Position numbers and translations under genes: made by a program | Origin: Mogibacterium sp. | Lineage (GTDB): Bacteria > Bacillota > Clostridia > Peptostreptococcales > Anaerovoracaceae | Reading direction: 5' to 3' | Assembly (NCBI GenBank): GCA_017512365.1 | Contig: JAFWGQ010000052.1 | Span: 1-46,177 of the forward strand | Length of the DNA stretch: 46,177 nucleotides | In this document: positions 1-46,177 of the stretch, one piece after another | How the letters are laid out: every line of letters begins with the position of its first letter | Position numbering within the stretch: the stretch's first letter is position 1 | Notes under the pieces: model-generated | What the model was told of the DNA's origin: nothing | Seen by the model: only the letters and a program-made list of their open reading frames with translations | The model's database searches: none

Positions 1-49
1 ATTTTTATGTCTGATTTCCTCGCTTTTTCTTGTTCGTTTCAGGTGGTCA

Positions 50-160
50 TCTGACCCCAGGATTATTTGGAGTTATCTCTGGAGCCCCCGGGATTCAACC
101 CCAATTGTTTTTGGGAAAACCCCAAGAATATTTGATGACCCCATACCGGGTCTGGCCCCG
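50..160. other. Non-coding left edge with repeated TGGGGTCA-like boxes
   Basis: No convincing gene lies between 1 and 229. Read on the minus strand, the stretch holds six boxes built on a GGGG core, with the plus-strand CCCC runs at 55-58, 85-89, 99-102, 120-123, 139-142 and 156-159. Two read TGGGGTCA and the others are TTGGGGTT, GGGGGCTCC and CGGGGCCAGA. Spacing is 14-30 bases. Arrays of GGGGTCA-type boxes are known at the ends of IS21-family elements. This could therefore be a decayed end of such an element whose body lies outside the window. No transposase is visible, so this is a weak inference. Confidence 0.3.
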
Positions 161-229
161 ATATGCCCGTATCTTCAGCGTTGCGCTTAGGATTTTCGCT
201 CTGTCAGAGATGTGAGATCCACATCCGTA

Positions 230-2086
230 TCATGATTCAGGCAGTGTTGTAGGCTTTACCCAGATCGACTCATCATCCTTAGGGATATCATTATTTCCTG
301 CCCCGCCGATCAGATATGTGACATTCGGCATATATGCGCCGGTCTCCTTGAGAGCCTGCATTGCCTTGCGGGCAAGCTTCTGACCCGAATTGCATACTAT
401 GACGACTCTCTTTCCGTCAGCCTTGTCATATGCCTTCTTCAGATCTCTCTTGTCGAAATCTCCGCTTACATCGAAGTGTTCGGATCCGACAAAGTGACCT
501 ACTTTTTTAGTATAGTTCTCATCAGGCCTTACATCCAGGATAAAGTCCTTTGTAAAGTCGATATCGGAATATTTGATCCCCAGGGATGCCCACTTTTCAG
601 GATCGCTTTCCAGGCCGTTGTAGTCGATGCAGTCGATCTTATAGACAAAGTTTTTGGCGTCTGTGAAATCCTTGATCCTCTTTCCGTTGACTTCGCATGC
701 AGGGTATCCGAATGTATTGCACTTGCCCCATGACTGTTTAGGGTTGAACAAGACATCACGGCCTCTGCTGATGATTATCCTGTTTTCGTCAACGCCGCCC
801 CAGAAGTATTTCGTCTTTTCCTTGGCGAGAGCGGAAGCTCTGGCTTTTTTCATCTGGCTTACAGAAGCGCCGGTTCCTGCAGGTCTGATCGCTTTCAGTA
901 CATCGCCAGGATCAGCATATACCCAGCCTGTTCCAGGCAGATAGAACTCAGCCCAGCAGTGCTGTCCGCCGGTAGCGTCCTCGTTCATGCGGATACCGAA
1001 CATTTCTCTGGCCGGTATGCCCGAAGCGCGGCAGAGCGCCACGAATGTCGAGTTGATGTCCGTGCAGTGGCCTCCGGCACGTCCGAACTTCTTAAGATCT
1101 TTAAGTATCTGGACAGTATCGCCGTATCCGCAGCCTTCGACCTTGAAGGTCTTCTTTTTACCCTTTGCGTTTACGAGAGTCTCTCCGTTATCGATCCTTT
1201 CCAGATTGGCAATAGTCCACTTATATATGGCATTCGCCTTGGCGAGAGTCCCCTTCTTTCCCTTCGTTGCTTTCTTTGCGTACTCCTTGACGATAGGATC
1301 CTTTACCTTTACATACTTGGATTCCTTGTTTATGTACGCCTTGACCGATTTAGGGGTGTAAGTGTTGGACTTCTCCTTCAGACCGGTCCTCTTTACCTCA
1401 TATCTGGTGCCTGTGAATACAAGGGAAGCCTTTCTGTCGGCAGGTGCGACTTTTGCGTCCCACTCAATGTAGAGCATCTTGTTGCCGTTGACGCTTTCAG
1501 TCGTGACCCTCGGCTTGGCACCTCTCGCATCAAAGGCGATATCGGTGATCTTCTGATACTCATCATCCTTAGGTATAGGAACCCATACTTTTACGACCTG
1601 TCCTGCCGGATACTTGCTCATATCGATGTATGTCGACATGGTCGCTGTCTTCGACTTGCCCAGCTTTGCCTTGGTGTAAGGATTTCTCTTGGTCTTTGCT
1701 GCCATGACCTTGCTGAACTTGCCTTTCTTGCTGCCGTTGATCGCCCTCACTTTGAAGTAATACTTCGTATTGCCTTTGAGAGCAGCATCTTTGAACTTCT
1801 TGACAGTATAAGTCTTCTTTGATGCTTTTACTGTCGCTACTTTCTTGAAGCCTTTCTTAGCGCTTGTCGATGCGTAGACTTCGTACTTCTTGGCATTGCT
1901 TGCTTTATTCCACGAAAGACTTACCGCAGATTCGGTCTTGCCTGCAGCTTTTTTCAAGACCACTTTTGCGGGTTTCTTCGAAGCAGCATAAGCCTGATTC
2001 ATCGGCACCACCGAGTATGTGAATACAACGGCGAATGCCAGCATGAATACAAGAAGCTTGCTTCCTATCCGTTTGCTTATTTCCAT
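230..2086 (-). CDS. Secreted Fn3-transglutaminase-rhodanese protein
   Basis: A 618-residue exported protein. Residues 1-34 form a signal peptide ending in AYA. A fibronectin type III-like domain follows at about 38-132 and is very lysine-rich. A transglutaminase-like (papain-fold) domain spans about 270-400, with a visible triad: Cys341 in GGHCTDINSTF, His376 in GGQHCWAEF and Asp392 in VYADPGD. A rhodanese-like domain at about 500-610 starts with DFILDVRPDENY and has its loop cysteine, about 565, in CNSGQK. Transglutaminase-like domains of this type act as proteases or cross-linkers at the bacterial surface; the substrate here is unknown. A rhodanese domain on the outside of the cell is unusual. 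The start is supported by GGGGGAG eight bases upstream and by an extended -10 promoter. No sortase motif is present, so the protein is probably released or held by charge. Confidence 0.85.
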   Translation of the reverse strand: MEISKRIGSKLLVFMLAFAVVFTYSVVPMNQAYAASKKPAKVVLKKAAGKTESAVSLSWNKASNAKKYEVYASTSAKKGFKKVATVKASKKTYTVKKFKDAALKGNTKYYFKVRAINGSKKGKFSKVMAAKTKRNPYTKAKLGKSKTATMSTYIDMSKYPAGQVVKVWVPIPKDDEYQKITDIAFDARGAKPRVTTESVNGNKMLYIEWDAKVAPADRKASLVFTGTRYEVKRTGLKEKSNTYTPKSVKAYINKESKYVKVKDPIVKEYAKKATKGKKGTLAKANAIYKWTIANLERIDNGETLVNAKGKKKTFKVEGCGYGDTVQILKDLKKFGRAGGHCTDINSTFVALCRASGIPAREMFGIRMNEDATGGQHCWAEFYLPGTGWVYADPGDVLKAIRPAGTGASVSQMKKARASALAKEKTKYFWGGVDENRIIISRGRDVLFNPKQSWGKCNTFGYPACEVNGKRIKDFTDAKNFVYKIDCIDYNGLESDPEKWASLGIKYSDIDFTKDFILDVRPDENYTKKVGHFVGSEHFDVSGDFDKRDLKKAYDKADGKRVVIVCNSGQKLARKAMQALKETGAYMPNVTYLIGGAGNNDIPKDDESIWVKPTTLPES

Positions 2087-2136
2087 AACTCCCCCTTTCT
2101 TCTCAAAATACCTTTATCAGCTGTATAGCTGTTCTT

Positions 2137-2145
2137 ATTGTATCA
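2137..2145 (-). promoter_or_regulatory. Extended -10 promoter of the transglutaminase gene
   Basis: The minus strand reads TGATACAAT, an extended -10 element, about 50 bases before the ATG at 2086. No good -35 is visible; TTAAGC sits at a spacing of 16. The 216-base gap 2087-2302 otherwise holds only the terminator of the upstream PLP-enzyme gene. Confidence 0.45.
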
Positions 2146-2244
2146 TTTTAAGTACATCGCTTAAGATTGAAAGCATCTATGCAAAAGTCCGCTCATATAT
2201 CCGTTCTTAATAAATATTAACCTTTTGCCTGACGCCTTCGGCAC

Positions 2245-2272
2245 AAAAAAGCGGGATCGATGCTGATCCCGC
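2245..2272 (-). terminator. Intrinsic terminator after the PLP-enzyme gene
   Basis: On the minus strand a perfect 8-bp stem, GCGGGATC paired with GATCCCGC, encloses a 6-base loop and is followed by six T. It lies about 30 bases past the stop codon at 2303. Confidence 0.85.
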
Positions 2273-2302
2273 CCATTTAGTACAGTTTGCCTTTGCTGTT
2301 CT

Positions 2303-3775
2303 TTACAGCTTCTTGAGAAGTCCTGTAGCTTCGTTGAACTCGTTGATGAGCTCGTCGACCTTTTCTCTCTCTTTTCTGAGAGCGCCCCATGTGTTGGCCT
2401 CGTCATACCACAGAGCGTTGAGCTCGTCGCTCGTCTTGCCCTGCTGCTCGACCCATGTGTAGTACTTGAGGTTGTGGATCCTCTTGCGGTCCGTGTAACG
2501 CAGCTCAAGCAGGTTGTCGGTCTTCTCGTCGAGGATGTGCTTGTTGAAGTGAAGAGCAGCCTTTTCGTGAGTGTACTCGCCCTGCTCGTCCTGGAGCTCC
2601 TTGATCCTGGAGCCGTACATGTCGGAAGAGTCCGTCATTACCGTAGCCAGAACGTCGTTCTCGTCCAGCTCGTAGTACTTGGCCATCTTGATGCAGCAGA
2701 GCATGTTGGCTATGCCGCTGATGCCGAAGTAGCCGAGAAGGTCGACAAGCGCAGGATCGACTCCCTGCTCCTTGAGATACTCGCGGCCGACCGGCTCGTT
2801 GAAGAGTCTGAGGAGGTTCTGGGAATCCTCATCGTCGATGGCGATGACCATGTCTGTGTTTTTGACATTGTGGATCCAAGGAACGTGCTTGTCACCGATA
2901 CCTTCGATACGGTGAGCTCCGAATCCGTTGTCGAGGAGCGTCGGGCACTGGAGAGCTTCGCCGACTGCGAGCTTGGCTGTCGGATAGAGCTCCTTGAGCC
3001 TGTCTCCGGAAGCAGTAGTACCGGCAGAACCGGATGTGAACGCCATTCCGGCGAATCTGCCGTTCTTGCCCTTGATCTCTTCGAAGGCCTCTGCGATGGC
3101 GTTTCCGGTGACGTTGTAATGCCACATGTAGTTGCCCATCTGCTCGAACTGGTTGAGGATCCAGACATCTTCTCTCGTCTCTCTGAGCTCGTGAGTCTTG
3201 TCGAAGATTTCCTTTACGTTCGACTCCGTGCCAGGCGTCGCGATGACTTCGCTGGCAACGTTCTTGAGCCAGTCAAATCTCTCGCGGCTCATGCCCTCTG
3301 GCAGGATCGCGATCGAATATACACCGAGAAGGGCGCTGTCGAAGGCTCCGCCTCTGCAGTAGTTGCCCGTCGAAGGCCATACAGCCTTGTGATATCCCGA
3401 GTCGAACTGTCCGGTAACGAGTTCAGGAACGAGGCATCCGTAGGACGCGCCTACCTTGTGGCAGCCTGTCGGGAACCACTTGCCGATCATGCAGATGATG
3501 CGGCACTTTACTCCTGTCAGTTCAGGAGGGAGCACGATGTAGTTAGGTCCGTGGAAGAGTCCGCCGGATTCCTTCTGCTCGTTCTTCCATGTGATACGGA
3601 AGAGGTTTACAGGATCGATGTCCCAGAGCCCGGTGTTCTTCAACTTCGCAAGGATCTTTTCAGGAACCTTTTCAGGATGCATCTGCTGATCGATGGTCGG
3701 CAGGATGATGTTCTGAGCCTTTGCACGCTCGATGTTGTTCTTAAGGCCCTTTTCATAGATGGTGAGATCAAGCAT
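2303..3775 (-). CDS. PLP-dependent fold-type II enzyme, specificity unknown
   Basis: A 490-residue enzyme of the cysteine synthase/threonine dehydratase superfamily. The probable Schiff-base lysine is about residue 107 in TGCHKVGASYG. The substrate-loop motif PSTGNYCRGG and the glycine-rich phosphate loop TSGSAGTTASGD are both visible. The protein is much longer than O-acetylserine sulfhydrylase (about 310), with an alpha-rich C-terminal extension from about 390. I recognise the family as one carried by clostridia and annotated only as a PLP-dependent enzyme; a precise reaction cannot be read from the sequence. It follows a threonine synthase-like gene but has its own promoter and terminator, so it can be expressed alone. 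GGAGG precedes the ATG by eight bases. A beta-replacement or lyase reaction on an amino acid is the most likely role. Confidence 0.8.
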   Translation of the reverse strand: MLDLTIYEKGLKNNIERAKAQNIILPTIDQQMHPEKVPEKILAKLKNTGLWDIDPVNLFRITWKNEQKESGGLFHGPNYIVLPPELTGVKCRIICMIGKWFPTGCHKVGASYGCLVPELVTGQFDSGYHKAVWPSTGNYCRGGAFDSALLGVYSIAILPEGMSRERFDWLKNVASEVIATPGTESNVKEIFDKTHELRETREDVWILNQFEQMGNYMWHYNVTGNAIAEAFEEIKGKNGRFAGMAFTSGSAGTTASGDRLKELYPTAKLAVGEALQCPTLLDNGFGAHRIEGIGDKHVPWIHNVKNTDMVIAIDDEDSQNLLRLFNEPVGREYLKEQGVDPALVDLLGYFGISGIANMLCCIKMAKYYELDENDVLATVMTDSSDMYGSRIKELQDEQGEYTHEKAALHFNKHILDEKTDNLLELRYTDRKRIHNLKYYTWVEQQGKTSDELNALWYDEANTWGALRKEREKVDELINEFNEATGLLKKL

Positions 3776-3828
3776 TTCGTACCTCCGTTGATCTTGATGA
3801 AGATGTATATATTTCTGATACAGTAATT

Positions 3829-3856
3829 ATTATCTCAGATATTTTTATGATGCCAA
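3829..3856 (-). promoter_or_regulatory. Sigma-A type promoter of the PLP-enzyme gene
   Basis: The minus strand shows TTGGCA (3851-3856), a 16-base spacer and GATAAT (3829-3834), each one base from consensus. An alternative pair, TTGACA (3870-3875) with CATCAT (3847-3852) at 17 bases, overlaps it. The gap is very AT-rich. An interrupted inverted repeat, ATGCCAAAAACA with its complement, at about 3850-3898 surrounds the -35 region and could be an operator. Confidence 0.55.
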
Positions 3857-3903
3857 AAACATTTTTATATGTCAATGATCACGCTTGTTTTTCATGGCAT
3901 TTT

Positions 3904-5136
3904 TTATCTGCCGAGATCCTTCAGGACTTCTTTGAATTTATCGATGTCCGGCTCGAGCTTTATCGGTTCTCCCGCGGCCTTGATGCCGTTGGCCGTGTCC
4001 TTGAGTCCGTTGCCCGAGACTATGACCGTGACGGTAGCGTCAGCAGGGAGTTTTCCTTCTCTGCAGAGCTTCTGAACTCCGGCCATGCCGGTGACGCCCG
4101 CAGGTTCTCCGAATACGCCGCACTCTCTTCCGGTCACTCTCATCGCTTCAAGTATCTCGTCGTCGGTCACCTCTACAGGTATGCCGCCCGACTCGACGAT
4201 GGCGTTGATCGCTTTGTCCGGATTTCTAGGCACTCCTACCGAGATCGAATCGGCGATGGTGTTCTCCTCCATCGGCTCCCATGGCTCGCCCGTGCGGGCA
4301 GCCCTGTTGATAGGGCATGTGTTCACGGACTGCACCGAGATGAGCTTAGGCAGCCTGTCTATGAACCCCGCGTTGTACAGATCCTTGAAGCCCTTCCATA
4401 CTCCGGCGATCGTGCATCCGTCGCCTGTCGAAAGCGCGACATAGTCGGTCACGTCCCAGCCGAGCTGCTCCGCGATCTCAAGCGCGACCGTCTTCTTGCC
4501 TTCCATCAGGTAGCAGTTGATGGCAGCGTTCCTGTTGTACCAGCCGTACTCGTCGATAGCTGCTTTGGAAAGCTCGAAGGTCTCCTCGTAATTGCCCTTT
4601 ACAGATATGACGGTGGCTCCGAAGATCAGCAGCTGCGCCACCTTGCCGATAGGCGCTCTTTCAGGAACGAATATGTATGTCTTCAGTCCTGCCGCGGCCG
4701 CGTTTCCGGCCAGGGAGCTTGCTGCGTTGCCCGTGGATGAGCATGCTATCGTGTCATAGCCCGCCTCGATCGCCTTGGCGACGCCCATCGAGCTGGCCCT
4801 GTCCTTGAGGGACGCTGTAGGGTTGAGGCCGTCATCCTTGAGATAGAGCTTGGCTATGCCGAGCTTTTTGGCCATGCGCGGCTCCGAATAAAGCGGAGAC
4901 CAGCCCACCCTCAGAGGAGGCTGTTTCGTATCTTCCTCTACCGGAAGGAACGGGCGGTAGCGCCACATCGTATAGTTGGCGCTCTCAGAGATCTTCTCCG
5001 GGCTCGATACCGACTTTATGTAGTCGTAATCGTACACGACATCCAGTATGCCGCCGCATTCGCATGTGGTAGCGTCAGGAAGCGCTTCGTATTCCTTTCC
5101 GCACTTTATGCATTTGAGACATTTGACGTTTTTCAT
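3904..5136 (-). CDS. thrC: Threonine synthase-like PLP enzyme
   Basis: A 410-residue fold-type II PLP enzyme that converts O-phosphohomoserine to threonine in the canonical family. It opens with a small zinc-ribbon-like segment (CLKCIKCGKEYE followed by CECGG), as in many short bacterial and archaeal threonine synthases. Next come the PLP lysine at about 111 in ASLKDRAS, the SSTGNAASSLAGN loop and the phosphate loop STGDGCTIAG. A late motif, IVSGNGLKDT, fits threonine synthase. No homoserine kinase or homoserine dehydrogenase gene is in the window. Instead it sits between a hydroxyacid dehydrogenase and another PLP enzyme, so a catabolic or divergent role is possible. GAAAGGAG precedes the ATG. 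The 5' flank holds a tandem GCGTTATC repeat (5153-5168). Confidence 0.85.
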   Translation of the reverse strand: MKNVKCLKCIKCGKEYEALPDATTCECGGILDVVYDYDYIKSVSSPEKISESANYTMWRYRPFLPVEEDTKQPPLRVGWSPLYSEPRMAKKLGIAKLYLKDDGLNPTASLKDRASSMGVAKAIEAGYDTIACSSTGNAASSLAGNAAAAGLKTYIFVPERAPIGKVAQLLIFGATVISVKGNYEETFELSKAAIDEYGWYNRNAAINCYLMEGKKTVALEIAEQLGWDVTDYVALSTGDGCTIAGVWKGFKDLYNAGFIDRLPKLISVQSVNTCPINRAARTGEPWEPMEENTIADSISVGVPRNPDKAINAIVESGGIPVEVTDDEILEAMRVTGRECGVFGEPAGVTGMAGVQKLCREGKLPADATVTVIVSGNGLKDTANGIKAAGEPIKLEPDIDKFKEVLKDLGR

Positions 5137-5224
5137 GGATAAGACTCCTTTCGCGTTATCGCGTTATCTCCATCTACAAGATTAACCCCGCATCAGGCAA
5201 TAATCAACAAAAAACATTTTCTGT

Positions 5225-6205
5225 TCAGTATCCCCGTTTCACATCCGCGCGGTGCTGCAGCGCTTCGCCCCGCGAGTATCTCTCAAGGTCCCCGCAGAAG
5301 TGGTCCACGGTGACATCCACCGTATACTGAAGTCCCATGTCGCCGGAGATGTGAGGCGTGATGATGCAGTTCGGAGCGTCCCACAGAGGGTGATCCTCCG
5401 GAAGCGGCTCGGGATACACGACATCGAGCGCCGCGCCGGCTATCCTTCCCTCCCTCAGAGCTTCAAGAAGAGCGTCCTGATCTATGACGATGCCCCGTCC
5501 GACATTTATGATGAAGGTCCTGTCCGAAAGCATAGCCATGCGTTCCCTGCTGAGAAGCCCCCTGCTCTCGTCAGTCCCCGGTATGCAGAGCAGCAGTACA
5601 TCGACGGTCTCGGAAAAGTCCGGATCTGAAAAGAGCCTGTCGAATTCCCCGATCCCGTATACCTCGTCGAAGCCATCGGCGGAACGCCCGCTCCTTGAGA
5701 AGCCGATGACTCTCTTCGCTCCGAGCGCCCTGTATTTCTTTGCGGCGCTGCTGCCTATGTCTCCTGTGCCGATCACCGCGATGCTGCTGTCCTCTATGGA
5801 GCGTACAGGCAGGTCCTGTACCCAGCAGCGCGCGCTTATGATCTTGTTGTATTCGTACATCTGCCTCATCAGCATCAGGGTCACCATGACGATATGCTCG
5901 CTTATGGTCCTGCCGTAGGCTCCCGAGCTGTTTGTGAGGATGACTTCTCCCGAATCGAAGATGCCGCTTTCGGCGTATCTTCCTATGCCTGCATAGGCCG
6001 TATGGCACCACTTCAGATCCGGCATCTCCCCGATAATCGATGCATCGCCTCCGCTGTATATGACCTCGCAGTCCGACACCCTGCCCGAGGCTTCTTCGGA
6101 GTTTTCGAAGAACTCAATGTCAAATCCGCAGGAGCGGGCCGTCTCCGCCATCTTTTTCTTATTGTCTTCCGAAAGGAAGTCCGCTATCGCACATATCTTT
6201 CTCAT
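5225..6205 (-). CDS. D-2-hydroxyacid dehydrogenase family protein
   Basis: A 326-residue NAD(P)-dependent dehydrogenase of the D-isomer 2-hydroxyacid family, which interconverts 2-keto acids and D-2-hydroxy acids. The Rossmann motif VIGTGDIGSSAAKKY lies at about 143-157. The substrate arginine is in NVGRGIVID (about 238), the glutamate in DVVYPEPLPEDHPLW (about 266), and the catalytic histidine in ITPHISG (about 288). The N-terminal catalytic half is short and divergent. It lies 88 bases upstream of the threonine synthase-like gene on the same strand, suggesting a shared role in amino-acid or keto-acid metabolism, but the substrate cannot be named. The ATG follows TATGAT (6218-6223) by only 12 bases and GGAG sits too close to it, so initiation may be near-leaderless. 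Confidence 0.88.
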   Translation of the reverse strand: MRKICAIADFLSEDNKKKMAETARSCGFDIEFFENSEEASGRVSDCEVIYSGGDASIIGEMPDLKWCHTAYAGIGRYAESGIFDSGEVILTNSSGAYGRTISEHIVMVTLMLMRQMYEYNKIISARCWVQDLPVRSIEDSSIAVIGTGDIGSSAAKKYRALGAKRVIGFSRSGRSADGFDEVYGIGEFDRLFSDPDFSETVDVLLLCIPGTDESRGLLSRERMAMLSDRTFIINVGRGIVIDQDALLEALREGRIAGAALDVVYPEPLPEDHPLWDAPNCIITPHISGDMGLQYTVDVTVDHFCGDLERYSRGEALQHRADVKRGY

Positions 6206-6282
6206 ACTCCGGATTCTATCATATTCTTTTTTTTCTGAGCACAGACATCTTCATTTTATTGTGTACTTTTTTCGTGCCGGAG

Positions 6283-6291
6283 TGGTAAAAT
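6283..6291 (+). promoter_or_regulatory. Extended -10 box just before the diguanylate cyclase ATG
   Basis: TGGTAAAAT ends ten bases before the ATG at 6301. Transcription would start about 6298, leaving almost no 5' leader. No Shine-Dalgarno sequence at useful spacing precedes 6301. Alternatively translation begins at the in-frame ATG at 6340, which follows AAGGGAAAG. Confidence 0.4.
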
Positions 6292-6300
6292 TAGCTAACT

Positions 6301-7797
6301 ATGAAGTTATGGAAAGAATTGTCGCTTAAGGGAAAGACGATGTTCACGATGATACTGATCATATCTCTTATCAGTATCATCGCTCTTTTGCTGTTCACAA
6401 AGGCCACGAAGGACATCATCCGTTCGGAGTACGGCACCTACTGCACCGACCTGGCAAGCACGGTCGCAAGCTCAGTAAACGTGAGCGACGTCAAATCAGT
6501 GAAGAGAGATGTCATGAAGGTATACCGCAGTCTCCCTGAATCCGCTGTCAGGATCAGCGATCAGGAGGATGAGCCGGGCTACAGCGAATACCTCAGGTAC
6601 TACGCGCACGTACAGCATACCAAGGAGTTCTCATCGCTGAGGAATACCCTTCGAAAGATACAGGATGCCTCTCATGTGCAGTGCCTCTACATCACATGGC
6701 CTGACGTTGCGACCGGCCGTCTTATCTACCTCGTGGACGGCGCTTACGTGGACAACTGGCCGGCGGGCACCCTTGAAGAGCTGTATGACAGCGACTTCAA
6801 GAACGACGGTGACATCACATCAGGCTTCAACATCCTCCTAGGCGAGGATGACGAGGGCGGACGTATCATCACCACGGCCATGCCGATATGCGACAGCTAC
6901 GGTCAGGTCATCGCCTACGCGGGACTAGACTATTCCATCGAAGCTATTATGGGTCTGCAGCTCAAATACACCCTTATCGTGCTTGTCATTCTCGCGGTCC
7001 TCGCGGCTCTGGCCGCGTTCACGGCGATATGGCTGGTAGACAGGTTCATCGTAAAGCCTGTCAACAAACTGTCGGAGGCTGCCGTCGGATACACCAAAGA
7101 TGTCAGGAAGGACACCGAAGGCTTCCACAGATTTGCCGATCTGGATATCCATACCGGAGACGAGATCGAGACTCTGGCTGATTCCATCACAAAGATGGAG
7201 CACGACATGAACAGCCACATAGCGAACCTGCTTTCGACAAGGAACGAACTCGACAAATCCAAGGAGTATGCCGAGGAGATGGAAAAGAGATCATACATCG
7301 ACGCTCTCACAGGCGTACGCAACAAGCGCTCCTACGATTCAGCCATAGAGAACCTCCGCGCTGACATAACACAGAAGGTCGCCCGATTCGGCATCGCAAT
7401 CATAGACATGAACGATCTCAAGCACATCAATGACAGCTACGGCCATGACCACGGCGATGAAGCGATCGTCACTGTCTGCCGGGTCATCTGTGATGTATTC
7501 GACCACTCGCCTGTATACAGATACGGCGGCGATGAATTCGTGGTGCTCCTGAGGAACCGCGACCTCGAAAACATCGATGATCTTGTCGCGGAATTCAGAT
7601 CCGGGATAGACGCTCTTGGCAGGGACCCGGATTCATCAGCATGGGAGCGCGTGAGTGCCGCCATAGGCTACGCCGTATTCGATCCGGGTTCGGACACGGA
7701 TACCCAGAGCGTATTCGAACGCGCAGACAGGGAAATGTACCGGGACAAAAAAGAAGCCAAGGCTGCAGCCGAAGCCGGAAACGGAGCCGAAGAGTAA
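6301..7797 (+). CDS. Membrane diguanylate cyclase with Cache-like sensor
   Basis: A 498-residue signalling enzyme that makes cyclic di-GMP from two GTP. TM1 (about 14-37) and TM2 (about 225-245) flank an extracytoplasmic Cache-like sensor. A HAMP-like segment (VDRFIVKPVNKLSEAA) and a short coiled coil follow. The GGDEF domain covers about 330-485, with an intact active site YRYGGDEFVV at 407-415, so catalysis is expected. The product-inhibition RxxD motif before GGDEF is missing (FDHS instead), so feedback inhibition is probably absent. A paralogue of the same architecture is encoded at 22848-24302. Its stop codon touches the pepT start codon, so the two are translated from one mRNA. If the start is at 6340 the protein is 13 residues shorter. 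Confidence 0.9.
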   Translation: MKLWKELSLKGKTMFTMILIISLISIIALLLFTKATKDIIRSEYGTYCTDLASTVASSVNVSDVKSVKRDVMKVYRSLPESAVRISDQEDEPGYSEYLRYYAHVQHTKEFSSLRNTLRKIQDASHVQCLYITWPDVATGRLIYLVDGAYVDNWPAGTLEELYDSDFKNDGDITSGFNILLGEDDEGGRIITTAMPICDSYGQVIAYAGLDYSIEAIMGLQLKYTLIVLVILAVLAALAAFTAIWLVDRFIVKPVNKLSEAAVGYTKDVRKDTEGFHRFADLDIHTGDEIETLADSITKMEHDMNSHIANLLSTRNELDKSKEYAEEMEKRSYIDALTGVRNKRSYDSAIENLRADITQKVARFGIAIIDMNDLKHINDSYGHDHGDEAIVTVCRVICDVFDHSPVYRYGGDEFVVLLRNRDLENIDDLVAEFRSGIDALGRDPDSSAWERVSAAIGYAVFDPGSDTDTQSVFERADREMYRDKKEAKAAAEAGNGAEE

Positions 7798-9015
7798 ATG
7801 AGTTCAGCAGTTGACAGGTTCATGAGATATATCGCCATTGACACACAGTCGGATCCCGACAGCGGATCAACGCCGAGCACGTCGAAGCAGTTCAGACTGG
7901 CGAAGCTTCTCGCAGAGGAAATGACCGCCATGGGAGTCTCCGATGTAAGGTATGATGAAGAGCACTGCTATGTGTATGGCGAGATACCGGCCAATTGTGA
8001 CGGTGATATCCCGGCTGTCGCTTTCATAGCGCACATCGACACTGCTCCTGACGCTCCCGGTGATGCGTCGAACGCCGGGATAGTCACGGACTATGACGGA
8101 GGTGTCATAGCTCTGAACGGCAGCGTCTCTCTCGATCCCAAGGCATATCCCGAGCTCAGGAACTACGAAGGCTGCGATCTGATCGTGACCGACGGCGTTT
8201 CACTTCTCGGCGCGGATGACAAGGCCGGCATCGCCGAGATAATGACGATGGCCGAAAGGCTCATAAACGACCCTTCCATACCTCACGGCAGAGTCGGCAT
8301 GGCTTTCACGTCCGACGAGGAGATATGCGGCAACGCGAGGTTCTTCGATATCGAGGGCTTCGGCATGGACTACGCCTATACGGTGGACGGCGGCCCTGTC
8401 GGAGAGATCGAGTACGAGAATTTCAACGCCGCAGAAGCCATCATCCGTGTCAGCGGCAGGAACATCCATCCGGGAGATGCCAAGGATGTAATGGTAAACG
8501 CGGTCAGGATAGCCGCTGAGCTCGACGTGCTTCTGCCACAGGCGGAGCGTCCCGAGCATACTGAAGGCTACGACGGATTCTTCCACCTGACTTCCCTGTC
8601 CGGAGGCGTAACGGAGGCAGAGTCCAGGTACATCATCAGAGATCATGACGATGAGAAGTTTCAGATCAAGCTGGACCTCATGCAGAAGAGCGTCGATTTT
8701 CTGAACCTGAAATACAACGGCGCTGTCGGACTCGAATTGACCGAGCAGTACCGCAACATGAGAAAACTCATAGAGCCGCACATGTTCCTTGTGGAAAATG
8801 CGAAGAAAGCCTTTGCAGACTGCGGCGTCGAGCCTGTCGTGCTGCCGATAAGAGGCGGCACCGACGGAGCCATGCTGACATACAGAGGCCTTCCGTGCCC
8901 TAACCTTTCGACGGGCGGTCATAACTTCCATTCGAACACCGAATACATACCTGTACAGTCGCTCGAAAAAATGGCAGACGTACTCGTCGAACTCGCGAGC
9001 CTGCCTGCCATATAA
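7798..9015 (+). CDS. pepT: Peptidase T (tripeptide aminopeptidase)
   Basis: A 405-residue M20-family zinc aminopeptidase that removes the N-terminal residue from tripeptides in the cytoplasm. Metal-site motifs are all present: HID at 79-81, LLGADDKAG near 139, TSDEEI with the catalytic glutamates, TVDGG and the late GGHNFHSNTEY. Length fits PepT (about 405-410). The ATG follows the TAA of the upstream cyclase with no gap, and GGAG lies inside the end of that gene, so the pair is translationally coupled. Coupling a c-di-GMP synthase to a peptidase has no obvious mechanistic basis. The role fits a peptide-using anaerobe. Confidence 0.95.
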   Translation: MSSAVDRFMRYIAIDTQSDPDSGSTPSTSKQFRLAKLLAEEMTAMGVSDVRYDEEHCYVYGEIPANCDGDIPAVAFIAHIDTAPDAPGDASNAGIVTDYDGGVIALNGSVSLDPKAYPELRNYEGCDLIVTDGVSLLGADDKAGIAEIMTMAERLINDPSIPHGRVGMAFTSDEEICGNARFFDIEGFGMDYAYTVDGGPVGEIEYENFNAAEAIIRVSGRNIHPGDAKDVMVNAVRIAAELDVLLPQAERPEHTEGYDGFFHLTSLSGGVTEAESRYIIRDHDDEKFQIKLDLMQKSVDFLNLKYNGAVGLELTEQYRNMRKLIEPHMFLVENAKKAFADCGVEPVVLPIRGGTDGAMLTYRGLPCPNLSTGGHNFHSNTEYIPVQSLEKMADVLVELASLPAI

Positions 9016-9048
9016 AGGATCACTTCTGTGGATGCAATATCCCGCTTC

Positions 9049-9402
9049 TCAAAGCAGCTTTTCAGCCCATTCCGGTTCTTTGAAACCTATGAGCACAAAG
9101 CTGTCGCCGACGAGAAGCGGTCTTTTTACGAGCATTCCGTCTGCAGCAAGCAGAGCGAACTGCTCGTCATCGCTCATGTCCGGCAGCTTCTTCGAAAGCC
9201 CGAGATCGCGGTACTGCATGCCGCTGGTATTGAAGAACCTCTTCAGCGGCAGACCGCTCATCTCATGATACTCCCTCAGCGCAGTCTCATCGGGGTTGTC
9301 TGTCTTTATGTCGATCACCTCATGAGCTATGCCTTTTTCCTCCAGCCACTTCAGAGCTTTTTTGCATGTGCTGCACCTGCTGTAGCAATATACCTTTACC
9401 AT
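9049..9402 (-). CDS. ArsC/Spx-family thioredoxin-fold protein
   Basis: A 117-residue protein of the arsenate reductase-like family (ArsC/Spx/YffB), with a thioredoxin-type fold. A CSTC redox motif lies at 10-13 near the N terminus (MVKVYCYSRCSTCKK), and the family-typical VKRPLLV follows at about 88-94. Members either reduce substrates with thiols or bind RNA polymerase (Spx); this one lacks other evidence for either and stands apart from any ars genes. The start at 9402 is chosen over an upstream in-frame ATG at 9438 because GGAGG sits five bases ahead of it. It is divergent from the Fe-S aldo/keto reductase, with the two promoters in the short space between. It converges on pepT with no clear terminator. 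Confidence 0.88.
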   Translation of the reverse strand: MVKVYCYSRCSTCKKALKWLEEKGIAHEVIDIKTDNPDETALREYHEMSGLPLKRFFNTSGMQYRDLGLSKKLPDMSDDEQFALLAADGMLVKRPLLVGDSFVLIGFKEPEWAEKLL

Positions 9403-9407
9403 ATCTT

Positions 9408-9412
9408 CCTCC
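9408..9412 (-). promoter_or_regulatory. Ribosome binding site that fixes the ArsC-like start
   Basis: GGAGG on the minus strand lies five bases before the ATG at 9402. The farther ATG at 9438 has no comparable site. Confidence 0.75.
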
Positions 9413-9455
9413 GTTCTTTGCATTCGTCCTTCTTTCATTCAACACAATAATACCA

Positions 9456-9461
9456 TATAAT
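9456..9461 (+). promoter_or_regulatory. -10 box for the Fe-S aldo/keto reductase
   Basis: A perfect TATAAT is present. The -35 region is poor (TTTCAT at a spacing of 17). The predicted transcript start near 9468 falls just beyond an in-frame ATG at 9467, which rules that codon out as the start. Confidence 0.5.
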
Positions 9462-9479
9462 CGGATATGACACAGAATG

Positions 9480-9486
9480 AAAGGAG
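9480..9486 (+). promoter_or_regulatory. Ribosome binding site that fixes the aldo/keto reductase start
   Basis: AAAGGAG lies seven bases before the ATG at 9494. Confidence 0.8.
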
Positions 9487-9493
9487 CACGGAT

Positions 9494-10525
9494 ATGAGAG
9501 ACATCACACTCGGCAGCACCGGTATCACGGCGCCGCAGAACGGATTCGGAGCGCTTCCCATCCAGAGGCGCAGCACTGACGACGCGGCTGCACTGCTCAG
9601 AAGAGCGTTTGAGGGCGGCATGCGCTACTTCGACACCGCAAGAGCGTATTCAGACAGCGAGACCAAGCTCGGCATCGCCTTCGAAGGAATACGGGACAAA
9701 CTGTATATCGCCACGAAGACGACCGCGGCCACCGGAGACAAGGTGAAGGAAGACCTTGAGACCTCACTTCGCGAGCTGCGAACGGACTACATAGACGTCT
9801 ATCAGCTGCACATGGTCGACAGAGTATATAAGCCGGGCGACGGCAGCGGCGTGTACGAGGCTCTGCTGGAGGCAAAGGACGCAGGAAAGATCCGGCACAT
9901 CGGAGTGACGGCCCACAAGATAGGCGTCGCATTCGATCTGGTCGATTCCGGCCTGTATGAGACTCTGCAGTTCCCGTTCAGCTATCTGTCCGATGAGCGC
10001 GACTTCGAGCTCGCAAGGCGCTGCGGCAAAAAGAACATGGGATTCATCGCCATGAAAGGCATGGCCGGCGGCCTTATCACAAGATCGGATGTGGCAATGG
10101 CTTTCCTCGAAAGGTATCCGAACGTCATGCCTATCTGGGGAGTGCAGAGAGAGGAGGAGCTCGAACAGTGGCTGTCGTACATGAATGATACGCCTGCCCT
10201 GACCGATGAGATGCTCGCATATATAGAAAAAGAAAAAGCCGATCTCGCGGGAGATTTCTGCAGAGGCTGCGGCTACTGCATGCCTACCTGCCCTGTGGGC
10301 ATAGCCATAAACCAGTGCGCCCGCATGTCGCTCATGCTCAGGCGCGCGCCTTCGGATGCGTGGTTGTCAGAACACTGGCAGGCCGAGATGAAGAAGACCG
10401 AGGAGTGCATAGAGTGCGGCCAGTGCACGGCTCACTGCCCGTATGAGCTCGACACCCCTGCTCTTCTCAAAAAGAACTACGAGGACTATAAGAACGTCCT
10501 CGCAGGCAAGGTAAAAGTCGACTGA
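9494..10525 (+). CDS. Aldo/keto reductase with C-terminal Fe-S cluster region
   Basis: A 343-residue oxidoreductase. The TIM-barrel aldo/keto reductase part shows the Asp/Tyr site in FDTARAYSDSETKLG, the lysine in IATKT and the histidine in YQLHMVD. A ferredoxin-like tail at about 255-320 has two cysteine groups, CRGCGYCMPTCPVG and CIECGQCTAHCP, expected to bind [4Fe-4S] cluster(s). Such fusions are common in anaerobes; the physiological substrate is rarely known. The family reduces carbonyls with NAD(P)H, and the cluster may allow ferredoxin-linked electron flow. A second member is encoded at 24371-25549. The stop sits in a 9-base tandem repeat that supplies three in-frame TGA codons, followed by a strong terminator. 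Confidence 0.92.
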   Translation: MRDITLGSTGITAPQNGFGALPIQRRSTDDAAALLRRAFEGGMRYFDTARAYSDSETKLGIAFEGIRDKLYIATKTTAATGDKVKEDLETSLRELRTDYIDVYQLHMVDRVYKPGDGSGVYEALLEAKDAGKIRHIGVTAHKIGVAFDLVDSGLYETLQFPFSYLSDERDFELARRCGKKNMGFIAMKGMAGGLITRSDVAMAFLERYPNVMPIWGVQREEELEQWLSYMNDTPALTDEMLAYIEKEKADLAGDFCRGCGYCMPTCPVGIAINQCARMSLMLRRAPSDAWLSEHWQAEMKKTEECIECGQCTAHCPYELDTPALLKKNYEDYKNVLAGKVKVD

Positions 10526-10546
10526 ACGGACTGAACGGACTGAACA
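10521..10546 (+). repeat. Tandem 9-base repeat carrying three in-frame TGA stops
   Basis: ACTGAACGG is repeated nearly three times. Because the unit is nine bases long, the reading frame of the aldo/keto reductase meets TGA at 10523, 10532 and 10541. Confidence 0.8.
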
Positions 10547-10550
10547 TACC

Positions 10551-10582
10551 GAGGGACCGGTCATCAGGCCGGCCCCTCTTTT
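10551..10582 (+). terminator. Intrinsic terminator after the aldo/keto reductase
   Basis: A 10-base stem, GAGGGACCGG with CCGGCCCCTC (one mismatch), is followed by TTTT. It separates two convergent genes. Confidence 0.8.
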
Positions 10583-10587
10583 GATCT

Positions 10588-12180
10588 TCACTTTTCTTTA
10601 CTTTTTGTTTTCAGCACCACTGCGCCGTTTTTGCCGCCTTTATATTCCCTGTCCTTCATCACGGGATGTCCGTTCACATAGACATGGACTATGCCTTCCG
10701 GACGGAAATCCGGTTTTGACTCATCGACCTTCATATTATCAAGATCGATGACCGTGATGTCGGCTTTATATCCCGGCTTCAGATATCCCCTCTCAGGGAT
10801 CCGGAAGCGGTCTGCCGTCTTGCCTGTCATCTTGCGCACGACCTTCTGCATCGGGATGCTGTATCTCTTAGCCAGAAGGAAGAACTGCGGGAATGTCTGG
10901 AACGCAGCGATGTTCTGAAGGCCTTTGTCGACCACCCACGCGTCTGTCATGAATACCGACAGCTCGTCGTTCATGAGGCGCTGGACGATCTCGTCGTTGT
11001 AGTACTTGCCGAGATAGATGCTGCCCGCGCGGTCCGAAAGATCGACCAGTTTGAGGTACATGTCGAGTTCTGACAGTCCCTCTTCGGCAGCGCACTCCGG
11101 TATGGTCCTGCCCTCGTATTCCGGATGATCGTCCGAGATATATGCGACCACCATGTCGTCCCAGTCGATGCCGAGCACCTTGCGGTACATCAGTATCGTG
11201 AGCTCGAGCTTGCGGCGGTTCGCCGGCTTTTCGGCCTCTTCCCTGCTGAGCTTCGCGTACCACTCAGGGAATACGACCGTGATGACGGATGCTCCGTAGT
11301 GGAACGCGTAGTTGTCGAAAGCAATTGGATTTCCGGTATAGTGCTCTCCGTGGAACGTCGCGAGCATCCTGTTCAGAAGCTTCCAGCTCCTCTCGCCTAC
11401 GAATATGAGGTGGCTGTATTCGAGCCTGCAGCCCGACTTATGCATTATGTCCACCGCCTCGTCGAGGCCCATCTCGAGATGCGATTTCCTCGTGAGAAGC
11501 GGATAGTCTGCGCTTACTATGGAGTTTGCCCTCGGGTGGATCGTAACTATGCCGTCGTACTTTGCTATCTCTTTCGCGAACGCGATTATCTCTTCTTCCT
11601 TCGCATAGCGGTCAGGCTCGTACATGAATCCGAAGGACCCTCCGAAGGCTCCGCCTTCCATGGCTTCTCTTACGTGTTCGAGCTCCTTTTCGATCTGCTC
11701 CTGCGTATAAGGCGCCGGGTCATAGCCCGTCATGCCGGCTCTTACGGATCCCTGCCCGATCAGCGGCACCAGGTTCACGTAGAGATTGCCCTCCGCGCGC
11801 TTTTTGAACTCGGCAAAGCTGCACGGATGCAGCGCATCGAAAAGCCCTCCGCCTATCTTGTCCCTGTACGGAGTGTCAGGATCGATGCCGAAGGACGAGA
11901 AGCTGCAGTTGCCCGTGATCTGTGTGGTTATGCCCTGCTCGATGAACGGCCTGTAGTACTTCTCGGCATCATCTCTGTCGTAGAAGAAGTCGTTGTGTGA
12001 ATGCGCGTCTATGAGGCCCGGGCAGATCTGAAGGCCGCTTATGTCTATGACCTCGTCTGCTTTTTTCTTTATATTCCCGGCTATTTCGACGATGCGGTCG
12101 TCTTCGATCAGGACATCGCCTGTGAATGGTCTTCCTCCCGAACCGTCATATACGGTCCCGCCTTTGAATAATGTCTTCAT
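10588..12180 (-). CDS. N-acyl-D-amino-acid deacylase-type amidohydrolase
   Basis: A 530-residue metal-dependent amidohydrolase of the D-aminoacylase/dihydroorotase-like family. It starts with the usual small beta domain (MKTLFKGGTVYDGSGG) and then the first metal-binding motif DAHSHND at about 59-65. Conserved histidines appear in TIHPRAN and YSHLIF. A late GYLKPGYKADITVID closes the composite beta domain, as expected. Family members release D-amino acids from N-acyl or short peptide forms and are cytoplasmic. Length is slightly above the usual 480-500. AAGGAG stands seven bases before the ATG. It follows the MATE exporter gene by 11 bases, so the two share an mRNA. Substrate range is not readable from sequence. 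Confidence 0.85.
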   Translation of the reverse strand: MKTLFKGGTVYDGSGGRPFTGDVLIEDDRIVEIAGNIKKKADEVIDISGLQICPGLIDAHSHNDFFYDRDDAEKYYRPFIEQGITTQITGNCSFSSFGIDPDTPYRDKIGGGLFDALHPCSFAEFKKRAEGNLYVNLVPLIGQGSVRAGMTGYDPAPYTQEQIEKELEHVREAMEGGAFGGSFGFMYEPDRYAKEEEIIAFAKEIAKYDGIVTIHPRANSIVSADYPLLTRKSHLEMGLDEAVDIMHKSGCRLEYSHLIFVGERSWKLLNRMLATFHGEHYTGNPIAFDNYAFHYGASVITVVFPEWYAKLSREEAEKPANRRKLELTILMYRKVLGIDWDDMVVAYISDDHPEYEGRTIPECAAEEGLSELDMYLKLVDLSDRAGSIYLGKYYNDEIVQRLMNDELSVFMTDAWVVDKGLQNIAAFQTFPQFFLLAKRYSIPMQKVVRKMTGKTADRFRIPERGYLKPGYKADITVIDLDNMKVDESKPDFRPEGIVHVYVNGHPVMKDREYKGGKNGAVVLKTKSKEK

Positions 12181-12191
12181 GTCTGTTCTCC

Positions 12192-13625
12192 TTAGATCTG
12201 TTTATCGTCTGTTCCAATCTTATCATTTTGTTCCATACGGTCAAAGTTTCTGAAGCTGACAAGCACCATCGATACGGACATCACGAACGCCATCAGGTCG
12301 GATATCGGGCTGGCGTAAAAGACCCCGTATATGCCGAAGAACTTCGGCAGTATCAGCAGAAGAGGTATGAGAAACAGTCCCTGCCTCGAAAGGGATACCA
12401 GTAGTCCCTGCCTGTGATTTCCCGTTGCCGAAAAATATATTATCGTGACCGGCTGTATGTTCTGGAAGAACACCAGCATCATATATATGCGGAGGTACAG
12501 TATCGCGAACTGATAGTACAGCTCAGAACCTGTTCCGAATATTGAAATGATCTCCCTCGGGAAGCACTGCAGGCAGATGAAGAAAACGACTCCTATCGCA
12601 AAAGCTGCGGCAAAGGCTCTCCAGTAAGTTGACTTTACCCTGTCATAACGCTTCGCTCCGAGATTGTAGCCCCAAATAGGCTGGCAGCCCTGGCCTATCC
12701 CGACCGCGAAGGACACCATTATCATGTTGAGCTTCTGGGCTATTCCGGATACGGCGAGAGGTATGTCCGGTCCGTAGATCGAATGCGCGCCGTAAGTCTC
12801 GAGCACATTATTGAGGACAAGCGCAGTGGTCATCATCAGCATGTGATTGACGAAGTTAGGTATGCCCGCCTCCATGCTGTCCATCATGTGAGAGTAACTG
12901 ATGCCCAGTTCACGCAGGGATATCCTGAATGATCTGAACCTCGGATAATACAGCACTGTCAGAACGGCTCCCGTGAACTGGGATATCGCTGTAGCGGCTG
13001 CGGCGCCCTCAAGGCCGAGGCCCATCGGATACATGAAGAGCCAGTCGAGGAATACGTTAAGCACCGCTCCGGTGCCCATGCAGATCATCGAATATGTCGG
13101 GCTCCTGTCCGAGCGTATTATGTATGACGATGCGTTGCTGAACAGATAAAACGGCATGCCGAACGCCGTTATCGACAGATATGAGACCGCAAGCGGATAG
13201 ACATCTCCTCCATGCGAGGCTCCGCCGAGTACGACTATATCGCTTCTGAAAACAAAAAGGACCAGGCCTGTGATCAGACCTGCCGCTGCGGCTCCTGTGA
13301 TGCCGGTATGGACATATTTCCTCGCTTCTTCGATATTGCCTGCGCCCTGATTGATGCTGAAATTCGAAGCTGTGCCGACGCCGAAGAGCATGCTGATGCC
13401 TGTTGTGAACGTTACCGTCGGGAACACGACATTCGTAGCCGCGTTTCCGAGCATGCCAACGACGTGACCGATGAATATCTGATCGGTTATGTTGTAAAGC
13501 GCGCCCACCAGCATGCTGATGATGGCCGGTATGGCAAATCTCGTTATCAGCGGCAGCAGAGGCGCGGTGCCGAGCGGGTTGTCGTTTGTCCTGATCTCTT
13601 CTTCCATCACTGTGGATTCTATCAC
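12192..13625 (-). CDS. MATE family multidrug/Na+ efflux transporter
   Basis: A 477-residue integral membrane protein with about 12 hydrophobic segments in two related halves. It begins TNDNPLGTAPLLPLITRFA, typical of the MATE/DinF group found in clostridia. Such proteins export cationic drugs or metabolites in exchange for Na+ or H+. The coding frame opens with GTG at 13625, with an ATG six codons later at 13607; neither has a clear ribosome site, so the start is uncertain. It begins only 20 bases after the glmS terminator, so it may depend on read-through from glmS. It is followed at 11 bases by the deacylase gene, which hints that it moves an amino-acid derivative, but that is inference. 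Confidence 0.9.
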   Translation of the reverse strand: MIESTVMEEEIRTNDNPLGTAPLLPLITRFAIPAIISMLVGALYNITDQIFIGHVVGMLGNAATNVVFPTVTFTTGISMLFGVGTASNFSINQGAGNIEEARKYVHTGITGAAAAGLITGLVLFVFRSDIVVLGGASHGGDVYPLAVSYLSITAFGMPFYLFSNASSYIIRSDRSPTYSMICMGTGAVLNVFLDWLFMYPMGLGLEGAAAATAISQFTGAVLTVLYYPRFRSFRISLRELGISYSHMMDSMEAGIPNFVNHMLMMTTALVLNNVLETYGAHSIYGPDIPLAVSGIAQKLNMIMVSFAVGIGQGCQPIWGYNLGAKRYDRVKSTYWRAFAAAFAIGVVFFICLQCFPREIISIFGTGSELYYQFAILYLRIYMMLVFFQNIQPVTIIYFSATGNHRQGLLVSLSRQGLFLIPLLLILPKFFGIYGVFYASPISDLMAFVMSVSMVLVSFRNFDRMEQNDKIGTDDKQI

Positions 13626-13644
13626 CTGCGCGCGATCACTGACA

Positions 13645-13673
13645 AGAAAAAACGCGCCCTCTGCGGACGCGTT
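13645..13673 (-). terminator. Intrinsic terminator after glmS
   Basis: On the minus strand AACGCGTCC pairs with GGGCGCGTT (one G-T pair) around a 5-base loop, followed by TTTT within TTTTTTCTT. It begins a few bases after the glmS stop. Confidence 0.85.
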
Positions 13674-13677
13674 CGCA

Positions 13678-15546
13678 TTATTCTACAGTTACGGATTTTG
13701 CCAGATTCCGCGGCTTGTCCACATCCAGACCCTTTGCGACGCTCGTGTAGTAGCCCAGCAGCTGCAGAGGTATGACGGCGAGGCTTCCCATGAAGTGTTC
13801 GTCAGTCCGCGGCACGTATATCGTAAAGCTGACAGAGTCCTCTACGCTGTAACTGCCTTCCGCCGTGACTCCCAGCAGATAGGCGCCCCGCGCCTTGCAC
13901 TCGATCATGTTGCTGATCGTCTTTTCGATCAGCTCCTCCTGCGTCAGTATGCCTATGACGAGTATGCCGTCCTCTATCAGGCTTATCGTACCGTGCTTCA
14001 GCTCGCCCGCGGCGTACGCCTCGCTGTGGATGTAGCTGATCTCCTTCATCTTGAGACTTCCCTCGAGACTTATCGCGTAGTCGAGTCCCCTTCCGATGAA
14101 GAAGGCGTCACGGGCGTTCGAATACTTGGAAGAGAACCACTGTATCCTCTCCTTGCTGCCGAGAACACTCTCTATCTTTTCAGGAAGGGACTGCAGTTCG
14201 TCCACATAATAGTCATAATCCCTTTCGTTGATCTTTCCCCGGGCCTCTCCCAGAGCGATCGCGATCGCGTACATCGTCGCGAGCTGAGTGCTGTAGGCCT
14301 TGGTAGTCGCAACGGCGATCTCCGGTCCCGCGAGAGTGTAGAGAACGTTGTCTGCTTCCCTTGCTATAGTCGAGCCTACGACATTGACGACCGCAAGCGT
14401 CTTTACGCCGTGCTCCTTTGCGGCCCTGAGAGCTGCCAGCGTGTCCGCCGTCTCTCCGGACTGGGAGATGACCACAACAAGAGCGTCCTTGTCTATGAGC
14501 ATCTTCCTGTATCTGAATTCGGAAGCAAGCTCGACCCTGACAGGCACGTCCGCAAGGTCCTCGATCACATACTGGCCTGCCATGCCCGCGTGCCACGCCG
14601 AGCCGCATGCCGCGATCCTTATCTCTGAAACGCCCCCGAGCACATCCCTCGTAAGTCCGGCATCGCTGAGATCGATCCTGCCGTCCTTTATCATGCTCGT
14701 GATGGTATCCTTCACTGCTTTAGGCTGCTCGTGTATCTCCTTTATCATGAAATGCTCGTAGCCGCCCTTCTCGGCCGCCTCGGCATCCCAGGAGATGTGC
14801 ACCGACTCCATCTCCACTTCGTCTCCGTTCAGGTCGAAGAAATGGACCTCGCCCGGCAGCAGCCTTACCGACTGGAGATTGTCGATATAGTAGATGTCCC
14901 TCGTGTATTTGAGGAGCGCAGGGACATCGGATGCCATGAAGGTCTCTCCGTCCGCTGTGCCTATCACCATCGGACTGTCCTTTCTGGCTGCGTAGATCTC
15001 GCCCGGATAGTCCCTGAACATCAGGGCAAGGGCGTACGAGCCTCTGACCCTGACCATCATCCTGTTGATGGCGTCGATAGGTCCCAGCTGATACTTCTTG
15101 TAATAATAATCCACCAGCTTGACCGCGACCTCGGTGTCAGTGGTGCTGTAGAACTCGTATCCGTTGGACATAAGCTTGGAACGCAGTTCTTCGTAGTTTT
15201 CTATGATCCCGTTATGCACGCCGACCACATCGGACTCCACCGGTCCGCTGGCAGAACCTCTGGCATTGCCGCTCACGTGCGGGTGGGCGTTTATCTGCGT
15301 TGGCTCGCCGTGGGTGGCCCATCTCGTATGTCCTATTCCGCAGGTTCCCGGAAGCGCTTTTCCGTAAGCCGTCTTTTCCGCAAGATTCTTCAGTTTTCCG
15401 GTAGCCTTGACCACCTCGGCGAGGGCTTCTCCCTCGCGCACGGCAAGACCTGCCGAATCATAGCCTCTGTATTCCAGCTTCGAAAGACCGTCCAGCAATA
15501 CAGGCGCCGCCTGCTGCTTTCCCGTAAAACCGACTATTCCGCACAT
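13678..15546 (-). CDS. glmS: Glutamine-fructose-6-phosphate aminotransferase
   Basis: A 622-residue enzyme making glucosamine-6-phosphate from fructose-6-phosphate and glutamine, the first step toward UDP-GlcNAc and peptidoglycan. The N-terminal Ntn glutaminase uses Cys2 (MCGIVGF), with GHTRWATHG and HNGIIENY visible. Two SIS sugar-isomerase domains follow (ISQSGETADT near 360; RGLDYAISLEGSLKMKE near 485), and the conserved end DKPRNLAKSVTVE is intact. Slightly longer than the usual 600-610. AGGAGG lies nine bases before the ATG. The leader of more than 200 bases is strongly structured and ends in a U-run before the gene (see the entry at 15577-15780), so attenuation is likely. It is terminated separately from the MATE gene. 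Confidence 0.97.
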   Translation of the reverse strand: MCGIVGFTGKQQAAPVLLDGLSKLEYRGYDSAGLAVREGEALAEVVKATGKLKNLAEKTAYGKALPGTCGIGHTRWATHGEPTQINAHPHVSGNARGSASGPVESDVVGVHNGIIENYEELRSKLMSNGYEFYSTTDTEVAVKLVDYYYKKYQLGPIDAINRMMVRVRGSYALALMFRDYPGEIYAARKDSPMVIGTADGETFMASDVPALLKYTRDIYYIDNLQSVRLLPGEVHFFDLNGDEVEMESVHISWDAEAAEKGGYEHFMIKEIHEQPKAVKDTITSMIKDGRIDLSDAGLTRDVLGGVSEIRIAACGSAWHAGMAGQYVIEDLADVPVRVELASEFRYRKMLIDKDALVVVISQSGETADTLAALRAAKEHGVKTLAVVNVVGSTIAREADNVLYTLAGPEIAVATTKAYSTQLATMYAIAIALGEARGKINERDYDYYVDELQSLPEKIESVLGSKERIQWFSSKYSNARDAFFIGRGLDYAISLEGSLKMKEISYIHSEAYAAGELKHGTISLIEDGILVIGILTQEELIEKTISNMIECKARGAYLLGVTAEGSYSVEDSVSFTIYVPRTDEHFMGSLAVIPLQLLGYYTSVAKGLDVDKPRNLAKSVTVE

Positions 15547-15576
15547 CGTTCAGAACCTCCTGATATTGTCACAGCC

Positions 15577-15780
15577 AATAAAAAACGGCTTATCCGTGAT
15601 CCCGGCCGTTTCAGCTGGTCTGCCGTCAGCCGGGATGCCGCTCACTGATCTTCTCAGTCCCGTAACAGGCCGCGGTATTTGTCCCCTTGCGCAGCCCGCA
15701 TGGATAAGCCCCAAGTTCCCTCTCAAGTCCGCCTTTTTCGAATAATTCCGAGTCGATCTTCCTGACACCGACTCTGCGCC
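15577..15780 (-). ncRNA. Structured leader RNA of glmS with terminator-like end
   Basis: On the minus strand GGCTTATCC (15702-15710) can pair with GGATAAGCC (15587-15595), which is directly followed by TTTTTTATT. Enclosed helices include CCGC/GCGG (15672-15675 with 15638-15641) capped by ACTGA/TCAGT, and an 8-bp ATCCCGGC/GCCGGGAT stem (15629-15636 with 15599-15606). Upstream, GAGTCG/CGACTC (15769-15774 with 15750-15755) forms another hairpin. The position is right for a glmS control element, yet I cannot find the glmS ribozyme core, and a TACCGCGG string resembles only the last part of a T-box. It may be an attenuator, an unrecognised riboswitch, or a separate small RNA ending at about 15577. 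Confidence 0.5.
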
Positions 15781-15867
15781 CTGTGAGTTTCCCTGTTTAA
15801 GCATAATCCCGGACAACAAATAAAGGAAATACATATATCTTTAGCGTTACCATATTTTTTGCATATG

Positions 15868-15898
15868 AAAAGAAAAGGCCGCGGTCTTCATTCCGCGG
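15868..15898 (-). terminator. Intrinsic terminator after the LysR gene
   Basis: On the minus strand CCGCGG repeats as an inverted pair around an 8-base loop, followed by CCTTTTCTTTT. The 5' arm overlaps the last codons of the gene. Confidence 0.7.
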
Positions 15899-16772
15899 TG
15901 ACGCATTCCTTTACATAATCTATGAATTCCTCTTCTACTCTCGGCAGCTGGTGGCCCTTCTGCCAGACGAAAAGATATTCCAGTTTCTTGTCATCTCCTT
16001 TTATCCCCTTGAATATCAGGGAATCGTTAGGTATGTATTCTGTCCTCGGATAAATGCTTATCCCTACCATCCTTCCCGCAAGAGCAGCGGCGTCGAGATA
16101 GCTGTCCATCTCGCACACGATCTTAGGCTCCGCGCCTGCGCTTCCGAACCACTTGTATATCGTCTCGATATATGCCTTCCTGCTCGGGACTATGAGGTTC
16201 TCGGCGACAAGTTCGGCAATTTCTATCTCGTCTCCCGCTTTTAGCGCAAGAGGATGCGATCTGTTCATGAGAGCCCCCACCTTCTCATCGCCCACATGGA
16301 AGCTGTGGAGCAGCGAATTGTCGCACGGCGCTGTTATGACCGCAAGGTCTATGTGCCCGCTCCTCATCTTTTCGAGCAGGTCATCCGTGCTGCCGTCGAG
16401 TATGCGGAAGCGTACATCCGGATACATCGCCATGAAACCGGCAAACCATTCGGCGGCGATATCTGGAGCCCTTCCTTCAACAAGGCCGATGTATATGGTG
16501 CCTTTCATGCCCTTTCCCATAGAGCGGATGTCCGCCTCGGTGTCTTCGGCAAGGCTGAGTATCTCCTTGGCTCTCCTGTAGAGCAGCTGCCCGGATTCCG
16601 TGAGTTTGAGACGCCTCCCGCCTCTTATGAAGAGCTCCGTCTCGAGGTCTTCCTCAAGGCCCTTTATCTGCGCGCTAAGAGGCGGCTGGCTCATGTGGAG
16701 CTTCTCGGCGGCTCTGGTTATATTCAGTTCTTCCGCTACCGCTACGAAATACCTGAGCGATCTTAGATCCAT
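15888..16772 (-). CDS. LysR family transcriptional regulator
   Basis: A 294-residue DNA-binding regulator. A winged helix-turn-helix at 1-60 has the classic pattern LRYFVAVAEELNITRAAEKL followed by HMSQPPLSAQIKGLE. The effector-binding domain from about 90 to 290 is of the periplasmic-binding type. Members usually control a neighbouring gene or operon in response to a small molecule. Here the gene is the last of a minus-strand run after kup and a six-TM protein, with AGGAGG nine bases before the ATG, so it may regulate that run or respond to what the membrane protein handles. The ligand is unknown. A terminator overlaps its end. Confidence 0.93.
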   Translation of the reverse strand: MDLRSLRYFVAVAEELNITRAAEKLHMSQPPLSAQIKGLEEDLETELFIRGGRRLKLTESGQLLYRRAKEILSLAEDTEADIRSMGKGMKGTIYIGLVEGRAPDIAAEWFAGFMAMYPDVRFRILDGSTDDLLEKMRSGHIDLAVITAPCDNSLLHSFHVGDEKVGALMNRSHPLALKAGDEIEIAELVAENLIVPSRKAYIETIYKWFGSAGAEPKIVCEMDSYLDAAALAGRMVGISIYPRTEYIPNDSLIFKGIKGDDKKLEYLFVWQKGHQLPRVEEEFIDYVKECVTAE

Positions 16773-16797
16773 GTCAGGAACCTCCTCTCCGCCGTCA

Positions 16798-17466
16798 TCA
16801 GATGATGCCGAGCGGTATCAGCACGACGAGGAGAACGGCCACAAGGGCCCACTCCGTGATGAGGAAGCTCTTCCTTTTCGCAGGCTCCATGTCAGGCACG
16901 TAGTTCGCTGCCAGGAAGAACGGGATGTATGTCGTGATGAACACCGGAAGCACTCCCCACCATCTGTATACCCATATGAACGAATGATTGGACGTCCCCG
17001 CCAGGAAGGATTCGACCAGCGCGAACAGAAGAGCCATGCTGATCGCTCCCGCGAGTCTGCAGTCGATGCCCTTCCTGCCGTCTTTGGCGAAATACCGCGT
17101 GCTCCTGTCCTCAGGCAGCATCTTGAGAGATATGATTCCCGCAAGGGAGAACATCATCGAAAGCTCCCAGCACACTCCGATCAGCAGTATGAATGTCGTC
17201 GACTCGTTGCTGACAGCCCAGAGAGGATAGCCGGCGAAGTGCGCGATCACGGCATTGCCGATCTCGTAGAGCCAGTGGACGCCGTAGAGGGCAAGGCCAG
17301 CAAATATCATGTCATAGTTCTTTTTGTGCATCTCGCTCCAGTACACGTAGAACACTACGGCAAGGATGAAGATGAACGTCCAGTTGAAATTCTCAGTGCT
17401 CCTGACCTGTATCGCTTTTACCAGATCCATGGCCTGCTGAGAGCCGTCTCCCCAGAATTGAAGCAT
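16798..17466 (-). CDS. Six-TM membrane protein of unknown function
   Basis: A 222-residue hydrophobic protein. Six membrane segments can be placed at about 29-47, 52-72, 90-113, 138-157, 165-187 and 200-221. Aromatic residues are frequent (FNWTFIFILAVVFYVYW; WVYRWWGVLP). I do not recognise the family. There is no signal peptide, catalytic motif or known transporter signature. AGGAGG stands eight bases before the ATG, and the gene starts 15 bases after the kup stop and ends 25 bases before lysR, so the three are co-transcribed. A transporter-associated or sensor role is possible but not shown. Confidence 0.8.
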   Translation of the reverse strand: MLQFWGDGSQQAMDLVKAIQVRSTENFNWTFIFILAVVFYVYWSEMHKKNYDMIFAGLALYGVHWLYEIGNAVIAHFAGYPLWAVSNESTTFILLIGVCWELSMMFSLAGIISLKMLPEDRSTRYFAKDGRKGIDCRLAGAISMALLFALVESFLAGTSNHSFIWVYRWWGVLPVFITTYIPFFLAANYVPDMEPAKRKSFLITEWALVAVLLVVLIPLGII

Positions 17467-17481
17467 GGTTCCTACCTCCTG

Positions 17482-19512
17482 TTACTCGTCGTTCTCTGCA
17501 ATATCCGCCTTTTCCTTGCTGCTGTATACCCTGTTGAGTCTCTCTTCCTCTGCCCTTCTCGGCAGGAAGAGAGGCACGTACTCGTACATGACTCTTGAAG
17601 TTTCAAGGCCGAACCACTTGGCCGGATTGCCCGCGATCCTCCTGATATAGTATTTGGTGTGGATCAGGAAATTGTCGTAAGAGGAAAGTTCTCCCTCCAG
17701 CGGCATCATCTTTCTTATCATACAGAATTTGAACGAGCCTATCGCCGAAGGTCCGTATACCGAATACTCCTTGTTCTGAGGCGGCAGCTCGCCGGTCTTC
17801 ATGAGGTCATGCACTATCTGCCTCAGATAGATGTTGACGCTCTGCCTGACCTTGAAGCCGAGGTTTATATTGACCCTGAAGATGAAATCCGTGCCGAGAG
17901 TATTGACCTCATAATCCTTCTGGAAAGGCACGTCTGTGGTATTGACGCTTATGAACCAGTAGGCGTCGGCCCTCTTAGGATCCCTGTCGAGTATCGAATA
18001 CAGGATGTCCCTGTCTATATAATCAAAGTCTTCGCCTTTTGACAGATATACGAGATTGTTGGCGCAGTACGGGACCGAGCTGTCGTTCTGCAGCATCCTG
18101 ATCGCCCCGGCGTAGTCGAGCAGCCTGAGCTTTACTTTCTGCATCCTCTCGATCTGGGTTCCCCTGTACCAGCTTATCATGACGTGCAGTATCAGCAGCG
18201 AGATGATTATGGCGACATAGCCGCCGACTGTGAACTTGCCAAGGCTGGATACGAAGAACACTCCCTCTATCGCTCCGAATACTATAGCGAACAGCGCTGC
18301 GCCTATCTTCCTTCCGTGCAGCACGCCGATATATACGGTAAAGAGCACTGTCATCATCAGCATGCTTATCGTGATGGCAAGACCGTACGCGTTCTCCATG
18401 CGCGAGCCGCTCCTGAAGTACAGTATGACTATGATGCACAGTATCCAGAGTATCTTGTTGATAACAGGGATATAGATCTGTCCCTTCGTGTCCGACGGGA
18501 AGCGCACGTTCAGGTGCGGCATCAGATCGAGACTCGCCGCCTCGTGCACGAGCGTGTAACTGCCGCTGATGAGTGCCTGGCTCGCGATGATGGCCGCGAG
18601 GGCGCTCAGGACGATCGCGACAGGCCTCATGCCCGGAGCGAGCATCATGTAGAACGGGTTCATGTCTTCCATGGCCGCCAGCTGCTCGTTGCCGATGTTC
18701 CTTATGATCCACGAGCACTGCCCCATGTAGTTCAGGATCAGGCAGATCTTGACGAACGGCCAGCTTGCCATGATATTGTTCTTTCCAACATGTCCCATGT
18801 CGGTATAGAGCGCCTCGGCACCTGTCGTACAGAGGAATACGCTGCCGAGTATCATAATGCCGGCTTTGTTTCCCGGGCTGAAAAGGACCCTGAGGGCATA
18901 TACCGGACTGATCGCCCGGAGTATCCCGGGATCGCCGAAGGAATGTATCACTCCGGTGACTCCGAGGAAACAGAACCACACCAGCATGACCGGGCCGAAG
19001 AGCCTGCCTATGTGACTCGTACCGCTCTTCTGTATGAGGAAAAGCCCGCTGACTATCGACAGTGTAATCACTATCACGATGAACTGGCCCTCTCCGAGCA
19101 CCCTGTTCATCACCGGTATGCTTCGAAGACCCTCCACTGCAGTGGTAACGGTAACAGCCGGAGTCAGCACTCCGTCGGCGAGCATGGTGCAGCCTCCAAT
19201 CATCGTAGGGATGATGAGCCACTTGCCGCAGTTTCTGACCAGGCTGTACAGAGCAAATATGCCGCCCTCACCGTGGTTGTCGGCACGGAGAGCTATCAGC
19301 ACATGCTTTATAGTGGTCAGCAGCGTGATGGTCCATATTACCAGAGAAAGAGATCCGATTATGAAATCGGGATCCACCCGGCCGAGGCCGCCGTTGCCCT
19401 CGACGATCGATTTCATGACGTACATGGGAGAAGTGCCGATGTCGCCGTAGACAATGCCTATGGTGACGAGGAACATCCCCATGCTTACCTTATTCGTCTT
19501 TATATCTTCCAT
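17482..19512 (-). CDS. kup: Kup-type potassium uptake protein
   Basis: A 676-residue K+ transporter of the KUP/HAK/KT family, thought to be a K+/H+ symporter. The family signature IVYGDIGTSPMYV is near the N terminus, then LRADNHGEGGIFALY and GVLTPAVTVTTAVEGL. About 12 membrane segments fill residues 1-450, followed by a cytosolic tail of about 220 residues. The ATG at 19512 lacks a ribosome site and lies just after a -10 box. An in-frame ATG ten codons on follows AAGGTAAGC and could be used instead. Kup is followed by the six-TM protein and lysR. Confidence 0.95.
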   Translation of the reverse strand: MEDIKTNKVSMGMFLVTIGIVYGDIGTSPMYVMKSIVEGNGGLGRVDPDFIIGSLSLVIWTITLLTTIKHVLIALRADNHGEGGIFALYSLVRNCGKWLIIPTMIGGCTMLADGVLTPAVTVTTAVEGLRSIPVMNRVLGEGQFIVIVITLSIVSGLFLIQKSGTSHIGRLFGPVMLVWFCFLGVTGVIHSFGDPGILRAISPVYALRVLFSPGNKAGIMILGSVFLCTTGAEALYTDMGHVGKNNIMASWPFVKICLILNYMGQCSWIIRNIGNEQLAAMEDMNPFYMMLAPGMRPVAIVLSALAAIIASQALISGSYTLVHEAASLDLMPHLNVRFPSDTKGQIYIPVINKILWILCIIVILYFRSGSRMENAYGLAITISMLMMTVLFTVYIGVLHGRKIGAALFAIVFGAIEGVFFVSSLGKFTVGGYVAIIISLLILHVMISWYRGTQIERMQKVKLRLLDYAGAIRMLQNDSSVPYCANNLVYLSKGEDFDYIDRDILYSILDRDPKRADAYWFISVNTTDVPFQKDYEVNTLGTDFIFRVNINLGFKVRQSVNIYLRQIVHDLMKTGELPPQNKEYSVYGPSAIGSFKFCMIRKMMPLEGELSSYDNFLIHTKYYIRRIAGNPAKWFGLETSRVMYEYVPLFLPRRAEEERLNRVYSSKEKADIAENDE

Positions 19513-19520
19513 AATATGAA

Positions 19521-19549
19521 ATAGTACTACTTTTTACTGATGTTTCCAA
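19521..19549 (-). promoter_or_regulatory. Promoter abutting the kup start codon
   Basis: On the minus strand TTGGAA (19544-19549), 17 bases, then TACTAT (19521-19526). The ATG at 19512 is eight bases past the -10 box, which would leave a leader of about two bases. Both hexamers match consensus at four of six positions. Confidence 0.35.
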
Positions 19550-19552
19550 CAA

Positions 19553-21214
19553 TCAGCTTTTGTATCTGTCGAGATCCAGTTCTCCGACGCTCTTTGCGAC
19601 TATCGTTGTGATGACCGTATCTCCGGTGCAGTTGCATGTGCAAAGGAACATCCCGATCAGAGGTCCTATTCCCATTACAAGGCCGATCGCCTCAGTCGGA
19701 ACGCCGAGCTGCTCTAGCAGTACCGAAAGGCAGATGACGCCTGCCCCCGGGATACCCGGAGCTCCCATCGAAAGTATCACCACCGTAAACGCCATCATCA
19801 GAAGAGTGCTGCCTGTGATAGTCACGCCGTATACTTTGGCAAGCGCCAGGGCAAATACCATCAGCTGCACGCATGTGCCGTCCATGTTGAGCGTCGCCCC
19901 CAGAGGGATCGACAGGCTGTACACCTTGCTGCTTACGCCCAGCTTCTTGCCGCAGACATCCATGTTGAGAGGTATGGCTGCATTGCTGGACGCCATCGAG
20001 AATATCTGCAGCATCACAGGAGCGTACTTTCTGATGAACGGCCGCGGATCAAGTCTGCCAAGCAGCATCATCAGCATGATGTAAACAACGAGCATGACCG
20101 CGAGGCCGAACAGGAACGTCGCGAACATACCCAGAATAGACAGTATGGTTTTGACACCGAGGTCTATCACCATCGATGCCATGGAACAGAATACCGCGAC
20201 AGGCATCAGTCTGATTATCATGGCTGTGATCTTCATGAAGAGCTCGTTCAGCGCTTCAAAGATCTGTATAAGCACCTCCGAATACTTGCCGATCAGCCCG
20301 ACTGCGATGCCGCAGAGCACCGCAAGGAAAATGAGCTGAGCCATGTTGTTCTCAAGGAACGGCCTGATGAAATTGGAAGGGACTATGTCCACTATCATAT
20401 CGATGGCGGACAGCTCCACATCTTCTCCCGAAGGTACAGCGGGTCCTGAAGCTGCAGCAGCCGCTGCCGCGCCTCCCCTCGTCCCCGGGCGAAACAGATA
20501 AAACGATCCTGCTCCGACAGCCACCGCGATCAGCGTGGTGAAAAAGTACATTAGAGTCGTCCTGCCGCCTATCCTGCCCAGTTCATTCAGATCCGAAAAG
20601 CCTGAGATGCATGTGACGATCGAAAAGAACACGACCGGCGCCACGATGATCTTGAGCGCGTTGATATACATGGTCTTTATCGGAGTGAGGAGGTATCCGT
20701 TCAGAGCGCCGTTGACGGACTCAGGGCCCGCCAGTGAGAGCATCACACCGAGCAGTGTTCCCGCAAGCAACGCGCCGAGCGTCAGGTACAGGAACATTCT
20801 GCGGTTCTTTTCTATCGTGATTCGGATGTTGTTGTATCCGTTCTTATGACTGAACTTCAGACCGTCCGCAAGAGACGTGAGCATGATGTTGCGGATCTCT
20901 TCGAGCATGTCGTCTCCGACATCTGTGTCAAGGATGACGTCTGCCGCTGTCATCGCGTCAGTCAGCGAGTAATCGCTGCCCGGCGCAGACATTTCGACAG
21001 TTATGCTTCCGGCGAATTTCTTCACATTGACCCTGAGATTCCCGCTTTTTTCGGCATGTGCCACAAGGCTGGCTATCGCTTCCTCGGCGACAAGCGTCCC
21101 CTTGATCACCGCTTTTGCCTCGAGTCCGTATTCCTCAAGGCCTTTCTGCACGAATTCAGAGGCCGATCCCGTAGGATCCTTTTTAAGATCAAATATTCCC
21201 CTTTTGTTAGTCAT
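19553..21214 (-). CDS. Dicarboxylate/amino-acid:cation symporter with extra N-terminal domain
   Basis: A 553-residue protein. Residues from about 135 to the end form a complete DAACS (GltP/DctA-like) symporter. It has eight membrane helices, re-entrant loops, the motif MASSNAAIPLNMDVC and the ion-site motif LNMDGTCVQ. This family imports aspartate, glutamate or C4-dicarboxylates with H+ or Na+. The first 135 or so residues are extra. Their pattern (LVAEEAIASLVAHAEKSG, then RVNVKKFAGSITVEMSA, ending NGYNNIRITIEK) resembles an RsbW-type GHKL ATPase fold, but the N-box Asn is replaced by Ser and no clear DxGxG is present. It is probably a non-catalytic regulatory domain. The start at 21214 is supported by AGGAG eight bases upstream; the frame stays open to 21307. 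It is last in the rhodanese-HAD-symporter run. Confidence 0.9.
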   Translation of the reverse strand: MTNKRGIFDLKKDPTGSASEFVQKGLEEYGLEAKAVIKGTLVAEEAIASLVAHAEKSGNLRVNVKKFAGSITVEMSAPGSDYSLTDAMTAADVILDTDVGDDMLEEIRNIMLTSLADGLKFSHKNGYNNIRITIEKNRRMFLYLTLGALLAGTLLGVMLSLAGPESVNGALNGYLLTPIKTMYINALKIIVAPVVFFSIVTCISGFSDLNELGRIGGRTTLMYFFTTLIAVAVGAGSFYLFRPGTRGGAAAAAAASGPAVPSGEDVELSAIDMIVDIVPSNFIRPFLENNMAQLIFLAVLCGIAVGLIGKYSEVLIQIFEALNELFMKITAMIIRLMPVAVFCSMASMVIDLGVKTILSILGMFATFLFGLAVMLVVYIMLMMLLGRLDPRPFIRKYAPVMLQIFSMASSNAAIPLNMDVCGKKLGVSSKVYSLSIPLGATLNMDGTCVQLMVFALALAKVYGVTITGSTLLMMAFTVVILSMGAPGIPGAGVICLSVLLEQLGVPTEAIGLVMGIGPLIGMFLCTCNCTGDTVITTIVAKSVGELDLDRYKS

Positions 21215-21222
21215 TTCTGCTG

Positions 21223-21227
21223 CTCCT
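21223..21227 (-). promoter_or_regulatory. Ribosome binding site that fixes the symporter start
   Basis: AGGAG on the minus strand, eight bases before the ATG at 21214. It also lies just before the stop of the HAD gene, suiting translational coupling. Confidence 0.7.
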
Positions 21228-21233
21228 GTATAT

Positions 21234-22376
21234 CTAAGCTGCATCATCCAGCGCTTCATCGCCCGAAGCATCTGCAGGCTGTGCAGGCACCCATTCGGCA
21301 GGATCATACTGCCTGTCGGATATCGTCACGCCCTTTTTATATATCGTGGCAAAATCGTTTTTCATCGAGACAGGTATGTAGCCCATCGAACGGTACTCTT
21401 CGGACATCTCGTTCCAGTCCTGCTTGCCCCATTCTCTGACATTATCGTCGGCAACGACCATGAACGCCAGCGACTTATACTTGTTTCTGTCGTCGATGGT
21501 GTAATTCAGCATGCTTGTATCGCTTCCGCTGTTGCCGAAAGCGAGGACCGGACGGTGTCCGATCTCCCTTTCTATGAATATAGGCTTGTTTGCATTGAGA
21601 TCCTTCTGTATGAATCCTCCGGTAAACACCAGCTCATCGCCGTTCTCATACTTGAAGTCCATGTTGGACGGCACATCCTCGTATCCCCTGACCTTTACCT
21701 CGAAGTCGGTCCCTATCACATGGCCGGGATCTACGTATTCATGCAGAGGCGAATTCGCCATGATCGCCCTGGATGTCGTCCTCTCCGTGCCGCTTATCAC
21801 CCAGATGGTAAAGCCGTTCTCATGCAGATACTTCACGACCTCGACCATCGGCAGATAGCAGCCCTCGCCGTATTTCATGTTATTGAAGCTTGACGTTTTC
21901 TTCTGTCCGAATTCCGAAGCGTAGTCGAAGAGCTCGTTTACTGTCATACCCGCATAGGCCTTCGCGAAATTCCTCGCAAGAGACTCGTCCGCGGTGTATC
22001 CCGGCTGTATGGAAGCTGCCACCGCCTTGAGTTCATCGGACACTCTTTCCGGATGGTCCTTCAGGCAGAACTCGATGAACATCATAGTGTCGTAGTACGT
22101 ATAGAAGGTCTCGCAGGTAAGCGTACCGTCCATGTCGAATACCGCTATGCGGTCCTCTTCAGGGATGAAGTCCTCGCTTTCTTCATCAGTGACCGCAGCG
22201 ACATAGTCTCTGAGCGCCTGTGCCGGCTCCGAGCCCTCTGTCCAGTACTCGGTAAGATCATCTTTCTTTTCGACAGTCTTCGCGCTGCCCTTCGTCGCCT
22301 GTATCATCCCCATGATCACAAGCAGCAGCGCCAAGACTATAAGCACTCCTTTTACCCACTTATCAGATTTCTCCAT
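21234..22376 (-). CDS. Membrane-anchored HAD-family phosphatase
   Basis: A 380-residue protein with a short basic N terminus and one membrane anchor (about 8-27, GVLIVLALLLVIMGMI), so the catalytic domain should be outside the membrane. HAD motifs are present: FDMDGTL (nucleophile Asp) at about 79-85, VISGTER as motif II, and FGNSGSDTSML as motif IV. The layout resembles phosphoserine- or phosphorylcholine-phosphatase-like HAD enzymes; the substrate is not defined. The start at 22376 is preferred because GGAGG stands eight bases before it; an ATG 18 bases upstream lacks one. It overlaps the rhodanese gene end by 14 bases and precedes the symporter gene by 19, so the three form an operon. Confidence 0.85.
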   Translation of the reverse strand: MEKSDKWVKGVLIVLALLLVIMGMIQATKGSAKTVEKKDDLTEYWTEGSEPAQALRDYVAAVTDEESEDFIPEEDRIAVFDMDGTLTCETFYTYYDTMMFIEFCLKDHPERVSDELKAVAASIQPGYTADESLARNFAKAYAGMTVNELFDYASEFGQKKTSSFNNMKYGEGCYLPMVEVVKYLHENGFTIWVISGTERTTSRAIMANSPLHEYVDPGHVIGTDFEVKVRGYEDVPSNMDFKYENGDELVFTGGFIQKDLNANKPIFIEREIGHRPVLAFGNSGSDTSMLNYTIDDRNKYKSLAFMVVADDNVREWGKQDWNEMSEEYRSMGYIPVSMKNDFATIYKKGVTISDRQYDPAEWVPAQPADASGDEALDDAA

Positions 22377-22743
22377 TTCCTTTTCCTCCGTCATCCAAAG
22401 ATCGCTCTTCCGTGCTCACAGGACCGTCGTAGTCCATGTAGCCTCCTATGTTCTTAGCCCTGAAATACCCCATCTGCCTGAGAGATCCGGCGGATACGCC
22501 GCTCCTTGAACCGCTGTAGCAGTACATGAAGATATGTGCATCCTTATCCTTCAGCACGCTCTCGACCCATTTGCGGTTACGGCGTTTCAGCGAGCCCGCT
22601 TCGATGTTGACAGCGCCCGGCACATGCCCTTTTCCGTACTCATCCGGAGTGCGGACGTCGATAAGCACCGCATCGCCAAAGCAGGCCATCTCTTCAAGCC
22701 CTTCGTTTATGTCAGGTTCCTGTATATCATCGTAATAACCCAT
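22363..22743 (-). CDS. Single-domain rhodanese-like protein
   Basis: A 126-residue cytoplasmic protein made of one rhodanese domain. The entry motif VLIDVRTPDEYGKGHVPGAV and the active loop YCYSGSRSG (catalytic Cys about 75) are intact. These proteins move sulfane sulfur from persulfides or thiosulfate to acceptors. First gene of the operon with the HAD phosphatase and symporter. The C-terminal 20 residues are charged and overlap the start of the next gene. No ribosome site precedes the ATG; a promoter -10 box lies seven bases before it. Confidence 0.92.
   Translation of the reverse strand: MGYYDDIQEPDINEGLEEMACFGDAVLIDVRTPDEYGKGHVPGAVNIEAGSLKRRNRKWVESVLKDKDAHIFMYCYSGSRSGVSAGSLRQMGYFRAKNIGGYMDYDGPVSTEERSLDDGGKGNGEI
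22385..22389 (-). promoter_or_regulatory. Ribosome binding site that fixes the HAD phosphatase start
   Basis: GGAGG on the minus strand, inside the end of the rhodanese gene, eight bases before the ATG at 22376. Confidence 0.7.
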
Positions 22744-22749
22744 AACGCT

Positions 22750-22778
22750 ATTCTACACCAATTCACGGTACTTGTCCC
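22750..22778 (-). promoter_or_regulatory. Promoter abutting the rhodanese start codon
   Basis: On the minus strand GGGACA (22773-22778), 17 bases, TAGAAT (22750-22755). A transcript start seven bases on would be the A of the ATG at 22743. The inverted repeat TTGTCCCGACAA (plus strand, 22772-22783) covers the -35 and may be an operator. Confidence 0.45.
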
Positions 22779-22784
22779 GACAAT

Positions 22785-22819
22785 AAAAGAGGAGTCTGCA
22801 GATCATCCCAGCAGACCCC
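22785..22819 (-). terminator. Intrinsic terminator after the second diguanylate cyclase
   Basis: On the minus strand GGGGTCTGC pairs with GCAGACTCC (one G-T pair) around an 11-base loop, followed by TCTTTTATT. Confidence 0.8.
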
Positions 22820-22847
22820 TTATCTTCAGATCACAGGACTGGACTCA

Positions 22848-24302
22848 TCACAGGCCCTGCTGATAGCCCTTAGCCGCTCTCTTGCGGACATACATATCGT
22901 TGTCAGCGTGTCTGAACAGATCATCCACGCCCCTGTCTCTTACCGCATCGAACCTGGCAAGTCCCTCTGATGCGGATATCCTCTCCCACGGATCGAGAGC
23001 AGGATCATTCCTGAGATCAGCCAGCGCGTTCTGGAATTCCTCTCTCAGCTCTTCGGCGCGTTCATAGTCGCCGCCTTTCAGCACAGCCACGAATTCGTCG
23101 CCGCCTACGCGGAATACAGGCGAGTGAGCATATACCCTGCATATGTTCGCTGCCAGCAGGCGGATGGCCACGTCGCCCTTTTCATGTCCGTAAGTATCGT
23201 TGATCTTCTTGAGATCGTCGAGATCGAACAGCGCAAGTCCGATCTTCGTCTCTCCGTCTGCCAGCTCTTTTTCGAGTTTCCTTGTCTCCTCGTCATAAGC
23301 CAGCTTGTTGCGCACTCCGGTCAGCGCGTCCTTCTTGGCAAGCTCGTTGAGAAGGATCGCCTCGCCCCTGCTCTCATCGAGCTCATCCGTCAGCGCCAGT
23401 ATATTGGCTATGTTGTCGTTGATGTCACGCTCCATCTGCTTCATCGATTCGGACAGTGACTCGATCTCATCTCCTGTCTTTATGTCCAGACTCGAGAAGC
23501 TGCTGTGATGCGTGCTTTCTTCCCTGTAGAACCCCGCAGCCGCATCAGTGAGCTCATTGATAGGCTTGATAATGGATCTGCTGATCGCCCTGATGACCAG
23601 GAACGCGATCACAAATGCAAGAGCCACCTCGAGCAGTATCAGCGTAGCCAGGGCGCGCCGCTCGTAGGCTTTTATGTCATTCATGGAGATATCCGTGGCC
23701 GTATAGGCTATCACGTTGCCGTCTTTGTCATATACCGGAGCAGCAGCCGTTACAAGCCAGCCATACTCGTCCGTATTGGTGACATAAGGCGGGAATCCGA
23801 CCTCAGGTCTGGTCAGCACCTGCTTGTTTATGTCATATATGGGATCGAAGCATCCCGGAGGACAGGGTTCCTCATGAGCGGCATCGACCAGATAGATGAA
23901 TGACTTCGTCGGCACGTCCACATACGTGAGATACACGCAGTCGACCTCGTTCACATCCTGGATCTTTGTCAGCTCCTCCTTCAGAGCTTTGAAATCATCT
24001 GATTCTTCCACTTCAGAGAAGAGCGCCTGGTATTCATTCCATGCGTCGGAACCCCATTCCTCGCTTCCGACCCGGTTCTCAGTGGAATTATAAATATCTT
24101 CTACGGCTTTCCTGACTCGGCCGGCTGCCTCGGCATCTATCGATACCGCAAGAGTCTCAGACAGATCACGCGCTTTTGCCTTATAATCGCTGTCGATGAG
24201 GTTCGATACTATCCTGTAGCTGGAGATTATCATCGCTCCGCAGAGGATGACAGCGCTTATTATGATAATTATTACTGATTTGTTTCTCAGAGAGCCTTTC
24301 AT
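22848..24302 (-). CDS. Membrane diguanylate cyclase with Cache-like sensor (paralogue)
   Basis: A 484-residue c-di-GMP synthase with the same plan as the protein at 6301-7797. TM1 lies at about 9-30, an extracytoplasmic Cache-like domain at about 35-215, TM2 at about 217-240, then a HAMP-like linker and a GGDEF domain at about 315-475. The active site FRVGGDEFVAV at 398-408 is intact, and the upstream RxxD inhibition site is again replaced (YAHS). The sensor contains PCPPGCFDP, a cysteine pair outside the membrane that the first paralogue lacks, so the signals sensed probably differ. AAGGAT precedes the ATG. It follows the Fe-S aldo/keto reductase gene on the same strand at 68 bases and ends at a terminator. 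Confidence 0.9.
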   Translation of the reverse strand: MKGSLRNKSVIIIIISAVILCGAMIISSYRIVSNLIDSDYKAKARDLSETLAVSIDAEAAGRVRKAVEDIYNSTENRVGSEEWGSDAWNEYQALFSEVEESDDFKALKEELTKIQDVNEVDCVYLTYVDVPTKSFIYLVDAAHEEPCPPGCFDPIYDINKQVLTRPEVGFPPYVTNTDEYGWLVTAAAPVYDKDGNVIAYTATDISMNDIKAYERRALATLILLEVALAFVIAFLVIRAISRSIIKPINELTDAAAGFYREESTHHSSFSSLDIKTGDEIESLSESMKQMERDINDNIANILALTDELDESRGEAILLNELAKKDALTGVRNKLAYDEETRKLEKELADGETKIGLALFDLDDLKKINDTYGHEKGDVAIRLLAANICRVYAHSPVFRVGGDEFVAVLKGGDYERAEELREEFQNALADLRNDPALDPWERISASEGLARFDAVRDRGVDDLFRHADNDMYVRKRAAKGYQQGL

Positions 24303-24370
24303 GTATCCTTATCCTTCAGATAATTGTCAACGTCTTTTTAATGATACCACAATTCCTCTGAGAAGTCCCT

Positions 24371-25549
24371 TTATCTTGACAACAGTTTTCTGGCGATGCT
24401 GATGCCGGCCCTGAATGGCAGCGGTCTGAGATCTTTGTCCGCTTTTTTGAGCATTTCCCTGATATGGATATTCTGAGGACAGTGCTGCTCGCACTTGCCG
24501 CAGCCGATGCACCTGGAGGCAAAGCCCGCATCCTTCTGAAGACCGACATTCCTGGCATATTCGAATCTGACCCCGGTCTTTTTTCCCTCGATATACATAA
24601 GATTGTAGTAATGGAAAGTACCCGGTATATCCACTCCCTGCGGACACGGCATGCAGTATCTGCATCCGGTGCAGCCGACTTTCTCTTTTTCTTTTATGAT
24701 GCGTCTTACACTGTCCACCAGATCGTGATCCTTTTGAGTGAACGATCCCGGCCCGGCATCCGACGCGATGCGGATGTTTTCCCCGACCATCTCAAGAGAG
24801 TTCATGCCGGAAAGAACGACCGTAACCCCGCTCTGATCCCACAGCCATCTGAGTCCGAGCTCCGCTGCTGTATATCCGCTGCCGCTTTCTCTAAGTTCAC
24901 GCGCCGCAGCGACAGGCAGGTTCACCAGCTTGCCGCCTCTGAGAGGCTCCATGATTATGACCGGTATGCCCTTTTCGGCTGCAGCTTCCACTCCGGCCCT
25001 GCCGGCCTGGCTGTTCTCATCGAGATAGTTGTACTGGACCTGACAGAAGTCCCAGTCGTAGGCGTTGAGTATCCTGAGGAACATGTCGGTATCGCCGTGA
25101 TAGGAAAAGCCGATCTGCCTGATGCTGCCGTCGGCCTTGCGGGCCGCTATCCATTCCTCGATGCCCAGGGATCTCAGACGCTCCCATTCGGAAAAGTCCG
25201 TGAACATGTGCATCAGATAATAGTCCACATGATCGGTCCTGAGTCTCGACAGCTCCTCTGCAAATGTCTTTTCGACCGCCTTCATCGATCTTGTCAGGTA
25301 CTGAGGCAGCTTGGTCGCGATGTTTATCCTGTCGCGTACACCGTTTTCCTCAAGTATCCTTCCAAGGCACTCCTCGCTGCCGGGATACGCGTACGCGGTA
25401 TCGAAGTAATTGACTCCGTGCTCTATCGCGTACATGATCTCTCTTTCGGCTTTCGCGTAGTCGATCTGCGTCCCCTTCTTTGTGAATCTCATGCAGCCGA
25501 ATCCCAGCTGTGAAAGTTCATTTCCGTATCTGTCCTTTCTGTATTTCAT
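24371..25549 (-). CDS. Aldo/keto reductase with C-terminal Fe-S cluster region (second copy)
   Basis: A 392-residue oxidoreductase of the same type as the one at 9494-10525. The barrel begins YGNELSQLGFGCMRF; the active-site Asp/Tyr are in FDTAYAYPGSEECLG, the lysine in IATKLP and the histidine in YYLMHMF. The tail has CTGCRYCMPCPQGVDIP and CIGCGKCEQHCPQNIHI, two ferredoxin-type cysteine groups. It is closer than the first copy to the large group of clostridial Fe-S aldo/keto reductases. Electron donor and substrate are unknown. The ATG is five bases after the stop of the broken HD-GYP gene, with GAGAGG overlapping, so it was once (and may still be) translated in that operon. Confidence 0.92.
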   Translation of the reverse strand: MKYRKDRYGNELSQLGFGCMRFTKKGTQIDYAKAEREIMYAIEHGVNYFDTAYAYPGSEECLGRILEENGVRDRINIATKLPQYLTRSMKAVEKTFAEELSRLRTDHVDYYLMHMFTDFSEWERLRSLGIEEWIAARKADGSIRQIGFSYHGDTDMFLRILNAYDWDFCQVQYNYLDENSQAGRAGVEAAAEKGIPVIIMEPLRGGKLVNLPVAAARELRESGSGYTAAELGLRWLWDQSGVTVVLSGMNSLEMVGENIRIASDAGPGSFTQKDHDLVDSVRRIIKEKEKVGCTGCRYCMPCPQGVDIPGTFHYYNLMYIEGKKTGVRFEYARNVGLQKDAGFASRCIGCGKCEQHCPQNIHIREMLKKADKDLRPLPFRAGISIARKLLSR

Positions 25550-25554
25550 CCTCT

Positions 25555-25985
25555 CTATCCCCCTTTACTGTCATCATTGCTTTTTTCGTCCATTATGCGC
25601 AGCATGATCTTCGCGTATTCCGGATCGAACTGCGTTCCCATGCCTTTCTCCAGCTCTTCTTTCGTCCTCTCATCACTTAGCCTGTCACGGTAGCTCCTCG
25701 AGGACGTCATGGCATCGTACGCGTCTGCTACCGCTATGATACGGGCTATGGCCGGGATATCCTCTCCGGAAAGCCCGTCAGGATAGCCGGTGCCGTCATA
25801 CCTTTCATTATGTATGAGTAACGGTCAAATATGAGCAGGAACATGGCCGAAAGCTCCAGCAGCGCCAGCATGCTCTTCTTTTTGTGAGAGGCTGAGCTCG
25901 CCGCCAGAGTCATGAAAGCGAGGATAGCGCAGATCCCGCTCATGAACAGCATTATATTCAGTTGATGGTCTCTTATGAATTCCAC
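25555..25985 (-). pseudogene. Internally deleted HD-GYP phosphodiesterase gene
   Basis: Two pieces of one gene lie in different frames. From GTG at 25985 to about 25815 the sequence encodes an N-terminal membrane region (MEFIRDHQLNIMLFMSG onward, two membrane segments, ending FDRYSY). From about 25822 to a TAG at 25555-25557, in another frame, it encodes [16 protein letters not shown], then [16 protein letters not shown] and a short tail. That is the second half of an HD-GYP cyclic-di-GMP phosphodiesterase domain. The middle, including the HD residues, is gone, and the join changes frame, so no active enzyme can be made. Two active diguanylate cyclases remain nearby. The N-terminal frame alone could still give a 79-residue membrane peptide. 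Confidence 0.85.
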
Positions 25986-25995
25986 AGGACACCCG

Positions 25996-27249
25996 TCATT
26001 CGTATCTCAGAGCCTCAATAGGATCCATCTTCGCAGCTTTGTTGGCCGGATAGAGTCCGAAGAACACTCCGAAAGCCACAGAGAACGCGACACTGATAAA
26101 GATCCAGAGCACCGGCACCGATGAAGGATAGTTCATCGCTTTGGATATTCCCAGCCCGGCGATGATGCCCAGCACCACGCCGATCAGGCCGCCGACTAAG
26201 CACATCACTATCGACTCTGTGATGAACTGCATCCTTATGGCGTAGTTTGTGGCGCCGAGAGCCTTTCTTATGCCGATCTCCTTTGTCCTCTCCGTAATGG
26301 ATACGACCATGATGTTCATGACTCCGATGCCTCCTACAAGCAGCGATATGGCCGCTATCGCCGACAGGGCCAGCGTGAGTGTCTGAGTCATCTTCTTGCT
26401 CTCGTTTATCCACGAGCTCATGCTGTATCCGTCTATATGGTATGTATCGTTCTCTTTATAATACTTTTCATTGACGTAGTTCTTGACCTCACCCATCAGC
26501 TTCTCAGGATCCTCTTCAGGCATCGCCATTACATCGAAGTCGGTGAACAGATAGTCCTCATTCGTCTGAGTGAGAGCCGTCCTCAGCGGTATGTAGCATT
26601 CCGTCGAGCTTTCCGCCATAAGGAAATCATTTTTGGACGCCTGATGCTCATATACGCCGATGATGCTGTATCCGAAGAACCTGTCTCCAATCATGCACTC
26701 AAGAGACTGACCTATGGCGTTGTCCGGATTCTTGCCGTACAGCTCCTTGGCGAGCTTGCTCGATATGACAGCGACCTTTGATCTGCTCACATAGTCTCTC
26801 GGCCTCAGCAGACGGCCTGCGACCATGTTGAGCTTCTTTGATTCCAGTGCGATCCTGTTGACGCCGTACAGGGAGACAGTCAGTTCCTTTTTCCGCTGGC
26901 CTATCTTTCCGTCGCCGACCTGCTTCGTAAGCGATATACCTTTTATCCGGCCCTTGAATCTGTCCTCGATATCATTGAACATTTCATCATTCGCCATGTC
27001 CCGGGGCTTCATTTCTCTCGTTTCGGCGGATCCGGTAAGGTCTCTTTCCTTCTGCGTGACATAAAAACTGATGTCGCCGGCGCCGAGGCCGCTCATCGAT
27101 TCGCTCACCGCTTTGTTCATCGATGTACCGACTGTCATTATGGCTATGACTGACGCTATGCCTATCACGATGCCGAGCATGGTAAGGAGCGTTCTCAGTC
27201 TGTTGGCGCGGAGCTCTGTCAGCGCGATATTCAAATTATCCCTGAACAT
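25996..27249 (-). CDS. MacB/FtsX-type ABC transporter permease
   Basis: A 417-residue permease of the MacB/FtsX type. TM1 is at about 20-42 (LTMLGIVIGIASVIAIMTVG), followed by an extracytoplasmic MacB-type domain of about 230 residues. Three C-terminal membrane segments follow (about 285-310, 330-360, 375-400), with the coupling motif ITERTKEIGIRKALGA between TM2 and TM3. It lacks its own ATPase domain and works with the ATPase encoded just upstream, whose gene it overlaps by 14 bases. MacB-type systems move peptides, lipoproteins or drugs by mechanotransmission across one membrane, usually with a MacA-type adaptor, here the third gene of the set. Confidence 0.92.
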   Translation of the reverse strand: MFRDNLNIALTELRANRLRTLLTMLGIVIGIASVIAIMTVGTSMNKAVSESMSGLGAGDISFYVTQKERDLTGSAETREMKPRDMANDEMFNDIEDRFKGRIKGISLTKQVGDGKIGQRKKELTVSLYGVNRIALESKKLNMVAGRLLRPRDYVSRSKVAVISSKLAKELYGKNPDNAIGQSLECMIGDRFFGYSIIGVYEHQASKNDFLMAESSTECYIPLRTALTQTNEDYLFTDFDVMAMPEEDPEKLMGEVKNYVNEKYYKENDTYHIDGYSMSSWINESKKMTQTLTLALSAIAAISLLVGGIGVMNIMVVSITERTKEIGIRKALGATNYAIRMQFITESIVMCLVGGLIGVVLGIIAGLGISKAMNYPSSVPVLWIFISVAFSVAFGVFFGLYPANKAAKMDPIEALRYE

Positions 27250-27943
27250 ACGCGCTCCCCTTTCTCTCGCCTGTTATCCTGCCGTCGCTCAGAGTGAGGA
27301 CCCTCTCGCACTCCTCGGCAAGCTCGGGTGAATGGGTGATCAGAACTATCGTGATGCCTCTCTCCCTGTGAAGCCGGTGGAAAATATCCATGATAAGACG
27401 GCCCGTAGTCGTATCGAGAGCTCCGGTCGGCTCATCGGCGAGGATGATATCCGGGTCGTTTACGAGAGCTCTTGCGATCGCGACTCTCTGTTTCTGTCCT
27501 CCGGACAGTTCATCAGGATTGTGATCCATCCTCTCGTCCATCTCGACCATCGCGAGAGCTTTCTTTGCCCGTTCCTCTCTTTCGGCCGGATCCACGCCGG
27601 CGTAGATCATGGGAACTTCGACATTCTTGATGGCGCTCATCCTCGGTATGAGGTTGTAGGTCTGGAAAACAAATCCTATCTGCTGATTGCGGATATGCGA
27701 AAGCTGGGTGTCATCCGCCGACACGACATCGACATCGTGCAGCCTGTAGGTTCCCTCGGACGGCCTGTCGAGAGCCCCGATTATATTCATGAGGGTGGAC
27801 TTTCCCGATCCCGAGGCGCCTACTATCGCTACGAACTCACCTTTCTTCACAGTGAAATCGACATCATGCAGAACAGTGAGCTCATTCTCTTTGCCTTCCA
27901 TGAACTTCTTGTATATTCCTTTAAGTTCGATTATTTCATCCAT
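27236..27943 (-). CDS. ABC transporter ATP-binding protein (MacB/LolD type)
   Basis: A 235-residue ATPase. Walker [10 protein letters not shown] is at about 42-50, the Q-loop in VFQTYNLIP, the signature LSGGQKQR near 145, Walker B with DEPTGALD near 168, and the switch histidine in ITHSPEL. All sites are intact. Sequence and context place it with the LolD/MacB/YknY group that powers FtsX-fold permeases. It starts 15 bases after the adaptor gene and overlaps the permease gene by 14, so the three products are made together. Confidence 0.95.
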
Positions 27944-27958
27944 ATGCAGATTCTTTGA

Positions 27959-29749
27959 CTATTCCTCGCTGTCTTCCGTGCTTATGTCTTCTGTGTCTCC
28001 GTCCAGCTCTTCACCGTCTTCGCCGAACTGCGGCACCACTACTTTCATGCCCTCTTCCACATCATCTCCGATTATTTCCGAATAGTAGTCGGTCTTCATG
28101 CCGTATTTGACGTCTATATTGCGCTTCTTGCCTCTGTCATTGACCACGACGATGTAATTTTCTCCGTTCTCATTGGTGCGTATGGCCTCGTCAGGCACGG
28201 CAAGGACGTTGTTCTTTTTCCAGACTGTTACGACTACCTTGGCAGTCATGCCTATGCGCATGTTCTTCGAAGGTTCCTGTATCACGGTCTCGACCCTGTA
28301 ATTTGCGCCGCTTCCGCCGCTGCTGCCCGCTGATGAGGATGATCCCGATGTGCTTACGGCTCCTGTCTCCGATACCATAGGCGTGCTTCCGACATAGATG
28401 AGCTTGCCCTCCGTATCGGTCATGTCGGCAGCTGTTATCGTGATCTCAGCGTTCTGACCGACAGCGAGGCTGCTGACATCGTACTGGTCGGCGCTTGCGC
28501 TCACCCTGTAGCTCGAGTCATCCTGTACGACAGCGATGGCATCGCCTTTGTATTTGTCGCCTGGCTTTACGTTGACCGCAGTCACTATGCCGTTCGCCTC
28601 CGCAACGACCTGGCTGGCGGCGAGATCCTTCTGAGCTTTTCTGAGCTCCTTGTTCGGGGCTTCCAGGCTGTCGCTCGCGCTGTCGTAAGCGTTGCTGAGA
28701 GCGTTCTCCTGCTCTTCAACGGTCCTCGATGTCGTGCGCCGGGTTTCCTCATTGGTCTGAACGGCCTTTTCTTTCGCATCCTTGAGCGCCGCGACCTTCT
28801 TCTTGGTTTCAGCTATTGTTTCTTCAAGACTGCTGACCGAAGACTGGGCTGAGTTATAGGCAGCCTGAGCTTCGGATTCGGTCTTCAGACGCTGAGCGAC
28901 CTGCGGCTGCGACTTGTATGAAGTGATATTGTTCTCATTTTGATGGAGTTCTGCCCATAATTCGGTATTTTTTTCTCTGAGTTCTTTCTCCGTTTCTTCA
29001 GGGTGAGCAGTGCCGTCAGGAGCCACCCCGCTGTTTATCTCTTTTTCATTCTTTGCGATCTCAGCAGCGCATTCATCGATCTTTTTCTGATATTCGTCGA
29101 TCGTTTTATGATCCGCTGCGGCATTGTTCTCTGCCCGGTCTTTGTTTACTTTTGCGTTGTTGAGTTCGGATTTTGCAGATGTCAGCTTGCTCTTGAGAGA
29201 GTTGAGCTCTTTGACGGCCTTGTTATACTGAGAAGTCGCAGTCTTTACATCCTTCGAAGTCTTTCCGGTCTGTACCTCTTCGTCTTCTTCCGCGTTTCTC
29301 AGGCTTCGTTTGGCGTTCGAGATATCCTGAGAGTTTTTCTTCTCTGCAGATGAAAGGCTTTTCTGTGCCGAACTGACATTCTCCCTGAGCTCCGAATCAT
29401 CGAGCACTGCTATGACATCGCCCTTCTGGACAGTATCGCCGACCTTTACGTTCACCTGCTTCACCTCAACGTCCATGAGCGGGCTGGATACGGAATATGC
29501 CGCTCCGCTCTCTACCGTTCCGGACAGAGTGAGGCTCTGCACAAGATCCCGTCTCTCAACGGTGACGGTCTCGGTCTCAGCTGTTGTCTTCTTTTCCGAC
29601 GATTTTACATGCCGGAATATGAGCAGACCGATAAGAGCCAGCAACAATGCAAGGATTATCACGGCTACAACCTTATGGCCTTTTACCCAGGCGGCCACGG
29701 CCCCGGCTGCTTTCTTTACGCCTTTTTTGTTTTCCTTTTTCTCATCCAT
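27959..29749 (-). CDS. MacA/HlyD-like membrane fusion protein
   Basis: A 596-residue adaptor for the ABC pair downstream. It has a cytosolic basic start, one membrane anchor at about 29-46, a split lipoyl-like domain (VKVGDTVQKGDVIAVLDD near 100 and VNVKPGDKYKGDAIAV near 400), a beta-barrel and a membrane-proximal domain. Between the lipoyl halves lies an unusually long alpha-helical hairpin, about 120-390, rich in Ala, Lys, Glu and Ser. The C terminus is acidic and a serine/glycine-rich loop lies near 475. In Gram-positive relatives such as YknX these adaptors help export or resist toxic peptides. AAAGGAG lies 13 bases before the ATG, farther than usual. An expected promoter -10 (TATAAT, 29926-29931) lies upstream. 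Confidence 0.9.
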   Translation of the reverse strand: MDEKKENKKGVKKAAGAVAAWVKGHKVVAVIILALLLALIGLLIFRHVKSSEKKTTAETETVTVERRDLVQSLTLSGTVESGAAYSVSSPLMDVEVKQVNVKVGDTVQKGDVIAVLDDSELRENVSSAQKSLSSAEKKNSQDISNAKRSLRNAEEDEEVQTGKTSKDVKTATSQYNKAVKELNSLKSKLTSAKSELNNAKVNKDRAENNAAADHKTIDEYQKKIDECAAEIAKNEKEINSGVAPDGTAHPEETEKELREKNTELWAELHQNENNITSYKSQPQVAQRLKTESEAQAAYNSAQSSVSSLEETIAETKKKVAALKDAKEKAVQTNEETRRTTSRTVEEQENALSNAYDSASDSLEAPNKELRKAQKDLAASQVVAEANGIVTAVNVKPGDKYKGDAIAVVQDDSSYRVSASADQYDVSSLAVGQNAEITITAADMTDTEGKLIYVGSTPMVSETGAVSTSGSSSSAGSSGGSGANYRVETVIQEPSKNMRIGMTAKVVVTVWKKNNVLAVPDEAIRTNENGENYIVVVNDRGKKRNIDVKYGMKTDYYSEIIGDDVEEGMKVVVPQFGEDGEELDGDTEDISTEDSEE

Positions 29750-29781
29750 TATCTGACTGTATCTCCTTTCGGTCTTTGTCG

Positions 29782-29913
29782 TTATTCTTTCTCCCCGCTT
29801 ATCGCGGAGTCGTTTCCGTTGTATTTTATGCAGAGCATCGTGAGGTCATCGAACTGCTCGAAATCCTGTACGAAGTCATCCACGGCCTTCCGTACATTCG
29901 GCCTTTCTTTCAC
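29782..29913 (-). pseudogene. C-terminal fragment of a SpoIIE/RsbU-type phosphatase
   Basis: A 43-codon stretch ends VDDFVQDFEQFDDLTMLCIKY plus 12 residues and a TAA. The QFDD(I/L)T(M/L)L pattern is the conserved end of PP2C-like SpoIIE/RsbU phosphatases, which carries a metal-binding aspartate pair. Nothing matching the rest of such a protein is found upstream. The open frame continues back only through the terminator of the neighbouring gene, so it cannot be a functional gene. It is a remnant left next to the transporter operon. The rest of the 312-base gap 29750-30061 holds that terminator and a TATAAT at 29926-29931. Confidence 0.65.
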
Positions 29914-29972
29914 AGTACGAATACAATTATATCTATTGTACCGCAAAACGATGCCGCATTGTATTATCTGCA

Positions 29973-30017
29973 ATAAAAAGCCGCAGTACTTTTGAATTTT
30001 TTTGAGTGCTGCGGGCT
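29973..30017 (-). terminator. Intrinsic terminator after the E2-like gene
   Basis: On the minus strand AGCCCGCAGCACT pairs with AGTACTGCGGCT (one bulge, one mismatch) around an AT-rich loop of about 14 bases, followed by TTTTTATT. Confidence 0.75.
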
Positions 30018-30061
30018 TACATTCAGCTTCGCGGATCTGTGCAGCAGTCATCTCTTGCTTA

Positions 30062-30949
30062 TCAGATCATCGCTTCTATCAGTTCTTCGTTTGAGAGCAG
30101 CTCTTCCATGCGTTCGAGGAACGGTATCATATCCGCATAATCCACTGCCCTGTGATCTATCGCGATCGTGATCGGTATGATCTCCTTTATCACTACCCTG
30201 TCGTCCTCCGCTGCAGGCTTTTTCTGCAGAGTCCCTACCGCCATGGCGCAGATCTGAGGAGGGACCACCTCCAGCATCAGAGTGGATCCCTTCATGTGTC
30301 TGCCTACTGATCCCACGTTCGAGATCGTGATGCTTCCCTGCCTGATATCTTCAGTCGCAAGACCCTCGCCCGCCTTCCCTTTTCTGATGCATTCCCGCAT
30401 CCTCTTTGCAGACACTTTGATGCGGCCCTTCCCGACTTTCGCGCCGATGAGCCTTCCGGCTGCCTTCAGCACCTTGCCGTGCATCAGCCCGTCAAAAGTA
30501 TCCGCAAGGCCCGTCAGATACAGCAGGGCCTCCATGTCGGTGTTGTCCAGACGCTTTCTGCAGTCATTCATCACTTCCTGGATCTCACGCATGGACCTGT
30601 CCTCCATGCGGTGCAGATTTACGGTCATCATCTTCCCGTCCTTATACAATACGGGAGTGGAGATGTCGATATGATCCGAAAGTTCGATCCTGCCTCTTAC
30701 CAGAGCGTGGTCATAAAAGACGTGTCCGTTCAGGGCAGGGCCGGCCTTGATGCCTTCTATGATCACTTTGAGGACAGCAGAATTGACGGAAATCCTTTCT
30801 TCTTTCGGATGACTGCTGTTATATGATCTGACAGCCTCCATCAGTTTCTCTGCATCCGCCTCATAGATATAGACTAAGTGAGGCACGTTCCTCCAGCTGT
30901 CAGTTGTAATGCTTGCTATTATCTTGCGCGAAATATCGAAATAGCTCAT
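30062..30949 (-). CDS. Orphan 2-oxoacid dehydrogenase E2-type acyltransferase domain
   Basis: A 295-residue protein matching the catalytic (CAT-like) domain of dihydrolipoamide acyltransferases. The late motif IAIDHRAVDYADMIPFL holds the catalytic histidine and aspartate in near-consensus form, and SITISNVGSVGRHMKG resembles the E2 channel motif. There is no lipoyl or subunit-binding domain, and no E1 or E3 gene is near, so it is not an ordinary pyruvate dehydrogenase subunit. It may transfer acyl groups from CoA to another acceptor. The ATG at 30949 overlaps the stop of the upstream unknown gene (ATGA), which favours it over an ATG six codons earlier. A terminator follows. Confidence 0.8.
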   Translation of the reverse strand: MSYFDISRKIIASITTDSWRNVPHLVYIYEADAEKLMEAVRSYNSSHPKEERISVNSAVLKVIIEGIKAGPALNGHVFYDHALVRGRIELSDHIDISTPVLYKDGKMMTVNLHRMEDRSMREIQEVMNDCRKRLDNTDMEALLYLTGLADTFDGLMHGKVLKAAGRLIGAKVGKGRIKVSAKRMRECIRKGKAGEGLATEDIRQGSITISNVGSVGRHMKGSTLMLEVVPPQICAMAVGTLQKKPAAEDDRVVIKEIIPITIAIDHRAVDYADMIPFLERMEELLSNEELIEAMI

Positions 30950-31644
30950 AGGATCTCTTTCAGCCACGCAACGAGCGCATCGATTATCTTGTCTTCAATG
31001 ACATCCGGCAGAAGGCCCTCATCCTTGTCCGGATCCTTCAGGCGCGGTATCTTCTCTGTACCCGGGTCTTCCGTGAACACCACATCGCTTAAAGTGAGGT
31101 GCAGCCCGGCTTCGCGCAGGCTGTCCGACAGGACCGAGATGAGCTTAGGCTTTATCAGATCAGAAGAAAGCAGTTTGACCGCCTCCTTTTCGATCGTTTC
31201 CGCCTTTGCGATCCTGAAAGCGAGTTTTGCCACACCTCCGGTGATACCGGTCAGCGCCGGACTTTCAACGAGCTGCTTGCTGTCTGTCTTCACCTTCACC
31301 GCATGCAGGCTTATCTTTGTGCCCGGCTCATCCAGCGCATATAAGTCGCCGATCACTATGGCATCCCCGCCGAGCATATCATGCATCGCCGCATTTGCGG
31401 AGCTTACGAGATCATCATGAAGATCCTCGAGCAGCCACACGATTATCTGATCGCGGGCGTCTGTATCCAGAAATCCAAGCAGCTTCTCCACCAGCGGAAC
31501 AGTGTCATCGCCAAGCCTGACGATCAGTTTTTCCAGCTCGGTCGGCTCGGTATTCGATCTGCATTCTTCTGTCAGCTGCGGTATAAGGCTCTCAAAGCAT
31601 TTCTCGTAGTTTATCTCCTGTACTTCAAAACTGATTTTTATCAT
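30946..31644 (-). CDS. Unknown cytoplasmic protein coupled to the E2-type acyltransferase
   Basis: A 232-residue soluble protein of no family I recognise. It starts MIKISFEVQEINYEKCFES, is mixed alpha/beta by appearance and acidic, and ends in an amphipathic helix (VIEDKIIDALVAWLKEIL). No membrane segments, cysteine clusters or nucleotide motifs are seen. The start at 31644 has AGGAGG eight bases before it; the frame stays open to 31740, but the extra part crosses the promoter. Its stop overlaps the acyltransferase start by four bases, so the two are translated together and probably act together. Confidence 0.75.
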   Translation of the reverse strand: MIKISFEVQEINYEKCFESLIPQLTEECRSNTEPTELEKLIVRLGDDTVPLVEKLLGFLDTDARDQIIVWLLEDLHDDLVSSANAAMHDMLGGDAIVIGDLYALDEPGTKISLHAVKVKTDSKQLVESPALTGITGGVAKLAFRIAKAETIEKEAVKLLSSDLIKPKLISVLSDSLREAGLHLTLSDVVFTEDPGTEKIPRLKDPDKDEGLLPDVIEDKIIDALVAWLKEIL

Positions 31645-31652
31645 ATATCTGG

Positions 31653-31658
31653 CCTCCT
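31653..31658 (-). promoter_or_regulatory. Ribosome binding site that fixes the unknown gene's start
   Basis: AGGAGG on the minus strand, eight bases before the ATG at 31644. Confidence 0.75.
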
Positions 31659-31677
31659 GAAATTCTAATGTGACTAT

Positions 31678-31712
31678 ATTATACCTGCACAGGCTTTTTT
31701 GTGGAACCACAA
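31678..31712 (-). promoter_or_regulatory. Promoter with an overlapping inverted repeat
   Basis: On the minus strand TCCACA (31700-31705), 16 bases, then a perfect TATAAT (31678-31683), about 33 bases before the ATG at 31644. The inverted repeat TTGTGGTTCCACAA (31699-31712) covers the -35 box. This is a likely operator for a dimeric repressor controlling the unknown protein/acyltransferase pair. Confidence 0.6.
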
Positions 31713-31897
31713 AACCGCTGTCCGGCAGTTTTTCCACCATAGAAAATGCCCGCGGCCTCTTCCTTCTTGCGTCTGAAATGTATCTCTCCCATGACGAGTG
31801 CGGATATCAGAATGAGCGACATCAGAGCAAGAGGGTGATCGTCGTCACCTGTCGCGGCGCCTGACCCCTTTTCAGCGGTCTTTTTTCCGGTTGTATC
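31679..31897 (-). pseudogene. Remnant of a surface-protein C-terminal tail
   Basis: A short open stretch without a start codon encodes GSGAATGDDDHP, then a hydrophobic run LALMSLILISALVMG and a positive cluster HFRRKKEE. This resembles the sorting-signal-like tails (xxxTGD, membrane span, basic end) of clostridial surface proteins. The frame then runs on through the promoter of the next gene, so the original stop is lost. No larger part of the protein is found upstream. The rest of the 293-base gap 31645-31937 holds the promoter only. Confidence 0.45.
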
Positions 31898-31937
31898 TCA
31901 TCTAAAAAAGCGTTTACATGGTTAACATTCTTTCTGT

Positions 31938-33296
31938 TCAGTTTTTAAGGCTCTGAAGAGGCGCGGGTATGCGTCCTCCCCTGTTTATCATGACAGACGG
32001 CGACTTGCCGCGGAGCTTCATGACAGGGCCGTATCCCAGAAGGCCGCCGAAATCGAGTTCCTCTCCGTCCTTCAGTCCTATCGCGGGTATCACCCTCACT
32101 GCGGTGGTCTTCGAATTGATCATTCCTATGGCCGCCTCGTCAGCTATGATCGCGGCGATGACATCCGCAGGAGTATCTCCCGGGATGACTATCATGTCCA
32201 GGCCGACGGAGCACACCGCCGTCATCGCTTCCAGCTTTTCTATAGAAAGAGTCCCGGCCCTCGCTGCGTCTATCATGCCTGCATCCTCGCTGACGGGAAT
32301 GAAGGCTCCTGAAAGGCCGCCCACAGCTGAAGACGCCATAACGCCGCCCTTCTTGACCGCATCGTTGAGCATAGCGAGCGCTGCAGTAGTTCCGTGAGCA
32401 CCGACCTGCTCGAGACCGATCTCCTCGAGTATATGCGCCACGGAATCCCCTGCAGCAGGAGTCGGCGCCAGCGAAAGATCCACTATGCCGAACGGCACTC
32501 CGAGCGCCGAGGCCGCTTCGGAGCCGACCATCCGGCCTACCCTCGTGATCTTGAACGCGGTCCTTTTTATTTCTTCAGCTACCTCGTCCATAGGCGCGTC
32601 ATCCGGCATTCCCGCAAGTACTGACCTTACGACTCCGGGTCCCGAGACTCCGACGCTCAGCACTGCATCCGCCTCGCCTGTCCCGTGGAACGCCCCTGCC
32701 ATGAACGGATTGTCTTCAACGGCATTGCAGAATACCACGAGCCTGGCTGCGCCTATGCACTGCCTGTCTGCTGTCATTTCGGCCGCTTCCAGCACTTTGC
32801 CGCCCATCAGCTTTACAGCGTCCATATTGATTCCCGCGCGCGTTGATCCGATATTTACAGATGAACAAACGAGCTCGGTCTCGCTCATTGCCTGCGGTAT
32901 CGAATCGATGAGCGCAAGATCTCCTGCGTTGAAGCCCTTGTGCACGAGGGCTGAATATCCGCCGATGAAGTCCACTCCGATCTCATGAGCCGCCCTGTCC
33001 AGCACGCGGGCATATTTTACAGGATCGCCGCCTGACATTCCGGCCAGCATGGCGACAGGCGTCACAGAAACGCGCTTGTTCACTACGGGTATGCCGTATT
33101 TTTTTGTTATGTCCTCGCCCGTGCGCACCAGGTCTCCGGCGAGCCTGCATATCTTGTCATATATTTTTGTGCACGATCTGTCCGCGTCCGCATCAGCGCA
33201 GTCCAGAAGGGATATCCCCATCGTCGTGGTGCGGATATCCAGATTGTTGTCCCTGATCATGGAGATCGTTTCCATGATGTCTCTTGTCTCAAGCAT
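31938..33296 (-). CDS. UPF0210/PFL family protein
   Basis: A 452-residue cytoplasmic protein of the UPF0210 (DUF711) family. Its fold is related to the glycyl-radical enzymes of the PFL group, but it has no glycyl-radical loop, so radical chemistry is not expected. Recognisable stretches are [12 protein letters not shown] near 22, [18 protein letters not shown] near 146 and [20 protein letters not shown] near 322. Function is unknown across the family. AAGGAT precedes the ATG. It follows the ACT-domain UPF0237 gene by 34 bases; this pairing is widely conserved, and the ACT protein is thought to be its regulatory partner. Confidence 0.9.
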
Positions 33297-33330
33297 TTTT
33301 TCCCATCCTTATGTTACGCTGTCCGGCTGA

Positions 33331-33606
33331 TCAGATGCTGTGTATGGCATTGAAAATGTTCTCATGCATCACATGTATCTCCATTCCCGGAAGTCTGTTC
33401 TTCAGATCCTCTTCAAGCCCGTGGATACTGACGTCCATGGAAGTGAGGTCTATCAGCATGTTCATCGTGAAATACTCGTCCATGACTATCTGGGAGACCT
33501 GCACTATGCTCGCTCCGGCCTCCGCTATGCCGGTCGCGACCGCGGCAAGTATCCCTATGTCGTTTTTGCCCACGACCGTCACCATGGCCTGTTCCTTTTC
33601 TTTCAT
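33331..33606 (-). CDS. ACT-domain protein, UPF0237 family
   Basis: A 91-residue protein made of one ACT domain (about 9-80) with the glycine turn VVGKNDIGILAAVA and the strand IVQVSQIVMDEYFTMNM. ACT domains bind amino acids and regulate enzymes; the ligand here is not known. Length fits the family (about 90) when the ATG at 33606 is used, which has AAGGAGG 11 bases upstream. An in-frame opening to 33681 would add 25 residues with no family match. It is encoded just ahead of its usual partner UPF0210. It is divergent from the VWA operon. Confidence 0.9.
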   Translation of the reverse strand: MKEKEQAMVTVVGKNDIGILAAVATGIAEAGASIVQVSQIVMDEYFTMNMLIDLTSMDVSIHGLEEDLKNRLPGMEIHVMHENIFNAIHSI

Positions 33607-33617
33607 CGCTCCATTGC

Positions 33618-33624
33618 CCTCCTT
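33618..33624 (-). promoter_or_regulatory. Ribosome binding site that fixes the ACT protein start
   Basis: AAGGAGG on the minus strand, 11 bases before the ATG at 33606. Confidence 0.65.
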
Positions 33625-33666
33625 TGCATTTTTTCTTATGTTGCAATGATAGCACAAAACTTTTTT

Positions 33667-33675
33667 TGATATAAT
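33667..33675 (+). promoter_or_regulatory. Extended -10 box seven bases before the VWA operon ATG
   Basis: TGATATAAT, a perfect extended -10, ends at 33675. The predicted transcript start is at or next to the ATG at 33682. No Shine-Dalgarno sequence is present, so the mRNA is probably leaderless. On the other strand TGCTATCAT is a matching extended -10 for the ACT gene. Confidence 0.55.
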
Positions 33676-33681
33676 CTTCAC

Positions 33682-34986
33682 ATGGACAAGCTATCCGAAC
33701 GCGACAAACAGGCCGAGCAGCTGTCCCGGGAGATAATCGAGCTGGCGAGGAATTCGATCCTCGTCAATCTGAGGTTCATGGACCGGGCCGTAGGAAATGT
33801 CCGCCTCGTGCCGGACATGAACTACGGTTTTGCCGGCAGCGGTTCGCACATACTGTACAGTCCATGGACTCTGATCCTTACATACAGGGAGGATCAGAAC
33901 CTCGTCGCCCGCAACCTTCTCCACTGTGTGCTGCACAATGTGTTCAGGCACAACATCACCTTCGAGGGGATAGACCGCCTCAGGTGGGACCTGGCCGCAG
34001 ACATCGCCGTCGAGAACTGCATAAGCGATCTCGGGCAGGGATTTCTCAGCGCTGAGCGCGAGACTCAGCAGGCTGAAGCCATAAGCTTCCTGCGCGGGAA
34101 GCTCAGCCATCTCACCGCGGAACGGATATACGCATATCTGGACAGCGGAGAGGTATCGTTCACGAAGCGTCATGAGTGGAGCGAATGCTTTGCCGGAGAC
34201 CAGCACGATCTCTGGTACGGCGGAGGCCCGTCCGATCTGCTTCTTGCCGGCGACATAGACCTTGAGGAGCTGTGGAAAGACATCGCAAAAAGGATGCAGA
34301 CCGAGCTCGAGCTGCTGCGCAGCGACAGCGGAGCCCTTACCCAGAACCTCAGGGAGATCAACCGCAAAAGATACAACTACACTGAATTCCTGCGGAGATT
34401 CGGCATCCGTTCCGAAAAGATCCGCCTGTCCGAAGAGGAATTCGACAACAATTACTATACCTACGGGCTCGAGCTCTACGGCAACATACCGCTGATCGAG
34501 CCCCTTGAATACAGAGACAGCCGGAACATACGCGACTTCGTCATAGCCATCGACACGTCAGGCAGCGTACAGGGCGAAGTCGTACAGAGATTCGTCCAGC
34601 ACACCCATGACGTCCTCTCTTCCCGTCACAGCTTCGATGTCAGGACCAATCTGTATATAATACAGTGTGACGACCGGATCAGAGACATCTCTCTCATCAG
34701 AAGCAGCGAAGATTTCGACAGATACTTCAGGGAAAAAGAGATAAAAGGCCTGGGTCAGACGGATTTCCGCCCTGTCTTCGAATATGTGGGCAAGCTGATC
34801 GAAGAGCGGAAGCTTACCGACCTGCGCGGTCTGCTATACTTCACCGACGGCATGGGGATGTTCCCCGAAAAAGCGCCCGGCTACGATACAGCCTTCATAA
34901 TACACAACGACAGTCCTGATGATGTATGGGTGCCTGACTGGGCGGTGAAGGTCGAGATGCAGACTGACGAGATCATGAACCTGTGA
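33682..34986 (+). CDS. VWA/DUF2201 protein, partner of the MoxR-like ATPase
   Basis: A 434-residue cytoplasmic protein. The N-terminal half is a DUF2201-type putative metallopeptidase domain, where the expected HExxH...H site reads HCVLHNVFRH (81-90). The zinc-type histidines are kept but the catalytic glutamate is replaced by cysteine. The C-terminal half, about 283-430, is a von Willebrand A domain with a complete MIDAS start, DTSGS at 291-295, and later GLGQTDFRP and FTDGMG. Such VWA proteins work with MoxR AAA+ ATPases as chaperones that mature or insert metals into enzymes (as in the CoxD/CoxE and NorQ/NorD pairs). It is first in a five-gene operon; the next gene overlaps its stop by four bases. 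Confidence 0.85.
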   Translation: MDKLSERDKQAEQLSREIIELARNSILVNLRFMDRAVGNVRLVPDMNYGFAGSGSHILYSPWTLILTYREDQNLVARNLLHCVLHNVFRHNITFEGIDRLRWDLAADIAVENCISDLGQGFLSAERETQQAEAISFLRGKLSHLTAERIYAYLDSGEVSFTKRHEWSECFAGDQHDLWYGGGPSDLLLAGDIDLEELWKDIAKRMQTELELLRSDSGALTQNLREINRKRYNYTEFLRRFGIRSEKIRLSEEEFDNNYYTYGLELYGNIPLIEPLEYRDSRNIRDFVIAIDTSGSVQGEVVQRFVQHTHDVLSSRHSFDVRTNLYIIQCDDRIRDISLIRSSEDFDRYFREKEIKGLGQTDFRPVFEYVGKLIEERKLTDLRGLLYFTDGMGMFPEKAPGYDTAFIIHNDSPDDVWVPDWAVKVEMQTDEIMNL

Positions 34987-35678
34987 CAGCCATGGAGAAA
35001 AACGTTATCGACGGATCCTTAATAAAAGACGGGCGCATCACCGAGGGCGCGTGCATGCAGGATGAGAGCCTGGTATCCGTCGTCATTCCCGAAGGAGTGA
35101 CGGACATAGGCGAAGCCGCCTTCTACGGATGCCCGAATCTCAGGCGTGTCGTCTTCCCCGAAAGCCTCAGGATCATCCGCGAGGAAGCTTTCGGCGATAC
35201 GGGGCTTGAGGAAGCGATCCTCCCTTCCGGCCTGGAGCTGATCGAAGAGGACGCGTTCTTCAGCTGCGAAGCCCTGCGCAGGATCGAAGTCCCCGGCAGG
35301 GACACCGTCATAGGCAAAGATGCTTTCGGATGCTGCGACAACCTCCTGGAAGGATACATCGCGGCGGGTTATCCGGAGGGCATCAGGCATCACGAGGAGC
35401 TGCAGTACACCCTCTTATGGTGCTCGTGTCCGGAAAGGCACAGCGCGGACACCTGCGCGCGCGCCGAAGCCTTTATCCATAAGTATGAAGACCTTATAAT
35501 GGAATGGGTCATCAGATACAACAACATACCCGCCATGAGCGGCATCGCGAGGCGCGGCCTTCTGAGCGGGGACACTGACAGATACATAAAGGCCGCCAAT
35601 CAGGCAGGCAGGAGCGAGATCACCGCCCTTCTCATGTCGATGCGCGGAGGTTTCGACGAAAGCGAGTTTGAACTATGA
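34983..35678 (+). CDS. BspA-type leucine-rich-repeat protein between the VWA and MoxR genes
   Basis: A 231-residue protein. About four LRR_5 (BspA-type) repeats of roughly 23 residues fill residues 25-130 (VTDIGEAAFYGCPNLRRVVF is the clearest). A helical C-terminal part of about 90 residues has no family I know. There is no signal peptide, which is unusual because most BspA-type repeats are on the cell surface. Start: GTG at 34983 overlaps the upstream stop (GTGA); an ATG three codons on is the alternative. The stop overlaps the ATPase start (ATGA). Its place inside the MoxR/VWA unit suggests an adaptor or substrate-recognition role. Confidence 0.82.
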   Translation: MTAMEKNVIDGSLIKDGRITEGACMQDESLVSVVIPEGVTDIGEAAFYGCPNLRRVVFPESLRIIREEAFGDTGLEEAILPSGLELIEEDAFFSCEALRRIEVPGRDTVIGKDAFGCCDNLLEGYIAAGYPEGIRHHEELQYTLLWCSCPERHSADTCARAEAFIHKYEDLIMEWVIRYNNIPAMSGIARRGLLSGDTDRYIKAANQAGRSEITALLMSMRGGFDESEFEL

Positions 35679-37141
35679 ACATAAGCGAAGCAAAACAGCA
35701 GCTGATCAACACCATGAAGGCGTATTCTGCCGCGGACAGGTTCGGGAATCCCCTGCTGCCGCAGGAGGAGCAGCGTCCGCTCTTTCTGATGGGCCCTCCG
35801 GGCATAGGCAAGACCGCTATCGTGAGACAGGTCTGCGAAGAGCTCGGCATAGGTCTTGTCAGCTATTCGATCACGCATCACACGAGGCAGTCTGCACTGG
35901 GACTTCCGAGCATAGTGCACAAGTCCTGGGAGGACGTCGAGTACGATGTGTCCGAATACACCATGAGCGAGATCATCTCCACCGTCTACGATGTCATGAA
36001 CGACACCGGCCTGACCGAGGGCATACTCTTCCTCGACGAGGTGAACTGCGTATCCGAAACTCTCAACCCTTCGATGCTGCAGTTCCTCCAGTTCAAGACC
36101 TTCGGCAGGCACAGGGTCCCTGACGGCTGGGTCATAGTCACCGCCGGGAATCCCGTGGAGTACAACCGCAACGCGCGCGAATTCGACATAGTGACATGGG
36201 ACAGGCTAAAGCGCATAGACATCGAGCCGGATTATGACGCGTGGAAGTCATACGCCTGCAGCACGGATGTCCACGCCTCCGTACTGACCTATCTCGAAGC
36301 GCGCAGATCATCCTTCTACAAGGTGGAAGAGACAGCTGACGGCAGGCAGTTCGTCACCGCAAGAGGCTGGTCCGACCTCAGCAGCATCATAAGGATATAC
36401 GAGAAGCTGGGCATCGGAGTCGACAGGGTCCTCATAGGGCAGTACATACAGGATGCTGAGACTGCCGATGACTTCGCGTCATATTACGACCTGTACAACA
36501 AGTACAGATCGGACTATAAGATCCCTTCCATACTCGCGGGCAGCTCAGATGCCGAGATAGAAAAGCGCGCCTCCGAAGCGCCGTTCGATGAGAGGCTCTC
36601 TCTCATCGGCCTTCTGCTGGACAATGTGCAGTCGGATATATCGGCTGTGGTACGGACCGAAGATCATGCAGCGGAGCTCGTGAAGCTGCTGCGCCGGGTA
36701 AAGGAAGGCGAAGATATCGGAAGCGTCATCGAAGAAGAGGAAGCCGTATATCAGCGCTTCCGCCGCATGGGAGTGCTTTCGCGCGACGCCGGGCTCAAAT
36801 ATGAAAGCGTCCTGGAGTTCCTGCGCTCGCATGAGGACAGCGCGGACTTCGGCCGTGTAAAACAAGACTACGACAGCATCATCGCGGACATGAAGAAGTC
36901 AGCTGAAGAAGCGCGGACGCGCCTTGACAATCTCTTCGCCTTTGCCGAAAAGGTCTGGGGCGAAGGTCAGGAGATGGTCATACTCGTCACGGAACTCACC
37001 ATCGGTATATACTCATCGAGATTCATATCCAGATATGGATGCGATGCATATTACAGATACAACGATTCGTTAAAGCTTTATGAGAGAAAACTGGAGATCC
37101 TGAAGAAAGGAGAGGAATTATGGCAGCAAAATACGATGTAG
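35675..37141 (+). CDS. MoxR-like AAA+ ATPase
   Basis: A 488-residue ATPase. Walker A GPPGIGKT is at 40-47, Walker B ILFLDEVN near 117, sensor 1 in VTAGNP near 152, and a late ARGWSDL near 232. The AAA+ core ends by about 260; the remaining 220 residues are helical and acidic, with a coiled-coil-like segment around 370-430. MoxR-type ATPases remodel or metallate target enzymes with VWA partners, and the VWA gene is two genes upstream. Its 3' end overlaps the flavoprotein gene by 22 bases, and that gene's ribosome site (AAAGGAG) lies inside it, tightly linking the chaperone and the redox genes. Confidence 0.9.
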   Translation: MNISEAKQQLINTMKAYSAADRFGNPLLPQEEQRPLFLMGPPGIGKTAIVRQVCEELGIGLVSYSITHHTRQSALGLPSIVHKSWEDVEYDVSEYTMSEIISTVYDVMNDTGLTEGILFLDEVNCVSETLNPSMLQFLQFKTFGRHRVPDGWVIVTAGNPVEYNRNAREFDIVTWDRLKRIDIEPDYDAWKSYACSTDVHASVLTYLEARRSSFYKVEETADGRQFVTARGWSDLSSIIRIYEKLGIGVDRVLIGQYIQDAETADDFASYYDLYNKYRSDYKIPSILAGSSDAEIEKRASEAPFDERLSLIGLLLDNVQSDISAVVRTEDHAAELVKLLRRVKEGEDIGSVIEEEEAVYQRFRRMGVLSRDAGLKYESVLEFLRSHEDSADFGRVKQDYDSIIADMKKSAEEARTRLDNLFAFAEKVWGEGQEMVILVTELTIGIYSSRFISRYGCDAYYRYNDSLKLYERKLEILKKGEELWQQNTM

Positions 37142-38658
37142 TTGTTGTCGGAGCAGGAAACGCCGGTCTCAGCGCAGCAGTCAAGTGCGCAGTCGAGGGA
37201 AAGAAGACCCTCCTCATCGACCAGCACAACCTGCCCGGCGGATGCGCGTCAAGCTTCAGACGGGGGCGCTTCGAATTCGACCCGAGCGTCCATGAGATCT
37301 GCGACTTCGGTCCTGAGGACAACAAGGGCCATGTCAGGCTTCTCATGGAAAGAAATGGAGTCAATGTCGACTGGATCACCGTCCCTGAATGCTACAGGTG
37401 CATTTCCACCTATTCTGACGGCACCCCTATGGATGTCACCATGCCGTGCGGCCGCGAGGAATACATAGCCGCGATGGAAAAGTACGTGCCCGGCTCAAGG
37501 GAATCGATGGAGAAGTTCTTCGATCTGCTTCTTGAGATCAGAGCAGCGAAGGTATACATGAACGACGGCACGCCGAACGATTCCAAGTACATGCAGAAGC
37601 ACTTCCCTAACACTCTGAGGTCCTGCGGCTACGATGCGCTGAAGGTCATGAAGGCCCTGAAGATACCTCAGAAGGCCATAGACATCATCGGAGTGTACTG
37701 GCCGTACCTGGGCGTTCCGCTGGATACCATCAACTTCTTCCACTTCGGCAACATGATAGACATGTATGTCATCCGCCAGGCGGTCATCCCTCACCATACA
37801 TCACACGAGATCTCGATGACCTTCATGAACAGGTTCTACGAGCTCGGCGGAGAGGCGTGGTTCAACTGCAGAGCCGAAGAGTTCCTCTTCGACGGCGACA
37901 GGGTCTGCGGAGTCAGGACGAGCCTCGGCGATGTCGAGTGCGATCAGGTCCTCGCGAACATCAACCCTGACATCATCGATGCAAAGATGATCCCTAAGGA
38001 AATGGTCCCTGAAAGGGACAAGAAGCTTTCGGCCGCAAGGAACAAAAAGTTCAGCACCAAGTTCTGCATGATCTACATGGCGCTCAACAAGCCTGCGGAG
38101 GAGCTCGGCCTCGACGACTACTGCGTGTTCTTCGCCGAGACAGCAGACTCGCGCAAGGAATACGAGTACATGAAGAGCATAGACAACGACTACAACATCC
38201 TGATCAGCTACAATACGCTCATACCTGACTTCTCGCCTGAGGGGACCTGCGTGATCAGCTTCACCAAGCTCTTCAGCGAGTCGGATGACTGGGCGAAGCT
38301 CACTCCGGAAGAGTACTACAAGGTCAAGGACAAAATGATCGAAAAGTGCATAGACGATGTGAAGAAGAGGCTCGGCATCGATATCTCCCCTTACATCGAG
38401 GAAGTCGAAGTCGCGACGCCTATGACATTCGCCAGATACCTCGGCACTCCGGACGGCACGCCTTACGGATTCGAGGTAAGCGACTGGGACGGCATAATCG
38501 CCAGGATGATGGACATCGAGGCGGACTTCACGATAAAGGGTCTCCGCCACATAGGCGCCGGCTCGTTCATGGCGGACGGCTATTCATCGACATGGATCAA
38601 CGGAGATCTTTCCGCCGCCCTTGCCTGCAGGGATCTCAAGGAAGGAGGTAAACAGTAA
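37120..38658 (+). CDS. CrtI/phytoene desaturase-like flavoprotein
   Basis: A 512-residue FAD-dependent oxidoreductase. The dinucleotide-binding motif VVGAGNAGLSAA is at 8-19, GGCASSFRRG near 41 follows as in phytoene desaturases, and the late FAD motif IGAGSFMADGYSSTW lies near 483-497. It resembles the CrtI/CrtO-like amine-oxidase-fold group, but no carotenoid genes are present, so the substrate is unlikely to be phytoene. AAAGGAGAGG precedes the ATG. Its stop shares one base with the start of the ferredoxin reductase-like gene (TAATG), which should supply or take its electrons. Confidence 0.9.
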   Translation: MAAKYDVVVVGAGNAGLSAAVKCAVEGKKTLLIDQHNLPGGCASSFRRGRFEFDPSVHEICDFGPEDNKGHVRLLMERNGVNVDWITVPECYRCISTYSDGTPMDVTMPCGREEYIAAMEKYVPGSRESMEKFFDLLLEIRAAKVYMNDGTPNDSKYMQKHFPNTLRSCGYDALKVMKALKIPQKAIDIIGVYWPYLGVPLDTINFFHFGNMIDMYVIRQAVIPHHTSHEISMTFMNRFYELGGEAWFNCRAEEFLFDGDRVCGVRTSLGDVECDQVLANINPDIIDAKMIPKEMVPERDKKLSAARNKKFSTKFCMIYMALNKPAEELGLDDYCVFFAETADSRKEYEYMKSIDNDYNILISYNTLIPDFSPEGTCVISFTKLFSESDDWAKLTPEEYYKVKDKMIEKCIDDVKKRLGIDISPYIEEVEVATPMTFARYLGTPDGTPYGFEVSDWDGIIARMMDIEADFTIKGLRHIGAGSFMADGYSSTWINGDLSAALACRDLKEGGKQ

Positions 38659-39866
38659 TGGCACTTAATTTCAAAGTAGGAATCATAGGACTTCTGGACA
38701 TGCTCAGGTTCGCCAACCTCTCGAAGGAAAGAGAAAAAGTCATCGCTGCTGCTCCTGCCAACGAGATCACGGCAGACTATCCGGTGAATAATTTTGCAAA
38801 GGCCATGCACCCTGACTTCCAGCAGTTCGTGATCGATGAGATCATCGACCACGCCGCCGCGGGGGCAAAAACTTTCGTTCTCAAAAGAGCTGACGGCAAG
38901 CCGGCTTCATATTTCAGGGCGGGCCAGTACATCTCGCTCAAGCTCCCAATCGAGGGAAGCTTCGTGACGCGTCCATACTCCATCTCCTCTTCGCCGAAGT
39001 GGGCTCTCGAGGGCAAGGTCGCCGTCACGGTCAAGACCAATCCGGACGGTTTCGCGGCCGACTGGATGCTTGATAACTTCAAGGTCGGCGACGAGGTAAA
39101 GGGATCCGAAGGTCTGGGATCGTTCTATTATCAGAAGTACAGGGACGCCGGACATGTGGTCGCCCTCGCGGGCGGATCGGGCATCACGCCGTTCCTTTCG
39201 ATGGCATACGCCATAAGAGACGGCATCGAGGACTTTGATCTGACCATACTCTTCGGAAGCAGGACTGAAGAGTCCATACTGTTCAGGGATGAATTCGACA
39301 GGATCATGTCCGAGACGGACAGGGTAAAGGTCGTACACATCCTCTCCGACGAGAAGAAGAAAGGATTCGAGAACGGCTTCATCACGGCAGACATAATCAA
39401 AAAATACGCCGGCGGCGAGCCGTACAGCGTATTCATCTGCGGACCTGAAGCGATGTACCGCTTCATTTCCAAGGAAGTCGAAAAGCTCGGCCTTGAGAAG
39501 AAATTCGTGCGCAGCGAATTCCTCGGCGCCACAAAGACGGTCTGGGAGCAGAAAGGCTATCCGAAGAAGGCGAAGGACAAGGTCTTCAAGCTGACCGTAA
39601 AGCAGGGGCCGAACGAGTACGTATGCGACTGCTCGGCCAACGAGCCTATACTGGTAGCTATCGAGCGCGCAGGCATCAAGGCCCCTTCAAAATGCAGATC
39701 GGGCGACTGCGGCTGGTGCCGCTCCCGCGTGACATCCGGTGAGGTGTTCATACCGGAAGAGACCGACGGAAGAAGATGGGCGGACAAGCAGTGCGGAGAG
39801 ATCCATCCATGCACTAGCTTTGCCGTATCGGACATAAGCATCACCGTCCCGGGCGAGTATTTCTAG
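38658..39866 (+). CDS. Ferredoxin-NAD(P) reductase-like protein with 2Fe-2S domain
   Basis: A 402-residue electron-transfer protein. A unique N-terminal segment of about 60 residues is followed by an FAD-binding barrel (motif RPYSISS near 105), an NAD(P)-binding domain (GGSGITPFLSMA near 175, and ICGPEAMYRF near 258) and a plant-type 2Fe-2S ferredoxin domain at about 312-402. The cluster cysteines are C346, C351, C354 and C385. It is built like single-chain reductases that pass electrons from NAD(P)H through FAD to a 2Fe-2S cluster and then a partner, here most likely the CrtI-like flavoprotein encoded one base upstream. The last gene of the operon, with a strong terminator. Confidence 0.92.
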   Translation: MALNFKVGIIGLLDMLRFANLSKEREKVIAAAPANEITADYPVNNFAKAMHPDFQQFVIDEIIDHAAAGAKTFVLKRADGKPASYFRAGQYISLKLPIEGSFVTRPYSISSSPKWALEGKVAVTVKTNPDGFAADWMLDNFKVGDEVKGSEGLGSFYYQKYRDAGHVVALAGGSGITPFLSMAYAIRDGIEDFDLTILFGSRTEESILFRDEFDRIMSETDRVKVVHILSDEKKKGFENGFITADIIKKYAGGEPYSVFICGPEAMYRFISKEVEKLGLEKKFVRSEFLGATKTVWEQKGYPKKAKDKVFKLTVKQGPNEYVCDCSANEPILVAIERAGIKAPSKCRSGDCGWCRSRVTSGEVFIPEETDGRRWADKQCGEIHPCTSFAVSDISITVPGEYF

Positions 39867-39891
39867 GCCAAGGTTTTATACACACGATCAA

Positions 39892-39920
39892 AGAGGCTTC
39901 ACAGCGAAGCCTCTTTTTTT
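39892..39920 (+). terminator. Intrinsic terminator of the VWA-MoxR-flavoprotein operon
   Basis: A perfect 9-bp stem, AGAGGCTTC with GAAGCCTCT, encloses a 5-base loop and is followed by six T. Confidence 0.92.
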
Positions 39921-39921
39921 A

Positions 39922-41139
39922 TCACTTTTTGCCGTAAAACACCTCATCGAAGCCGTCTTCCAGTATGAATTTCCCATACTCCACCAGCTCATCGAAGGTA
40001 TCCATCACAGCTATGAACATCCTGTTTCCCATGGCTGCAGCGAAGATATCCGGCATCCTGCCGTGCATGACGATCCTGTCGCGGTATCTGTCCAGCACCT
40101 CGCTGTCGTCAGCTTCATGCGAATGCGAGTCCTTTCTGCTGGCAAAAGCGCAGTACCGGTCCTTCCCGTTTTCCGGCTGCAGCCTTTTATCATGAGTCAC
40201 CATGTCGGCATATATCTGATAAACATCGCAGGAATGCGCGAAATCGATCATGTCCGTCGTATATCCGCCGGCAGGCCTCATGTTGACCTCAAGGCCGACG
40301 AAGTCCCCGGCTTCTCCCAGCCCCTTTCTCGCCTTGCTGAGCCTGAAGAATTCGAAATGGATGAACCTTCGCCTTACGCCGAAAGCCTTTACGGCTTTGC
40401 GCCCGCGGTCGCGCAGCTGGTCCGGGATATCCGGGAGCACATAATACAGCACTTCCTGATCGTCATTGACAGACTCCGCTACATTCGGGCACTTGAAGCA
40501 CGATTCGAACAGGATGCTGCCTTCGGAATCAACGATGGCATCGTATGAATAGATGTCCCCTTCCACGTACTCCTCAATGACGTACGGAGTTCCGGATACA
40601 GCGCTGAAGAACGCCTGAAGATCCTCTTCATTGTCTATCCTGAAGGTGTCTGTCGCACCTACTCCAAGCTCAGGCTTTGCGAATACAGGATATCCGCCGC
40701 AGTCTTCTATGAATCCTTTTGCGGAACTGATGCCCGTGACCCTGTGGCTCCTCGCAGACGGGATCCCCGCAGACTTATATACCGGTTTCATGACATACTT
40801 GCTCTTCCATCCGCTCAGTTCCTCCGGCCTTACCCCGGTAGAAACATTGAAGTCCTCCCTGAGCTTCGCGTCAAGGGCCAGCCAGTACTCATTGTTGGAT
40901 TCTATCCAGTCGATCCTCCCGTATCTGAACGCGTAATAAGCCGCAGCTCTGTAAACAGCATCATAGTCTTCAAGAGTATCGACTCTGTAATACTCAGTCA
41001 GAGCGTTTTTCAGTTCATCGGACAGGCCCTCATACGGAGCATCGCCTATTCCCAGCACATTGCATCCGTTGCTTCTGAGCCTCTCGCAGAAGTGCACGTA
41101 ATTGAACGGAAAATTCGGTGATATAAATACGTAATTCAT
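39922..41139 (-). CDS. ATP-grasp domain protein
   Basis: A 405-residue ligase-like protein. The N-terminal part (MNYVFISPNFPFNYVHFCER) is a pre-ATP-grasp domain. The ATP-grasp fold covers about 115-320, with the lysine in PVFAKPELGVGATD, the VIEEYVEGDIYSYDAIV strand and the metal-site LEVNMRPAGGYTTDM. It resembles biotin carboxylase/carbamoyl-phosphate synthase-like and peptide-ligase ATP-grasp proteins; the acyl and amine substrates are unknown. AGAGGG precedes the ATG closely. The gene sits after a broken MFS transporter and a dipeptidase, so it may once have been part of a make-and-export unit for a small amide. It is convergent with the redox operon. Confidence 0.88.
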   Translation of the reverse strand: MNYVFISPNFPFNYVHFCERLRSNGCNVLGIGDAPYEGLSDELKNALTEYYRVDTLEDYDAVYRAAAYYAFRYGRIDWIESNNEYWLALDAKLREDFNVSTGVRPEELSGWKSKYVMKPVYKSAGIPSARSHRVTGISSAKGFIEDCGGYPVFAKPELGVGATDTFRIDNEEDLQAFFSAVSGTPYVIEEYVEGDIYSYDAIVDSEGSILFESCFKCPNVAESVNDDQEVLYYVLPDIPDQLRDRGRKAVKAFGVRRRFIHFEFFRLSKARKGLGEAGDFVGLEVNMRPAGGYTTDMIDFAHSCDVYQIYADMVTHDKRLQPENGKDRYCAFASRKDSHSHEADDSEVLDRYRDRIVMHGRMPDIFAAAMGNRMFIAVMDTFDELVEYGKFILEDGFDEVFYGKK

Positions 41140-41156
41140 CTTACCCTCTTTCTTTT

Positions 41157-41723
41157 TTACCTGTCGCTGCTGCGCTTAGGCAGCGGCAGCAGCATCCTTG
41201 TCTCTGCCCTGTATCCATCAAAGCCCGGCTTCTCCGACTGCCTTCCGTCGGCAAGCGGTATGCTGACCACCAGGAACATCAGCGTGTTTATCAGCGCGCC
41301 GGCCAGCAGGTTTATCACCGGGTAGAACTTCCCGGTGTCCCTTTCGAGTTTTGTGTATCTCCACTACGGGTCGTAGACCGAGGCATTCCTGAATAAAGCG
41401 CTGAACACGAACACGATGACCGTAGCGGCCATGTCCGCGATCAGAAGGTTCGGCGCAAAATGATACGAAAGCCTGCGGTAGATCAGTATCCCCGCCGCGG
41501 CCGCGATCACATATATCGTTCCTATTATGAGGAAGCTCACGCTCCTTTGAGCGGCTGTTATGCCGACCGTTTCCTGTACATACAGCGAGAAATAGCTGAT
41601 GATTGTAGCTGAAATGCACATCGCGCCCCCATTGCGGGAGGTCGCGTGGAACCATATGAATCTTCTGCTGACTTTATCTTCTTCCCTGATGTCCCTGTGT
41701 TCTTTGCTGATGTCTTCAGCCAT
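41157..41723 (-). pseudogene. Broken MFS-type transporter gene with in-frame amber stop
   Basis: From ATG 41723 a frame encodes 119 residues with three membrane segments (near 36-52, 64-82 and 92-110) in a style typical of MFS exporters. It stops at TAG (41364-41366) after VYDP. The same frame continues without a break for 68 codons to TAA at 41157: WRYTKLERDTGKFYPVINLL, a fourth membrane segment and a basic tail. Total length is far below the 400 or so of an MFS protein, so the middle eight helices appear deleted as well. Both damage events point to a dead gene. Amber read-through is possible but unsupported, since no suppressor machinery is seen. Confidence 0.7.
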
Positions 41724-41740
41724 ATCGTCTCAAATTCTGT

Positions 41741-42592
41741 TTATCTCTGTTTCAATACTCTGACGGCTATTTCCTCGCAGGCTTCGAACGATCCGCGCTG
41801 CCCCGCAAGCAGCTCCTGCTGCTCCCGGTCAGCCCTGCGCACAAGCTCCATGTCCGCGTACGGGACCGTGCCCCTCGCTTCGGCATCCAGTATGCCTGCA
41901 TAGATCGCGTTCTCATTCCTGAGCTGGGCCCACATCCCGTCGCCGTAATCGTAATGCCACCATTCAGACGGGAGATTGGTGAAGCCTGCCTCTGTCATCA
42001 CATTGTACAGCATGCGCCGGTTGTCTCTGGCTGCGGGGTTTACAAGACCGCTGCCGCTGTCCTCTTCAAAGGCATTCGTCCATGTCGCGCCGCTGAATTC
42101 ATCAAGGGCCGTTCCCATGTCAAGCTCAAGGCCGTCCGGTCCGGTCACCGTCAGATCCACCGCGCCGCCTGTATTGTGTACGGCCGGTCGCAGGATATTA
42201 TACGAAGGCATCGAAACACATGTCACCGTGACCCTGTCGATTTCCTCATCGTCTGCATCAGGCATTTCATTTCTGAATCGCGCGCGGTGGAAGTCCCACA
42301 GGAACTGCTGGACGGCCACCGGCCTGTATGCATCGAGTATTTTAAGATGACAGCCCTCCGGCAGCAGGTCTTCAGCCTTATGGAGCATTTCCCTGACCGT
42401 TTTTCTCGCCATGATGCTCGGACTGCTGCCGGGAACAGGCACGCTCCCTGTCTCCGAGCAGTGATAATAATAAGCCGGGTCGCAGTCGAAGTCATCATCA
42501 AGATATACGAGCGGTTCCGATGAAGGGACGCCGGTTATCATAAGGCCATATGGAAAGTCTGTCTTTGGTATAGGTTTATTGAGATCTGTCAT
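41741..42592 (-). CDS. D-Ala-D-Ala dipeptidase (VanX/DdpX-like, M15D)
   Basis: A 283-residue zinc dipeptidase. The metal-site motif HNTGGAVDLT (His139, Asp145) and the later PSEWWHYDYG, holding the catalytic Glu and third ligand His, are both intact. The substrate arginine is in LDAYRPVAVQ near 92. The family cleaves D-Ala-D-Ala, either for vancomycin resistance (VanX) or to salvage D-alanine (DdpX). No vanH, vanA or two-component genes are adjacent, so salvage or wall turnover is more likely here. It is longer than VanX (about 200) because of a C-terminal tail of about 60 residues. It starts 24 bases after the radical SAM gene on the same strand. Confidence 0.9.
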   Translation of the reverse strand: MTDLNKPIPKTDFPYGLMITGVPSSEPLVYLDDDFDCDPAYYYHCSETGSVPVPGSSPSIMARKTVREMLHKAEDLLPEGCHLKILDAYRPVAVQQFLWDFHRARFRNEMPDADDEEIDRVTVTCVSMPSYNILRPAVHNTGGAVDLTVTGPDGLELDMGTALDEFSGATWTNAFEEDSGSGLVNPAARDNRRMLYNVMTEAGFTNLPSEWWHYDYGDGMWAQLRNENAIYAGILDAEARGTVPYADMELVRRADREQQELLAGQRGSFEACEEIAVRVLKQR

Positions 42593-42615
42593 CTTCTGAT
42601 ACCGTCAGCTGCTGC

Positions 42616-45228
42616 TCAGTCATATTCAATTCCCGTGCAGACGGGCTTGTAACGTCCCGCCGTTTCCCACGGGATGTCCAGTAAAGCCTGGTACACAGTG
42701 TACGGAGGCAGGATATTCCGGATCGTCATGTATATCTCGCCGTCCCTGAGTTCGAGAGAACTTATCTCATCGCGTATCTCTGCCTCTTTAGAGCGCTCAC
42801 CGCGGCTGGTGACAAGGTCCATGCGTATATTCCAGGAATCGCTGTCCATTATCTCTTTTATCTTCCGTCCCAGCGCTTCCTCGTCCGTTCCTTCCGGACA
42901 CGGGATCACGTAGCCGGCGTAAGACAGCTCAGGTTTATGGTCCAGAGACTTCACATCCGTAAACCTCATATGGATCGAATGCGCATTGAGCCCTTCGAGT
43001 ATCTGATCATCCGTGATGTCATCTTTTATCACCGCAAACGCCAGCTTCAGTCCTGTGACCCAGTCGTTCCTTTCGCGGAACGGTTTGTATACGGTGACTT
43101 TGGTCCTGTCGAAGCATATCCCGGCATGGTCCAGAGTTCTCCTGAGTTCGTTCGCCCAGTACATTCGTGACACGGTCCTGTATCTATCCTCCGTCGTGAA
43201 CGACAGCACCGCATATCTGAGCTGCTGATCTTCCTCATGTCCGGCACGGAGCTTAGGATCGATGTTTCCGAGAGATATCTTACGGTCTTCAGGTTTTTCC
43301 CGGCGGTACAGAGCCATCTCTTCATGATGCTTTTTGCTGCATGCGCCGCAGCCCTGACAGCGATCCAGACAGCGCGGGAAATCCTCCGGATCACCGCCCG
43401 AAGCCGAGACGAAGCGTTTCCACAGATGCTCCCTGCTGACTCCGTTATCTATGAAGTCCCACGGGAAGACATCATCCCGGTCTCTGGCCGCAAACCATGC
43501 ATCATATCCCGGGACATCGTGTTCGCTTATCCATCTGTCCGCGAAATCCTGCGCGCGCCGGTCAAAAAAACCGTGTCTGCGAATGCCTGATTCCGCCATT
43601 CCGATCAGCATGTCCTGCAGTCTTCTGTCGCCGCGGTTGATAAGCTGTGTCATCATTGTGTCACACAGCTCATCCTTCGGTTCATCGCCGAGTATCACGC
43701 CCATGTCCAGAAGCCTGCCGCGTATGTCCTCCGTGATGTGCTCGGTATGACGCCTGATCTCAAACCACTGGAAAGGCGTGAACGGATAGATCTTCAGCGG
43801 AGTCCAGCTGTACTGGATCACAGGCGGATCCTCATCCCCACTCGTCTCTTCTCTTCCTGTCTTCATGATCTTTTCGGTCAGCCTGATGAGTTCCTCCCTG
43901 TCCTCATCGGATTCACCGGGCAGGCCCGAGATGAACATGAGCTTGATCTTCCGGTACCCGTCGCGGCACAGCATGCGCACCGTCTCCAGTATCTGCTCTT
44001 CGCTGCAGTTCTTTGATGTCATCTGCCGGAGCCTCTGGGATATCCCTTCAATGCCCAGAACGATCCTCTTGCTTCCCTGTCTGCTGAGGAAAGCGCAGAA
44101 CTCCGGATTCTCACGGACGGAATCCAGACGCAGAGACATGGCTTCTACAGGCGCACTGATCTCATCATTGAGCCGCAGCGTAAGCTCGTTCAGATACGGG
44201 TAGGACATCCCGCTGAAAGAGTTCAGTATGATATTTCTTGATCCGCTGTTGTACAGGTACTCTTTTGCATTCCGGACGACGCAGTCCACGGAGCGCACCC
44301 TGAACGGCATGTAAGTAAATCCCGAAACGCAGAATCCGCACTGCCCTTCGCAGCCTTTTGTGATCTCTACCCCTCCTGACAAATTGGACGGATAATAGTA
44401 GCTGCCGACCGGCTTCGTCGTTATGAAGCAGTCGTCAAGATCCTCGACGTACCTGTACCTTATCTTTTCAGGCACGTCGCTCCTGAGAGCAGTCATCCCG
44501 AGCAGCTTCCCGTTCCCGTCGAAACGTTGCTCATAAAAGCGCGGCGCCCAGAGACAGTCCCATTTCTTTACAGCCGAGAGCAGTATCTCTTCACGGCTGA
44601 GGCCGTCTGTGAGACCTTTATTTATCATATCCAGGAGCTCCGCCAGGACGCCCTCGCCCTCTCCCATGAAAAAGAGATCGCAGACGTCCATTATCACGGA
44701 CGGATTGAAAGACGAAGCTCCCCCTCGTATGATGATCGGGTCTTCTTCCGTCCTGTCGCGGCTCATCACGGGAATGCCCGAGTCAAGAAGCATCCCTATG
44801 AGATTCACCTCGTCACCTATCATCTGCTGTGAACAGCAGATGACGTTGAAGGCGTCAGGGGGCATCCTTCCCTCGAGCGAAAGATATGAAAAGCCGTTCT
44901 CCTTCAGTATCGAAGCATTCAGTTCATCAGCAGGGCACGGCAGGCGCTCCACGATCCAGGAGGGATCGTACTCGTGCAGTTCCTGATAGAATAACCGGAC
45001 TGCAGCAGAGCCGCTCGCGAGCGCGCTGGAATTGACATCTGCAAGCGCGACGCGGAACCGCCCATCCAGCGTTCCTTTCTCAAAGTCTGCCTCCCAGTCG
45101 AAGTGTATGCTGTTCATCTCATCGCCCAGCAGAGACTCAGGTACATGGAGCAGATAGTCGTTCCTGCTGAACCACTGCTCGAAGTCCTTTTTGGTCTGAA
45201 ACCTTCCCGTCCACTTTCCTTCTGACAT
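42616..45228 (-). CDS. Radical SAM protein fused to a DUF2344 domain (B12-binding-like family)
   Basis: An 870-residue fusion. The N-terminal 250 residues resemble the B12-binding-like part of the TIGR03960 family. The radical SAM core starts about 285 with the [4Fe-4S] motif CEGQCGFC (C292, C296, C299). A cysteine-rich segment, CLDRCQGCGACSKK, lies near 622-635 and could hold a second cluster. The last 220 residues look like the DUF2344/TIGR03936 domain. In many Firmicutes these two are separate or fused genes of unknown function, often near ribosomal or RNase G genes; here the neighbour is uridine kinase. GGGAG stands eight bases before the ATG. It leads a run with the dipeptidase. Confidence 0.85.
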   Translation of the reverse strand: MSEGKWTGRFQTKKDFEQWFSRNDYLLHVPESLLGDEMNSIHFDWEADFEKGTLDGRFRVALADVNSSALASGSAAVRLFYQELHEYDPSWIVERLPCPADELNASILKENGFSYLSLEGRMPPDAFNVICCSQQMIGDEVNLIGMLLDSGIPVMSRDRTEEDPIIIRGGASSFNPSVIMDVCDLFFMGEGEGVLAELLDMINKGLTDGLSREEILLSAVKKWDCLWAPRFYEQRFDGNGKLLGMTALRSDVPEKIRYRYVEDLDDCFITTKPVGSYYYPSNLSGGVEITKGCEGQCGFCVSGFTYMPFRVRSVDCVVRNAKEYLYNSGSRNIILNSFSGMSYPYLNELTLRLNDEISAPVEAMSLRLDSVRENPEFCAFLSRQGSKRIVLGIEGISQRLRQMTSKNCSEEQILETVRMLCRDGYRKIKLMFISGLPGESDEDREELIRLTEKIMKTGREETSGDEDPPVIQYSWTPLKIYPFTPFQWFEIRRHTEHITEDIRGRLLDMGVILGDEPKDELCDTMMTQLINRGDRRLQDMLIGMAESGIRRHGFFDRRAQDFADRWISEHDVPGYDAWFAARDRDDVFPWDFIDNGVSREHLWKRFVSASGGDPEDFPRCLDRCQGCGACSKKHHEEMALYRREKPEDRKISLGNIDPKLRAGHEEDQQLRYAVLSFTTEDRYRTVSRMYWANELRRTLDHAGICFDRTKVTVYKPFRERNDWVTGLKLAFAVIKDDITDDQILEGLNAHSIHMRFTDVKSLDHKPELSYAGYVIPCPEGTDEEALGRKIKEIMDSDSWNIRMDLVTSRGERSKEAEIRDEISSLELRDGEIYMTIRNILPPYTVYQALLDIPWETAGRYKPVCTGIEYD

Positions 45229-45255
45229 GATTTTTTCTCCCTGTATTTACGTCTT

Positions 45256-45292
45256 TACATCAGAGTCTACATCAGAGCCGTATGAACGTTCA
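45256..45292. promoter_or_regulatory. Direct repeats and a palindrome in the radical SAM/udk divergent region
   Basis: TACATCAGAG occurs twice with a 12-base period (45256-45265 and 45268-45277). Just beyond is a perfect 10-base palindrome, TGAACGTTCA (45283-45292). They lie 28-64 bases before the radical SAM ATG and upstream of the udk promoter, a good place for regulator binding. No known binding consensus is matched. Confidence 0.4.
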
Positions 45293-45319
45293 AGAAAATA
45301 CTTCCTCCCCGGGAGCATC

Positions 45320-45348
45320 TTGCAAAAGGCCGGTCCGGTGGATACAAT
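45320..45348 (+). promoter_or_regulatory. Promoter of the uridine kinase gene
   Basis: TTGCAA (45320-45325), a 17-base spacer, TACAAT (45343-45348). The transcript would start near 45355, with GGGAGGG about ten bases before the ATG. Confidence 0.6.
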
Positions 45349-45399
45349 CATATCAACAGGATCTGCTGTTCTTTTCATTCTTCAGGGAGGGTCAGACTG

Positions 45400-46032
45400 A
45401 TGGACTGCCTTATTATCGGCGTTGCCGGCGGAACGGGTTCCGGCAAATCGACATTCACAAACCGCATAAAAGACGAGTTCGGCGATAAAGTGTCCGTGAT
45501 CTATTATGACAACTATTACAAAGCTCACGATGACATCCCTTTCGAAGAGCGCAAGCTCATCAATTACGATCACCCTGATGCTTTCGAAACGGATCTGTTC
45601 ATAGAGCAGCTTAAGATGCTGAGAAACGGCGAGGCTGTCGACTGCCCGGTGTATGACTACACGGTGCACAACCGCAGCAGCGAGACGGTGAGGATAGAGC
45701 CGTCACCGGTAATAATAGTCGAAGGTATCATGGTGCTGCAGAACGAAGATCTCAGGGATCTGCTCGATATAAAGATATATGTCGAGGCTGATGCCGACGA
45801 AAGGATACTTCGCCGCGTTATAAGGGATGTAAAGTACCGCGGAAGAGACGTGGAAGGAATAGCCATGCAGTACCTGACTACCGTCAAGCCGATGCACTAC
45901 ATCTATGTGGAGCCTACGAAATACCTGGCGGACATAGTTCTGAACAGCGGCATGAACGATGTAGTCTTCGATGTGATCAAGGTAAAGATCCTCTCGCATC
46001 TGGCAAAGCAGGAACAAAAACGGACCGTATGA
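45400..46032 (+). CDS. udk: Uridine kinase
   Basis: A 210-residue kinase that phosphorylates uridine and cytidine to UMP and CMP with ATP or GTP in pyrimidine salvage. The P-loop GVAGGTGSGKST is at 7-18, IIYYD-type strand IYYDNYYK near 40, INYDHPDAFE near 61 and YDYTVHNR near 87 (pyrimidine site). Length fits the family (about 205-215). It has its own promoter and a clear terminator and is divergent from the radical SAM gene. Confidence 0.96.
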   Translation: MDCLIIGVAGGTGSGKSTFTNRIKDEFGDKVSVIYYDNYYKAHDDIPFEERKLINYDHPDAFETDLFIEQLKMLRNGEAVDCPVYDYTVHNRSSETVRIEPSPVIIVEGIMVLQNEDLRDLLDIKIYVEADADERILRRVIRDVKYRGRDVEGIAMQYLTTVKPMHYIYVEPTKYLADIVLNSGMNDVVFDVIKVKILSHLAKQEQKRTV

Positions 46033-46064
46033 CAGGCAATGTCATTAAGTTAAGCGACTAAGAG

Positions 46065-46102
46065 ATACTCTCTTATCAGAAATGGTGAGAGGGTATTTTT
46101 TT
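46065..46102 (+). terminator. Intrinsic terminator after uridine kinase
   Basis: ATACTCTC (46065-46072) pairs with GAGGGTAT-type bases up to 46096 (one G-T pair) around a loop of about 14 bases, followed by seven T. Confidence 0.75.
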
Positions 46103-46113
46103 CTTCTCAATGC

Positions 46114-46165
46114 TCGCGCGCCTTTAAGCCCTCCCCCTTGGAACCCGCCCTCTCCGGGCGCGCGA
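46114..46165. repeat. Inverted repeat at the right window edge
   Basis: TCGCGCGCC (46114-46122) is the complement of GGCGCGCGA (46157-46165), with a 34-base C-rich middle. No gene is seen from 46033 to the end. It may begin a structured RNA or be a simple GC-rich hairpin. Confidence 0.5.
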
Positions 46166-46177
46166 ATTATCTGAAAA

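Follow-up and report, generated by a model that had tools for sequence, protein, structure and literature searches.

A three-gene MoxR/VWA-type module with a leucine-rich-repeat protein and its possible dedication, in one class, to a CrtI-like flavoprotein and its reductase

Exploring a 46,177-nt stretch of Mogibacterium DNA (hereafter the window), we found a VWA gene, a leucine-rich-repeat (LRR) gene and a MoxR-like AAA+ gene joined in one five-gene block to a CrtI-like flavoprotein gene (CRT) and an FNR-type reductase gene. Across related genomes the AAA genes linked to CRT form a single clade, and every member of this clade is linked to CRT. We propose that the trio is an LRR-assisted remodelling module of the MoxR/VWA type, one class of which (class I) is dedicated to CRT-FNR, a reading to which we give a probability of about 0.48. 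The host is a relative of gut Mogibacterium, and the trio itself is widespread and unstudied. MoxR/VWA pairs are common and few have a known client; we know of none that has an LRR subunit or is connected with corrinoid methyltransferases or a CrtI-like flavoprotein, and no such pair was found among the open-access literature matches listed.

The five genes (Table 1) overlap successively by 4, 4, 22 and 1 nt; these overlaps, the common strand and the single terminator, all claimed in the initial annotation, agree with the ORF positions and the site scan. Such translational overlap would allow the five proteins to be made in step. The position of the promoter-like site in front of gene 1 would imply a leaderless or nearly leaderless mRNA. 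Reading by eye, we located TATAAT in front of the start codon in loci L005, L006 and L166, at distances of 8, 8 and 12 nt, respectively, and saw none there in the other relatives of the same listing. The numbers of promoter-like sites (4 seen versus 4.1 in shuffles) and of terminator-like sites (8 versus 5.0) are at or near chance; the better promoter-like site and the terminator-like site are nonetheless placed at the two ends of the operon. Scanning the window for Rfam families and tRNA genes gave no hit.

Table 1. Positions of the five genes and of the predicted signals in the window
Feature	Positions	Strand	Remarks
Promoter-like site, extended -10 (TG before TATAAT)	33646..33675	+	10/12 matches; ends 6 nt 5' of ATG
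Gene 1, VWA protein (DUF2201_N + DUF2201/VWA), 434 aa	33682..34986	+	Pfam, both above cut-offs
Gene 2, LRR_5 (BspA-type) protein, 231 aa, GTG start	34983..35678	+	Pfam LRR_5; C-terminal tail EFEL
Gene 3, MoxR-like AAA+ ATPase, 488 aa	35675..37141	+	Walker A GPPGIGKT, Walker B LFLDE
Second promoter-like site, inside gene 3	36984-37013	+	9/12 matches; weaker of the two in 33300-40200
Gene 4, CrtI/CrtISO-like FAD flavoprotein (CRT), 512 aa	37120..38658	+	Generic FAD/NAD(P) Rossmann families; proposed client
Gene 5, FNR-type reductase, C-terminal plant-type [2Fe-2S] domain, 402 aa	38658..39866	+	Putative donor of electrons to CRT
Intrinsic terminator-like hairpin with T tail	39890..39916	+	Sole + strand site of this kind in 33300-40200

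Ten genomes of the genus, including that of the window, carry the five genes in a single orientation, and a variant block with a divergent VWA gene occurs in two further genomes, G011 and G629. (The VWA frame of G011 is short and lies near a contig end.) Genome contigs supplied two more loci of this kind, L005, which is complete, and L006, which is cut inside CRT. Because the five-gene order recurs across the genomes of the genus and in these two loci, the block exceeds chance. The LRR-AAA overlap of 4 nt and the AAA-CRT overlap of 22 or 25 nt were kept in 9 of 11 loci and the CRT-FNR overlap of 1 nt in 10 of 10, whereas only 9 of 55 locus pairs had any flanking gene in common; thus the flanks vary and the block is constant.

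Among 62 well-flanked AAA loci of Clostridia, 61 have a VWA gene nearby and 51 an LRR_5 gene, showing that the VWA-AAA module is widespread across this class. In a tree of 106 AAA proteins, the 11 that are linked to CRT form one clade (SH-aLRT 100) and none of the 95 others is linked, four of these 95 having less than 300 nt downstream. The same clade was recovered on 47 rows with support of 100/99, and in a tree that took in every one of the 47 AAA places in the genus together with 12 others, each of its 14 members is linked to CRT, compared with none of the 45 other rows. Within the genus alone the counts are 12 of 12 for class I and 0 of 35 for the other AAA places, three of the 35 being cut short with less than 150 nt downstream (p 1.9e-11, uncorrected for kinship); the single clade of the AAA tree states the linkage more fairly than this p value. 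A single ancient event, inherited ever since, may account for the linkage.

The initial annotation labelled gene 4 CrtI-like, and at the level of the family the label stands: CRT resembles CrtI, CrtISO and CrtD along most of its length, and its best solved relative by sequence is the gamma-carotene desaturase 4rep (E 4.5e-8). The label does not extend to a named enzyme, since CRT is far under the cut-off of the 25 NCBIfam models listed (carotenoid isomerase, 88.5 versus 586.9 bits; others, 77.1 versus 549.7 and 57.5 versus 238.1), and gene 4 is therefore best described, from these scores, as a distant CrtI relative and not as a carotenoid enzyme by name. No carotenoid genes were seen among the CRT neighbours scanned. 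Unlike CrtI, CrtISO and CrtD, CRT almost invariably comes with an FNR-[2Fe-2S] reductase: FNR is the next gene in 52 of 53 strong CRT places in the relatives, and the pairing holds in 14 of 16 class loci. The reductase has FAD_binding_6, NAD_binding_1 and a C-terminal Fer2 domain, all above the Pfam cut-off, as do the BenC/PaaE-type reductases, and its best NCBIfam match is PaaE; it differs from this type in an N-terminal extension of ~70 aa, in scoring below cut-off with the NCBIfam models listed, and in having a CrtI-like flavoprotein, and no oxygenase, as partner. FNR would pass electrons from NAD(P)H through its FAD and [2Fe-2S] centres to CRT.

Most copies of the CRT-FNR pair are independent of the trio. 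Only 9 of the 53 strong CRT places lie behind a class I AAA gene and 44 lie away from it, and five genomes of the genus carry CRT with no AAA match detected. Given that CRT-FNR is mostly found without the trio, the trio is not generally needed for making CRT-FNR and is at most dedicated to one branch of it. In G011, G629 and G019, close copies of CRT (type A, 81-84%) sit apart from the module; the genome of G019 is 77% complete, and no AAA match was found in it. Additional copies of CRT belonging to the nearer types A-C are present in 10 of 12 class I genomes versus 7 of 35 others (Fisher p 1.7e-4, uncorrected for kinship). Some solo CRT genes have lipid-type neighbours (a lipid kinase in L158; GDPD, carboxylesterase and alpha/beta hydrolase in L115; an acyl-AMP ligase in L197), and others lie by an MFS symporter, homocysteine methyltransferase, ketopantoate reductase or rubredoxin reductase. 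There is a hint of unsaturated lipids, or fatty-acid hydrogenation, as the substrate of CRT, to which we do not commit ourselves because the neighbours differ from copy to copy and the literature listings on the substrate gave no gene-level match.

A client signature was sought in the columns of CRT common to both operon types and absent from solo type B. There were 11 such columns, compared with 20 and 47 for two other groupings, that is, no excess; for FNR the numbers were 17 versus 13 and 14, a slight excess only. In the tree of concatenated CRT and FNR, grouping of the two operon types was weakly rejected (p-AU 0.035), which weakly suggests that one CRT-FNR partner was swapped for another of the same kind, a point on which we do not lean.

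A second AAA clade (class II) keeps other company. Fifteen of its 18 members show a corrinoid methyltransferase-RACo cassette or its start, and the other three sit at contig ends. The order is URO-D methyltransferase, corrinoid protein, RACo and a second URO-D between VWA-AAA and LRR. In G028, a sister of G008, the cassette lies 3.1 kb after AAA, beyond the reach of the contig of G008. The window's own genome contains a class II member beside the class I operon. Class II is an independent case of the module accompanying a redox-cofactor enzyme, and it strengthens the view that redox enzymes are what modules of this type serve. The third AAA clade of the genus, with 17 members, has no fixed enzyme alongside.

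These data bear on a doubtful though possible alternative, in which the trio has its own job (in the membrane, in stress or on a different client in trans), with CRT-FNR merely co-transcribed after one ancestral insertion, the overlap being kept by descent. It would account for VWA-AAA and LRR genes being common without CRT, for CRT-FNR being common without the trio, for the linkage falling on one branch of the AAA tree and for a CRT lacking the client signature, and overlap alone can hold genes together. It accounts less well for the AAA proteins of G011 and G022, which are class I and have diverged to 55-57% identity with that of the window, yet no AAA without CRT was seen among the 14 members of the clade; the varying flanks, the second clade with its own fixed redox-cofactor neighbours and, weakly, the separation of the two operon types on the CRT-FNR tree also argue against it. 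The proposal of the initial annotation, that the trio serves the redox pair, is accordingly narrowed: one AAA clade is exclusively linked to CRT, with overlaps kept amid changing flanks, whereas the two patterns that the annotation had named as speaking against it are each seen in part, the trio occurring widely beside other genes outside class I and the redox pair standing mostly by itself.

The motifs expected of a working module are intact. Gene 1 carries the MIDAS motif DTSGS-T-D, and this site (DxSxS-T-D) is conserved in tallies over 95 VWA proteins, judged on the commonest variants among those listed. The HExxH zincin motif is missing from all 10 class I VWA proteins and from all 85 others, of which at least 2 have a gap at this place, and a role of gene 1 as a DUF2201_N metallopeptidase was set aside given this absence. 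Residues H81, H85, H90 and E111, near the expected zincin site, are invariant in 14 relatives, and the protein might still bind a metal. In gene 3, AAA and AAA_5 score above the Pfam cut-off, and the Walker residues G40, P42-G43, G45-K46-T47 and D121-E122 are invariant across 18 rows. The C-terminal part of gene 2 is conserved (...EITALLM...), and the LRR partners bear class-specific C-terminal tails, namely EFEL in class I, DPFx in class II and [DE]EL in the third class. A conserved tail fits the proposed part of the LRR protein as an adaptor.

Known MoxR/VWA activators include NorQ-NorD, CoxD-CoxE and CbbQ-CbbO, from which the present module differs in its flavoprotein in place of a metal site or rubisco, in its LRR third subunit and in its DUF2201 architecture. 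NorQ-NorD is described as encoded within the operon of its enzyme, with MIDAS and Walker motifs required, and ATP-driven remodelling is the action proposed for this type (PMC9976466, PMC13036017); the MIDAS of NorD is reported to be needed for active NOR, NorQD activating its client (PMC9976466). RavA-ViaA of E. coli is alike in its adjacent AAA+ and VWA genes, in its VWA domain and in that the reported client of ViaA is the flavoprotein subunit of an anaerobic redox enzyme: the VWA domain of ViaA binds FrdA, and RavA-ViaA lowers Frd activity, an effect disputed in the discussion of the same paper (PMC10585395). Here the module could be a switch-off device, whose VWA protein binds the flavoprotein and lowers its activity as RavA-ViaA is reported to do to fumarate reductase; the CRT-FNR copies without the module would be expected of a regulator more than of an obligatory maturase. 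We consider this unlikely. The neighbours of ravA-viaA include neither an LRR gene nor a frd gene, and hhalign aligned gene 3 to RavA over 22 columns around Walker A only (probability 76.5%) and gene 1 to ViaA over 105 VWA columns (probability 34%), so that full-length orthology fails and the likeness goes no further than the surroundings of Walker A and a portion of the VWA domain. The dispute over the Frd effect and the activation of its client by NorQD also speak against a switch-off device. We consider activation by the module likelier than inhibition.

The MoxR-vWA ternary conflict systems likewise combine MoxR, VWA and a third protein, and the trio could be such a defence system with the redox pair as effector or bystander. 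This has little to recommend it. The bpMoxR model, named for such systems, gives 25.1 bits on gene 3, just under its cut-off of 27; the LRR partner is variable; PADLOC gave weak matches, on gene 3 to IetA (17.9 and 14.3 bits) and on the first 48 residues of gene 4 to its "C-3',4' desaturase" model (31.6 bits), all spanning nucleotide-binding regions only. A VMAP, iSTAND or FtsH component, or an effector fused to VWA, is given as a feature of conflict systems (PMC7159879), and none was called in genes 1-5, where the third protein is an LRR_5 protein; moreover, two AAA classes have metabolic neighbours. An anti-phage role was considered in the light of the Pfam and PADLOC results and is held to be very improbable.

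Under the preferred reading of a remodelling module dedicated to CRT-FNR, genes 1-3 would be one class of a Clostridia-wide three-part module. The AAA+ ATPase, presumably a hexamer, would be the motor, the VWA/DUF2201 protein would grip the client through its MIDAS site, and the LRR_5 protein would be the recognition or adaptor subunit, tied to the motor by its conserved tail. The assembled complex may remodel CRT, as its proposed client, by loading or freeing the flavin, by reactivating the enzyme or by holding it in check. More broadly, and speculatively, there might be in anaerobic Clostridia a family of three-part client-specific reactivases, some classes of which each serve one redox-cofactor enzyme needing reductive activation by a [2Fe-2S] partner, CRT with FNR in class I and corrinoid methyltransferase with RACo in class II, the LRR protein setting the client and its tail docking on the motor.

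Together, the gene company that the trio keeps suggests that it is a helper family in which certain kinds each serve a single redox enzyme. Since separate AAA clades go with fixed redox enzymes that differ between clades, and a single genome has two of these clades, client specificity is open to direct test, and the proposed dedication, if true, would give a first handle on the role of the multi-copy CRT-FNR pairs in gut anaerobes.

The initial annotation had described a five-gene operon, and its five open reading frames, overlaps of 4, 4, 22 and 1 nt and single terminator on the + strand were all found as claimed. The genes encode a DUF2201 protein (VWA), an LRR_5 protein (LRR), a MoxR-like AAA+ ATPase (AAA), a CrtI-like FAD flavoprotein (CRT) and an FAD/[2Fe-2S] reductase (FNR). 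Because the bpMoxR score of AAA is slightly under the cut-off and the matches of CRT to the CrtI, CrtISO and CrtD models are far under theirs, the labels MoxR-like and CrtI-like are looser than their wording. Sequence comparison did not support identity of the window proteins with RavA or ViaA. Two promoter-like sites lie at the operon on the + strand and, because the better one stops 6 nt upstream of the VWA ATG, the operon message is probably leaderless; TATAAT precedes the start codon by 8, 8 and 12 nt at the related loci L005, L006 and L166.

Features of the operon, of its surroundings and of related loci
Feature	Location	Strand	Assignment or context
Operon	window 33682-39866	+	VWA, LRR, AAA, CRT, FNR
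VWA gene product			DUF2201_N + DUF2201 (Pfam)
LRR gene product			LRR_5 (Pfam)
AAA gene product			AAA/AAA_5 (Pfam)
CRT gene product			FAD Rossmann families (Pfam)
FNR gene product			FAD_binding_6 + NAD_binding_1 + Fer2 (Pfam)
Better promoter-like site	window 33646-33675	+	extended -10
ATP-grasp protein	window 39922-41139	-	convergent with the operon
Tandem CRT-FNR pairs	L115 (G000 contig C17) 3532-12821		window's genome; two of its three CRT copies
Second VWA-AAA-LRR module	L114 (G000 contig C39) 3172-15576		window's genome, in an operon of corrin-synthesis and corrinoid methyltransferase-RACo genes
Amino_oxidase-family flavoprotein	L161 8438-10105		upstream of distant CRT-FNR pair
Amino_oxidase-family flavoprotein	L199 3891-5258		upstream of distant CRT-FNR pair
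Amino_oxidase-family flavoprotein	L163 6136-7182		upstream of distant CRT-FNR pair

A contig search gave 228 AAA relatives, of which the best 80 were read. Of the 62 loci flanked by 2.5 kb or more on both sides, 61 had a VWA gene and 51 an LRR_5 gene at a distance of up to about 2.5 kb; the LRR gene either separates VWA from AAA, follows AAA or precedes VWA. An AAA match (E up to 0.001, weak P-loop matches included) was found in 56 of 197 genomes of the family. The trio of VWA, LRR and AAA is thus a Clostridia-wide module. Five loci with no LRR gene nearby (L019, L023, L034, L040 and L077) carry a protein of 634-659 aa directly upstream of VWA; the L040 protein was scanned and holds Peripla_BP and GGDEF, and its equivalents were assigned by clustering.

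The redox pair is likewise general. FNR follows CRT within 400 nt on the same strand at 52 of the 53 strong CRT places (52 in the genus, 1 in the order), and the sole CRT with no following FNR sits at a contig end. CRT (E up to 1e-30) was detected in 16 of 390 other genomes of the class, with FNR directly behind it in 14 of the 16 loci (L196 and L200 being the exceptions); no AAA was found in the stretches, unequal in length, fetched for these loci. CRT is often multi-copy, with three copies in the window's genome; 9 of the 53 strong places stand behind a window-type AAA, and five genus genomes (G002, G003, G013, G019 and G030) hold CRT with no AAA match. The tandem pairs adjoin alpha/beta hydrolase, GDPD and carboxylesterase genes, and a lipid kinase and an acyl-AMP ligase lie near the solo copies at L158 and L197, respectively; these neighbours are a hint that CRT substrates are lipids.

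The initial annotation had tied the trio to the redox pair, naming as evidence against this a trio widely beside unrelated genes and a pair with independent neighbours elsewhere. The first follows from the Clostridia-wide occurrence of the trio, and the second from the few CRT behind a window-type AAA and the five CRT genomes lacking AAA; yet the link of AAA to CRT proved exclusive to one AAA clade, class I. A tree of 106 AAA proteins placed the 11 AAA followed by CRT in one clade (SH-aLRT 100); CRT stood behind none of the remaining 95, of which 4 have less than 300 nt and 8 less than 1 kb of downstream sequence. The same clade was recovered at 100/99 in a careful 47-row tree. In a third tree, holding all 47 AAA places of the genus and 12 others, with class membership set by the tree and not by the neighbour, class I comprised 14 rows (SH-aLRT 99), and CRT was immediately behind AAA in 14/14 of these and in 0/45 of the other rows. 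Within the genus, this amounts to 12/12 class I AAA versus 0/35 others, three of the 35 having less than 150 nt downstream; the Fisher value of this comparison takes no account of kinship. All five genes are codirectional in 10 of the 12 genus loci, the exceptions being G011 and G629, where a divergent VWA gene accompanies the other four in line; the G011 VWA frame is short and lies near a contig end. Of two loci from outside the genus list, L005 holds the complete set and L006 is broken inside CRT by the contig end.

The five-gene block is kept while its surroundings differ, any flanking gene being shared in only 9 of 55 locus pairs (up to four genes each side, some flanks short or missing). 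LRR and AAA overlap by 4 nt in 9 of 11 loci, AAA and CRT by 22 nt in seven and by 25 nt in two of the 11, and CRT and FNR by 1 nt in all 10 loci holding FNR; the VWA-LRR junction varies. A second CRT, of type B, lies divergent beside the operon in G004, G010, G012, G029 and G634, with its own FNR where the contig reaches; the G010 contig holds the CRT start only. Two G010 contigs (C33 and C67) carry two versions of the region that holds the type B CRT and VWA, and in one of them CRT contains a stop; this assembly is probably of mixed strains. The evidence is comparative throughout, and the genomes compared are mostly draft assemblies, several contaminated, with crude gene calling; the assembly that holds the window has a completeness of 92.9% and a contamination of 6.94%.

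The C-terminal part of LRR is conserved across class I and detectable in L072 and L007. LRR proteins terminate in a short conserved peptide behind a linker of variable length, and a [TC]-[AL]-type helix (e.g. EITALLL, ECTAFLL) precedes the linker in most of them, those of G011, G022 and G629 deviating. A C-terminal [FYWLIM]-x-L was found in 60/79 LRR proteins near AAA versus 21/641 other genes there, and in 47/56 LRR proteins within 200 nt of AAA; since the pattern was taken from this very data set and the proteins share ancestry, the counts are a description and no independent test. Among the members compared, the tails are class-specific: EFEL or EFDL in class I, DPFx in class II (ten loci) and mostly [DE]EL in class III (nine loci). 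The natural reading of this peptide is a docking tail. Many AAA outside class I end in LxL (SLDL, ALEL, KLDL), resembling LRR tails, and the window AAA ends in NTM at the overlap with CRT. In VWA, the MIDAS residues are conserved, and all of the 14 proteins compared share H81, H85, H90 and E111; HExxH was found in 0/95 aligned proteins, at least two of them gapped at the site. A metal site with no catalytic Glu is possible.

The second module in the window's genome belongs to class II, an AAA clade of 18 genus members (SH-aLRT 100). There, CbiJ with a tetrapyrrole methylase, CbiA, VWA, AAA and a URO-D-family methyltransferase are followed by a B12-binding corrinoid protein, RACo, a second URO-D protein and the LRR gene. 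This corrinoid methyltransferase-RACo cassette is visible in 15 of the 18 members (L114, L216-L218, L220-L224, L232, L234, L235, which is the same record as L073, L238, L240 and L241), near-copies from G015 and G636 included; it starts 3.1 kb behind AAA in L238 (G028), and the contigs of L240 and L241 end within it. The remaining three contigs end early, L243 and L244 less than 150 nt downstream and L219 (G008, the sister of G028) at 1.8 kb. Most class II loci are preceded by hemC, a cobA/hemD-like gene, a tetrapyrrole methylase gene, a precorrin-2 dehydrogenase-like gene and part of an ABC transporter (by Pfam in L217, by clustering in the others). RACo of class II carries a Fer2 domain, as does FNR of class I, and the company of class II points the same way as the class I linkage. 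The class III clade has 17 genus members, with the order LRR-VWA-AAA in the nine read closely (L208-L215, L225), and its AAA has no fixed enzyme neighbour, which speaks against a simple rule.

In known AAA+/VWA pairs, the client is held by the VWA domain and remodelled by the AAA+ ring. NorD MIDAS residues are required for NOR activity and dispensable for NorQ binding (PMC9976466), and twisting and stretching of the NorD linker is proposed for the NorQ complex (PMC13036017). The ViaA VWA domain binds the flavoprotein FrdA, and RavA-ViaA lowers Frd activity, contrary results on this effect being acknowledged in the same paper (PMC10585395). By analogy with NorQ-NorD and RavA-ViaA, the class I module would have CRT as its client, and FNR would supply CRT with electrons. 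The effect on CRT could be flavin loading, reactivation or restraint, and we lean towards activation.
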